Assembly: GCF_018320785.1 (NCBI RefSeq)
Contig: NC_054885.1
Location: 8,754,921 to 8,818,920, forward strand
Length of the DNA: 64,000 nt
Source of the DNA: Cheilinus undulatus
Lineage: Eukaryota > Chordata > Actinopteri > Labriformes > Labridae
Direction of reading: 5' to 3'
Part shown: in pieces, positions 1-64,000 of the stretch
Layout of the letters: the number at the start of each line of letters is the position of its first letter
Position numbering within the stretch: the first letter of the stretch is position 1
Position numbers and translations under genes: made by a program
The notes under the pieces: model-generated
Told to the model about the DNA's origin: nothing
The model's input: the letters and a program-made list of their open reading frames with translations, nothing else
The model's database searches: none

Positions 1-267
1 AAAAAAATTTCACTCAGCCCTGGTCTGGTACACTAAGAAATCTCATGCCTTTCATTTTTGACAGTCTTAATTTTTCTCAGCTCAGGTCACAAAAAGGTCT
101 CAAAAATTCTTAAACTGGATTTTTAGAAGCATGTAAATAGATACACTGCTCACAACTAATGTCCTCTTCATGTTTCTACCGTCTAAAGCTTAGTGTATAT
201 TCTTGAAGGATTTTTTTCAGCCTTTTTCTTAAGAAACACTCAGACTCTGTGGTTTGACTTTATGGGT

Positions 268-273
268 TTTATT
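268..273 (-). terminator. Polyadenylation signal of keratin A
   Basis: The minus strand reads AATAAA here, about 215 bp past the keratin A stop codon (487-489). No closer canonical signal is seen, so positions from about 250 to 486 are probably the 3' UTR. Seen in sequence; use is inferred. Confidence 0.65.
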
Positions 274-486
274 CCTTGCAATTTCAGACAGAAGGTTTCT
301 TTTTTTAAACTTCTTCGCCCAGACTAACAAGGAATCTTTCATTCTCCCTCATAAATTGACAATCGATGGCCTGATTGTGCTTTGAGATAAACAGAAAGTG
401 AAGAAACTGAACTGCATCCTGGTTAAGCATGCAGAAAGGTTACTGGTTGAGGTTTGATTTCGGGCCAGACAGACATGTGATTGGGT

Positions 487-3400
487 TTAGGCAGTCCCCT
501 CAACGACCTCTGTGACCTCTGTGATGACTGTGGTCACGGTGGAGGTGGTGGTGGTGGACGCAGAATCGACAGTCATGGCAGAGGAGCCCGAGGAAGAGGA
601 CAGGGAAGAAGAGGACTTAAAGGACATGGAAGAGGAGGCAGCTGCAGATCTGAGAGAGAAAAAGAGATTATACATAATTTAGGGACATCATTTTGAATTG
701 CTTTAATCTTTCAAGGTCAGGTTAGTGAATACATTTATAGGTTATAATAATTTATACGGTATAACCTGGTCAAACTTAGGCCATCCATTACAGCCTGTTT
801 AACTGCTGCAGGCTGAAGAAATCTACTAGACCCCTGTATATGAATGAAAGCAGTCATGAATACAGAAATCAGCCATCTCTCCTCACCCGACTCCCTCTCC
901 TTCCAGCAGCCTTCTGTACTCAGCGATCTCCATCTCCAGTCTGGTCTTGATGTCCAGCAGCATCTGGTACTCCTGTCCCTGACGCTCCAGGTCAGCTCTC
1001 AGACTCACCAGCTGGTCCTCCATACTGGTCACCTGCACACAGGTATGATGCTCTGTTGAGTTGATGCTTTAACCATCACACAAACTTTACCTCTGCAGTT
1101 TAAACAGCTCACCTGCATCTGGTAGGAGCTCATCTGCATACCATAGCGGCTTGTGATTTCGGACAGTGTGGCTTCAAGTGACGCTTTCTGCAGAGCAACA
1201 GAGCAGTTAAAGGATACAGATGACACCTCAGAGCTACAAACAAAATAACAGGTGAGGTCCTCAGATCTACTTTGACTGTCTGGATTTTCTGTTACTGAAG
1301 TGTAACGAAATATAATGGGAAGAAGTCAAACACATTTTTTACTGACATGTCTTCCTCAATCATAGAAAAGAAGTCTAGTTTTGCTGTCCAACACAGTAAA
1401 ATGCACAGAAACCCATAAACATTTACATTTAAGATTATTAATGCAAAAAAGGTTATACAAATAACTGATATTTAAAATGCACTTAAATTTATACTGACGT
1501 ATAATTTTAAACATTTATTTGATCAGTTTCAGCACTCATTTGATGTTTTTTTTGAAAATCTATTTCATTATTTTCTTGATTTGTACATCTTTGCCCTCCA
1601 TATTTTTTTAATGTAAATCTTTTAATGCTTTTGAATTTAAACAGATTTGAATTTGACTCTTGGCTAAACATTTGTCTCTCTTTAAACTAGTCTTGACTTT
1701 AACAAGACTTTTGATTAAATCCTTTGACATTTTCCTAATTTTTAAAAAAAATTTAGGCAATTTGTTTGGAAATTTCCCATGGAATTTAAGTGAATCTATT
1801 TGCAAATTCTTGGATTTTTTTTTTAAATTATGGGTGGAATTTGCTTTAATATTTTGAGGATTTTCATGGAATTATTGAATTATTGGAGAAAAAGCTATCA
1901 AAATCTTTATGCTTTTTCAGAAAGTGTGACTGAAATATTTGGGAAATATTTTAGGAAATCTGTGTTTTTAAATGGGATTAAAAAAATTTTTTTACAAATG
2001 GCAATGGCTAGGAAACTTTGAGAGATTTTTCATGTTTTGTCAATCCCTAATAGTTTGAAGGGAAATTTTCTGCTTCCTGTCAGGAAATGATAATGTGTTG
2101 TGTTGTGCAGTGATATGAACCAGTTGTCTTCACATTTAGAATCATTTTTTGGTGAAAACTACTTCCTGTTCAAAGACACGGCTTAGGTTTTATACTTATC
2201 AGATCCCACTTATTCCAAATAATGGGAGAAACTAAAAATTATTTGCTAATAAAAGCTCAGGTCTCAGGAGGTTAAAGCATGTTGCAGTAACTTCAGTTGT
2301 ACAGCTGCAGTAATAATGTATTGTTTTACATAAAAACACCAAGACTTGCCTCATGCCTAGCCACACCATTTGAGAACAGCTGCCTTAAGACACTAAGATT
2401 AATCTAAAAAGGTCAAAATGTCTTAATATGCAGGGTGCCTTTTAAATCTTCCTTGGGAAGTTAAATATGTCACTTTCCAAGGTTCCCAGACACTTTATCT
2501 GTTGCCAACCCTGTCACATTTCTTTTATTAATCCAAAACTGCCTGATAAAAATAGTCTTCTTCCTTGTGGTCTTTTGCTTTTGTAGGTCATAATGAGTTA
2601 GTAGCATTAATTTCAAACTCTTTCAAAACAGGTTAAAAATGCCTCATAGTAGTGTCAGTGTAGAAAAGAAGAGAAAAAGATGTCATTTTTAATGTTGCAC
2701 TCTCTTACCATGCTGAGCTGTGACTGGAGCTCGATCTCCAGAGACTGACTCTGACTCTTCACCTCCTTCACCTCTGATGTGGATGATTTTAGCGTAATCT
2801 CTTGGGTTGCCACTTCTTGAGTGATTGCCTCTGACTGAGATTAGAGAGGAAAGGCATCGTTGAAACACTAAAAGCTAAAACATAAGGGTGTGGAGACGTG
2901 CAGAGTTCTTCCTTTTCCTACCTTGGCCTGGAACCACGTATCGAGCTCTCTCTGCGTCTTGGCTTGGACTGCCTCGTAATGCTCTCTGATTTCCGCCATC
3001 ACCTTGGAAAGATCTTCCTGAGGGGCGGCATCAACCTCCACGTTCACCTGCCCGCTCATCTGGGAGCGCATGGCCACCAGGTCCTGTGGGATTAAGGAAG
3101 AGGGGAGGTTTTGATTGTCAATAATGCTGGTATTAAAGCCCACCTTTTTCAAGCTGGTAGGAAAGATAAGAAAGGGAGATTATGTGTCAAGCAAGCTTTC
3201 CTTAATCATTGTTTCTGCTGTTACAGTTAGTTCTGAGCATGCTAATTTGTGTCTGAGTGTTCAATTTACTGACAAGTTTGGTTTTGTTGCTATAGTAAGG
3301 GTAGAAGCATGCTAAATTTAGATTTGAAATGCTACTCCTACAATTCATTGTTCCATTGCTAATGTGCTAATGCTAATGTGTTACATGCTAAAAAAATACA

Positions 3401-6400
3401 GTCAACCATAGCTGCATTTCTTACAGCTAATTTTTCCTTTATTTGATAGGACAGCTGAAGAGGGACAAGAAATATCAAGAGAGATTTGGAGAAGAGATGC
3501 ACGTCGCCACAGTTGTTATAAAGCAGTAAATGAAAGGCTACACATGGATTTACAGAGGTAGATGACTGGTGATGACTGGTATTTGTCCGTAGACTGTAGA
3601 AAGAATTGGGCAAACGCTGTGTGACGTCAGCCATCTGCTTACAATAGGTGGACTCAAACAGCTCTTGAAGCCAATCTGCGGCGGCTTCCATATTGAAATC
3701 GCGATCTTAGCCGAACTTTGGATCAACCTAATGGCCCACCCACTGGACTCGACTTCCTGTCAGCTAGCTAGCAAGCATTCTGGTTGACAGAAACGTAGCT
3801 TCTGCCTGTCCAGTGAGGTTTTTCCTGAATATGATCTAAACCATTGTGGTACAAAAAAATTCACCCCCGTATGGTCAGAGCACATGAAGACATTAGCTAA
3901 TGAGACACGTTTGGTCTTTTGAACCAGGCTGTAAACCAGTTTATTTCTAATGTAAAAAACAGCTTTTTAACAGGTGTTCAGACTTTAGATGTTTTGCATT
4001 CAGCCTCAAATGGGCACTCATATCGCAATTTTTTGCACTTCTGCATTGGCTTCATTTTTCAGGACTGTAGGTTGCCGCTTGGTCTTAATGCACACTTGTT
4101 CCCGCCATCTCTACTTCTGCATATCTGTGTGTGACCTTTAAAATGTACTGGCTTAGCTAATGTCCTTGGCCCTCTCTGCTTTTATGTCCAGAGGATTTTT
4201 AGAAACGGCACAGAGAAGTTGGCAATAGGAGGACAACTGGTCTCGCCACTCCTCTGCTACTGTTTTGTTTCACCTGCCTCTTCCTCTTCATTGGTTGTTT
4301 AAAAGTGGTTGGCTAACATAAATACAAATACCATTACACCCCTACTCCAAGCAGTACTAAGCCTAGGATTCCGTCTTACTACCAGTGCTCTGAGTACTTT
4401 TACCTATGAGTACGCCAGCACTAATAACTGAGCTGAACCGATGCCCAGTAACTACATTTCCAGAATGCTGTAACAGCAATCTGTTGTGCTGATGTTGTCA
4501 CTGGATGATTTTTGAAAGCTAGGAACCAACCTAAACTCCTTTTATACAGAAGTAGATATCCATCCATCCATTTTCTATACCGCTTGTCCCGTTGGGGGTT
4601 GCGGGGGGCTGGAGCCTATCCCAGGTGTCATTGGGCGAGAGTAGGGGTACACCCTGGACTGGTCGCCAGTCAATCACAGGGCTGACATATAGAGACAGAC
4701 AACCAGACATGCTCAAACTCATACCTATGGCCAATTTAGAGTCCCCAATTAACCAGTTAATTTTCTTTCTAGTGAGGTTTGAAAAAAATCAATTTTACCA
4801 AGATGCTTAATCTTCTATAGATATGTATATTATTTTAAATTTAACATTACATTTGCTATAGTTTGTGTATTGAATCTGCATCTGTAGTTCCTTTGAGCCA
4901 GGCAGTGTTGCAGCACTGTGTGTGCAGCACTCCGGTGTAAATAATCTCCCTCTTTGGATTTGTGTTGTCAGGCATCATTACCTCTGAGTGATTCTTCTGC
5001 ATGGACACCTTCTCATCCTTCAGCATCTCGATCTGCATGCTCAGGTCAGTCTTGGCGACGCCCAGCTCTCCCAGCAGCATCTTCAGCCCGGCGATGTCGG
5101 CCTCCACTGACTGACGCATGGACAGCTCGTTCTCAAACCTACACAGGTTATAAACAGCATAAAGTAAAGTCCAAAAGATTCAGGGTCTAAAGTAATAATG
5201 ATAGAATATAAAATGAAACTTGAAAGAGTGCATGACGAGGTTTAAAGGTGCAGCTGAATCAACAAGAAACTAAATATTTGACTTTTTTATCCTGCTTTTT
5301 CATTATATAATTAGGTAGGATTGGATGGTTCTTAAAATGACCCCTATATTTTTCTTTGTCTCACAAGCTTTAGGTTCAGTCATCCTTTTCAAACCCAAAA
5401 TTTAAGTAGAGGGGCTTGTAGCCAGCAGGGGGGGTGATGTTGCTAATACTGTGGAGCTGTATCTCTGACTGAGTAGTGTGTTTTATGTTTGACATCTATC
5501 AGAAAAGTAAAAGAAAAAGGTGTCATTACTGACTTGACTCTGAAGTCGTCCTGAGCCAGCTTGGCGTTATCAATGCTCAGCATGACTGTTCCTTTGGCCA
5601 GGATGGCGTCCAGGATCTGAAAACAGCAGAGAAAGTACAGCAAATTCACTTTTAAGTTTTGGCTGTGACAGTTTGGGCTAAACGGTCATGTTGTAATGCA
5701 ATGCACAGGGTTTACTACATGTTCATCAAAGAAACAGAAAACTTAAATTTTTGCTTAACAATGAGAAATTAAAATAGAATGTTGCAATGTAAATGCATGA
5801 TTTGTGTGTGCAAACAAAGAGCAAAAATAACAAACCCCAAGGGCCTTGTTTGTGTTCCTTGTTTGCATATGCTGGGCACAAATTGAGGATCAAAACACTA
5901 GATATCTATTTTTACACCACATTTAAATTAAAGGAAATATTTCTTAAGTTTCTGCTGCCAGTCATATTTAAGAATCTGACCAATCATAGCCACTGGTTTT
6001 TAATGAAAAGGAAGCACATGTTTTAGACAAATATAAGAGATGCAGAAATGTTGAAATCAAATTTTTTTTAAATTCTAGCCCACCAGGATCAAATATACAA
6101 AAATCAGTTGACACCTTTGTCAGGCATGTTGGATACTTTTTATTTAATCCATCTGATCCCTGCTATCCCTGATGCTTAATTTCTCTCCATTAATTGCTTT
6201 TTATAGGAGAGAGCTGCCACTGTTAATCATTTGTTTGAAATGTTGAAATATTATCATGATTTTCATTTTAACTGTTTAGAATTTTGTGGTCAGTTACAAC
6301 TCCCAGCAGCACAGAGTCCTTGGAGCAGAGCTTAGACTTCATATGCTACTTTAAACCACATTTCCCATAAGGCCCCTTACTCTCACCTTTCCCTGCAGCT

Positions 6401-6881
6401 CTGCGAAGATGCCAAAGAAGCTGCTGTAGTCCTTGGTGGTGGGTCCGACCTTGCTCTCCACAAACTGCCTGATTTTCAGCTCCAGCTCAGCGTTGGCCTT
6501 CTCCAGGGCAGCAACTTTGGCCAGGTAGGTGGCCAGACGGTCGTTCAGATTTTGCATGGTGAACTTCTCATTGCCGATGACGCTGTCGTCTGCTGCTGCA
6601 CCGAAACCTGCACCTCCACCTGCACCAAAACCTGCACCTCCACCGAAACCTGCACCTGCTCCTCCACCGAAGCCGAAGCCGAAGCTGCTGCCGCCACCGC
6701 CGCCTGCAGCAAAGCTCCTTCCAGCGCTGGAGACCCTCAGGCCTCCTGATCCTCCAGCCACACTGAATGAGCTCATGCCACCTCCCATGGATGCTCGGCC
6801 CATGCCGACACCCATGCCGCCACCCATGCTGCTGCCAAGCATGGAGCTCCGGCCTGAAAAGGCAGACATCACCATAGTCAT
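487..6881 (-). CDS. Keratin A: type I (acidic) keratin, 8 coding exons, complete
   Basis: Type I keratin, a cytoplasmic intermediate filament protein that forms obligate heterodimers with type II keratins. Coding exons on the minus strand: 6881-6387, 5616-5534, 5138-4982, 3083-2922, 2834-2709, 1187-1113, 1032-887 and 649-487, all with GT-AG junctions; 1407 bp, 468 aa. Head (residues 1-103) is Ser/Gly-rich with runs of GGG, GFG and GAGFG, like epidermal keratin heads. The rod (about 104-412) opens with [20 protein letters not shown] and closes with EYRRLLEGE, the helix initiation and termination motifs. The tail (about 413-468) is Ser/Thr-rich and ends [16 protein letters not shown]. Exon lengths 83, 157, 162 and 126 match genes B and C exactly. 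Odd points: the coil 2 end exon is split by an 80-bp intron, and the usual Asp in YLDKV is Ala. The first ATG (6881) is followed by Met codons at residues 3 and 5. Intron 3 (3084-4981) holds repeat fragments. The nearest family name is keratin 13-like; exact orthology is not decided. Confidence 0.93.
3430..3500 (-). repeat. SINE tail fragment in intron 3 of keratin A
   Basis: The stretch 'tttatttgataggacagctg' followed by 'agagggacaagaaat' matches, in reverse orientation, the 3' part of a short interspersed repeat seen in plus orientation at 50885-51090, and the fragments at 26640-26720 and 28855-28935. Only the end is preserved. Confidence 0.45.
4558..4760 (-). repeat. 3' part of an abundant SINE/LINE-like repeat with CCAT tail, intron 3 of keratin A
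   Basis: From the left this reads (ATCC)n, 'ttttctataccgcttgtccc', 'ggctggagcctatcccaggt', 'tggactggtcgccagtcaat', then 'ccaatttagagtccccaatt'. This is the reverse complement of a very common teleost repeat; the copy at 49588-50690 is in the opposite orientation. The element has no coding part here and is degenerate. Confidence 0.7.
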
Positions 6882-6969
6882 GATGAAGGAATCAGATGAG
6901 GAGCCTTCTGTCTGTCTGAACCCCGATGGAGGGAGAGAGGAGAGAAGTGAAGAGATGCCTCTGTGTGCT

Positions 6970-6980
6970 CCTTTTAAAAC
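6970..6980 (-). promoter_or_regulatory. TATA-like box of keratin A
   Basis: The minus strand reads GTTTTAAAAGGAGC about 90-100 bp upstream of the start codon. Keratin C has CCTTAAAAGGAGC and keratin B GTTTAAATAGGAGG at comparable places, so a shared core promoter element is likely. Confidence 0.65.
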
Positions 6981-7031
6981 CGCTCAGGAGGGCTGAGCTG
7001 CAGGTGAGTGGGGTGGGGTCGATGGTACACA

Positions 7032-7042
7032 CCCCTCAGGGG
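7032..7042. promoter_or_regulatory. Possible AP-2 type site upstream of keratin A
   Basis: CCCCTCAGGGG, a near-palindrome of the AP-2 (TFAP2) type, lies about 155 bp upstream of the start codon and 55-60 bp beyond the TATA-like box. AP-2 factors are established activators of keratin promoters. Binding here is inference. Confidence 0.35.
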
Positions 7043-9133
7043 TTGATGTAACTCTAGTACTGCGTATAGAAGTTTGAGGTCTCTACACTTCGTTGCACTA
7101 CACATATTTTTGCAGAGTAATGGAATTCAGAAACTGGCCCTGTCCTGTTTCCTGCTCGCAGAAATTTAGTTAAAATGTCAAACATAATTTTCCCTGAGGA
7201 GTCTGATGACAGCCACTATAGATGACTGTTGAGGATTTCTTTTTTCAGGCGCCAATAATCTGCATTATATCCTGCAGCCCTGAAGTCACAAATCTTTCTG
7301 TTGTGTTTTAAATCATTTGAATGACTTTATCTCAATGATTGAAAGAAGGATTATAAGGAGGATAATTTCCATTTTGAGATTATTGTTGATAATTTGCAGT
7401 GCAAAGTCAATATTCTGGTGATACTACTAAAAGTTTCATTATTAAAAACCAACCTGCTTTGTTTTCTTTGTCTGTTAACCCCTAACCCTCTAAGAATCAG
7501 TCAAAGCTTAACTCTCCTTCAGCTTAATATGAAAATTCTTGGATTGCAGGACACATCCATTTTATCAATACATGACCAAAATACAGCATTATAAACTTTT
7601 TTAATCTTTAAGTTACAATATTGCATATTAACCTTAGCAATAGAATGTACATAAATCAATGATCACTTCTCAAGAACCTAAAATATGACAAGCAACAAAA
7701 GTTATATCATCAAACATTTTCAACAACAACATTTTCTTCACTTTCTATAAATGTTCCTTTGCGGCCCGTCTGCAGTACCTTCAAACACCCACCAGAGGTT
7801 CCCCATGCACACTTTGGGTATCACTGCTTTAGAACACTCATTTCTGTGGGCAGCTGACTCAGGCATACTTGTTTTGTATATATTTGATGTGTTTTTAAAA
7901 TCTGTATTCTTACATGTGTTTCATATTTAATGTTTTTAATTCATGTCTTATCAGCATCCCATTTCCTCTTCCTTTTATGAACCCCAGAAACTTTCCAAAC
8001 CTACTTCATGAGCTAAATATAACTCATATGACAGTGGTGATTCCTGAGTCTGTTATGTCCATAGGCAAAAATCACAGAAGAACCTTCCAGCCAGCTTTCA
8101 TCAGCATTGTATTATAAATTATCTGACTAGAAAAAACATGGCTAAACTCCAACATTTACTTTTATTTTTCTTGTTTTATATTATTATTTTATCTCTCAAA
8201 TAGAAATATAAAGGACTTTAAAGTCTTTGCATTTTAATTTCTCTTTTATTTGCTCCCAGGTGGATGTTTCCCCTTCATTTTCCCTCATAGATGTTGAATG
8301 ATTAACTCTAGTTTTCTCTAAGATAGTCCATCTGACAATTAGCAGCATAGTGTGGGTGAGTGCAGTCGGACGGGGCCCTTTTAGGGAGGTTTTCTACTGT
8401 CATTGCAAAATTTGCACTTATTGAGCAAAGCTGTGGTTGAAGTTTGTCAGTTTTTGCTGGCCTCCCACTGGCCTGGGGTCCTAAGTAATTGTCTGCTCTG
8501 CCTGTTGACAAGCAGCACCCCTCATAATTGTAAATGTGATAAAAGCAACTATCACACAAAATCATTTTAACATATTTAAATGATTTAAGACATGCTGTGT
8601 TTTTGTAACCTTGTGTAACCCTCCTTTCCTGAATAGTTCCCTTTTCCAGTCTCTTCTGGGAGTAGGTGATAAACGGGCTACAGGTTTATTCCACAGTGGT
8701 CTTTATTTGGCTCCAATAGACACCAAAACGGCATAACAGTACAGCGTTCTCTCGTCAGTACATGCTCACAGATACCTGAGTAACAACTCACACCGTCCCA
8801 CCATTTTTACGTCCCTCCTGAAACTACGACTGGTAGGAACTAATCTTTACAACAATAGAAAGGGGACTTATACAGTAACTTACATATTACACGTGTAAAC
8901 ATAAATAATATTTAGAGTACAGTGAATGCAAATAAGATAATAGTTGTTAATAATTATAAGCTTAATTCTGTAACCCATAAATAATAAGAATAGGACAGAA
9001 TCACTCCTGCAGTAATAAACTAAATACAATGCAGTGCACAAACTGCTATAATAACCACCAGGAGATTTATGAAGTCAAGTAATATTAATTAACTAAACAA
9101 ATGTACTCTGTGTAGCAATAATGGTTACACTTA
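7043..9133. other. Intergenic, no gene recognised
   Basis: AT-rich sequence with no ORF resembling a known family. The segment 8630-8900 is less AT-rich and could be the end of an old retroelement, but no terminal repeat or coding remnant is visible. Confidence 0.5.
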
Positions 9134-9695
9134 CAAAGCAGATGGATTCGCCCATTTCTGTGTTTGTCATAGGCAAATCCATCTTGCAAAGCTCCCGTCT
9201 GAACCGTCTGGGCCCAGTTAGACAGTGACAGGACCAATCAGCGTCGAGGAGCAGTTCTTTCAGGCGCAGCAGAATCGTGACATATGCAAGCAGTGAGAAG
9301 AGGCTGCTGCAATAATGGCAGAAGACATTAGCATGGAGGCTGCTAAAGTGTAAGTTTTATCAGAACTTGATGACGTTTCTTCATTAAAAGGAGAACAAAG
9401 AACAGCAGTGAGTTTTTTTCTTTTCAAAAACGACAAAAGTCGAGTACTTACATGTCTACAGTTGCCATGGTTCATGTTATGCAGCTCTCTATGGAGTTTA
9501 GCCAGTAGCGGTGCACCTCGGTTTAGGGCTATGACGTCACATGTTTTGTTGCTCTGATTGGCCCGTAAAGATGTGACAGACAGAAAATTATCCAATCACC
9601 CTCCGAGTTTTTTTGCAAAGGCACTGCCCTTTCACAAACACTGGCTATGAGAGGTTTACCAGATAGATGTGTGAAAATCCATCTGCCGTGTCAGG
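9134..9695 (+). mobile_element. Short inverted-end element with helicase-exon remnant, copy 1
   Basis: The ends are inverted: the left end has GCAGATGGATTC; the right end, reverse-complemented, reads TAACCTGACACGGCAGATGG. The interior starts a frame at about 9315 (MAEDISMEAAKV, stop, then VLSELDDVSSLKGEQRTA) that is shared with copies at 21100-21583, 38103-38631 and 41190-41679. Copy 2 shows that this frame leads into a helicase Walker A motif, which is lost here. It is a non-autonomous relic; superfamily not assigned. Confidence 0.7.
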
Positions 9696-9769
9696 TTATT
9701 TATCATCTCATCAACTGACATGATCTGCTGAATCTGCTAGTAAACAAAAAGTATGGCTTTATTCACATC

Positions 9770-9900
9770 AGTCCCCACCTATAGCTACCACATTGTTCTC
9801 AAATGACGCTGATTGGTCTGATCCATTCTAAGACCTTGCACAATTATTTCAGACTGGAGCTTTGCAAGATGGATCTGCCTAATGACAGACATGATATCTT
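9770..9900 (+). repeat. Fragment of a second short repeat family
   Basis: 'agctaccacattgttctcaa', 'gctgattggtctgatcc' and 'ctgcctaatgacagacatga' match the repeats at 30455-30660 and 37240-37440 in order and orientation. The right end resembles the ends of the helicase-remnant elements (GGATCTGCC, ATGACAGA), so the two families may be related. Confidence 0.5.
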
Positions 9901-10132
9901 GCCAGTAAATCTGCTGTTTGTCAGGAGGCTTAAGACCCATCTACACCTCTTTGCCATATTTAAAATGTGTCTCTAACTTTTGGTCAGCCTAGAAAAAGAC
10001 AACCACCAAGAACTGGCTTGTAAAGACTGCTGCAGTAACCAAATGGGACTTTGTCCAAGCTTTTGGACCCCTACCTGCATTGTGAATTGATGGACAACTT
10101 CATAACAAGGTTTTGCTTACATTATTACTGTG

Positions 10133-10214
10133 CATCCATCCATCCATCCATCCGTCCGTCCATCCATCCATCCATCCATCCATCCATCCATCCATCCATT
10201 CATCCATCCATCCA
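10133..10214. repeat. (CATC)n microsatellite, tail of the adjacent LINE
   Basis: About 20 CATC units with a CGTC interruption. On the minus strand this is the (GATG)n 3' tail of the LINE fragment at 10215-10830; the same arrangement recurs at 18888-19460. Confidence 0.85.
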
Positions 10215-10830
10215 AGTAAGTCAGCCAAGACGTCCCTCTCTCCAGCAACGTTTTCCATTTCCTCCTGAGGGATACCAAGGTGCTCCCAAGCTAGATTGCA
10301 TATATTATCCTCTGCAGCGAATTCTGGGTCTACCCTGGGGTTTCGTTCTAGTTAGACGTGCCCAGAAGACCTCCACAGGAAGGCAATCAGGAGGCATCCT
10401 GATCAGATGCCCAAATCACCTCCACTGGCTCCTTTCAGTGCAAACTGGCAGCTGCTCTACAACAAGGTCCCTCCGGATATCTCTAAGGTTGAGCCCATAA
10501 ACCCTCGTGAGGAATCCCATTTCCACTGCTTGAACCCAGAGCTCATGACCATAGGTGAGCTCGATTGGCTTTGCCTTCTGGCTCAGCTGCCTCTCCACCA
10601 TAATGATACAGCAAGGCACCTGCAAAACTGCTGATGCTGCACCAATCTGCCTGTCAATCTCACGCTCCATTCTATCCTCACTCATGAACAAGACCCTGAG
10701 ATACTTGAACTTCTTCACTTGGGGCACAGACTCACAGGGAGCAATCCACTGTTTTCCCACAGAAGACCATGGCCTCAGACTTAAAGATGCTTATTCTCTC
10801 TCAGCTGCAAACCCTCCCAGAGACTGCTGA
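10215..10830 (-). mobile_element. RTE-like LINE fragment (C-terminal reverse transcriptase region), decayed
   Basis: The minus-strand frame at 10760-10416 contains KKFKYLRVLFMSEDRMEREI, then DRQIGAASAV and LTYGHELW, the part following the catalytic core of RTE-type reverse transcriptases in fish. The 3' part is frameshifted, and a microsatellite tail follows at lower coordinates. It is 5'-truncated and dead. The clade is inferred from these motifs and the short-repeat tail. Confidence 0.7.
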
Positions 10831-12101
10831 AGGTCTCCAGCAGAGGAAGCCATTAGAATCACATCTGCAATTACCAGGGAGGAAATTCTGAGCTCTTTGT
10901 GCTGAGGATGTGGACACAAATCTCCCCATGGTTATATAGAACCTGGAACCACATATTTTGGCAAAGGGTTTTTTTAAACCAGTCTTTATTATTTCAAACA
11001 AGCACTAAGTCAAAAAAGTTCAACCTTATCTAGAACCATACAAAATGTTACTAGACTATAATTGCTGCTTCATAAATGTGTCAACACCATTTATCTTTGT
11101 AAAGGAGGGGCTCATTTCAACGACTGCAGTCTCACCTTCATCATTAACCTGCAGCAGTCAGATAAATGTAGTAGTGTAGTATTAAATGTACTTTTGACCT
11201 GTGCTTGTTCTTGTACTAGAGTACTGGATGTCCCATTTGGCCGTGTGATGTAACACACACTTTTTCTCTGTCAGCACAAAGAGCTCAAAGATAGCAGGGA
11301 CTGAAACGCCTCCTGGCAGCGAGCGCTCACCTGTCGGACTGACAGCGTCCCTCTTCAGGTGTGCTGCTTTGTGGGAAAACGCCCCCAGCTGACAATGAGA
11401 GAGCGAAGAGAGAGGGCTGTTTTTTTTCGCGTTGCCATGGCGACTTGCAGCTCTGCTGGTCTTCTGTGAGCTGTGGTATGTGTATGTGCTTAGCATGAAC
11501 TCCCTGCTCTTTCAAGTGGGTTTCAGTGCTTTCTTAACACACCCTAATCATGACAGGTGTGAGCCACGGATGCCATGAAATGTCACTTTCAGAATAAACA
11601 ATACTGCCTCTGACGCTATGCATTTAAATATAAGATGTTGTAATCATGTTAACAATGGTAGGAGGGGTTGTCCGTCAGTATCACCAGCTGTGACTAACAT
11701 CAACCCAGCAGCTCTTCAATGCACCCTTAACTACAGTTAGTTTCTGAGCTGTTGACTTTTATCCCAGACTGTATGAAGCATGGACATAGCCTCAGTGAGG
11801 TTTTGAAGCCCATCACAGATCTTCACCGTATTGGAAATGCTGTCTCAAGCATACTTTTGGTCAACCTAGAAACAGGCTAAGAGGTGGAGCTTAAACTTTC
11901 AGGTCATCAAATAAATTCTAGTATGAGACAAAGATAACCCAAGTAAATTCAAAATGCAGTTTTTAAATCATGATTTCAATTATTTAGGGAAAAAGCCATC
12001 CAAACCTACCCGGTCCTATGTGGAACAGTAATTGCACCCTTAACCTCATAACTGGTTGTGCCACTCTTGGTGGCAACAACTGCAAGAAAGTATTAGGAAT
12101 A
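10831..12101. other. Intergenic; one RFX-like motif, otherwise nothing recognised
   Basis: There is no credible gene. The part 11260-11515 is richer in GC and CG than its surroundings and carries an RFX-like palindrome (11431-11444). The two overlapping minus-strand ORFs there (11182-11515) match no family I know. Confidence 0.45.
11431..11444. promoter_or_regulatory. RFX-type X-box-like palindrome
   Basis: GTTGCCATGGCGAC matches the established RFX consensus GTTGCCATGGCAAC at 13 of 14 positions. It sits in a locally CG-richer island about 4.5 kb beyond the 5' end of keratin A. Function is inference; no adjacent transcript is visible. Confidence 0.4.
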
Positions 12102-12299
<198 letters not shown>

Positions 12300-12489
12300 G
12301 CACATGGCCCTCGTCTTTGCAAAATCATTTTAATTAAGCCACGTTGGAAGATTTTCCAGCATGAGCATCCTATTTAAGGTCATGCCGCAGCATCTCAATC
12401 AGATTTATGTCTGAACATTGATTTGGCCACTCCAAAACCTTTCATTTTTTGTCAAGCATTTCAGAGGTCACGGTCCATAACTCAAGTGC

Positions 12490-12575
12490 GCTTTAGGCCT
12501 CGTCCACACGGAAATGAAAACAATATATTTCTGTTTCATTTTGGAAAAGTTTTCTGTAGATACTTCAATTTACAG
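12490..12575 (+). repeat. End fragment of the 'CGTCCACACGGA' MITE family
   Basis: 'taggcctcgtccacacggaa' followed by 'tttctgtttcattttggaaa' matches the left end of the inverted-end element at 17524-17744 and, reversed, 21930-22022. Confidence 0.6.
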
Positions 12576-13039
12576 ATTTTAAATTTTAAAATCAAGAAAC
12601 GTAGCTGGGCCTGACATGTTCAGTGCCCAGTAAGCAGCTGATTTTGTCAAATTTGGAACCAATACAGATCAGTTTGATGAAAAATATTCACTTTTTATAC
12701 ATAGTCTCCCTTTTAAATTTGGCAACATGACAAAAACACATCAAATAGTACCTGAAAACAGAGCAAAAGAGCTGTATCTGAACATAACCCGGGGTAGTAG
12801 AAATTTTTTTTTAATTGAATAAAAATAAAATAAATACAATGAAAACATAAAATGAAATTTTGTAAAAAATAAATTTGGTCACATCTTACTTAGACATAAA
12901 CTGCATAAAAACTAAATGTGCACAGTTGTAGCAACCGTTGAAAAGGACATGTTTTATACCCGGTACTTTGGGGTCACTTCCGTCAATCTGAAATACTGCG
13001 GGAATTTATGAAAACTTGCGAAAACAGGTTGCCCTCTGC

Positions 13040-13555
13040 ATCTCTGGCATGACCATAGGCTGGGCCACATGTGGCCCCTGGGTCTCTAATTGAATAGGCC
13101 TGGCAAAGGCTGTCATGTTTATGTGTTGCTAGTAAACACGATACCTCTGGAGTGCTTTGAGGGATTTTCTCCAAACTTTGCACAAAAGTCTACCCTGAAT
13201 CAAGGGTGAACTGATTTGATTTTTGAGGGCAAAGGTCATTGGTCTCAAGAGTTCTTTGAAGGATTCAAAGGATATCAATTGGTTAGATTTGGAGGTCAGA
13301 GATTAAGGACATTGGCCCACATGTTTATTCCCTGTTTGTGAGTGAAATACCTCAAGAATGCTTCGATGGATTTTCTCCAAACTTTGATTGAATGCCCACT
13401 CTAAGGATGAACTTAGTTGATTTAGAGGGTCATCCGTTGAGTCATTAGCCCTCATGGTCATCTCTACAAATCACATTCACCACCCAGCCCTCATTCTTGA
13501 TCAACCACTGCACTTTCACTGCCCAGCAGCTGCATACCTTACTGGGGAATGAAAC
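13040..13555 (+). repeat. Interspersed repeat with ~120-150-bp internal periodicity, copy 1
   Basis: The phrases 'gatggattttctccaaactt', 'aaggatgaacttagttgatt' and 'ggtcaaaggtcat'-like segments recur within the interval. The whole returns at 55740-56105, ending in both places with a phrase on the 'ccaccactg.actttcactg' pattern. No coding capacity is seen. Confidence 0.65.
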
Positions 13556-14927
13556 CACTAGGCAGGAGTTGTAGTATAAATAAAATTATAGTTAAAGCTA
13601 GACATCCTTAAACATTAAACTTGCTAGATATAGAGAATCTACTAGAAACGTTGAACAGGTGCTCCATAGCGGAAACACAAACACAATTTTAATGACCATC
13701 GGAGAAACTATGGCACTATTACTAGCCAACAGGTCATTAAACTGGGTACCAATCATTCTTTGAAGGGTACTTAAAGTTGGAACATAAACCCACACACGGT
13801 TCATGGAGGAAAAAAAGGGAAAGTTGTAAAATGTAAAGTGTTTCACTGCAAATGTATTTTTTAAAGTTTATGCAGACATTGCTTACTTATTCTTGCTAAA
13901 CAGCTGCAGGGTTCTGTGCATACAGAATAATGCTAGAGGCATAGAGATCTTAACAGTTTAAAGCTTGGGGCAAGTTGCTGTAGTTTGACAGGTTGCTTTT
14001 GGGAAAGGTTTTACAAGATTCAAGTTTGACAACGCCTACAACTTCAGCATTTTATTAGTTAAACCATGAAGGGCAAGGTGACAGTGCTCTGTATGTTTGT
14101 TCCATTTGTATCAACAGATTTGACAAATGAACCACAAACTAAGTGTGAGCTGAATGTCTGATTTTGAAACCTCACTGCGTTCAGGGTAATGTGTTGAGAT
14201 GGCTGCAGAGTTCTGATGTGAGGAATGAAAAAAGCTGATTGATGGGCAGCGATCTGCTGTCACATGTACCATCTCCGACCCTGCAGCCAGAAAAGCACCT
14301 ATTCATGAATGAGGGGGGAGGTTTGTGGGCACATGTGTCTCTGCATGCATGTCTGCAGGTATTTTTTTTTTATCATGAGTAGCTCATGTATGACCTCTTA
14401 CAGCTGCAGATGGAATCTGTGAGCATACAATACCCTTTTCACAGCACCACTGACTCTGGTTTAATCTGCTTTTTCACTGTATGTGCAAAAGCAAAAACAA
14501 AGTTTTACAGTGAAATAATTGCATTATATTCATGTGTCAAATGGCAAAAACAGTCATGCAGAAGCTTCAGAACTGGGTTAAATTGAGAGTCTTTCTGAAT
14601 ACAGCCAAAGCCTGGTGGAAGGTTATAGCTAAATAGCACTTGGGATTCTTTCAGCACCAGAAATTTTGACACTTTTATGCAAGTTCTGCATGAGAGAGAT
14701 CAGACTGATGTGGACATGGGTGCCGGGAATGCATTCTATGACAGTTCAACCATCAGAATCTGCGGTGACGAAATTAAGAATCTGTGGATGTGCAATAAGA
14801 AGCATTCGGTTTGGCTGCGTGCAGAAAAAAATGTCCTTTAGTGCAAAAAGTAGTGCAATCTGATGTCATGCAATCCTTGAAGTCTTTGGTGTTTAGCTAA
14901 TGACAGTTAAGCTTCAGTCAGTGTCTT
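13556..14927. other. Intergenic, nothing recognised
   Basis: AT-rich single-copy-looking sequence without a supported ORF, repeat end or RNA gene. Confidence 0.5.
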
Positions 14928-16350
14928 TACAGTCTCTATAAAAAGTATTTGGATGTTTTACCCTTTTATCGATTTATAAAGCAACCATGATCAATATAAA
15001 TTAGCTTTTTTCACAAAAGGAAAATTACAGTAAAACCTATTTAATGCCAAAATGAAACAGATTTCTACATAGTAATGACAATAAAATAAGAATAAGTAAT
15101 GTGAAATAAGTGACTGCAGCAATGAGTCTGTGTGGAAAGGTCTGAAACAGGCTTGCACATCTGGACACTGCATTTACTTCATTCTTCTTTGCAATCTGTA
15201 AAAAAAATCAAGCCACAAATTTAATATTGGATTGAGATCTACACTTTGACTCGGTCACTCCAGAAAATTCACTTTGTTGTCTTTAAACTATTCCTGTGTA
15301 GCTTTCACTGTATGCTTCAGGTCATTGTCTTGCTAGGAAAATAAATCTCCTCCTAAGCTGGAGTTTTCTTGCAAACGGAATAAGATTGCCCTCCAGGATT
15401 TTCCTGTATTTTACTGCATTTATTTTACCCTCTACCTTTACAAGCCTTCCAGGGTTGGCTGATTAGAAGCATCCCAACAGCATGATGTTGCAACCACTGT
15501 AGGATGGTGGGTTTGTGGTGTCTTGTCTGTTGGCCAAAAAACTCCGCTGTGGTCTCATCAGACCAAAGAGCATTCCCCCACTTGACCATGGATGCCTTTT
15601 GGTGAACTCTAGTCCGGGTTTAATGATTTTCCTTTCATCAGTGACTTTCTCTTTGCCACTCTCCCATAAAGCTTTGACTGGTGAGGAACCAGGGCAACAG
15701 ATGTTGTATCTCTCGCATCTCAGCTGCTGAAGCTTGTAACTCCTTCAGAGTAGTCATAGGTGTCTTGGTGGCCTCTCTCTAGTCTCCTTCTCTCACGGTC
15801 TCTGAGTTTGTAAAGACGACCCGATCTAGGCAGATTTACACATGTGACATACTGCTTCCATGTCTTGATGATGGGTTCAACTGAACTCTGGGGGATGTTC
15901 GGTGCCTTGACATTAATTTGGCATCCATCCTCTGACTTGTACAATTCAATAAGCTTTTCTTTGAGTTGCTTGGAGTGTTCTTTTGTCTGCATGATGTAAT
16001 GGTAACCAGGAATACTGATTGTGTATTTATACTACACTCACTTGAGACACATTCACTGCACTCAGGTGATCCATATAACTAATTGTGAGACAACTAGCAC
16101 CAATTGGCTGGACCTCTGTTAAATTAGGTCAGTCACTTTAAAGGGGGTGAATATTTATAAAATCACTTACTTTACATTATTTTATTTGATTTATATTACT
16201 TTGTGGGAATTTGCTTTCACTTTGGTATCAAAGAGTGTTTTTGTATTTTTTTTGGCCAGAAGAGTCAAATTATATTTATCATGATTGATTTATGAAGTCA
16301 ATAAAAGGTAAAACTTCCACGAGGGTCAATATTTTTTTATAGGTATTGTA
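14928..16350 (-). mobile_element. Tc1-like transposon with decayed transposase
   Basis: The ends are inverted: left TACAGTCTCTATAAAAAGTA, right reverse-complemented TACAATACCTATAAAAAAAT, with flanking or terminal TA. The transposase runs on the minus strand. Its start (15992-15720, 90 aa) carries the Tc1 helix-turn-helix region with IPQSSVEPIIKTWKQYV and the following NLPRSGRLYKL hinge. Downstream, 15600-15470 still encodes WSDET-like and FFGQQT-like segments in broken frames. Full Tc1 transposases are about 340 aa, so this copy is inactive. A relative remains at 63320-63752. Confidence 0.85.
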
Positions 16351-17523
16351 AATGGATATCTGCATATAAGTGCATCTAAAATTCAATTTCTGGATGTCAA
16401 CTCTAGTCAATCTCTATAATCACTTCCCAAATTATTGGTCAGATTGTGAGCAAACACAATGCTTGGAAATGGAGGTTTTTTAATTTACTAACCACACAAA
16501 AGTCCCAAAATTGTTCACTGCTCCAGATGCATCACTGCTGTCACAGGGTAGCTGATAAGCTGCTCGGTGGGAAGAATGGTAAGCCAGCAGAAAGGAGTGC
16601 TTACTCAAGATGTGTAGTTGATTTCAGCTTGTTTGTTTTAATTGTTTGCTCCAGAGAAACAAAAAAACCCATCCATCATATTCCCCTCTGCAGTTCCTTT
16701 AGTTTATTTTGTCAACACCTTTCACAGGGATATACATACCCAAATACTACATAGCATGTCACAGAACAAGGATTTCTGAGGGTGTTTTTATCTTTGCATG
16801 TTTTTGTATGTATATCTTTGAGGTATTTTTGAGGCCTGTGGTTTGCATATTCCAAAAGCAACTAAATAAGAGTCTGTTTGGTGGGCTTTGGTGCCCACTG
16901 AAGGTCTATGGGTGCAATTGCATTGTTCGAAAATGTGCATTTGTTCTGAAGCACTTAGAAAATGTTCACTAGTTGAAAAACAGAGGGCAAAGTTGGCAAA
17001 GAACTATGTCGATTGACAAGAAACGGTAATGTCAATGGATATTGGGCAATTATGACTCTGCTAGCCATGATGTCTGTAGTCTGGTGCTTAATGGCTACGT
17101 TGAAGAGGGCCATTTATGACTCGCTAGCTCAGATAGATTTGTAATGTCCCAAACTTAGCCAAGCTTGCAACCATCCAGCAGCAACAAATCCAGCACTGAG
17201 TCAGAATTGCAGCTTACTTAATGTCCAGTATACAAACACATGTCCAATATTTATTCCTGTGCGGCTTCTCGCACTCTCTTTTTCTCTTCTTAGCTTCCTC
17301 CATAACTGTCCTTTTCTGTCTCTTAGCCTTAGCCATAGTATTGAAAAGAATAGAAATGGGCTGAATGCCATTCCCCTAGTCGAAAGTTGTTGTACTGTTA
17401 GACCAACTTTGAAACTATATTTCAAGGAGGAAAAGTTAGATGCTGTTGCTTGAAGTGAGTCATGCAGGGGTGCTTTTGTCTTGTTCTTATCTGGGCCTCG
17501 ATACTGTGGTCTTGGCTATGATG
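16351..17523. other. Intergenic, nothing recognised
   Basis: Several ORFs of 60-100 codons occur (for example 16446-16754) without family motifs; they look like chance frames in old repeat sequence. Confidence 0.45.
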
Positions 17524-17744
17524 TAGGTCTTGTCCACACGGAGACTAAATCAGTTATTTCTGTTTCATTTTGAAAAAGGTTTCCATAAATACAGGATTGT
17601 TTCGGGAAATATCTGTGTAAGCATGGAACCACTGAAAATGACAAAAAAAAATGCTGTAGTATATATGCCAAGCCTGTAAGTGGCGATGCGACAAAAAACT
17701 TTTGCGTATACTCGTGAATTTATCTCCGTGTGAACAGGGCCGTA
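17524..17744. mobile_element. Short MITE with 'TCCACACGGAGA' ends
   Basis: The left end TAGGTCTTGTCCACACGGAG and the right end, reverse-complemented TACGGCCCTGTTCACACGGA, are imperfect inverted repeats of about 28 bp around a non-coding core. Related pieces are at 12490-12575 and 21620-22022. Target duplication not resolved. Confidence 0.65.
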
Positions 17745-18459
17745 GACTCTGTTTTATTGGTCTTGAGTGCAACCTGGCATGAATTTGTTGAAGTTTTCAA
17801 TGATTGCATGCAATGGTTTAGTCCTTCATAGCTTAGAGATTGTGGAACTGGCAGTGATTTAAAATGTAACCTTGTCTGTTTGGGTGGATTGGATCCTCCT
17901 TTTTCTGCTAACATGAACTGCGTGACTTGGGTCACCCATGTTTGCAGCGCTGGACTCTTCTGTAACTAGTTTAGCAAAAATCGTGCTGTTTGACTAGCAA
18001 AGTCATAAGCAAAGGATTAATGTAGCTGTCGCTGTGTGCTTTTTAATGTCACTGCTGAATCTGGAAATATAATTAGATACACTAGTAGTTACCACAAGTA
18101 CCTGTAGAGTTGCAATAATGCGTTGCCAAGAAGTTTACTACTCCCAACACTGGTGGTACTGTAGTTTTAGTTCTGTTTAGATTACTTTCAAGATTTTCTC
18201 TTTGTTTCTTTCAGCTGGCATGCAGCCTTCTTTGTGATTGTGATGTTGTAAGCCTCAAACTGGTTCACACCTAATTTCTGAATAAGCTTAAGCCCTGTAA
18301 ACCATCTGTCAGTCAACTTTAACAACTGTTTCCAAGGTTACAATAGAAACCAATACTGAAATTTAAAGAAACAATTCAAACGCCAACTCAACTGCTCAGG
18401 TAGAGCTTGTCCATCTAGTACAGATATTAAGTCACATAAAAAAAGGATTGAAACAATTT

Positions 18460-19960
18460 GCGTATCTCATAAACCCATATTTTATTCTCAACAGAGCACA
18501 AACAGAAGATTAGATGTTGAAATGGAGACATTTTACCATTCATGAAAAATATTATGTACAACGAAAGGCTGGAGAAGTAAGTGATGCTAATAAAAAACGG
18601 CTGGAGGAACATTTTGCTACTAAGGTAAATTGGTAGTGGTCAATGACTGAGTGTAAAAGCAGCATTTTAGAGAAGCAGTGTCACTCAGGAGTAAAGTTGG
18701 GAAAACTAGTCTGTTAAAAATGCATCTGTGTGCAGGGACAAGGCCAAAGGTAGATGCTTGTAATCTTCGGGCCCTTAGGTTGCACTGCTTTAAAAACAGG
18801 AATGGTCTCTTGATTGGCTCAGAAATTCCAGAAATCCCTGTCAATGCAGTTAGCCATCCCATCCAAAAATGGTAGTTAAAGGCATAACATCCATCCATTC
18901 ATTCATCCATCCATCCATCTTCTTCCGCTTATCCAAGGTCAGGTTGCGGGGGCAGCAACCTAAGCAGGGAAGCCCAGACTTCCCTCTTCGCGGGGGATCC
19001 CATGGCGTTCCCAGGCTTGCTGGAAGAGTCTCTCCAGTGTGTCCTGGGTCTTCCCCGGGGCCTCCTCCTGGTGGGACCTGCCCAGAACACCGCACCTCAT
19101 CTGGCTCCTCTCAACGTGGGGGAAACTCATTTCAGCTGCTTGTATCCGCAATCTTGTTCTTTCGGTCTCTACCCACAGCTCGTGACCATAGGTGAGGGTG
19201 GAAACATAGATCAAGCGGTAAATTGAGAGTTTTGTCTTTCGACTCAGCTCTTTCCTCACCACAACAGACCAATGCAGAGACCGCATCACTGCTGACGTTG
19301 CACCGATCCGCCTGTCGATCTCCCGCTCCATTCTTTCCTCACTCGTGAACAAGACCCTGAGATACTTGAAGTCCTTCAACTGGGGCAAGATTTCATTCCC
19401 AACCTGGAGACGACATTCCACCCTTTTCCGACTGAGGACCATGGCCTCAGATTTGGAGGTGCTGATTCAGAGATGCATCCATCTTATCATCAGCGCACAA
19501 TTTAAAAGCTTGCATCAATGATGGTATGGGGTCGCATTAGTGCTGGTCTGGGCAGTTTACAAGTCCAGAAAGGAACTAACAATGCTGACAGTAGTCTCTC
19601 AGGGAAGGCCTTGCATACAGTATTTCAGCAGGACGAGGATAAACCCCATACTGCATCCAACACAACAACAGAAGAAGACGTGTAGAACTGGTCTTCCTGC
19701 TGTCCAGAAAACAATTTGCACATGGGAAAAAGAAAAATCATGCAAAGAAGACCCAGGACTCTTGGGTAGAGTCCTACACCAGACCAGAAAGGGAAAACTG
19801 GTCTCCAGACATTTACAGGCTGTTGTTAGAAGAAGAGCGGGTGCTGCACTATAGAAAACATTGCCTTGCCCCTATTTTTGAGATGTGTTGCTACCATCAA
19901 TTTCAAAATAGGCTCATTTTTTTCATGAAATGGTAAAATGTCTCAGCTTTAAAATCTAAT
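18460..19960 (+). mobile_element. Tc1-like element split by a LINE insertion
   Basis: The left part (18460-18885) and right part (about 19465-19960) align in order with other copies of the same Tc1 family here (32405-33180, 34020-35880, 20864-21097 reversed). Right-part phrases are 'gatggtatggggtcgcatta', 'ctctcagggaaggccttgca' and 'catgaaatggtaaaatgtct'. The transposase frame is broken throughout. A LINE fragment (18888-19460) interrupts it. Confidence 0.75.
18888..19460 (-). mobile_element. RTE-like LINE 3' fragment nested in a Tc1 copy
   Basis: The minus-strand frame 19442-18960 (160 aa) contains QLKDFKYLRVLFTSEERMER, EIDRRIGATSAVM and LTYGHELWVETER, followed by a decayed arginine-rich end. 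The 3' tail is (GATG)n-like at 18888-18920. It is homologous to 10215-10830 but better preserved. It is 5'-truncated, as is usual for target-primed insertions. Confidence 0.8.
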
Positions 19961-20863
19961 ATGCTGTTGCTTTGCGCACAGAAACAAAATTATTTCACAA
20001 AAACCAGGCTATTTCCAGGGTCTAACAGACGAAGTACTATTTGTTTCAAAAGCAGTGGCACGCTAGTGCCAACATTTAAGCAAACAGCTTCCTCTTCTGC
20101 TCCATAATCAAGATAAGAAGTGTTTGCCATCAAACATCACTGATGCTTTGCTAGTATGTCTTCTTTCTTGCAGAGCTCTCCATCATTCCTTTGGTTCCTA
20201 TATGCTGTATACCTGGCTGTATAGTATGAGTGGAATATGTTTTATTTCATCTTTCTGTCCAAACATTCTGAGCCTCACCTACCTTCAGAAAAGAATTCGC
20301 CAGCGGCAGACTGTGAGATGACAGAAATGATCAGATTTATGAAGAGAGTGCAGGTTGACTGCAGAGTTAAATAACTGAGGAGGTGTAACAGACCGCCTCA
20401 GGGGAGGGAGGGGCTGATTAATGAACCACTAAACGTCAGATTAATTCACATTCATGTTTTTTTACTACTGCTTCTCAAAAGGTCACCAAACTGCTGCAGG
20501 CTAAATAGACCAATCCTCATTTCAGAATTAGATCAGAGAAAGCAAATGATTGATTGTCATTGGACAGAATACTGGGTGAGGCATGTTAGCATATCACATT
20601 GGTGCCTTCAAGCACACCCACCTGTTATTCAGAAACGATTGGATGAATTTTAGAGGAGTTTCTAGTGTTTTATATTGGAAGTTATTTCTGAGTGCGTTAT
20701 TGCACTAAATTTTGTAAGGAACAGGTTGAGGTGAAAGGGATAGAGAACATTTTTAAGATGTGAGAACATTTTTGAAAAGTTTCTGGGAGGAAGTTGAGTG
20801 TTAAAGATGAGAACAGTTTTCAGAATTGGAGCTTTTTCTTGCCATGCCTGGTTGGGGCTGAAT
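19961..20863. other. Intergenic, nothing recognised
   Basis: Short frames only. 20375-20420 is a GC-richer patch without a recognisable motif. Confidence 0.4.
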
Positions 20864-21097
20864 TACTGAAATATGCAAGGCCTTCCCTGAGAGAGCCGTT
20901 GTCTGGATGGGAGCATGTGTTGCTCTAAAACCTCCATATACTTTACAGCATTGATAGCTCCTTTCCAGATGTGTAAGCTGCCCATGCCATAGGCACTAAT
21001 GCAACCCCATACCAACAGAGATGCAGCTTTTAAATGTGCTCCGGTAACAAGCTGGATGGTCCCTCTCCTCTTTAGTCTGCAGGACTCCATGTGCATT
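20864..21097 (-). mobile_element. Tc1-like fragment, reversed
   Basis: 'aaatatgcaaggccttccct', 'ggatgggagcatgtgttgct' and 'ataggcactaatgcaacccc' are the reverse complement of the transposase middle region of the family at 18460-19960 and 32405-33180. The minus-strand frame includes LLVWGCISAYGMGSLHIWKG, the Tc1 catalytic-domain stretch. Ends are missing. Confidence 0.8.
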
Positions 21098-21099
21098 AA

Positions 21100-21583
21100 C
21101 CTGATATGCCAGATGGAAAACCTCCCATCGACAGTGTTTTGGAAAGGGCAGAACCGTTGAAAAAAAAAACTCGGAGGGTGATTGGATGGGCGTTCTGTCT
21201 GTAACATCTTTACGGCAAATCAGAGCAAGAAAGCACATGACAATTACACTCTTGCCAAATCCAGTTGGGAGAAAGGCAAAAACATTGTTTCCACAAAGAA
21301 AAGAACTCAAATGTTTTTTGTTCTTCTTTTATTGAAGAAATGACGTCAAGTTCTGATAAAACTGATGCTATAGAAGCATCCACGCAAATCTTTTCTGCCA
21401 TTATTGCACCGGCCTCTTGTTGCTACTTGCTTACGTCTCGACTCTGCTGCGACCAAAAGTACTACCTCTTACTCCTGATTGGTCACTTTCTTACAGGTCC
21501 TAATCTGATCAGATGGGAGCTTTGCAAGATGGATTTGCCAGTGAGAAATACAGAAACAGGTGATTCCATCTGCTTTGCGAGGT
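21100..21583 (-). mobile_element. Short inverted-end element with helicase remnant, copy 2 (Walker A retained)
   Basis: The left end TAACCTGATATGCCAGATGG and right end (reverse-complemented) AACCTCGCAAAGCAGATGGA match the other copies. The minus strand encodes MAEKICVDASIASVLSELDV, then ISSIKEEQKT; in another frame it continues with CGNNVFAFLPTGFGKSVIV. PTGFGKS is a superfamily 2 helicase motif I (Walker A) of the RecQ-like type. The frame breaks between the two parts and ends soon after RKDV. It is a dead fragment; the full-length parent is not in the window. Confidence 0.7.
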
Positions 21584-21619
21584 TTAGTGTCCATGATATC
21601 CAGAGAGAATTTCAAATTT

Positions 21620-22022
21620 TAATTAATCTGGCCACAGAACAGTTTTCCGTCAAGCCTCAGTCCACGTTCACTTGGAGAAGAAGTCAGGAGTATACACAAA
21701 AGTATACACCCACTTACGCCGCATGTGCATGTCAAACCAAAACAACAATGGTGGATTACAGGGCTTTGTTTGTGCTGCAGAAGCAGCTTATTATGGCTTT
21801 TACAGCAAAATCTGATACTCTATTACCACCACTAATCATATTTCCATAGCAGCAGTAAAGTGCCATGTGAAGGCTTGGCATATATACTACAGCATTTTTA
21901 ATCATTTTCAGAAGTTCTGTGCTTACGCAGCGGACATTTCCTGAAACAATCCCGTATTTATGGAAAAATTTTTCAAAATGAAATGGAAATATAACATTTT
22001 TGTGTCCATGCGGACAAGGCCT
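21620..22022. mobile_element. Relative of the 17524 MITE with longer core
   Basis: The right end is the reverse complement of the family's left end ('atgcggacaaggcctgaa', 'catttcctgaaacaatcccg'). The interior shares 'ggcatatatactacagcatt' with 17640-17670. The left end is less certain. Confidence 0.5.
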
Positions 22023-22310
22023 GAATCTTTTGATGATATTATGAACTGTAGGTGGTGGGATATTCTTTGCAATTTTAGGTTAAAGAATGTTTTCATGAAA
22101 TTGTTACACAGCAATTTTAAGATGTAGGTTTTTTGCATAATGGTTCCCATCTTTACTTCTGAGTCCCTTGCTCTCTAAAATGCTCCTTTTATACCCATTC
22201 ATTGACCTACACCAATTATCCTAATTAGTTGCACTTACTTTTCCAGCCTTTTGTTGCCATGCCCCTGCTTTTTGGAGATATACTGCATTTTGGAATTGGG
22301 TTGTATTTCA
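22023..22310 (-). mobile_element. Tc1-like fragment, reversed
   Basis: 'ctctctaaaatgctcctttt', 'atacccattcattgacctac' and 'ttttggaattgggttgtatt' are the reverse complement of a Tc1 family end with its GGTATAAAAGGAGCATTTTAG phrase (split here for length), also seen at 24405-24440 and 32610-32640. No transposase remains. Confidence 0.65.
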
Positions 22311-23534
22311 AATGGGAAGAAAGTTGACTGCAACAGGTTTTGTCCAACTAAGCTGCATTAACCAAGAAGGGTGGGGCCTGATAGAAGGACACTTCTTCTC
22401 AGAATCATATCTTTAATGCATGTGCATGTTTGTAGACATGCATGATGTCTCATTTTGGGACATCAGGGGACCAAAGTGATAACTGTTCCCCTCTTAGAAA
22501 TTATTCTAAGGGGACAGTGGGTCCTAAAATGTCTATTCATACCAACTTGAGTTTTCTGTGTCGTTCATAGGGGTTCAGTTTCAGTCAGACTGGATTCACA
22601 ACGAAACTTTTGTTAAATCAACCAAGGCAGTTTCTGTCGTTCCATGTGACAACATTCAGTCACTCAACCAGCAGAAAGAAAAACAGCATGAAAATTACAT
22701 GAATTCAGTTTTTGACATATACTTCAAAATCTGTCCCACAAACACAAATGAGTAAAAGTTCATGAACATGCCAAGACTGGGCTGTGCAAGTCCAATAAAA
22801 GATCCGATGTCTAACACAGAAAGACAAAAAACCAGGGTAAATTATCACCTTTATTATATAAGGTCTTCAGTGTGGGAAAACCAATGAAACCAAGTCATGC
22901 AATCAATTCTAAATTGTTCTGACAGTAATTGGGACTTCAACAAAGCAGAGGGGTAGCATTAATTTTAAATCTTAGCAGGTAAAGTGAGGAATGAGGCCCA
23001 GAGGGGTTGAAAGGAATATCTCACCTGTCAGGATGGGATGGAATTAAATCTGTGGGGATCCTGGGCATGAAGCAGCCTGCAAACCAAGAATCAGAATGTA
23101 AAGAAGAGTGTATAGAAAAAAACTGCAAGAATATAAGAAGCAAAACTTAAAACAGAGGAAGTACAAACTTAACAGTTCTCCCAAAAAAAGAGAAGAAACT
23201 CATGTTTAAAGAGGACCAGCAGGTGGCAGCATTGTTATGGCATTGACAGCTGATTGTTGTTGACTCGGGATGACCAACTAATCATCAAACTTGTTTAACT
23301 TACATTTAAAGATTCTAATTAATAGTTTCTGAAACTTGTAGGAAAATATACCTAAATGAAACTACACTAAGTGATAAACTCTGACAGTAATTTGTCTGAA
23401 CTCAGGCTCTTCATTGTCTCTAGAAACAACAATGCTTCTAAAACATGACATTAAAGTTCGTTTTGTTTTTACATTTTATTAACTTGTCTACTTTTTATGT
23501 AGTTTACTGAATATTACTTGAAGATGTTCTACGA
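22311..23534. other. Intergenic, nothing recognised
   Basis: AT-rich sequence without supported genes or repeat ends. Confidence 0.45.
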
Positions 23535-23972
23535 ATGTGTTTGTTCTTCCACTTTCACTGGCTCCCTATCAAGTCCCGCATCAACTACAAAATCCTCCTC
23601 CTCACATACAAATCTCTCCATGCCCTGGCTCCCCAGCACCTTTCTGATCTCCTCCATCCATACACACCATCCCATAAGCTTCAGACACTGGCCTGCTTTC
23701 CTTACCCAAGACCACACTCTGAACCTGTGGAGACTGAGTGTTCAGTGCTGCAGCTCCCACCCTCTGGGCCACTCTTCCTGCAGACATCCGTAGCGCTCCA
23801 TCTCTGGACATTTTCAAAAAAACGTCTCAAGCACCACCTGTTCACCACAGCTTACAGTCTTCATTAAACCACCCCTTACACTCATCGTATTCCTCACATG
23901 GTTTGTCCATGTCTTATGTGTTTCTTGTAAAGCGTCCTTGGGTTTCTTGAAAGGCGCTATATAAATTCAAGA

Positions 23973-24014
<42 letters not shown>
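23535..24014 (+). mobile_element. L2/Rex-like LINE 3' end with (ATT)n tail
   Basis: The frame 23535-23867 contains LPIKSRINYKILLLTYKSLH, ALAPQHLSDLLHPYTPS and WTFSKKRLKHHLF, the conserved C-terminal end of CR1/L2-superfamily reverse transcriptases in fish. Then follow an AT-rich 3' end with 'ggcgctatataaattcaa' and an (ATT)n array at 23973-24014. 5'-truncated, with one or more frameshifts in the middle. Confidence 0.8.
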
Positions 24015-24295
24015 GTATACATCACTAAAACAGAAATAATTCGTTTTAACAAGTAAGACAAAAATCCCTTATGTGATTGTAATTATACTGAATCAATATA
24101 CTGACCAAGAGCAGCTGGGCATAATGCTCTGAGGTATTAAAAGCTAAACCCCATTCTGTCATTCCTAAATGGTAAGTGCCCCATTTCTTTACATACCCAG
24201 AAGTTAAAGCTGAAACTTCAGTCATTTTTTAAATTTCAGATCCATCATTGCAGTAAATAGAAGCAAAATGATAAAAAATTCTTCTACTGTCCCAA

Positions 24296-24660
24296 CAGAT
24301 AGATTCCAAAAAAGTCTGGGCACTGTGTGGAATATGAAAAACAGAATGCAACAATTTGCAAATCTCAGCATTTTGCAACAAATTGGGTTAAGTCAGTAAG
24401 TCAGTAACATGACTGGGTATAAAAGGAGCATTTTAGAGAGGCTTCGTCTCTCAATAGTAAAGATGGGCAGAGGTTCACCTATCTGTGAATAGCTGTGTCC
24501 AAAAACTAGAACTATGACTGCCATTAAATTCAAACTATGTCAAAATATCTCAGATTCATCATCTCATATGTTGTTGATGTTCTTTTCTGAATAAAGTATG
24601 GGTTTATATGATTTGCAAATCAGTACATTCTGTTTTTATATACATTTTATGCAGTGCCGA
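24296..24660 (+). mobile_element. Internally deleted Tc1-like element
   Basis: The left part ('gaatgcaacaatttgcaaat', 'ggtataaaaggagcatttta') and right part ('gggtttatatgatttgcaaa', 'tcagtacattctgttttta') are the two ends of the 18460 Tc1 family with the transposase removed. It resembles a MITE derivative. Confidence 0.7.
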
Positions 24661-25163
24661 AACTTCATTAGAATTGTGTTTTTAGTTAGATAATTCAATT
24701 GATTTATTGATTTTCTTTTCTGAATTTGTGGTACTGTTGATTAGTTTGAAGATTTACTTTTGATACGTTTTTTCCAAGCCAATGAATTCCCCAAAATTTT
24801 GACCTGTTCCTTTTTCTCTGGTCTCCTAGAAGCACATTTAACAAATCCAAGACATGCTGTTTATCGGTAATCTCAATGGAACAGAAATTCAGAGATTCCG
24901 ATTTTATTGCTAGCTGCCGTTCTGTAGTTGTTTCTTTACATTTTCAACCTTTTTTCACAACTTTTTTATTTTGAATGTTGTGAAATCTTAAACTTGTTTT
25001 CATTATATACTCTTGACTTTAACTCCACAGGATTGTGACTTTTTGCTACTCAGTAAAAAAGAAAACTAAATCTCAGGTAACTGGTGACTGCACCAACACT
25101 TTGAAATAAACAATGCCAATATAAAAAGGAAACTGTCACACACAACATTTATCTGGACTGTGT
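24661..25163. other. Intergenic downstream of keratin B, nothing recognised
   Basis: AT-rich; no ORF or repeat end that I can support. Confidence 0.4.
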
Positions 25164-25169
25164 TTTATT
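25164..25169 (-). terminator. Polyadenylation signal of keratin B
   Basis: AATAAA on the minus strand, about 97 bp after the keratin B stop codon (25266-25268). Confidence 0.7.
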
Positions 25170-25265
25170 GATTAAACATCTGGATCTCTGATCAACACCA
25201 ATGGCAGATGATGATGACGAAGATGAAGATGATTATGAAGGTGAGTGGTCACCCTTCTCAGCACC

Positions 25266-28200
25266 TCAGCGCTGCAGGAGACCGGAGGAGGTCGAGGTTG
25301 AACTGGAGATCACCTTCCCATCAACCACCGTCTCCACCACCGTCACCGTCCGCTTGGTGGTAGAGGTGCTGGAGGTGGAGGAGGCAGTGGAGACACTGTT
25401 GACCAATCAGAGAGCAGATCAGTTAGATTGTTGGTAAAAAAAAAGATTTTAATGATTAAACTTAAAATTACTTGGAAAAGCAGTTATGAAGTGGTAATAC
25501 TTAATGTAGTAACTGCAAAAAGAAAAATAAAAGACAAATTGTAGGATTAAAAGTGGCAAAAAATGGTTAAAAGGGTCAAAAACAGGCTCAAGGAGGAGCA
25601 GAAAATGGTGAAAAGCAGATAAAAAGTTGCAACAATTGTTATAGGAGGCACAAATAAGTTAAAAGGGGAAAAATAAAACAAACATGGATGGAAACCGTGA
25701 TGAAAAGGGGTTAAAAAGTAGCATGAATAAATCATTAAAACATCAGAGCCAAATAATAGCTTATTAATGATTCAGCTCCAAAATGAAGTTACTGTTAGAC
25801 AGAATGCTAACACCAATGCTACTGATCCATATTCATTGATATCATCACTTAATCACAACTGGGGAGGGTCTATTTTCTTGGCTTTTTAGGGGCCCAGCCA
25901 CTTCCATGGGTAGGCCTGCATATCTGTATATAGTTTTCGTAAAATAAGGACAATGCGTTTTACTAACTTCCTTTCTGAATATTAAACATTCATAACTACC
26001 TCTATCTTTGTTGACCTAACAATCCTGTAATCATAAACTCCTCATGCAGAGCTGATTGCTCCCCCTCAGCCCGTCTCAGGTGTGCTCATATACACCTGAG
26101 TCGATCTCACTCCCTCCAATGAGTCTCACCTCTCTCCATCCAGCAGCCTCCTGTACTCGGCGATCTCCAGCTCCAGTCTGGTCTTGATGTCCAGCAGCAT
26201 CTGGTACTCCTGTCCCTGACGCTCCAGGTCAGCCCTCAGCTGCACCAGTTGCTCCTCCAGCATCGTCACCTGTAGAAAAAGAAGAAGAAGAGGTCTCACA
26301 GGTGAACGCCAAACAAACAAAGGCCTCAAACTTTAACAACGATTCTGCTCCAGCTCTGCTCACCTGGTTCTGGTAGCTGCAGAGCTGCATGGAGTAGCGG
26401 CTCTGAGTCTCAGCCAGACTTCCCTCCAGGGACGCTTTCTGTAGAAAAACACACGTTAGACATAGGTGTTGAAAACTGTTTCCCAAAAAACTCATAAATT
26501 TAGAGTTTAAACAAATTTAATGTACTTTTTGATCATTTTATATTGAATCTATTTGATTAAATCTCTTTAATGTGTATTATTATGTTTTAAACTATTTTTC
26601 TATTTTTTATCTCTTATTTTTAATTTTTTTTGCTGTTTAAAGTTATAATTTTTGGGGATTTTTTAAGCCTTTATTTAAAGACAGCCAAAGAGAGACAGGA
26701 AATATGGGGGGTTTAGCTTTGTTTTGACTCTGCCTTCCCCCGTTGTTTGGGTAGTTTTGTTGCTTCTCAAGTGAAACATAAAAACAGGCATTGGTATTAC
26801 TCATTTCTGTGTAAGACTTACCAAGCCAAGCAGGGTCTGCAGCTCACACTGCAGGTTCTGCAACGTGCGTTTCACCTCCGTTACTTCCGACCTGGATGTC
26901 TGCAGGGTGGTCGTCTGCGTGACCACTTCCTGTTTCAGGGCCTCCGACTGCACAACAAAAACATCTTTAATGAACATAAGGCCTTACAAGTAAACTTTAT
27001 GTCTACAGGAAGTCACTTTTCGGTGTTACCCTGGTCTGGAACCAGTTTTCGAGCTCTCTCTGGTTCTTGGCGGCGACGGCCTCGTACTGCTCTCTGATCT
27101 CAGCCATGATCGCTGTGAGGTCGGCATTGGGACGGGCGTCCACCTCCACGTTGATCTGACCGCTCATTTGGTTCCGCATCGCCATCATCTCCTGCAGATG
27201 AATGACAATAATACAGCTGTTTCAAACAATAAGGCCCCACAATAACACTAACTAGGTGACTTATTGAAGCAGCCGATGACTCAACTCAGTTTGATTTAAT
27301 TTAATTTAACAGCTGTTTCTGGTGAAAGAACTGTCTTGATCTCAATGAGAACAGTCTTTTTCTCTTTGGATCCTTTCTTTCACACTGTCAGACACACAGA
27401 ATAATAATTTTAGCCTGCCAGTGACAAATAAGCACTTTTAGTGCACTTGTATTTTGCCCTTGGTGGTTGTTTTGCAGCTATTACAACCTGTTTCACTGCT
27501 GCAGACTGAAATAATCCCTCTGGACGATTCTCAAAGTGTATTCACTCCTGTTATACATATGGAGAGCTTATTTTTATAATCTTTCTTATTGTGCAGTCAA
27601 TATTACTCAGAAAAATGTTTTTCATGACGCCTCTTTCTACTTCTGATTTCAACAACACCTAAAATAAAGATCAAATAGAAAAATCTTCAGAATATATTGA
27701 TGAATAAGAACCATTTTTTAAAAATTGTTTTGGTTAATATACTACACCATGATGTTAGTCATTTTTGTCAGGCAAACCATAAACTTTTAAGATGTCAGCT
27801 ATAAATTTTATTATCTTTCTTCTAAGAATAAATTAAAGACTGTATTGTTATTATTTTTATTTACTTTTATCAGGTAGTATGATAACCTAACCATTCAATA
27901 ACCAGTGCTGTGTGTGGGTGTAATGGGCAGAAGAGCCTCAAGAGGGCGCTGTTCAGCCCTGATAAAAATCATGCGCTCCTCAAGTATGGAAGTCAGCTAC
28001 TGCCACTATCAGATCAAAATTAACCCAGATAAAATTTGTCTTTACTCTGAAAAAGTATTTTTGAATCACAAAGTAAAAAGTACATTTAAACAACACACAG
28101 CAGTTTGTCAATTGTAAATGCAACTCTAACAGATACAATTGTTTTTATCGTATGACAAGGATGACAAACTGCATCAAAAAACCTTTTCAAGATGTATTTA

Positions 28201-31200
28201 AAAGAAAGCCATGACAAAAATTGCGATAAAGTCTTAAGTTCTGTTTTTCGCTTAAGTTCTGTTTACCTAAAAATGTCCTGTTTTTACTACCTCAAAACTC
28301 ATCCTAACTTAGACTTATTAACCAAGTTAGATGTCATATTTGCCGTGTTTACCACAGCTGTCATATTATCTGTAAAGGTGTGATAAATCTTGTGTCTGTG
28401 CTTCCTCACCTCCTCATGGTTCTTCTTGAGGAAGATGAGCTCCTCCTTCAGACCCTCGATCTGCATGGTCAGGTCCCCCTTTGCCAAGTTCAGCTCATCC
28501 AGGACCCTCTTCAGCCCGGCGATGTCCGCCTCCACCGACATACGCATGGCCAACTCGTTCTCATACCTGCAGGAGAGGAAGAGGGAGAAGATGACATGAG
28601 GATGAGGGGAAGGATGGAGGGCAGGTAGAGGGAGGAAGAGGAGGAGTAGTGAGCTGAGCTAGTGATGCTCCATGGTTATATAAACATCACAAACTATGTG
28701 ACGAGTCAGCCTGAGCTGCTGTCAAACTGTCACATTAAAAACAACACTACACATCATAAATCAGCTGTGAAAATACAAGTATTTACAATCCTGGATCCTG
28801 GTGCGACTACTGCTTAATCATTATGATTAGATCAGTTTGTAATAGTAGTACTAGTACTACATCTTTGCCTTTATTTTACAGGACAGCTGAAGCAAGACAA
28901 TACGAAGGGAGAGAAAACAGGGGAAATATGGTTAGCAGGCTTGCTAAGTTAGTGCAAATTATCCCTTTTTAGTTAGCAAACATATATTTCTTGAACTGTG
29001 TAGAAAAGAACTTCAAAACCTGCTGAATTATGCTGGACTGGTCAAATACTCTAAATGCACCTTTACATAAAGTCTGTGCTTTTAACCTGGGACACTTTCT
29101 GTCTCTGTTGGTGGGACATATCTCACTGCTGCCATCTTCTGGCCACTGGTTTGTAATGCACTTTAGGGCGATGTGCAATAAGAAGACTCAGGAGAAGGCT
29201 AGGAGTTCAGATTTGGGCACCTTGGGCAGAATAATGTGAACAGGAAGAAACTTTAAACACAGAACATTTGGAATCTTCTTAATAATTCTTATTGGCAATT
29301 ACACAATTAAATACATCATATTTGTATTGCATTTTAAAGATTTATGTGTGTTTTAGACTTTTTAAAAATTTGATTCAGTGGACTGAAGGTCTGTTATTCT
29401 CCTTGTGAAGAGTGGCAGATGACACTATGGCTCCCCCCACTGACCAGCCACTGTTACTACCGCTAAAATGAAGTACTCCACTTTTCATGAGTTAAATGTT
29501 AAAAGTGATGCAACATCAGGTCAGCTGTATATTTTTAGCCTCACAGTTATTGAAAAAATAACACTCAAGAGCTTACTCAGTGAGTTCCAGCTGCAGTGTT
29601 GAAGCCGTCTGTCATAATTACAAACTAATTTATGAAATCACATAAAGCCCTGAGGTTAGAACTGCATAATGAAACATTAAAACCTCACCCGCCGCAGCCT
29701 GTCAATCAAAGCACACCTTCAATGAAGGCCGCCTGTCATATTTCTTTATCTATCCAAACCTTGAAGTGTTATTGCGGTGTTGTGGTTACTGACTTGTGTC
29801 CAGACATAACAGTGTAAACAGCTAGCTGACTCAGATGTACTGAGACATTACTTGTCTGGACTTGGGGCTCTAATCTAGATCTGTAACTGTCATCTGTCAA
29901 CTGAAAGGTTAACTAATTTTTATTCTCTGTAGCTTCGACGGCTACTTTACTTTATCCAAAAGCTACTGAATCGGTGGATTCCAGAACTTCTGTTGCAGTG
30001 TTGATGGTTCTACTTAGCATTTGCACTTGTTTCCACTTCAAAAAATACCTTATAATCTGTTATGAGCTTCCACTGGGGCATGTTTGTAACATGAACGCCC
30101 TCTGCTGGGACCCCTGCAGACTTGAGCAGAGCAGCCTGTGTACCTCTAACCTGACACACCAGATAGACTGTTTAATATGTGCTTTGCATGGGATCTATTT
30201 CACTCTCATCTAGGAAAACTCACATTAAAAGTGTACAGGAGGGGCAGGACTTTTTAGAATATTCTCAGAAGGATGAATATTCTGTCTGTTGCATTCATTA
30301 CTGGCCAATCAGAGGGACAAGGTTGTAGATATGCACAGCTCCGGTAAGTAATGTGAGCTCTGCAGGCTACTTGAACAGTCGTGGTTCTTTGCTCTCCTTT
30401 AAATGAATATATGTGGATCAGTTCCAATAAAACTGTCACTATGCCAGGGCTATATCAAAGCTAAACACTACACCGGTGCAGCCATTGCTTCCAGCTTCCA
30501 GAGCAACCGAACCCTGCCTGTAGCTACAGCCTCATCCTCCTCTATTGAAGCTGATTGGTCAGGTCTGTTTTCAGACTTGATTCATTCCTTTCAGATTGGA
30601 GTGCAGCCAAATGGATTTGCCTGATGACAGAAATGGCATCTAGCAAATCCATCTGCTCTGTGCTCATTTTCAACACTAGATCAATGTGGCCTAGTGTTTT
30701 CAGCACTCAGTATCGGTGCAAGAACATCCTCAGTATGGGCTTTATTTCTTGCTGCTGTGCTCACAGCTAAAAAAAGTTAGACTTTTGGAACAGTGCCATA
30801 CTCATCGAAGCCCTCACTGACCAGTTAAATAAAGAAGGGGCCGGTCTTCTTTTGCCATCAACGATAACCGAGGAGAAACTGACCTGATTAGTCTTTTAGT
30901 CACCTACAAGTCCAGGTCTAGAACTGCTGCTATGTCAGGACAGGATTCTTACAGTATTTTGATGTTTTCTTGTGATAAAGAAGGGCATTGTAGGTACATG
31001 GAGCAATTTAGGGATCTAACAGATACAACCAAGGGCAGCAAGAGTCAACTTTTGCAATCTATCAGCAATAAGCACCAGAAAGAGGCACTCTGACAGTGTG
31101 GTTAATTAACCAGAAGTTAGTTATATCATTTAGCTCTGGGAGAGACCTGTAATGCTGCGTCTATTCCCAGAAGAAATGGTGTACACAACTGGTACACTTC

Positions 31201-31854
31201 TACTCCTACATGGAGTGTGAAGACTCACTTGGTCCTGAAGTCTTCTGCAGCCAGGCGGGCGTTGTCAATGCTCAGGTGGACCGATCCATTCAGCCTGATG
31301 GCTGCCTGAATCTGGAGAAGAACAGTCGTTAGTTGAGTTGCTGACTTCTATCTTCGTGACTCAGCTCCCTCCCTCCTGAAAATCTGAACTCATTCACTCA
31401 TGAAAACTCGTGCTCTACCCTGAGTTCTATCCCTGCACCTGTCACCTGTAAGGGTGACGATAAGTGTTACCTTGTCAGTGAGGTCTGCGATGGTGACAAA
31501 GAAGGCGCTGTAGTCTCTGGTGGCAGGGCCGACCTTGCTCTCCACAAACTGCCTGATCTTCAGCTCCAGCTCGGCATTGGCCTTCTCCAGTGCAGCCACC
31601 TTGGCCAGGTAAGAGGCCAGACGGTCGTTCAGGTTCTGCATGGTGAACTTCTCATTGCCGATGATGCTGTCGTCTGCACCCGCCATGCTGAAGGAGGATG
31701 AGAAGCTGCTGCCGCCTCCTGCAGTGGAGATGCGGATCCCTGAATCTCCTGCTCCTCCATACACACTGTGAGATTTCCTTGACATCCCCATGAGTCCCCC
31801 ACCACCCATGGAGGACCTCATAGAGAAGGCAGAGGTGCGAGAGTAGTTGGTCAT
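25266..31854 (-). CDS. Keratin B: type I (acidic) keratin, 8 coding exons, complete
   Basis: Cytoplasmic epithelial intermediate filament protein, partner of a type II keratin. Coding exons on the minus strand: 31854-31471, 31311-31229, 28566-28410, 27191-27030, 26947-26822, 26438-26364, 26269-26130 and 25395-25266, all GT-AG; 1257 bp, 418 aa. The head (1-66) is short and Ser/Gly-rich and lacks the long Gly runs of A. The rod (67-375, 309 aa) opens [20 protein letters not shown] and closes EYRRLLDGE. The tail is Ser/Thr-rich with [15 protein letters not shown] and ends SSGLLQR. The protein is close to A, including YLAKV and the extra intron (94 bp) in the coil 2 end exon, so A and B are probably tandem duplicates. 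Intron 2 (28567-31228) is the longest and holds SINE and MITE fragments. In family terms it is keratin 13-like; orthology not decided. Confidence 0.94.
25545..25740. repeat. Low-complexity 'gtggcaaaaatggt' array in the last intron of keratin B
   Basis: A degenerate purine-rich array of aaaagtggcaaaaaatggtt-like units. The same kind of unit fills the hAT-like element at 34227-35183 and, reversed, 46395-46990. Confidence 0.5.
26640..26720 (-). repeat. SINE tail fragment in intron 5 of keratin B
   Basis: 'agcctttatttaaagacagc' followed by 'gagagacaggaaatatgggg' is the reversed end of the SINE at 50885-51090. Confidence 0.5.
28855..28935 (-). repeat. SINE tail fragment in intron 2 of keratin B
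   Basis: 'cctttattttacaggacagc', then 'gagaaaacaggggaaatatg', matches the fragments at 3430-3500 and 26640-26720 in the same orientation. Confidence 0.5.
30455..30660 (+). repeat. Second short repeat family, copy in intron 2 of keratin B
   Basis: Shares 'gcagccattgcttccagctt', 'gtagctacagcctcatcctc', 'gctgattggtc' and 'gatttgcctgatgacagaaa' with 37240-37440 and 9770-9900. No coding content. Confidence 0.55.
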
Positions 31855-31934
31855 AGTGGACAGTGATGTTCTGCTGTGGCTGGAGGGAACAGAGAGAGAA
31901 GAGGTGAGTGAGGAGCAACAAGCATCTCACCTCC

Positions 31935-31942
31935 TATTTAAA
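31935..31942 (-). promoter_or_regulatory. TATA-like box of keratin B
   Basis: The minus strand reads GGTTTAAATAGGAGG, 81-88 bp upstream of the start codon, similar in sequence and place to those of A and C. Confidence 0.6.
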
Positions 31943-32404
31943 CCTCCTGCAGCCAAGGAGACGTCAATCAATCAGCAGGCACCATGACAGGAGGTATGTA
32001 CAAGGGACGCCCGCACAAGGTGTGTCAGGGGATGGTCAGGAAAAAATGTAACCTTCAAACCTGCTTACCTGCGTGACAATAATTTGTTCTGTTTATTGAT
32101 GCCAGAGAGTAAATTCACCAAAACCTGCAGGCTCTGTGCAACCTTTAGATCATAATCAACATGCAGAGACGTGTAAGCAAAGCTGTCAAAGATGCAAGGA
32201 CAGCCAATCAAAAGTAAATGAATAAAAGTCTTTGAAAAGGTTCAGCATACTCTGTAAATGTCAACAAGCATCTGTGTTATGGGTGTGGGCGTGTTGCTGT
32301 TGCAGGCAGTGCAAAGAGCAACATTTATTATCACATATCCTTTGCAAATGCATTCAAGGCCACCAATATGAAAGGAAAAAGGGGGAAAATAAATTTACAT
32401 CAAA

Positions 32405-33180
32405 GATCTCATGAACCCATTTTTCATTCACAAAAGAACATATCAGATGTTGAACCTGAGATATTTTTTCATTACATTAAAAAAATAATAGCTCATTTTG
32501 AAATTGATGGCTGCAACACATCAGGCTGGAAAAGTAAATGGTACTATTGAAAAACAGCTGCAGGATCATTTTGCAACTAATTGGGTTAATTGGCAACAGG
32601 TCAGTAGCATGACTGGGTATAAAAGGAGCATTTTAGACCACCAGAGGTCACCAATATGGTAACTGTCTAAAATTGTTGAACAGTCCATAATATCTTCAGA
32701 GAGTCTGGAGAAATCTCTGCACTACAGACGAGGCCAAAGGTCAGTGTTGGCTGCTTGTGATCTTTGGGCCCTCAGGTGGCACTGCATTTTAAACAGGCCT
32801 GATTCTGGACTGAAAATCACTGCATGAGCTCAGGTACACTTCCACAAAGTTGCTGTCTGTCAGAATATGTTCAACTAAAGTTAAAGCTGTATCACGCAAG
32901 GAAGAAGCCGGAAAGGCTGCTGTTTTCTCTGTGTCAAATCTTATTTAAAATGGACTGAGGCAAGATGAAAAACTGTTCTGTGGTCAGATGAATCCAAATT
33001 TGAAACTGTTTTTGGGAACCATGGATGCTGTGCCCATTAAAGCGGAGAGGGACCATCCAGTTCAAAAGCCTGCGATGCTGATGGTATGGGGTTGCATTAG
33101 TGCCTCTGGTGTGGGCATCGTACACATCTGAAAAGACACTATCAATGCTGAAAGTATGTAGAGGTTGCATGGGTTGGATG
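32405..33180 (+). mobile_element. Tc1-like element, decayed, 3' truncated
   Basis: In order it shows the non-coding left end with 'gggtataaaaggagcatttt', 'acgaggccaaaggtcagtgt', then transposase-derived 'tctgtggtcagatgaatcca' and 'gatggtatggggttgcatta'. It stops after 'atcaatgctgaaagtatgta'. Many stops; no transposase is possible. Confidence 0.75.
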
Positions 33181-34019
33181 TCTGTCCAGGTTGCTAGCAC
33201 TAGCAGAGCTAACGCTAGCTTGTCCACCGGTTAAGAAATACTTTTGCTATTTGAGTTGTTGCCATTAACTCCTTGGTTTAAGCAGCTGATAGCTCAGGGT
33301 ATATCTCTGTATATGTAAAGTTTCCTATATTTCTGATGTTTCTGTCCTCTGTTAGTGCCCAGATTTCTTTTTTTTGTAGCAACTAAAGTTGAGTTTGGAC
33401 CAAATATTCAAGAAAATTTCAGATTCGTAACTTCTACTGCTACTTTAAGTCTGAATGCATAGCTGTATCTACAAACATAAGTGAAAGACTAAGTGAAAAA
33501 AATGTATCAGCAACATTCAGAAGCATCGTTCAGCTCCATGGATCTGAACAGTCTGAGATCGTAGTGGAATAAGTCCACCAAAAAGGAGACGTTTAAACAC
33601 ACCCGCTCCTTATCTCTGCAGACCTAGAACAGCAACACACCACAAAACAAGCATAAAACCACACAACACCAGCACAGCTCAGAATTTTCCCCACTGTGTC
33701 TTATGCAGTTTAGTGCAATCAGTTCATCAACAAAGATCCACTAACAGCAATCCCCAATCCCCAATCCCCCCCCCAAATCAGTATTTACTGTCTCAGCAGT
33801 TACTCTCTGAGTGCAATTTTCTGCCAGAGTGACATCTCCTGTCTTCTCACACATGCTCTGTACAAGCCAGTCAACCAGCGTTGTCTTGAAAACTGAAGGA
33901 GAGCCCACCCCTATAAGGACGGGGCAGGATGAGAAGAGAAGGATGAGCAATTATCTTGTCTTATCTGCGCCATAGTTAAGACATGTGACTCCTTTTGGGG
34001 TGATGAGAGAAGATGCTGT
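33181..34019. other. Intergenic, nothing recognised
   Basis: No supported gene. 33755-33775 is a short duplicated 'caatcccc' and poly-C patch. Confidence 0.4.
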
Positions 34020-34226
34020 TCGCCACAAAATGGACTGACCTGAAGCAAGAAGTGTACTGTGATCTGACAATTCCAGAAATCAATAGCCATCAAGTTATAG
34101 AGGAAGAGGATAATCTGGACTGTTATCAATGGAAAGTTCAAAAGCCACATCTGTGATTGTGTGGGGGTGTATTCGTGCCCATGACATGGGTAACTTGCAC
34201 ATCTGCAAAGACATTTTTAATGCTTA

Positions 34227-35183
34227 GACTAGTGTTACTTAACCACAGAGACAAGTTGTTGAAAAATACATCTGCAAGAGCCACAATCTAAGTGGTGAAA
34301 AGCGGCAATTAAAATAAGTAAAAGGTGGCAAAAATGGTAAAAAAAAGCGGTGAACACTGGGAGAAAAGTGGAAAAAATGGGTGGAAAGTGACCAAATAAT
34401 GGGTTTAAAGTGGCAAAAAATGGGTGAAAAGTGACTAAACTGAGCAAAAATCAGAAAAAGGTGGGAAAAATGGGCAAAAAGTGGCATTTAATTCCAGAAT
34501 GCAGCTTAATTGGGTGAGAAGAGGCAAAAAAGTGCAAAAAGCAGGATAAAAGAGTCAAAAAGGGGAGAAAGGTGACAAAAAGAAGTTGCAAAAATGGGCT
34601 TAAATCGGCAAACACTTCGAGAAAAGTGGCAAAAATGGGTGAAAAGTGGCAAAAAAAATGAGTTACAGTTGGCAAAAATGGTCCAAAAGTGTCAAAAATG
34701 TTGCAAAAAATTAGTGAAAAGTGACTAAAATGGGCAAAACTCAGAAAAAAAGACGGGGAAAATGGGCAAAAAGCATGAGCTGCAAAATGGAAAATTATTA
34801 GCATTTAATTGCAAAAGGCGGCTTAAATGGGTGAAAAGTGGCAAAAAAAGGTGAAAAAAGAGCAAAAATTGCTGGATTAAAGTGTCAAAAAAGGGGCTTA
34901 AAGCAGTAAAAATTGAATTAAAGTAGCAAAACATTGCAAATAAAGGCAATGGAAATATGCAGACAAGAATAGAGTTTGACAATTAAGTTTGGCAAAGCCT
35001 ACTGTCTAAGTGTGGGAAACAAACTGATTAATGTTACCTGCAATGGATAATTTCTGAGATCAAATTTTCCTTTTTAAGGTTTTCTGGGGGATTAATGTTT
35101 CAAATGAAGACATGAAAGAGCCACAGATCATCACAAATGAGCCACATGTGTCTCCAGAGCCACACGTTGAGTATCACTGGCTA
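34227..35183. mobile_element. hAT-like element with internal tandem array, inserted in a Tc1 copy
   Basis: The left end CTAGTGTTACTTAAC and the right end, reverse-complemented CCAGTGATACTCAAC, are imperfect inverted repeats. The flanks aatgctta (34219-34226) and catgctta (35184-35191) are a 7-of-8 target duplication, the 8-bp size typical of hAT elements. The core 34285-34960 is a degenerate array of 'aagtggcaaaaatgggtgaa'-like units. No transposase. Confidence 0.65.
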
Positions 35184-35282
35184 CATGCTTATTTGACAAT
35201 GCCAAGATGTATTCTGCACGAGTTACAAAAGCATGGTTTCAAGGCAAAGAGTGCCGGCACTAGACTGGCCTGTATGCTCTCC

Positions 35283-35495
35283 AATCAATCAATGAATCTT
35301 TATTTTTTTTGTCAGTTTTCATACAACACAATGTCACACAAAGTGCTTTACACACAAATTACAAAAAGAAAAATACATGACTCCACCATACCCCGTCCTT
35401 GTCCCCTCTTCCCCACCCCGTAATCCAAACACAATATTGGCAAGTTTGGCAACAGTACAAGCTCAAATCCATTTACCAAGTCCATTTTATGAGTA
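35283..35495 (-). mobile_element. SINE/LINE 3' tail inserted in the Tc1 copy
   Basis: The left margin is 'aatcaatcaatgaatcttta' followed by 'cacaaagtgctttacacaca', the reversed 3' end of a common fish retroposon. Tc1-derived sequence resumes at about 35496. Boundaries are approximate. Confidence 0.5.
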
Positions 35496-35880
35496 TCTCC
35501 CATTGAAATTGCATGGCACATTACATAGCGCAAAATACAACAATGGAATCCCTGCATCATTGAGTGGATTAAAGATGTACATGAAGCAAAAATGGGAAAG
35601 AATTCCCCTCTCAGTACACTTAGTGTCTTCAGTCCCCCGACACTTGGAGGGTGTTGTTCGACACATGCTCCTGTCCCAACCTTTTTGGAACATGTTGCAG
35701 GCATCAAATTCAGAATGCATGTGTATTTAAAAAAGGTTTATTAGTTTGAGCATGAAGTATCTTCTCACTGCGTTGAAGTCAAATGAAAATAGGTTTAAGA
35801 GATTTTGCAACTGTATTCCTTTTAAAGCAAATTTTACACAGCGTCCCAACTTTTTGGTGTTTGTACTTCTGTTATTGCAA

Positions 35881-37239
35881 CTACTCTGTTATTATCTGAT
35901 GTTGACAGATGTCTCTGATGTTGTTATTCATTAAGGGTGAATGCTTCATGTTTTCAACCAAAGAAATAGCCTTAAAAAACACTAAAGTAGTAACAGATTT
36001 AACCTTTAGTAGTCATCCAGTGTGGGAGTTTTTCCTCAGGCACAACAGGTAGTGTTTGGTGAGAATTAAGTATTCAAAGCTTGATGTGACATTTGGGTTT
36101 TGTGGCTTTTTTGTCTGTTGGAAGATGAACTGTGCTTCTAATGACACTTCCTGATGAATGAAAAGTTAAACACATCTGCCAGAGGCCACGGCAGTCAACA
36201 AGCTCTTACAGGTTTTTTTTAAATGTTTGAAAGTACAGCCTGATGAGCTTTCTGGTGTGAGAGGTAGCATTATCCTTCTTTTTCATTGAAAATGAGCCTG
36301 TAAAAGCTCATAGCATGCCGTTAAATAGCCAAAGGGAGTTCACGTTCAGCAAGAAGTAAAACTCTCTGAAAGGGGAAGAGTGTCGCCAACTTTCAGTCTG
36401 GGCATTGCCTCTAAGATTGCTCTATATTCAGGTTTTTCATTGACACAAACTAAGACAAGTGAAGGCATGTAGGGCATTCCCAGACCCTGTATACTGTCTA
36501 TCAAAACCATATATTCTCAGAAAGCAGTTCTGTTTTAATGTTAAATAACAGCAGGCCTACAGAGTCTCAAAAAGTTGCAACAGTGGCATCACCTTTTCTC
36601 TGTAAGCTTCAGGGGTCTGAAGACACTTAATGCTGAACTGTAAAAAGTGGAATGCTTTCCCTACATCTTCTGTGATGTGGGCTTCATCTTAAGTTGCTCA
36701 ACAGAGTCTCCATTGTCATATTTCACGCTGTGTCTAAGTAAGTAAAGTTGGTCATATAACAACCAGGAGGTCAAGGGATTGATCCCCAGATCCAACAGTC
36801 ACATTTCAATATGCCTATAGGGCAAGTTTTTAAATACCAATTTGCTCCGACTGTTGCATCAGCTGGGACTTTTCCATTTCACATTGAGCAGCTTGGCTAT
36901 ACTCGGCACAGCAAGGCTTTTCCACCACAACCAAGCTATCCATTTGTAGGCGGGTCTAGAGCTGATGACAGCACATTGAGTCAACGATGTTAAATAGCTG
37001 CGCTTCAGTATACATTACTTTGTTTCACCAGAAGAAGAAGAACCATCTGGTTTTGCTGTCCACACACATCATGCCTGTCCATGCTGTTGTTCCAAGGTAT
37101 TTCAAAGATTGGTGCCCTGAATGAGGACAATGGAGGCGGGGCTTGGGCCCAGCTCCAGAGCAGGACCATTCTTGGCTTAGTGTAGCCTGGTGTGGTCAAA
37201 CTGGTGATGGAAAAGTAAATAAGCATAGGTCCGTTTGGT
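35881..37239. other. Intergenic with possible old MITE near 36800-37000
   Basis: 36880-36945 ('gcagcttggctatactcggc', 'acagcaaggcttttccacca') resembles one end of a palindromic fish MITE, but I cannot place a partner end. Nothing else is recognised. Confidence 0.35.
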
Positions 37240-37440
37240 ACAGCTAGACTAGTGGTAGCCATTTCTTCCAGCTTGCAGTACAGCCAAACCCATATTGCAG
37301 CTACCACCTCAATCTCTTCAAATGATGCCGATTGGCCCGATCCGTTCTCAGACTGGGAACAATGGGCTTTGCAAAACGGCTTTGACTGATGACAGACATG
37401 GAATCTCACCAATCCATTGGCTTTGCAAGGTTACCAATCC
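37240..37440 (+). repeat. Second short repeat family, copy 3
   Basis: Aligns with 30455-30660 through 'gtagccatttcttccagctt', 'gcagctaccacctcaatctc', 'gccgattggcccgatccgtt' and 'gactgatgacagacatggaa'. Confidence 0.55.
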
Positions 37441-38102
37441 TTGTCAAAGCTGGAGAAATTCTCAATTTTCAAAATTTCAAGAGGATATATCTTGTTTCTG
37501 CAGCTTTCATGATGGAGCCAACGTGACTCAAACTGTTGATCATTGCTGCAGAAATGCTCAGTGCTGCATGAAAGACTGCTACATAATGAAAGCAGGAACT
37601 GGAAGCTGCCATTCTGTTGCTGTATCTCCTTTGCATTTTGTGCTACTTACTTCCTATGAACCAGCATTTCTCTCTGCCATCAGTTGAGAGTTAAATTGTC
37701 CAGCCTCACTTCTGTAGTGTGGAACACCAACGTCCCCATGCCCTGTAATGTTGTGGCACCACCTGGCATTTCCGGGTTGAGTAGAGACAGAGGCATTGCC
37801 CGATGCAGCCCACCTATATGGATAACTTCATGTTTTGTGCTTAGTAGTCTTTGGGCTTTTCCAATATGACCTTTGGCCGTGCAAATCCAAACCAAGCGCT
37901 GCTGCTTTACTTTTACATCCCCAGTTTGGTGGTGCCATGCTAGGCTGACCCAGAATGATCCTGCTCTGGAACAGGGCCAAAACACGCCCATCCTACCTCA
38001 AATTATGATGTCACAGCAATTTATCATTTGGGGATGCCTCGCAGACGTCTTTAAGTATTAACCCCTGGACCAAACTTTGAAATACCTGCTGGATTACCAT
38101 AA

Positions 38103-38631
38103 CCTGACACGGCAGATGGATTTGTTTCACACATCCATCTGGAAAAACTTTAATACTAGAAAAAAAACTTGGGAGTGTGATTGGATGAACGTTCTGTCTG
38201 TCACATCACAGGCCAACCAGAGCAACAAAAACATGTGACATTGTCGCCGCTACCGAGGTGCATGTGCACAGCTACTGAGGAATAACTTGAACCATGGTGA
38301 CTATAGACATGTAAGTACACGACTTTTGCCGTTTTTTAAAAAAGAAAACAACTCACTGCTGTTCTTTGTTCTCCTTTTAACAAAGAAATGTCATCAAGTT
38401 CTGATAAAACTGGAGCTTTAGCAGCATCCATGCTAATGTCTTTCGCCATAATTAAACCGGCCTCTCGTTGCTGCTTGCTTACATCACAACTCCGCCGCGC
38501 CCTAAAGTACTGCCCCTCATCGCTGATTGGTCCTGTCACTTTCTAACCAGGCCCAAAAGGTTCAGATGGGAGCTTTGCAAGATGGATTTGCCAGTGACAA
38601 ACATGGAAACTGGCATATCCTTCTGCTTTGA
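38103..38631 (-). mobile_element. Short inverted-end element with helicase-exon remnant, copy 3
   Basis: The left end is CCTGACACGGCAGATGGATT; the right end, reversed, is the CAAAGCAGAAGGAT form. The minus strand encodes MAKDISMDAAKAPVLSELDD, then ISLLKGEQRTAV, as in copies 1 and 4, with an intact start but no Walker A segment. It is the same length class (about 530 bp) as copy 1. Confidence 0.7.
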
Positions 38632-38799
38632 ATGGCCAATTCTTGGACAGCTGAAGACACAAAACAATGCTTCTTAAGTGCACCTATTTTATGTCATCAA
38701 TTTGTCAGCTCTAGACCCACCGTCAAATAGGCCACCCTGTGCTGCCATGCCAAGTCAAACCAAGTACAGTCAAGTCACTCAGTGTAATGGAAAAGCCCA

Positions 38800-39070
38800 A
38801 ACTGTGCATCAAAAACTCTCTCCATTCGGTGTATTTACTGTACAGTGCAGTGACGTTTTGGTTTCATGGATGAATTTTGCATAATGATGTAGAAAAGATG
38901 CTAAAGTGGCTTTCCTGGTTAGTGCCTTCACAATCTCAAAATGCTTTGCAAATAACACGCTGCACGAGCCAGGAAGGCCACTTTGAACCACTTTTCCCCC
39001 TCATTATTTAAAATTCATCCATGAAACCACATTGGTGGTTCACTGTTTACATTGCACCTTATGTGCTGTA
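38800..39070. mobile_element. Small fold-back element
   Basis: The left arm ('ggtttcatggatgaattttg', 'aaagtggctttcctgg') and the right arm (reverse complement of 'ccaggaaggccactttgaac' through 'aattcatccatgaaacc') form a stem of about 60-65 bp around a ~40-bp loop. A partial left-arm copy lies at 56155-56215. Confidence 0.7.
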
Positions 39071-40184
39071 GTTTCTGTCACATAGGGCCCTCAGTCCAAA
39101 ACAAAAGAAGCAAGCTGCAGCACATCTCTACTCATCATCTTTTGTAGTTGTTTTGATAACAAGTCACCCGTGGTGGAATTTACTTACTGTGCATTCAAAG
39201 CATTTAATCATTTACCTTTTCCTTTCAGTTTAATGATAAAGTTGGTCTTTTTACCCAGGTATCACTGAAGGGTTGCCTGTTGCATCTGAATGTTTCATAA
39301 GAAAAGTTTTTCCTCCCTTGAAAGCTTCATGTCGGATTATCTCCTGAATGACTCATTTACTTTAGTCCCTGTATGTTCTTTGCACCTTGGACCCAAGTTT
39401 GCAGTCTGTATTTCTTTGTTGGTTTTATTTCTATTTGCACAGTTTATCTTTCAAACCTTCTCCTGCACACCTTTTCATTACCCTTCCCTGTGAGCCTGTT
39501 TATGACCTCCTCTCCCCATTCCAGCCTTTGTCAACCTTCACACCCATCTCACAGCATCCTGTCTTTCATCACCCTGGCCGAACAGAGGCGATCACACCCC
39601 GATCAGCACTGCAAACAATCCACACTTGCAGGAAAATCAATTAAATAAATGCAACTGTCTGTAATGCTTGGCTCAATCTGGATTTTTGTTTGCCTACAGA
39701 CCTGTTTGTACGCCCTGAAAATGAACTCTTACACTGTGTGTTTTCCTGCTGGTGTGATGCATTTCTCTACCCATAGGCTCAATGCCAGGGTTCCTGCAAG
39801 GAGGAAAACCATCGCTCAACAGATGTGCCACCCAGAAATCCAACCATGCAGGCCCAGCCAGTCTTTTTGCAAACCTTAGCAGAGATGAAACTCGTTAAAC
39901 ATTTCTTTATTAGGCTCTCTATAAGCTGCAGGTGTACAGAAAGTACGCTGAAACCTACACTTAAGTTTCACAAGAGATTACATCTACTTTGTGGAACTCT
40001 ACCTGATGGAATTGAAACAGGTTTTTTAAGTATAAAAGCTAAACTGGTTTGTCTTAGTTGCTGACTCATTTACAGTCAAGCACAGCTCTGTTCATTGCGT
40101 TGCACAAATGAAGGAACATAGAAATTTGAACTCCATGATTCCTGACACCTAAAAAGAGCAGGTCTTACCTTAACTCCTACAATC
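39071..40184. other. Intergenic, nothing recognised
   Basis: The overlapping frames at 39373-39648 in three readings reflect pyrimidine-rich sequence rather than a gene. Confidence 0.4.
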
Positions 40185-40960
40185 CAGTCCCAAAAAGTTG
40201 GTGCACAGTGTAGAATGTGAACTATAGCACAATATTTGCAAATATTTCTCCACCATGCATTTAATGCATACAGCACAAAGACAAGATATGCAATGTTGAA
40301 CTGATATTTTTCTGATGTGTACTCATATTCTAAATTTGATGCTCATAACATATTCCAAAAAAGAAAAAAAAAATTATATATATATATATAAACCATCTGG
40401 AACATTTCACAGAAGCGTAGGTTAATTGATAGGGAATAGTACTATGGTAATGTAAAAAAAAAACAGTTCCTAGAATTTCAGAGAGATTTCACCATCCACA
40501 GTCCATAATAACATCAAAAGATTCAGGGACTCTGTAGAAATCTCTGCAGGTAAGGGGGAAGGCCAGAAACCAACAGTGAAACCTTTAACCCATAAAGCAG
40601 CACTGCATTGGAAACCAGCAACATTTTGTGATGGATATTACAACACTGGCTTAGAAACCCTTTGTAAAACCATTGTCGGTTAACTTGAAGTAGAAAAGGG
40701 GGTCGTGGACTGGCAAGTCCACTCTGCTGACCGTTTTAAAAAATAAGGGCCATCCAGTCCTCTTGGTCAAAGAGGAAAAGACCATCCAGACTGTTATCAA
40801 CACAAAGTTCAAAAGCCAGCAACCTTGCAAAGCAGTCAGACTCCATCCCTGTCATCAGGCAAATCCATTTTTAAAAAGCTTCAATCCACCACGTTTGTGC
40901 CGAACTAATCACTGTTTGAACCGTTTGCAATGGCTCCCTCCTGAACGTGACCAAGTTCTG
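40185..40960 (+). mobile_element. Tc1-like element, heavily decayed
   Basis: Left-end phrases 'cccaaaaagttggtgcacag' and 'catgcatttaatgcatacag', then 'gattcagggactctgtagaa' and 'ccatccagactgttatcaac', follow the order seen in better Tc1 copies here. A (TA)n stretch sits at 40374-40392. No transposase frame. Confidence 0.6.
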
Positions 40961-41059
40961 CATGAAAGAAAGAATAAAACCAATGCTAAACGCTGTTAAT
41001 GATGGGAAAAATGTTTTCGCTTTACTCTGCTCTTCGGCACGAGCTTGTGATAGTTACGG

Positions 41060-41189
41060 GGGAAAAGGTTAGTTGTTATGTGAGTGGTGGTGTATGATGG
41101 CTGCCACTGGCGTGATTAGCTCGGACTTAGGCACAGCGGCAGGTTTGTCAGAACTGGAGAACATTTCTTAACCAAAACAAGAGCAGAGA
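41060..41189 (+). repeat. Third repeat family, left piece (interrupted by copy 4)
   Basis: Reads 'attagctcggacttaggcac', then a segment that would encode LSELENIS, stop, PKQEQR. This is the same motif as in the helicase-remnant elements. The remainder continues after 41680. Homologous pieces lie at 41770-42060 and, reversed, 44820-45070. Confidence 0.5.
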
Positions 41190-41679
41190 TAACCTTGTAA
41201 AGCAGATGAATTCTCACGTTTCTGTGTTTCTCTCTGGCGAATCCCTCTTCTCAAAGCTCCCGTCTGAACAATTTGGGCTAGGTTAGAAAGTTACAGGACC
41301 AATCAGCGATGAGGGGCAGTACTTTCAGGCGCGGCAGAGTCGTGATGTAAGCAAGGAGAGACTGGTGCAATTATGGCGGAAGACATTAGCGCTGATGCTG
41401 CTAAAACATCTGTTTTATCAGAACTTGATAAAATTTTTTGTTAAAAGCAGAACAAAGAACAGCAGTGAGTTGTTTTCTCTTTAAAAACGTCAAAAGTCAT
41501 GTACTGACCTATAGTAGGGGTTTTGTTGTTCTGATTGGCCTGTAAAGATGTGACAGACAGAACGTTCATCCAGTCACCCTCTGAGGTTTTTTTCAAAGGC
41601 TCTGCCCTTTCCTAAACGCTGTCTATGAGTGGTTTACCAGATGTACGTGTGAAGCAAATTCATCTGGCATATCGGATTA
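41190..41679 (+). mobile_element. Short inverted-end element with helicase-exon remnant, copy 4
   Basis: The ends are TAACCTTGTAAAGCAGATGA and, reversed, TAATCCGATATGCCAGATGA. The flanks gagcagaga (41181-41189) and gggcagagt (41680-41688) match at 7 of 9 positions and may be the target duplication. The interior encodes MAEDISADAAKT followed by LSELD and EQRTAV in a broken frame, without Walker A. 490 bp. Confidence 0.75.
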
Positions 41680-41769
41680 GGGCAGAGTGCCACACTGAAT
41701 GCTTTTCTTGACAGAAAAGATGTTTTCGCTCTTCTCCCGGGCTGCTTCTGCCTGGGTTTGCAATCGTTT

Positions 41770-42060
41770 ACTAGTGTGGTTTGCCAGTGTATTCAGTGAC
41801 TGCTGCCGTGGTAGCTACTAGCTCAGACGTAGCTGTAGCAAAGCGTCAGTTTAATCGGAGCTGGATGGTATTTCATTTTAAAAACAAGAGCAAAGAGCCA
41901 CACTGAGATCTTGTTTTGGCAGAGAGGATGTTTGGCATTAGCTCTGGCATTAACAATCTACAATAGTGAGAGCCTGCCTGTCAGCTAAAGAGTAGCACAT
42001 GCACAACGTTATAAATGTGACAAAACATTCCTCCAATCACTTTCTAAGAACTCTGTTTTA
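41770..42060 (+). repeat. Third repeat family, second copy
   Basis: 'tagctcagacgtagctgtag', then codons that would read SELDGISF, stop, KQEQR, then 'agccacactgagatcttgtt'. It parallels 41060-41189 plus the sequence after 41680, about 700 bp away. The reversed homologue is at 44820-45070. Confidence 0.5.
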
Positions 42061-42204
42061 AGTACTGCCCTACCTGAATGCTTTCTATGGGACCCTACCC
42101 AGATGAATGTGAAATATATACATGCAATGGAGATATGAAACAGTCTATCTCGTATGTCAGGTTGAAGTTCCGGTTTCAGTTGTCTTATTTTTCACTTCCT
42201 ACTG

Positions 42205-42480
42205 TCCCATAGATTTTCAGTGGCAGCGGTGAGACAGGTCTGGACTGCAGACAGGACACTCTAGTACCCACATTCTTTCACTGTGAAGCCAGGCTGTTGT
42301 AACTTGGGCCGAATGTGGCTTGACATTGTCTTGCTGAAATAAGCAGGGAGGTTCCTGATGAAGACGTCTGGATGGAAGCATATGAAAACCTGTCAGTATT
42401 AATGTTGCTATCACAGATGTGCAAGTGACCAATGCCATGAGCACTAATACACCCCCACACTGTCTCAGATTGCAAGCTTT
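42205..42480 (-). mobile_element. Tc1-like fragment, reversed
   Basis: The minus-strand frame includes HQEPPCLFQQDNVKPHSAQV, then VLECPVCSPDLSH, corresponding to the Tc1 QDN-PH and 'W-P--SPDL' catalytic region. Both element ends are missing. Confidence 0.75.
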
Positions 42481-43532
42481 TGAACTTTATGATGAGAACA
42501 ACCCAATAACCCTCCCATGGATGGCCTTGTCTTCAGGTAACCATCCTCTAACTATTAACTTGTCATCACTATTAAATCTTGCACAAGCAACATTTAAAAA
42601 AAACTGCATGAGAGTTTCAGCATAAGTGTTTTGCATATTTTTATTCTATGTTCACTCGCATTATCTTACATTGAATCTGTAGCGGTATGACCGCAGGTTT
42701 ACGGTTCACAGCACTTAAGGAGCAGCTTCTCAGGGTTATTTCTGAACAGAGCTGGCACTATGATAACTGTCAACAGATTTATTGCTTTTCACTCATTGAC
42801 ACAAAGCTTCAGCCTGGAAACTAGTTTCAGAACCTCGGGCTGTTGGATCCTCTCCAACGTCAACGCCCACACATGTCAGAGGAGTAACAAAGAGAGCACA
42901 TTGTATTGAATAATGTGAGGGAAATGAGAAATTATGTTTGATATAAAGGCGCCTTCAATAATGTCACAGAGTTACAATACATCTACACTGTGATGCAGAT
43001 TTGTGAAAAGTTTAATGTCGCTACCACCAGGTCTGTCTACAAAATGCAGGAAACTTTTAAGAAACACTTTTCTAAATGGAGCTTGTTTTGACAGTTTCTG
43101 ATGCAACATTCACAGTGTCCCGGGACCACCCCTGCAGGAGCCCTTCCCTCATCCCTGGTGCCTTCATTAAGGCTGGACTCACTTGAAATCTCAGAGTGGT
43201 GGCATTTTATGACATTCTTCTGATGTGCAATTTTCCAAGTTAAGTTAATCTCATTTTCTCCCTCACTCTCTACTGTTCATTTAAACTGTTCCTCTGAGCG
43301 TCCCCACACGCCTGGAGCACCTCTGTTTGAGACTGGATTTACAACATTTGTCTATTTGCAGTTCTCTAAAATTGTTTGACTTCATATTCTTCAAGGGGCT
43401 GCAGCTGCTTTGTTTTTTTGTTTTTTTTTTGCAGCACATTTCTTCCATTTCCATTACATTACAGCTATTGCAGTTGTTTTTTACCTTTGCATGTGCCATT
43501 CAGTTAGCATTGTTTCTGAAAAATAGCATATA
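42481..43532. other. Intergenic, nothing recognised
   Basis: No supported gene or repeat ends. Confidence 0.4.
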
Positions 43533-44753
43533 CACTATATTGCCAAAAGTATTCACTCACCAATCCAAATAATTGAAATCAAGTGTTCCAATCACTTCCA
43601 TGGCCACAGGTGTATAAAATCAAGCACCTAGGCATGCAGACTGTTTCTACAAACATTTGTGAAAGAATGGGTCACTCTCAGTGAATTCCAGCGTGGTACT
43701 GTGATAGGATGCCACCTGTGCAACAAATCCGGTGGTGAAATTTCCTTGCTCCTAAATATTCCACAGTCAACTGTCAGTGGTATTATAACAAAGTGGAAGT
43801 GATTGGGAATGACAGCAACTCAGCCACGAAGCGGTAGGCCACGTAAAATGATGGAGTGTGGTCAGCGGATGCTGAGGCGCATACTGCGCAGAGGTTGCCA
43901 ACTTTCTGCAGAGTCAATGGCTACAGACCTCCAAACTTCATGTGGCCTTCAAATTAGCTCAAGAACAGTGCGTGGAATTGCTTCATGGAATTGCTTTCCA
44001 TGGCTGAGCTGCTGTACCCAAGCCATGCATCATCAAGTGCAATGCAAAGTGTCAGATGCAGTGGTGTAAAGCATGCCGCTACTGGACTCTAGAGCAGTGG
44101 AGACGCATTCTCTGGAGTGATGGATTGTGCTTCTCCATCTGGCAATTTCATCTGCCAGGAGAATGGTACTTGTCTGACAGCATTGTGCCAAGTGTAAAAT
44201 TTGGTGGAGGGGGGATTATGGTGTGGGGTTGTTTTTCAGGAGCTGGGCTTGACCCCTTAGTTCCAGTGAAAGGAACTCTGAATGCTTCAGCATACCAAGA
44301 GATTTTGGACAATTCCATGCTCCCAACTTTGTGGGAACTGTTTGGGGATGGCCCCTTCCTGTTCCATCATGACTGTGCACCAGTGCACAAAGCAAGGTCC
44401 ATAAAGACATGGATGAGAGAGTTTGGTGTGGATGGACTTGACTGGCCTGCACAGAGTCCTGAGCTTAACTCGATCGAACACCTTTGGGATGAATTATAGC
44501 GGAGACTGAGAGCCAGGCCTTCTCGTCCAACATCAGTGTGTGCCCTCACAAATGCGCTTCTGGAAGAAAGGTCAAAAAATCCCATAAACACAATCCTAAA
44601 CCTTGTGGAAAGCCTTCCCAGAAGAATTGAAGCTGTTATAGCTGCAAAGGGTGGAACAACATCATATTAAACCCTATGGATTAAGAATGGGATGCCACTT
44701 AAATTCCATATGTGAGTCAAGGCAGGTGAGCGAATACTTTTGGCAATATAGTG
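43533..44753 (+). mobile_element. Near full-length Tc1-like transposon with broken transposase
   Basis: Both ends read CACTATATTGCCAAAAGTAT then TC(A/G)CTCACC, 28 of 29 matching, flanked by TA on both sides (43531-43532, 44754-44755); 1221 bp. The transposase lies on the plus strand. The DNA-binding part with SGRPRKM (43803-44069) and the catalytic part with [25 protein letters not shown] and [16 protein letters not shown] (44056-44499) are in different frames. A TAG follows HLWDEL, after which the frame resumes to about 44668. The expected length is about 340 aa, so this copy is inactive, but its ends look fresh. Confidence 0.92.
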
Positions 44754-44819
44754 TATAAAAATATATTTTAAATCAATGGTTCCTTTTTTCCTTAGGCCAT
44801 CCCCCACTCATATCTACAT

Positions 44820-45070
44820 CTGGCAGCAGCCATTGGATACAGTGGCTAACCCCACCCATAACACTCATAAACCCACGCCGAAGCAAGCCGAGAGAAGACA
44901 AAATGTGGTCCTGTTCCAGTAAAACTGACGCTTTGCTGAAGCTACATCCGAGCTACTCACCGCACTGAAGGCAGCCATTAGTGATGGCTTTGAGTATAAC
45001 AAAACCCCACCCATAGTGCAGCTCTGTACAGCTCTGAAAGTATCCTCACTCCTTCAGTCAGTTAGTCACA
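44820..45070 (-). repeat. Third repeat family, reversed copy
   Basis: 'ccagtaaaactgacgctttg' and 'ctgaagctacatccgagcta' are the reverse complement of 41770-41870. No frame. Confidence 0.45.
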
Positions 45071-46394
45071 TACAGACCTATGGTATCAAGGCACATCACC
45101 AGGGGTGAAAAGGCCCAGGCAAAACAGATACCATCAAGCTTGACCTTGGCTGCTGAGCAACACAAGCTTGACTCTTACCCCTCCCCCTCCAAGCCCCAGG
45201 TTGCGGAATACATCAGGGTCATGATAAATCCCTAGTGCCCTACATGACTGTTTGTACAATTTTTAAACCATAATCTTAAATTTTAATCCCCCATTTTGTA
45301 CTGCATTCATTCTATTCCAACAACCGCTACAGGCTGATGTGGTTTCTATAAACAGAAGGTAAACATGAGCCGGTTTCTGGTTAGTCTGGTTAGTTTTAGC
45401 ATTCCAAAAATGTTCCACCACAAATTCCAACAGCCACAAAATAATAAACAGGCTTTGTTTGTTGGTTTTGCCAACAGTTAGCTTCATGCCTCACGTACAC
45501 ACATTCATAATAAAGTAGAAAGTTATCTGACAAGTCATCAACAGTGAGCTAAGTATGGGGTAGATCAGTGATAGTCGGTTGTTTATCAATCAAGATTCCC
45601 ACACTTGACCTGCACAGTCTCATGCAGAAGTGTCGTTTGGGAAGACACTGACCCCCAAAGTACCCCCATGAAAAAACACGATAATGATTATAATACTGAT
45701 GGACACTTTACACTGCAGCCTTCATCATCAGCGTGTGAATGTAGAGTGACGGCTATGTGTTAGAGCAATTAGAGTTGCCATATGGATAGAAAAGCACAAG
45801 ACAAGCACAAGTCCATCCACCTTGCACTTTAACCTCTCTTATACACGAGCAGTAAAGCGCATCCTTACGAAGCTGAGAGCAGCACTTTGCCGCCAACAGG
45901 TTCACCTAAGGTGCGGTTGTACCGGATATTATCACCCTGTTATTATCTTCTGTTTTCTGCCTTGTACTCATTCATACACTGTAAAAACCTGATTGTTGAT
46001 ATGTCGGTGTTCAACATTTCTGAGCGGCTTTAACCACCAAAGTGTAATTCTTTAAATGGCCTTTCACTGGTGGAGTTATTTGATGGTTTTATCTAGTTTT
46101 AGATGTTTAATGCTTTAGCACCATGAGTGAAGTTGTTCACTGAGTTAGTCACTTCCTGGCTGTAAAGCTGCAAAGATAGTCAGCTGCTCTGTATGATTGA
46201 AGACTTCTTAATAATAACCTTGAATTCCTTATTCATATATAGAGATGTTGAAGTCTGTGCTGAGAAAACTTGAAACCCATGATACTCTAATAGGCTGTTT
46301 GTAGTCACATGATGCCAAATGAATTGGGGCTCAGGAAGTGTGTCACAAGACACTAGGATGGGTCTCCAGACTCCCTAAAAAACTAAGAATATTT
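45071..46394. other. Intergenic, nothing recognised
   Basis: No supported gene, RNA gene or repeat ends. Confidence 0.4.
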
Positions 46395-46990
46395 TTTGAA
46401 TTCAACTGTTGCCACTTTATGCCAATTTTGCCAAATTTTAACCAGGTTTCATCATCTTCCTCCACAATTTTTAACACATTTTTTTTGGCATTTTAAACCC
46501 TTTCCACCACTTTTTTTTCTGCCTGTTTTGCCACTTCTAAACCAATTCTTGCCACATAAGCCAAATGTTGCCTCTGTTGAACCATTATTGCCACTATTAA
46601 CCCCATTTTACCACTTTATATGCCCAATTTTTCCAATTTTAACCACATTTCACTGATATGCCTTTTTTTTGCCAGTTTGACCAATTTCTGCCAATATCTG
46701 CCTATTTTTTCTTAGTTAGCACTATTTTGCCAGTTTATGTCAACTTTGCTTCCCATTTCATCAAATTTCCCCCCATATTTGTCAATTCAAAGTATTTTCA
46801 GCCACTTTTTAATTCCTTTGTATCACTACTTATTGCCCAATTTTGCCACTGTAACCCATTTTTGCCTTTTCGGCTACTTTTTGCCATTCTTACATAATTT
46901 TTACCGATTCTAACCCATTTCTGATACTTTAAAGATCCATTTTCACCACCTTTTCCATCATTTTTGCCATTACTAACCCTTTTTTCAAAT
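46395..46990. repeat. Degenerate 'ttttgccactttaaccca' array
   Basis: About 600 bp of short pyrimidine-rich units (ttttgccac, taacccattt, ttgccattttaacc), the reverse complement of the array at 34285-34960. It ends at the AT microsatellite beside the next element. No inverted ends found. Confidence 0.65.
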
Positions 46991-47024
46991 TTTAACTGAT
47001 ATATATATATATATATATATATAT

Positions 47025-48715
47025 TAGGGCTGTCAATAGATTAAAATTTTTAATTGCGATTAATCTCACAAATTCCATAGTTAACTCACGATTAATTGCA
47101 AATTAATCGCACTTTTTTGTCTGTTCTAAATGTACCTTACAGTACTATTTCTCAAGATTTAAATACCCTTATCAACACAAGTGGACAAAAATGCTTTCTT
47201 TATGCAAATGTTTGTTCATGTCAACAACCCAAAATAACAACAGATAAAGTCCAGAAAATTCTCTAGTCTGAGCTCAAAGATACTGAACACTGCAAAAATA
47301 TGCTGAGAGCATAACATGGTAAACTAAAGCCACATTACTGAATAATACCACAATGTAGAGTCAAACTTTAGACTTCTAGAAGTTAACTCTGTTCTCAGCA
47401 GCTGAACACCAAACAACAGATCTCATCATCACCCATGCACATAAAGAAGTCTCTGCTGAGAGCTCAGCAGTAAGGCACAGACACATCTAATGGTGTTTCA
47501 CTGTTCTGATGTGAGTAAGGTGGACACATCTGCCCTGCTCAAGAGAAAAAGCAAGTAATTACTTAAAAATGTCTGCTATTACTTATCATATTTTTACTTT
47601 CAAACTAAAAAAGGTAGTCCAAATGTAAAATAAATGCTGACAGTAAGAGATGACTGTCATCAGTCCAGTAGATTTACTGGAATGATGTCATTAAACACAC
47701 ATGTGAAGCTGCTTTTAAAAACTCATGAACACACAAAGTAAAAGAAGTCTCAGTGGAGAACCTTTAAGGTGTCCTAAGAGGACTTAACCATCTATTCATT
47801 CTTCAGATCATGGAAGAGCGACAATTTTAATCTAAAACCATTTTTTTCTTCCTAAATAAAGGAGACCCACAGTCTAATAATGCCTTCAGCTTATATTATG
47901 ATACTCTACAGAGCTCATTCACTCTCAGGCTCACCTGTAACCTCTGCTCTCCTGTCACACACCAGCCTCTGCTGCTCTGTCTCCTCCTCCTCATGATGCA
48001 GCTGTACATTCACCATGCATCAGACAATCTCCTATAGGGACTGCAGAGTCTTTGACAGTTTTGCAGCATCTTGATTGACTGTTATTTAAATTTGGCGTTT
48101 ATTTACAGTTCCAGTCCATCGTTTGAGTAAGTTTCGTTTTTTTCCGAATACTTTCACTTTCAAGCAGGAGCTGCGTGGGGATGAGAGCGGACCTTTAGCG
48201 CAGCTGTGGTGCCGGTTCATGGCAGATATAATAGCCTAAATAAATGAATAAATCATACTGGCCCAAAAGTGCGTCAGCACACCGGGAAATGCCCGGTATG
48301 CCAGATAGTGAGTCCACCCCTGCAGAGTTGTCTGTCTCCATTGTAAACAAATCCAGCATGGCGAGGGGGGCAGCTCTCTGCATTAGCGGTGTGCATGGCC
48401 AGCGAGTGGTGCAGGCTGTATAAGACTCTACGAACTTCCTGTAACTCCGCTCATGTCAACGGTAGGAGAAAATAACTTAAGTCTTATCTGACATGATCTG
48501 AAAGCTGAACCTGTCATTCAAAAGTCTCTATCCTTTATCCATTTCTGCTCGCTTGTACCGCATCACGACAGCGCCACTTCCTGGTCTGGCAAACTACAGG
48601 ATGGGTTGAGGATCATACAGAATGCGCATACGTTGATCGTGTGACAAAAAATTTAGCGGCGTTAAAAGTAATTTGAGTTAACGCGATATTAACGCGTTAA
48701 CTTTGACAGCCCTAA
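47025..48715. mobile_element. hAT-like non-autonomous element inserted in an (AT)n microsatellite
   Basis: It begins TTAGGGCTGTCAATAGATTA and ends, reverse-complemented, TTAGGGCTGTCAAAGTTAAC; 13 exact terminal bases. Runs of (AT)n lie immediately on both sides (46999-47024 and 48716-48741), so an 8-bp target duplication would be hidden. Sub-terminal 'gattaat' and 'aacgcgttaa' repeats are present. No transposase frame in 1.69 kb. Confidence 0.75.
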
Positions 48716-48741
48716 TATATATATATATATATATATATATA

Positions 48742-49587
48742 AACAAAATAGATTTCCATTTTTCTAAAGTCTATATAGTAAACAAATGATTTAAAAAGAG
48801 ATTTGTTTCATGGATAAGAGTTGTTATTTTTTCAGGTCAAATATAAAATATGGATATCACAGCTTAACTTTACAATAGAGCATGATTTTGTTGACCTCCA
48901 GGGGCCCCTAGTTTGGCTGGGCCCCAGAAAGCTCGCCCCTTTATGCCCCCTTATGGACGGCCTTGTTTGAGTGCCAGTTTCCTTTCCTACATCCTTTGAC
49001 GTTTTTAATCCACATTTCAAAGGCCAAACTGGAACCAAATGAAGAGGCAATATTATCAGATAGTATTATTTTCAAGGAGTTTAAACAATTAATTTAGATC
49101 TACGATTCCAACCTTAAAACATCCTTTAGAACCAACATCATTTTTCAAAATGTAATTGTTGTTGAAAACAAAAAAAAGTAAGTAAAAGTGAAGTATTTTT
49201 ATACTGGATTGTGTATGAACTCTTTGAAGACAAATAAAAACTCTGATTATTTTAATAGTTTACTTTCAGTTTTGGAAACAGCCTGAAAAATACTCTTGGG
49301 TTATGATGTGGAATTTTGAGTTGACACCTCAAGCACATGGTTTAAGCATGTTGAAGTAATAAAAATTATGGTCACAATTTAACCACAAAGCACTGAAAAT
49401 ACTTGGCCCTGGGCAAGGCTGTCTAACCTGTGATAACTCAGCAGTGTTGATAAAGAAACCTCTAATTGGTGATTGTGTGGACCAATCAGAGAGCCAGTAA
49501 AAGGTCAAAGAATGCATATATTTGACTAAGTAAGTTAATTACCTTTGCAAAACAACAACCACTGTTTTCAAGTAGAGCTGGTTATCT
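48742..49587. other. Intergenic, nothing recognised
   Basis: The minus-strand frames here show no family motifs. The phrase around 48900-48950 ('gcctggggcccc'-like) may be old repeat. Confidence 0.35.
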
Positions 49588-50690
49588 GGTGGTGCAGTGG
49601 TTAGTGCTGTTCTCTCCAAAGGTAGGGTCCTGGTTTGATTCCAGGACATTTGCATATTCTCATGTGCAGATTCTCACCCAGTACTCTGACTTCTTCTAGA
49701 CACCACAGACATGCCAGGTAGGTTCATTAGTGATTCTAAAATGACTGCAGATGTGACTGTGAGTGTGTACATTTTAGGACATCCTCAGGTCTCAGAATGA
49801 GGTATCAGTCATCAGGAAAACCTCTGTCATTTATCAGACTAAACAGACTCATTTGTCAAACTAAACGACCTCATTACTCAGGAAAACGTCCGTCAGATTA
49901 AACGACCTCACTTGTCAAACCAAACGCTGTCAGATTAAACGGCATCATTTGTCAAACCAAACGCCGTCACATGAAACGGCCTCAGGTTTCAAAATAGAAG
50001 TCATCAGGCAAAACGGCCTCAGACTAAACTGCCTCAAAATTAAAGATTCGACGGCCAAAATATACAACAACGCCAGCAAAGAACTTTAAGTTTACTCTCG
50101 TATCTAACGCAGCAGAATCGCGAACGTTGGCGTTGTTGTATATTTCGGCCGTCGAATATTGAAGACGTCATATGTACTTCCGTTTCCTTCAAAATAAAAT
50201 AACCTTTCGTGATTTTTTTCGGCCCGAGGCCGTTTTATATGGGGTCGTTTTTTTCTGATGTCGTTTTGTCTGATTAATTTTGAGGCAGTTTAGTCTGAGG
50301 CCGTTTTGCCTGATGACTTTTACTTTGAAACCTGATGCCGTTTAATCTGACGGCGTTTGGTTTGACAAATGATGCCGTTTAATCTGACGGGCTTTGGTTT
50401 GACAAGTGAGGCCGTTTAATCTGACAAAGGTTTTCCTGAATAATGAGGTCGTTTAGTTTGACAAATGAGTCTGTTTGGTCTGATAAATGACAGAGGTTTT
50501 CCTGATGACTGATACCTTATTCTGAGACCTGAGGATGTCCTAAAATGTACACCGCAAGTGTGACTGCTTATCATCTCTATATGTTGGCCCAGTGACTGAA
50601 AGGCAACTGGTCCAGTACTTACCCAACCTCTCATCCACTGGCCCCTAGGATTGGTCCCAGCCTCCAAATGGAATAAGCAGTATGGATAAA
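49588..50690 (+). mobile_element. SINE-like retroposon with Pol III boxes, split by a fold-back element
   Basis: The head 49588-49764 carries an A-box-like TGGTGCAGTGG (49590-49600) and a B-box-like GGTTTGATTCC (49632-49642). The body includes 'ttctcatgtgcagattctca'. After the interruption (49765-50552) the body resumes with 'ctctatatgttggcccagtg', 'ctggtccagtacttacccaa' and 'aagcagtatggataaaggac'. The reversed copy is at 4558-4760. Old and decayed. Confidence 0.7.
49765..50552. mobile_element. 788-bp fold-back element with repeat-built arms
   Basis: Two ~277-bp arms (49765-50042 and 50276-50552) are near-perfect inverted copies, starting GTGTACATTTTAGGACATCC at each end. Each arm is a run of units of about 34-37 bp with the core AAACGRCNTCA and spacers such as CATTTGTCAAAC or GTCAGATT. 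Inside lies a second inverted repeat of 30 bp (50046-50075 with 50128-50157, one mismatch) around a 52-bp loop. The right side has 118 bp (50158-50275) with more units and no left counterpart. No ORF. Target duplication unclear: AGTGTG occurs at the left edge (49762-49767) and a few bases past the right edge (50557-50562). Confidence 0.88.
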
Positions 50691-50884
50691 GGACAGATGG
50701 AAGGACTGACCATGATTAGAGAGCCAAAGGGGAAGAATGAGGCCGTTGCAGCAGTATGATGAGATTCAGTTGCAGTTCCCAGTTCTGCCACAGGAGGGCG
50801 ATAATCACCAACACAACAAGTCATAACTGTTGCAGTGTTTAAGAACCAAATATATCTTCAGTTAAATGACTATTGGAATGAAAG

Positions 50885-51056
50885 TGCATGCAGGCCTGAT
50901 GGTTAGGCTGTGCCCCATGATGGCTGGGGATCAGGTCTCCTTTCCTGCATGTCTCTCCCCACTATCTTACCCCCATTTGTGATTCTGTCCTGCTTTATCA
51001 TTAAATACATAACAGGCCAAAAAAATTTATCTCAAATAAAAAATAAATAAATAAAT

Positions 51057-51090
<34 letters not shown>
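50885..51090 (+). repeat. SINE-like repeat with A-rich (AAAT)n tail
   Basis: The body 'tctcctttcctgcatgtctc', 'cctgctttatcattaaatac' and 'aacaggccaaaaaaatt' precedes an (AAAT)n-rich tail at 51035-51090. Reversed tail fragments of the same family are at 3430, 26640 and 28855. Confidence 0.6.
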
Positions 51091-53421
51091 TTGCATGGAA
51101 AGTTTGCTCATTTTCATATCTCAAACTGTTTAAAGATAAGATCCTAGTCAAATTCAGTCCAAGCAAACAACAAAGCTGACTAAAGTTATGTGCTGTTAAA
51201 CATAGAAATACAAGAAAAGACAGCAACTAGAGTAAGAAGTATGAATATTTGTTTATCTAACCCTCAGCAGCGTAACCAAGAGACACATAAACTACTAAGG
51301 TTTAAAATAAATGAAGGTTTATTATCAATAACCAATAAATGCTTGAAAAATCAGTCAAAAGGTACCACACATTTGAAATAAAATATTTTTGAATGTCATA
51401 ATTGTCAACAAATTTAAGACTTATATTCACATTTATTAAATTTCATACCTTTACCCCTAAACAAAGTATTTTAATCACCTTTGGCTGCACAATCTGAAAG
51501 TCATAATCTTCAATAAACTGTAAAGAAAACATTATTTAACTTTAACTCTTAAAACATCTGTCAAAAGTCAGTAGCTTCTTAGAATAGAAACATAACTGTT
51601 GTGTTTTTTATTTCCCTGTTTTCCATGTTTCTTGTTGTGCGGATATTTAGCATATTTTACCCTAATTATTACAGATGTATCACAAACCTTCAAGAGTTTG
51701 TACTGACACGGTTAAGAGTGACATCTCGTGGTGAGTTTGCAGATTGCATTCACCTGATTATTGCTCCCTTCAGCACATCCATACAATACAATTATCCATT
51801 ATATACAGGCGTCAGATCGGAGGGGGGACGATAACCCAGACAAAAAAAATCTATTAAGTCTTACAGCAGTTTTCTATAAACATTTCTACATTATCTGAAA
51901 AGACTTTCATTTCTGAGTAATAACTAGTCATTACTTTTTTATTAAACGAGGTGTTAGTCTCCTTTTAAAATCATACCTTAAACATGACACCCCCACCCTG
52001 CCCTGTAGTTGATTTGATCCAAAAGTTTCCGCACGAGCTCAGCAGCACTCAAAAACGGTACTGACGGACTCAGAAACGTTGACGACAGGTAGCAGTGAAT
52101 ATGTGAAGTTACACAAAAAAGGTGTATTTCAGAGCATCAGACTTGGCTTTTATACCTGAAAATATGAAATATAATGAGTTATACGGCATTATGCATCTGC
52201 TAAAGACAGTTATTATCTCGAAAGAACTGTGTGTTAGCTAAAATTAATTGACATGTTAAAATTTAGCATCCTGTTCAAAATGGCTGAAACGAGGTCAGAG
52301 CTGGGTGAAAAGGCAGTTAGAGAAAAAAAACAGGTAATTAAACAACATTAAACCAGAGTAAAAAGGAAGGTTTTTTTAATATATAGTTTCAGGTAAGTAT
52401 AAAAGAATTAAGAAAAATCTGCTAAATGCCATAACAAAGCTGTAGAAGTTGAGTTTTGGTTATTTTAGTCGAGATAATAATGATTTCAGTAGTTAGTAGT
52501 GATAGTTTGGTTTATGTAAATGGTACAAGAAGGTCCCATGTAACTTTCCTATAAAGTGAAAATCCTGAATTCAAGACTATATTGATAAAATGATAAATTA
52601 TTTACAAAAAAATATATCCTATGCTTACCAGAGATAAACCGTTCCTATTATACAAACTGGTTAAAAAAATAATGAAATGTTGTATTTTACCCATTGTTTG
52701 TGATCAGATTTTGTCTTGATATTAATGTGTATCTGAAAAGTCAGTTCCTTTTCTGCACACATGCATCTAAGTGGTCTTCAATAAAACTTTTCCCCTTTTA
52801 TTTGACCATTTCAGACCAATCAGAGGGGGTTGTGTTGGTGATGTCACTGAGCAGGTAAACATAAATGACAACAATGTGAAGATAGTGATGGAGACCAACT
52901 GAGAAACACTGAAAAATATATTCAGTTATATTCTGATGTCTGGTTTTTACATTTCTTTGAATTTCTCAGGCATTCGAAGCATTTGAGGCTTGACCACCCA
53001 GATGGACCAGAACCTAACAGGAACAGGATTCTCTGGCGAGTCTCCATTCCCGATGGTTGTTCCCTCAGGAAAATGCAGAGAAACATTTGCATGACCTGGA
53101 TGTTCAGAATGATCCAACGAGTTTACAGTGATCGAGTAGGTTCAGTCTTGAAGTACCTTTTTTAAGACAAAAAAAAAAAAAAAGATACAGTTATAGCAGT
53201 AGAATATAGTCATGTCATCTTACTGTGAATCCATCTAAATCCATTTGATTTAGAGAAAAGGATTATCCTGATCTCAGCGCAGGCTGGATTTATGGATTCA
53301 TGCTGGTTAGATAGAAACAACTTCTCCATCAAAACAAGTGACCAGCAAGGCTGGATGTATGTACACAAGGAGAATAAAATGATGTATTGGCTGTTAATCG
53401 TATAAGACAGGGGTTAAATGA
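51091..53421. other. Intergenic, no gene recognised
   Basis: AT-rich. The 60-codon frame at 52983-53165 (LDHPDGPEPNRN and onward) matches no family I recognise and shows no splice or promoter context. Confidence 0.4.
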
Positions 53422-53429
53422 GTCCCATA

Positions 53430-53974
53430 CAAGGTTATTATAGTTAACTAAAACTAACTAAATAACTAAAACTAAAATTCAAAAAAATCATTTTAGTTAC
53501 CTGAAACTAAATAAAAACTAAGCTTTACCAAAAACACAAAAACTAACTAAAATAAAATAAAAATGGAGACAAAATATCATTAGTTTTAGTATTTGACACA
53601 ACCATACTGACTGGCACCTACACACAAGTCTGGGGAGGGTAATATTGCCTGATCTGATTGGTTAAGAGTTCACCCAGTGGTAGTTTTATATCTGGAGTTG
53701 TATTCAAACATCATTATTAAGTAAATAAAATGGTAAGTGAAGGGTATCCTGTTTAAATATGTTTTAAAAAATGTATAATGTTCACTCAGCCATGACATGT
53801 ATCTGAAAAAAACTAAAACTAAACTAAAACAAAACATTTCTGTAAAATAAAAACTAAATTAACCTGACAAACCAGCAGTCACAACTAATAAAAACTAAAC
53901 TGAAATTGAACACAGAAAGTGAAAATGGAATAAAAATAGAAACTAATGAAAAATCCCAAACTATTATAACCTTG
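53430..53974. mobile_element. hAT-like MITE with exact 8-bp target duplication
   Basis: The left end is CAAGGTTATTATAGTT and the right end, reversed, CAAGGTTATAATAGTT. GTCCCATA flanks both sides (53422-53429, 53975-53982). The interior is built of 'aactaaaactaa'-like repeats, densest next to each end. No ORF. Confidence 0.9.
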
Positions 53975-53982
53975 GTCCCATA

Positions 53983-55739
53983 GCAGGTTGTCACTGGAGT
54001 TTGGAAGCAAGGTTTGAATTCCTGCACTGAAGTACATTTTACTTGGTATCACATTTTCCAGGAAGTAAGTTCACTCATAATGTTAATAAGGTCTAAATAT
54101 GTACCTGGATCAGTTTGATCATATGTGGGAAAAAACAAAGACTTCTGCAAGTGTGAGTGCAGAGCACCATCTGCTGTGCAAAAAGAGCATAGATACATAG
54201 ATACAGTAGATATACTTTATTGATCCCAAACTGGGAAATTTTGGTGTAACAGCAGCTAGTAATCAACATGTAAGCAGCAGAAGAGCAAATACACACTAGG
54301 CTTTTTAACTTTCTTATGAACTTTGCATGAAATACAGTTAAAATACTGGGGGGGGGGTCTAAACAGGTCTAGCACTGTACAGAACACATTTACGCAACTG
54401 CACAGTGATGAAGTTATTTAATCACACCAATGAGAGTTCTTATTGATTCTGCAATCACATTGGTGTTAGGTCACATTGTTGCACAAAGAGGGGATCATCT
54501 CATTAAAAAATATATATTTAAAAAAAAAAAAAAGTTTGTGGTTACGAAGAATCAACCCACTCTACCAAAAGGTGTTTCTCTGCAGGGACCCGTCCTAAAA
54601 TGTTGTCAGACACGTTAAATAACAATCAAAGAACCTGTCAGTTATAAACAGGAAATTTAAGTGGCTCTATTGTGAATTGATTGCATTTGCCCCAAAGGAC
54701 TACAGAGCAGTCATTATAGTCGGTTTCACTGCTGCAAGCTGGAGTCGTTTACTGTGGTGAAATTCCAAAACCTTTTCTACATATAATTCCCCCAACAACT
54801 CCCCTAAAGAAATAAATCACACAGATCTAAAATTCCATCTTGAAAAACTTCAATTAACCATTTTTCATTTAGTGTAAGACCTACCTCCAAAAAACTAATT
54901 TTAAAATATAGACTACATGCAAAATCATCCATCTAAAGCCTTCTTATTAACATAAAATCACTTCCTGCACCACAGTGTAACTAGTAGGGACATAATACCA
55001 CCAAACCAAGTCAAGCATCTCATAATAGGTTCACTTTTGCTTTAATTTGTCATAAAACGGCATCAATCTTTTTTTTAAATGAACCAACAAGTGAGGATTA
55101 AAGCTTCTTAGGGAGTTCCCTGAAGCATTCTGTATCAGTGCAGCTGTGGGGCTCATGTCTTTAAAATCAAACATAAAGTCCCCTGATCCACTCAAATTTT
55201 GGACGTCGAGGGGAAATTTAACTACAGTTTCATTTGATGCTGGTTGGGATGATACCAGCTAGCCTGGTGAGCCTAGCCTTTGTTGCTCACTGCTAGTTTG
55301 CTTGATGTCATGTGTTGATGAAGATTGCTGTTGCTGCAGTGTTTTACCTTATTTATTACACAGTTTGTATGACTCATGTCCAACTCCTGACTTTGTGGTG
55401 TTAGAAGAAACTTCAAATAATCCAGTATCTTTGATTTTTGTGTCATTGGCTGTAGATAGACACTGTGATCCAGGTCACTGGTGTGAGTGTAACCTCTAAT
55501 TTCTACGGCATGGGAGGTGCGCTGCATCATGCAGCCATCTGTTGATTTTTTTTGTTAACTGCACCAGCATTTATGGCCTTGTTGATTACATAACAACTAT
55601 ACTGCCACACGTATTAATAAGGAGCATGTTAGGATACATTACAGTATCAATTTTTTGAGCACAGGCCTTGTTGCAGTGTTCTACCAATCAAAATCAACTC
55701 TGGGGCCAATACTAGTGTACGAAGTACGTCATACATCTC
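53983..55739. other. Intergenic with one LINE tail remnant
   Basis: 54185-54245 ('agatatactttattgatccc') looks like the reversed 3' tail of a LINE; the same tail in plus orientation lies at 59150-59205. A G10 run is at 54347-54356. No gene seen. Confidence 0.4.
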
Positions 55740-56105
55740 ATCTCTCTGTCAGTCCATCTGGGCAGTTCTTGTGAAATATATATCAAAACACTTTGACAGG
55801 TTTTCATCAACCTTTGTACAAATGACTCAAAGATGGACAGAGTAGACTTTGGAGGTCACAGGTCAAAAGTAATAGTCTGGCCTCATGTTCATCCCTTTCA
55901 TTCTTGTGAAACCATATTTCAAGAATGCTTTGATGGATTTTTATCACACTTTGCACAAGTTGTCTCTCATTTAAGGATGATTCGATTTTGGAGGTCAAGA
56001 TAAAGGTCCTTTGTCACATTTGTACCACCCCAGCTCTTCTTCTTGACCCACCACTGTACTTTCACTGTCTGGCAACCTGAAACTGTGCAGAGGCATAATC
56101 AACCA
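55740..56105 (+). repeat. Interspersed repeat with internal periodicity, copy 2
   Basis: 'ttcaagaatgctttgatgga', 'tttggaggtcaagataaagg' and 'cccaccactgtactttcact' align in order to 13040-13555. Confidence 0.65.
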
Positions 56106-57221
56106 GAGATAGTTCTAGTTTTGATCAAGGAGTCTTTTCAAAATCAATGCACTCCAGGTGTATTTACTAAGCAGTCAACCACTGTTTTGGTTTCATGGAT
56201 GAATTTCACTTTGTGAGGAAGAAAAGCTGTTAAGCTCATTCCAGACTGGAAGCGTGACACGAACGCCTCGACTGGGACACAGCTTGATTTACATTTTGTT
56301 TGCATGTAAAGTCAGGGCTGCCTGCTTGTGCGCCGTGACTCATGCACCTGAAGTTGTTCTCTGAATTTCTACTTTTAGCGAAGCTTTCAGTTTCCACACT
56401 GATACAATATGCCACAGGAAAGATGGTATGAGTGCACTTCTAGTTTGAGCTTTTCAAAGTAAAAGCCCTGTTTGGCATTGCTCTCGAGAAACTCCCATCA
56501 TTCATGCAGAATGCTTTCATTTTAAATGGTTCCTGACACGCTAACATCATACACTGAATAAAGTCATGTGTAGGGGGTTTAACTGGGTAAAACTTACTTG
56601 CTTTGACAGCGGGGACGTGGAAACACGCAGCAAACTCACGCCTAATGTGAGGGCTGCACCGGCTGCAGCAGGAGTGCACAGGAGGGTATAAACAGCATTA
56701 AAAAGATTTTGATAATCCAAAAATTTGCCTGGAAGGAATCTTGGTCCCTCGACAAGCAAACGATAGTTCAGAAGATCCTAAAGACATACTGAAGCAGTGG
56801 GCTGGTGGAGTACTAAGTGGTGAAATGGCATCCATTACATAGATGTTAAGGGTTATTAGCAAAAGAATGACCAATAATGAGCTTGTATTTTTATTTTTAT
56901 AAGTTTCACCTGGCTTAGACATTCACAAGTTGGGTATCTTTGTATTTATATTTAACATTTTTGCACATCTTTCTGTCTTTGTTACCTAGAGAAATGGTTC
57001 ACTATGATTGCTTTAAGAAAATAGGGAAGGGCCTCTTTGCCTGGGGCCACCAAATGCCTAAAACTGGTCCTTCCCTTGATTCCCCCATCCTTGTCAAACT
57101 AAACACAGCAGACCTGTCACATGCTTTTTGTATTTTGTCTGTAAGGCATTTAATGCCTGACTGGATGTCTGGTCTTCAAAGCTCTTTGTGGCCTGACAGG
57201 ACTGGACCATCAGGTGCAGAC
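56106..57221. other. 5' flank of keratin C; small fold-back fragment only
   Basis: 56155-56215 is a partial arm of the fold-back family at 38800-39070. Otherwise nothing recognised before the AP-2-like inverted repeat. Confidence 0.4.
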
Positions 57222-57357
57222 TGTGGCCCCAGGGCCCGTGATGGTCAGGATGCAGAGATAGCATAGAGACTTTCACTGTCAGCTGTAAACCCACCCGACC
57301 TGCTGGACCTCACCCACTCATCTCAGACCTGTTTACTGTCGGGGCCCTGGGGCCACA
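57222..57357. promoter_or_regulatory. Paired AP-2-like sites, 16-bp perfect inverted repeat, upstream of keratin C
   Basis: TGTGGCCCCAGGGCCC at 57222-57237 and its exact reverse complement at 57342-57357 each contain GCCCCAGGGC, an AP-2 (TFAP2) type site. They lie 129-264 bp before the start codon. AP-2 control of keratin promoters is established; use here is inferred. Confidence 0.5.
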
Positions 57358-57425
57358 CTGAGAGCCCCCTAGGCTTGTTTGACAACTCAACCTGACCGAC
57401 TCGACCCCCCAGCCTCACGCCAAGC

Positions 57426-57434
57426 CTTAAAAGG
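57426..57434 (+). promoter_or_regulatory. TATA-like box of keratin C
   Basis: CTTAAAAGGAGC, 52-60 bp upstream of the start codon, nearly identical to the keratin A element. Confidence 0.65.
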
Positions 57435-57485
57435 AGCCGGCGTCCCAGCAGTTCCTCACTCTCAGCTCACAGCCAACAACCAGCC

Positions 57486-60400
57486 ATGACCACCTACTCC
57501 ACTCGCAACTTCACCCCCATCAGGAGCTCCATGATGATGGGCCCCTCCTTGACCTCCTCCTCCCGCAGGATGGGCAGCTCCGGAGCTGGCAGCGTGTATG
57601 GAGGAGCTGGAGGCTCAGGAGTCCGTGTCTCCAGGGCTGCCTTCACTTACTCCTCCAACTCTGCCGCCAATGGCTCCCTCGACCTGGCCGATGCTGTCGA
57701 CATCGCCGTCAGCGAGAAGGAGACCATGCAGAACCTGAACGACCGCCTGGCCACCTACCTGGAGAAGGTGCGCAGCCTGGAGAAGGCCAACGGAGACCTG
57801 GAGCTGAAGATCAGGCAGTACCTGGAGAGCAGAGCGGTGCCGGAGGCCCACGACTTCCACAGCTTCAACGTCAAAATCAAAGACCTGCAGGGAAAGGTGA
57901 GAAAAGACACAGAACACCTGAAGTTTCAGCTAAAAACAGCAAAAGAGCTGGCAGAGGGAGCTTCTGAATTTAGCCTCTCAGGTAGAAGCTTCAGTTAATA
58001 ATGTTGGGCTGAATCCCTTTATAGGATTATAGTTTCACTTAGATGCCAAGAGAAAGAGAAAAAGAGAGGTCTTCTCATCTCTAACAAAGTCATTTAGAGG
58101 GTTGTTTGACTACCCAGAGCAGTGACTGCAGCTCCCTTTCCCTCTCTCCCCCATTCTTTTGCTTTGAACCTTCACTTTTCACATCATGTTGGGCCCACCC
58201 TGTGGGTCTTGATCGTGGAACATAAAAGTTTAAGATCAAAATATGAACTTAAAACCACATTTAGCAAGCCTAGAGTGAAAAGATGAGTTCCTTCCCTCAA
58301 ACCTGATTACTGCAGAAACAGTTCTTGGCACAGCGCTGTGTTGCACAAGCTTGTGCAAAACACCTAAATATAGGAAATGCTCTGTAAGAGTGGATGGACC
58401 CTGTGTTTTTCCTCTGATCAAAGAGCGAAGGCACCACACAATTATTTAAACTGCTTTATGACTCTATGTTGTCTCATACTGCTATTTTTAATAGTACTGT
58501 ATACTGCATTTTATTTTAAATGCATCAGACCCAGTCTGCAAGGTTTCAGCATGGAATTTTTTTTAAAATCAGATCACAGACTGATTGATTGTACTTTATT
58601 TACATGTCATGCACTTTAAGAGCGCAAACCTTATGGGTTTATGACACACCAGAAAAGCAATTTCAGTGTACTAAAAAGTCAGCAATGACAAAGTTGCATT
58701 ATCTATTCTCAGAGTAGTATTAAACAAAACATTCTGATTTTTCTCCCAGGCTTTGCTGATAAAATCTACTATAAAAAGTTTCCTTTTCCAAAGCAAAACT
58801 CAAGTTTAAAAAAGAATGGATCTAAAAAATGCCTTAAAGGACCGGCTCATTGACCTTTAGTATGGTGTCAGAGAGAGCCATTGAAGGATTAAATCTGGAA
58901 TAAAAGGGGAAAAAATTAAATGAAAGACACAACGTGTTAAGTTTGACCTGAAAACATCAGAACAGTTGGTACAGGTTAGCATCTTTGCCCTGAATTTAGC
59001 CTCACAGGTGACGCAGAGAAGCAGAAGCTTTAGGTGTTAATGTTGGCTGAATTATTTCACAGCTGTCCACGTATCTGCTGTTTCTTTGGTATTTTAGATT
59101 TCTCTTGTGTTTGCTGTGTGTGTAGTTTAACAGCTAAAACTCATTTTTCCTTTAGGATCAGTAAAGTATCCATCTAATCCAACCTAATCTAATCTAATCT
59201 ATTTGATGTAGGCTTTTATCAGATATAGATCTATAGCTTCACTTAGATGCCAAGTATGGAAAGCTTTTGTTTTTTCGTTTTTCTTTTACCTGAAAATATA
59301 AACCAAAGGTAAAGTAGGGAGTAAAACAGAAATGAAGTAGTATAAATGGAAAGAAAAAACTACATAAAATAATAATATAGCAATATTAAGACCCACCGAC
59401 CACTGAGTCAGCTGATTGACAGCTTGACCTTAAAAGGTAACATGAAAGAATGAACACAAACAAAATTATAGCATTAGATAAGTTACAATTTAGATTTATA
59501 CACAATTATTTATGACTAACTTATATAATCTGAACAAACATTAACTCTTTTGTATTTACTAGTATGTAATAAATTGATTAATACTAAATAAATAAATAAG
59601 GTAACTTTTAAAAACTATATTTTAAGGATTTTTAGCAGGTATTCTGTTTTTATTTTTCAGTTTTTGCTGAATTATTTTATCATTGGCACTTCTGTGCCTC
59701 CACAGTGTATGCTGCACTTTTCGGTCTAATCTGTTTGTTTGAGTATAATGCTGTTTGTTGAAAGTCTTACTTGTTAATTAAGCACTCTAGCATAATATAA
59801 CTAAATAAATAATGACAGTTTTGTTTTCCTCTCATTATCTGACAGTTTTTTGCTTCACCATTTACCAGCAGAAGTCAACATAAATGTATATTTATGCTGA
59901 TTTTTATTGCATCAGTTTCTCTAAATCTGTGGGCATTAAGTTTGTGAGCAAGCCTCTGGTTGATGAACATGAAGTTACATAACAGCGCTGATATGTTGAT
60001 ATAGAGGCGCATGTATGTATGACTGTTAACATGTAAATATGTTCAGGTGTTCACTTCTCATTTTTATGTTCAGTCCTCTGTAAATATGTGCTCTTGGCGT
60101 TTGCATGAAATCATGTTTGACTTTTAAAACAAATGTAAAGATGCGATGAGAGACAGCTCAAAGTGGACAAACCTGTTGGATTAAACAGAGGAGTGTTTGT
60201 GTTTGGGGGGAAGGGGGGCGGGGTCAGCAGGCAACTCGTGACTTTAACCGAGAGGAGAGACAAAGTTAATAGCCTGAAGATACACACATTTGGATTGTGT
60301 TTTCCTTAACTTGTTTAAATTTAAAGGTTAATGTTGTGTTTATATAACTTTAAACATTATTAACAGGTTTTAAAGAATTTGATTTTTAATTCCTCTTAGT

Positions 60401-62378
60401 TTCTCAGTCTTTAAAAAGTGTTTGAAGCTCCAGCTGGTGGTCGAAACGCTTCACTGATGTGTCATATCTGTAGTAGAAGTTGATCTTCTACGGCAGGTGT
60501 GTCAAAATCAATCACAGCAGGGGCCAGATTTATGAATTAAGGTGTAACCTGAGGAGCCAAACAGGGTCAACATTCAACCATAAACTGTCAACCGGATTTT
60601 CACCAGTAATGAAATATGGAAAAAGGCATGATGATACAAGATTTTGAGATTAAAAAAGTCCAAATTTTAAATTTAATGGCTCAAAAGCTGAGATGGAATC
60701 TCAAACTTGTTTGTCAAAAAGGTCAAAACATGACTTTAATAGTCAAAACAAAGTTTTTAAAAGGCAATATCTGACATAGAAATTCGAAATCACAGATTTT
60801 CTAGGTTTAAATATAAGATAAAACTCAAAATCATTAGTTTATAAGGTAAAAATAAGAGATATGAGTCAAATCATGAGTTTTAAAGTTCAAAATATAAGAT
60901 AAAATCCGAAAGTCATGACTTAAAAAGAGACAACATAGAGATAAAAGCCAAAATAATTAATTTAAATGGTCAAAATGTGAGATAAATTCCAAGTAATGAG
61001 TTTAAAAGGTTGAAATAGGACTTAAACTTTAAAAATGCCATTCTAAAAGGTTAAAATATGAGATAAAAAGTCAAAGTCATGAATTGTAAAGTTCTAAATA
61101 TGGAATAAAAAGCTAAAATCTTACGTTTAAGTGGTAATTGTGAAATACAAAATTGAAAATCTGAAATGAAAACACAAATTAATTTTATTTTGCATTTGGC
61201 CCCCAGGCTTTGAGTTTGACACCCCTGTTCTACGGTTAAGATATTCATGCATTCTTGTCATCCTTCTGTTCAGATTCACCTCGCTGCTCGTGGAAACGCT
61301 GCGCTCATCCTCGCCATCGACAATGCCAAACTCGCCACAGACGACTTCAAAATCAAGTGAGTGTAAAACCTAGATTTTTTTGACTCTCAATCCAATCAGA
61401 TGAATAGGTTACATGTAGTGAATTTATTTTTGTGTTAAATCTTTAGGTATGAGAACGAGCTGGTCATGCGTCAGTCCGTGGAGGCTGACATCATGGGGCT
61501 GAAGAAAGTCCGGGATGATCTGACTCTGAGCCGGGCCGACCTGGAGCAGCAGGTGGAGGGCCTGAAGGAGGAGATGATGCAGCTGAAGAGGAACCACGAA
61601 GAGGTGAGAACTAAAACAAAGCAGACACAGACATGGAAGTATGTACATAAAATAAGAGACGGAGTAACCGGCTTCTTCCTGTAGGACCTGCTGGCTCTGC
61701 GGGCTCAGGTGGGCTGTCAGGTGAACGTGGAGGTAGACGCTGCACCCCAGGAAGACTTGGCCGCTGTCATGGCTGGAATCAGACAACACTACGAGGACGT
61801 CGCTGCCAAGAACCGCAAAGAACTCGAGACCTGGTTCCAGGCTAAGGTGAGACCCTGCTGACTCTAATGGCCATTTTGATTACAGATTCTTCATAATAAA
61901 TCCTTATATTGGATCAATAACATTATCGACTGTTGCTGTTTGCAGACGGCAGAGCTAAACAAAGAGGTGGCTGTGAGCTCCACAACGCTGCAGACGTCAA
62001 AGAGTGAGATCGGAGAGATCAAACGGACGGTCCAGACTCTGGAGATCAAACTGCAGGCCCAGATCAGCAAGGTACCCAACACTGGATATGTACTCATACA
62101 GTACACACAGACACACATACATAAAGAATAAACAAATACAACACTCCTCTCTGACAGAAAAGAGCTCTGGAGATGACACTGGAAGAAACCAGGAGCCGCT
62201 ACGCTAACATGCTAGCAGGCTACCAGAAGCAGGTGATTTCCCTGGAGGAGCAGCTGACCCAGCTGAGGGCCGACCTGGAGAACCAGAGGGTCCTGTTTGT
62301 CGAACTGCTGGACATCAAGACTAGACTGGAGATGGAGATTGCAGAGTACAGGAGGCTGCTGGAGGGGGAGACTGAGAC
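57486..62378 (+). CDS. Keratin C: type I (acidic) keratin, first 6 coding exons; 3' end beyond window
   Basis: Acidic keratin, heterodimer partner of a type II keratin in epithelial filaments. Coding exons: 57486-57896, 61274-61356, 61447-61603, 61685-61846, 61946-62071 and 62158-62378, GT-AG throughout; 1160 bp, 386 complete codons plus 2 nt. The start has good context (AGCCATGACC). The head (1-75) is Ser/Gly-rich with [15 protein letters not shown], typical of type I. The rod (76-384, 309 aa) opens [20 protein letters not shown] and closes EYRRLLEGE. The sixth exon is whole (221 bp), unlike A and B. The short tail exon is not found in the remaining 1.6 kb, so it should follow after 64000. 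Intron 1 is long (3377 bp) with a hAT-like element; the other introns are 81-99 bp. It is more distant from A and B than they are from each other and lies on the opposite strand. Confidence 0.94.
59150..59205 (+). repeat. LINE tail remnant in intron 1 of keratin C
   Basis: 'ctttaggatcagtaaagtat' followed by 'ccaacctaatctaatctaat' resembles the 3' tail with short repeats of a LINE seen reversed at 54185-54245. Confidence 0.4.
60494..61227. mobile_element. hAT-like element with tandem array in intron 1 of keratin C
   Basis: The left end is CAGGTGTGTCAAAATCAATC and the right end, reversed, CAGGGGTGTCAAACTCAAAG; both continue into a GGGGCCA/GGGGGCCA block. TTCTACGG flanks both sides exactly (60486-60493, 61228-61235). 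The core (about 60640-61190) is a degenerate array of ~40-bp units (gagtttaaaaggtcaaaata, then gagataaaagtc). No transposase. Confidence 0.9.
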
Positions 62379-63319
62379 GTGAGTACAAGCCTAATTCTGC
62401 TATATATTTTTTTTAGCTCAGGTGGTGCAAAAACAACAGAATAATGAAACACCTAATTTTACTTTAGTACGACTGACCCGTTTCAAATCTGACCAGAGGA
62501 CCAGGATGAAAGCAAATCTGGCTCAGCCAAATTGAAATATTACAATTAAACCAATAAACTAGCAGGCTAAGCTCATTTAAATATGCATTTTTTAGCACTT
62601 TTACTCAATGAACTGAGCTAATGTGTGCAGCTAAGGCTGAACTGACACTAGAGGACTTTGCTGAAACACATCTAAAGACAATTTGTCCGCAAGTCGCTGA
62701 ATTTTTAGTCCAAGACTAAGATTTTTCAAAACAGTATGAAAACGTGGGTTGTCTCACCACAGAAACAATCTGACGGGGCTTTTACTTTGAAAGTCCCGGT
62801 GATGGTTTACCGTGTCTGTCATGACAGCCTGGAACAAATGAACAGACATGATACAAACACACAGGTGCAGCGAGATCTGACTGCAGCTCAGAGCAGAAAA
62901 TGTTTCCATTTCTAGAGTAATGAGTGGACATTCAGTGATTTCAGAATGAACTACGCTCATGTTCTAATTTGAAAAGTTAACCTACAACACTGGCTCCAAT
63001 TGGTTGAGGTTGACAGTTGCCCCATTGAAAACACAATTTGCATAAGACCAGACTTCCAAAACTGCAGAAAGACTGCCTCAAAACTGTCTGGATCAAGTCT
63101 TACTGAGCTGAAACTTAAGCAAGACCCATGATTTTAACCGGACTTTGGAATTTTGTCTGCGACTTTGAAATCGCACGAAAGTCTTTTAGTGTACAGCTGC
63201 TTTAAGGCAATTAAGCTAACTCAGATTTTAAGATAATATCGATTGACTAAAAAATCCTGATAAAGAAAGCCACCATTGCAGACAACCCATTAAATCTCAG
63301 CTAGAATTCACATAAAGGC
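62379..63319. other. Last intron of keratin C (part), nothing recognised
   Basis: Searched for a keratin tail exon (acceptor followed by a Ser/Thr-rich or DGKV-like frame and a stop); none found. Confidence 0.5.
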
Positions 63320-63752
63320 ATGTGGGAGACTCCATGGTCAAGTAGAAGAAAGTTCTTAGGTCTGATGAGACAAAAATGGTGTTTTTTGGTCACCACACAA
63401 GACACCAAACAGTTACCAAACACTGCACATCACCACAAACACACCATCCCAACTGTGAAGCATGGTGGTGGCAGCATCATACTGTGGGGATGCTTCTTGG
63501 CAGCCGGCACTGGAAGGCTTGTACAGATAGTGGGCGTTTGAATGCAGAAAAATAAAGGAAAATCCTGGAGGACAACCTTACTCAGTCTGAAAGAGAACAA
63601 CAGCTTCGGAGAAGATTTATTTTCCAGAAAGAAAATGAGTTTTTTTTTTTTTTTTGGTCAAAAAGCCAAATTATATTGACCATGATTGTTTTATAAAATC
63701 AATCACAAAGGTAAAACATCCTGGAACATAATTACTTTTTGTAGGCACTGCA
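63320..63752 (+). mobile_element. Tc1-like remnant
   Basis: The frame 63320-63541 includes [20 protein letters not shown], the Tc1 catalytic-domain stretch. The right end ('gtaggcactgcatta') matches the 14928-16350 family in sense orientation. Left end missing. Confidence 0.75.
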
Positions 63753-64000
63753 TTATAAATGAAATATAAATGACTTTCCTGGTAAAAAGTTACAAAATCA
63801 AATGTCAAAAGCTAACTCAAATAAGCATCTAAGTTATTTTAACGCAGCCAAGCTAATATTATGAGATAAGTGAATCTGTTTATTAATATACCAAATGTTA
63901 GCACCAGCCGTGGAAATAATATAATCTTTTAATTTTAATGTTCCTTATATAAAAGTAGTTTTCACAAGAAAGTTGTTTTTTCACTTTGATTTTTCTTTTT

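Follow-up and report, generated by a model that had tools for sequence, protein, structure and literature searches.

The fold-back element at positions 49768-50556 (789 bp) of the window, that is, of the whole 64-kb stretch of DNA analysed here (G000:C21:8754921-8818920, from a fish genome of 1.17 Gb), is probably a non-autonomous cut-and-paste DNA transposon of the IS3EU/GingerRoot type, in fold-back form and moved in trans. We favour this reading because TA..TA ends and a 6-bp target site duplication (TSD), both found here, are the stated marks of IS3EU/GingerRoot elements (PMC10045372); TAYGG..CCRTA ends with 6-bp TSDs have been described for fungal IS3EU (PMC12730594). The assignment rests on the ends and the TSD as stated in these two papers, and not on a comparison of the sequence with a named family. 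Broadly, the family shows inverted ends TACRG..CYGTA, 6-bp TSDs and dispersed copies, with no transposase-sized frame outside the arrays in the copies scanned. Since ends and TSD match the little-studied IS3EU group, this is a real element of unusual build rather than one outside all known kinds, and what is new is a fold-back family with IS3EU-type ends. The original prediction recognised no named transposon family, but the ends do point to IS3EU/GingerRoot. The features of the window copy, and of the empty site to which it was compared, are as follows:

49768-50556 (no strand): whole fold-back element, 789 bp, from TAC... to ...CCGCA; the family end is TACRG..
49762-49767 (no strand): left TSD copy, AGTGTG, identical to 50557-50562; the empty site lies in a paralogous SINE-like copy
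50557-50562 (no strand): right TSD copy, AGTGTG, partner of 49762-49767
49765-50043 (plus strand): left arm as delimited by repeat search, TCA-started 15-mers and 7-mers, with five exact AAACGRCNTCA cores
50274-50552 (minus strand): right arm, the left arm inverted; 95% complementary, ungapped
50045-50046 (no strand): scar of a deletion that removed 116-117 bp from the inner left arm, a segment present in L010, L011 and L012
50040-50163 (no strand): central palindrome, arms 50040-50075 and 50128-50163 (36 nt, 92%), 52-nt loop
50163-50187 (plus strand): remnant of the centre block, which reads TGACGTCA and ACTTCCGCTTCC in L010
50216-50273 (minus strand): inner right-arm units whose left counterpart is lost, from unit parse and alignments
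4604-4754 (minus strand): unoccupied host SINE-like copy, 105/151 identical to the joined flanks, ungapped at the junction, with one gap 11 bases after it

Structure of the Element

The near-identical inverted arms of about 277 bp described in the original prediction are present: they measure 279 nt each and pair with 15 mismatches and no gaps around a 230-nt spacer. The bounds proposed there (49765-50552) do locate the element, slightly shifted from its true span. Folded as single-stranded DNA, 49768-50556 reaches -344.9 kcal/mol, versus a mean of -85.9 (sd 5.4) for 20 shuffles. Long inverted arms with internal tandem units, together with a short middle domain, give the molecule the structure of a fold-back element. 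An assembly artefact is unlikely, because relatives built in the same way are found on other chromosomes and there is an empty site. The window copy is altered at both tips: its right end reads CCGCA where the family has CCGTA (CA for TA), and its left tip is read as missing 7 bp.

Both arms are arrays of units starting with TCA, comprising 15-mers of the TCAGAYNAAACGGCC type and 7-mers of the TCATTTG type. In total, 23 fifteen-mers and 14 seven-mers were parsed at 49765-50060 and 50216-50552; the fifteen-mers start with TCA by definition of the parse, and beyond this they conserve AA at positions 8-9 (23/23) and C at position 11 (21/23), with AAACGRC present in 11 of the 23. Units of 15 and 7 bp yield periods of 22 and 37 bp, and the groups of 34-37 bp reported earlier correspond to 15+22; the unit count and spacing given there (cores every 15-20 bp) are thus near but inexact, the actual repeat being the 15/7-bp TCA unit. 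The exact core AAACGRCNTCA occurs five times on the plus strand (49863, 49900, 49937, 49974 and 50011, 37 bp apart) and six times on the minus strand within 50256-50444; elsewhere in the 64 kb it is found once (55055).

Steps of 7, 15 or 22 bp from one TCA to the next make up 18 of 23 in the left arm and 19 of 25 in the right arm, while shuffled arms (300 each) contain a mean of 1.0 such steps, with maxima of 6 (left) and 5 (right). In a test on 15 hand-picked segments, the 7/15 spacing also appeared in relatives whose arms are built of other units, i.e., the left side of L030 (37/49 steps), L032 (33/47) and L047 (40/94), with shuffle maxima of 11, 10 and 14, respectively. It is weaker in L029 (13/40, shuffle maximum 9), and the right side of L030, with 5/13, is no higher than its highest shuffle (5). 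Since the spacing is kept where the sequence changes, the arrays would be best explained as repeated protein contacts; a spacing common to elements with different units favours a protein-binding array, whose sites may be those of the transposase.

The relatives L010, L011 and L012 (1049, 876 and 1136 bp) are palindromic almost throughout, with a short loop, and L010 is identical to its own reverse complement at 894 of 947 aligned positions. With respect to these three elements, 116-117 bp are missing from the window copy at 50045/50046, and its arrays differ from theirs in blocks of about 30, 37 or 74 bp. The 230-nt spacer is therefore made up of the centre and of an inner right arm that lost its left counterpart to a deletion. 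The central palindrome is read as what is probably the element's own centre. A nested second MITE at 50040-50163 was considered and rejected, the palindrome being continuous with the outer arms in L010 and L012. In a search with the centre, all 12 first-look candidates were scored, and the 12 places found all lie inside loci of the fold-back family. As a side observation, the family centre (L010:4146-4335 and L012:4163-4347) carries mirror-image ETS-like blocks together with TGACGTCA, in two copies in L010 and one exact copy in L012. We take TGACGTCA to be CRE-like and ACTTCCGCTTCC to be ETS-like, and these blocks presumably resemble promoter sites; the centre of L010 and L012 may be the relic of an ancestral promoter.

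Copies and Relatives in the Host Genome

The mobile nature of the element, which had been proposed together with a genome search and an alignment of ends as ways to check it, was borne out by multiple dispersed copies with common ends and by an empty site. The whole-genome search gave at least 128 matches (40 of 86 candidates scored); in our grouping of these 128, the similarity extends beyond the tip at no fewer than 20 other places, and elsewhere it is confined to about 44-76 bp of tip. Relatives were extracted at 38 loci. Tip patterns allowing up to three mismatches were found at 107 and 120 places, and the exact 20-base tip pattern at 49 places, with no occurrence of the reversed controls in either case; the wider group of termini thus amounts to at least 120 in the host genome. 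This group is heterogeneous beyond the tip. L030, L036 and L048 combine the same tip with arms of TCAGGTC/TCAGGAAAAAAGGCA-type units, L047 consists of the same tip and a single long array of 1869 bp, and ten single-ended loci, from a set of 18 extracted loci, show the tip followed by array units over varying lengths, which are short in L034, L040 and L041.

Two loci on C18 show local rearrangement. A stretch of about 20 kb at C18:38304603-38324865 (L037 and L048) contains four tips of the wider group; the L037 and L048 elements have similar flanking sequences, and the two flanks of L048 resemble each other when one of them is inverted, as though a unit comprising the element had undergone duplication and inversion. 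L038 (C18:34220603-34221918), on the other hand, contains four consecutive left-hand tips in steps of 261-325 bp, with flanks shared in alternation, and here an element plus its flank appears to have been duplicated locally in tandem.

The likeness of the two arms had been taken as a sign of recent insertion or of conversion between them, and the intact CG cores as a sign of youth; neither suggestion finds support. The divergence between the two arms of the window copy is 4.6% in the terminal 130 bp, versus a mean of 6.2% between ends of different copies (166 comparisons among 19 hand-picked ends, range 0.8-15.3%), and the divergence between arms within each of five copies is 0.8, 4.6, 6.2, 7.8 and 9.3%. 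In fact, an arm of another copy (C14:3614656-3614927) is 93% identical to positions 1-272 of the query, against 95% for the window's own other arm, and 5 of the 15 arm mismatches fall at CpG of one arm. As ends of different copies diverge about equally little, the identity of the arms would reflect conservation across the family and dates no insertion; conversion between arms is not needed to explain it.

Coding Capacity and Search for a Transposase

A frame scan of 15 complete elements revealed no transposase, so the long relative with the same ends and a transposase frame, which the original prediction advised looking for, was not found among them. Their longest stop-to-stop frames span 54-190 aa (190 aa in L030, 58-129 aa in the others), and the long ones, including that of L030, are read as translated array. 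Among the 116 termini listed, 12 pairs of convergent neighbouring tips lie less than 20 kb apart, with spans of 426-3828 bp. Two were considered as autonomous partners and rejected: the 3828-bp pair contains two separate elements, and the 1869-bp pair is the array of L047, with no frame above 105 aa. Besides, L043 contains, 1.1 kb away from its tip, a frame with a match to HTH_Tnp_Tc3_2, and this frame is taken for a neighbouring Tc1-type element.

The rva_4 profile (PF24764), picked as a likely integrase-type model and assumed by us to cover the IS3EU transposase, matches 62 places in the genome. None of them lies within 200 kb of the 116 termini listed, the nearest being at 209 kb; 7 and 20 of the places matched by the two tip patterns stand outside this list. 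Inspection by eye of 1.2 kb of sequence adjoining the best rva_4 copy showed no end of the family type. Five rva_4-adjoining places are C6:26792500, C21:33105133, C9:44179818, C7:4256695 and C11:18004044; the other four match the C6 sequence at 96-100% over the full 1.2 kb, and the integrase-type element linked to rva_4 thus looks as though it may have multiplied lately.

These results bear on the most durable of the alternatives, namely a lineage outside IS3EU with a 6-bp TSD, TA..TA ends and an undiscovered transposase of its own. We regard it as improbable: no transposase with these ends was found near the 116 termini listed, and arms of arrayed units go unmentioned in the portion of the IS3EU literature covered, but ends and TSD length both fit what is stated for IS3EU. 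Only 17 of the 45 IS3EU families in Repbase are autonomous (PMC10045372).

Termini, Target Site Duplication and Empty Site

Family termini read TACRGTGTACATTTTAGGACATCC, and TSDs are 6 bp long, often of the form C....G. Column counts over 53 termini from 40 sequences, which are partly non-independent (L038 alone contributes five), gave T at -4 in 48/53 and A at -3 in 49/53; outside this TA, C was found at -10 in 37/53 and G at -5 in 34/53, a preference that is the mark of a 6-bp TSD beside a TA-starting element. In the same set, the fifth base from the tip is G in 32, A in 19 and T in 2 termini, and the base before it is C in 39, T in 7, A in 4 and G in 3. Tips TACGG/TATGG and TACAG are thus both found, a partial fit to the TAYGG..CCRTA of fungal IS3EU.

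The outer 6-mers of 13 two-ended elements agree at 73% of positions, a value reached by none of 20,000 permutations (maximum 60%); the 13 pairs were hand-picked, and the window copy, with its rearranged left tip, was left out. Seven of the 13 pairs match at 5-6 of 6 bases (6/6 in L011, L023, L036 and L044; 5/6 in L012, L030 and L031), and the remaining six at 0-4 (four in L010, L015 and L038, three in L033 and L047, none in L045). L048, found later and outside the permutation set, matches at 2/6. Among other frames, those nested with the 6-bp frame scored 0.65, the tip palindromes TA and GTAC 1.0 and 0.75, and the rest 0.08-0.31; the high TA and GTAC scores are expected from any inverted end starting with TA.

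The window copy, which sits inside an older repeat that we label SINE-like, is flanked by AGTGTG on both sides, provided that the 7-bp loss at its left tip is allowed for. Among three hits of the joined flanks, only the SINE-like copy at 4604-4754 spans the junction, and this empty site has a single AGTGTG, as opposed to two in the filled site. The search for an empty site recommended in the original prediction was therefore successful within the same window.

Initially, TA was read as the only TSD, an interpretation dropped after the terminus column counts and the 6-mer permutation test. The corresponding alternative, a fold-back MITE of the Tc1/mariner type that starts with CRGTG and has TA as its TSD, seems quite unlikely. 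TA stands at nearly all termini (its frame score of 1.0 being inevitable for TA-starting inverted ends), the flanks of L048 would fit a TA target, and Tc1-type frames occur nearby (DDE_3 match at 44011-44496); nonetheless, six bases outside the TA are duplicated at the 13 paired loci beyond all 20,000 permutations, and AGTGTG occurs once in the empty site versus twice in the filled one; together, these two results largely refute this reading.

An affiliation with Mutator, to which most described fold-backs belong, is less credible still. Arms of internal tandem repeats, rearranged copies and no conserved open reading frame recall Tetris as described (PMC4079207), yet Tetris has TSDs of 8-10 bp, and here comparing the flanks next to the TA boundary in frames of 8 and 9 bp gives 0.19 identity, the sole scoring 8-bp frame (0.65, offset 1) being one that contains the 6-bp frame. 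That the sequence is instead a structure of the host (a regulatory hairpin, the seed of a satellite or a source of small RNAs) and no transposon can practically be set aside, given that its strong hairpin and the CRE- and ETS-like centre of its relatives are confronted with dispersed copies, precise ends, TSDs, an empty site and an Rfam scan of the window that gave no match at gathering score.

ISL2EU, considered for a 2-bp TSD, was dropped, its TSD being described as AT inside AATT (PMC4482050). Dada was also rejected, as a terminal inverted repeat is present and the window copy is inserted in a SINE-like repeat. Overall, TA..TA ends with a 6-bp TSD speak against Mutator, Tc1/mariner and Dada, and it is the IS3EU/GingerRoot reading that we follow below.

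Relationship to Known Systems and Proposed Mechanism

Fold-back elements include FB, the sea urchin TU elements and Tm1. Most fold-back elements have been placed in Mutator, with exceptions (PMC4079207), and long, internally repetitive inverted arms are known outside Mutator from Galileo (PMC3573991), which resembles the present family in this respect, but belongs to the P superfamily. Tetris shares with it long inverted arms of short tandem units, a variable unit number and no conserved open reading frame, and differs in its 8-10 bp TSD, against 6 bp and TA..TA ends here (PMC4079207). Dada elements also show 6-bp TSDs in some cases; unlike the present family, they have no terminal inverted repeats and insert into small-RNA genes (PMC3706591). 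With IS3EU/GingerRoot, the likeness extends to TA..TA termini, a TAYGG-like tip in many copies, the 6-bp TSD and the many non-autonomous families, whereas a near-palindrome with arms of 15/7-bp units goes unmentioned in what was covered of that source (PMC10045372). In the IS3EU literature, as far as covered, no description of fold-back arms was found, which does not prove their absence.

Mechanistically, an IS3EU-like integrase-type (DDE) transposase would move the fold-back element in trans, and the TCA-started 15-mers and 7-mers would act as repeated contacts for this enzyme or for an accessory DNA-binding protein. Arm length may have been gained or lost by whole units, as suggested by the block differences of 30, 37 and 74 bp with respect to relatives, and the expansion of the binding array along with loss of the gene would have led to the near-palindrome. 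IS3EU-type ends on a fold-back family would show that this form has also arisen in an integrase-like lineage. From a practical point of view, TACRGTGTACATTTTAGGACATCC together with a 6-bp TSD (often CNNNNG) offers a marker for annotation, given that such repeats could pass for TA-type MITEs.

A wider proposal, which we advance tentatively and hold to be somewhat less likely true than false, is that fish IS3EU-type transposons have given rise to diverse fold-backs with a common spacing code instead of a common unit sequence: TCA contacts at distances of 7 and 15 bp, each pair adding up to 22 bp, in units of the AAACGGCC type, of the AAAAAAGGC type or mixed. If so, the transposase or its partner would read the spacing and the TCA, leaving the arms free to change in sequence and to lengthen, and this would be a third independent route to the fold-back form, after Mutator and P. 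The 7/15 spacing across differing units leads to a testable prediction of the way in which element ends are recognised by an IS3EU transposase.

Other Features of the Window

No Rfam family (gathering score) or tRNA was found in the 64-kb window. Exon-like frames occur on both strands at 6351-6983, 28299-28658, 31390-31926 and 57396-57998, with Filament family matches at 57396-57995 and 31393-31926, and are interpreted as exons of a cluster of type I keratins. A 163-aa frame at 44008-44499 matches DDE_3 and represents a Tc1-type transposase remnant, and a tandem repeat with a 40-bp unit (5.1 copies, 69% matches) is located at 60809-61017.
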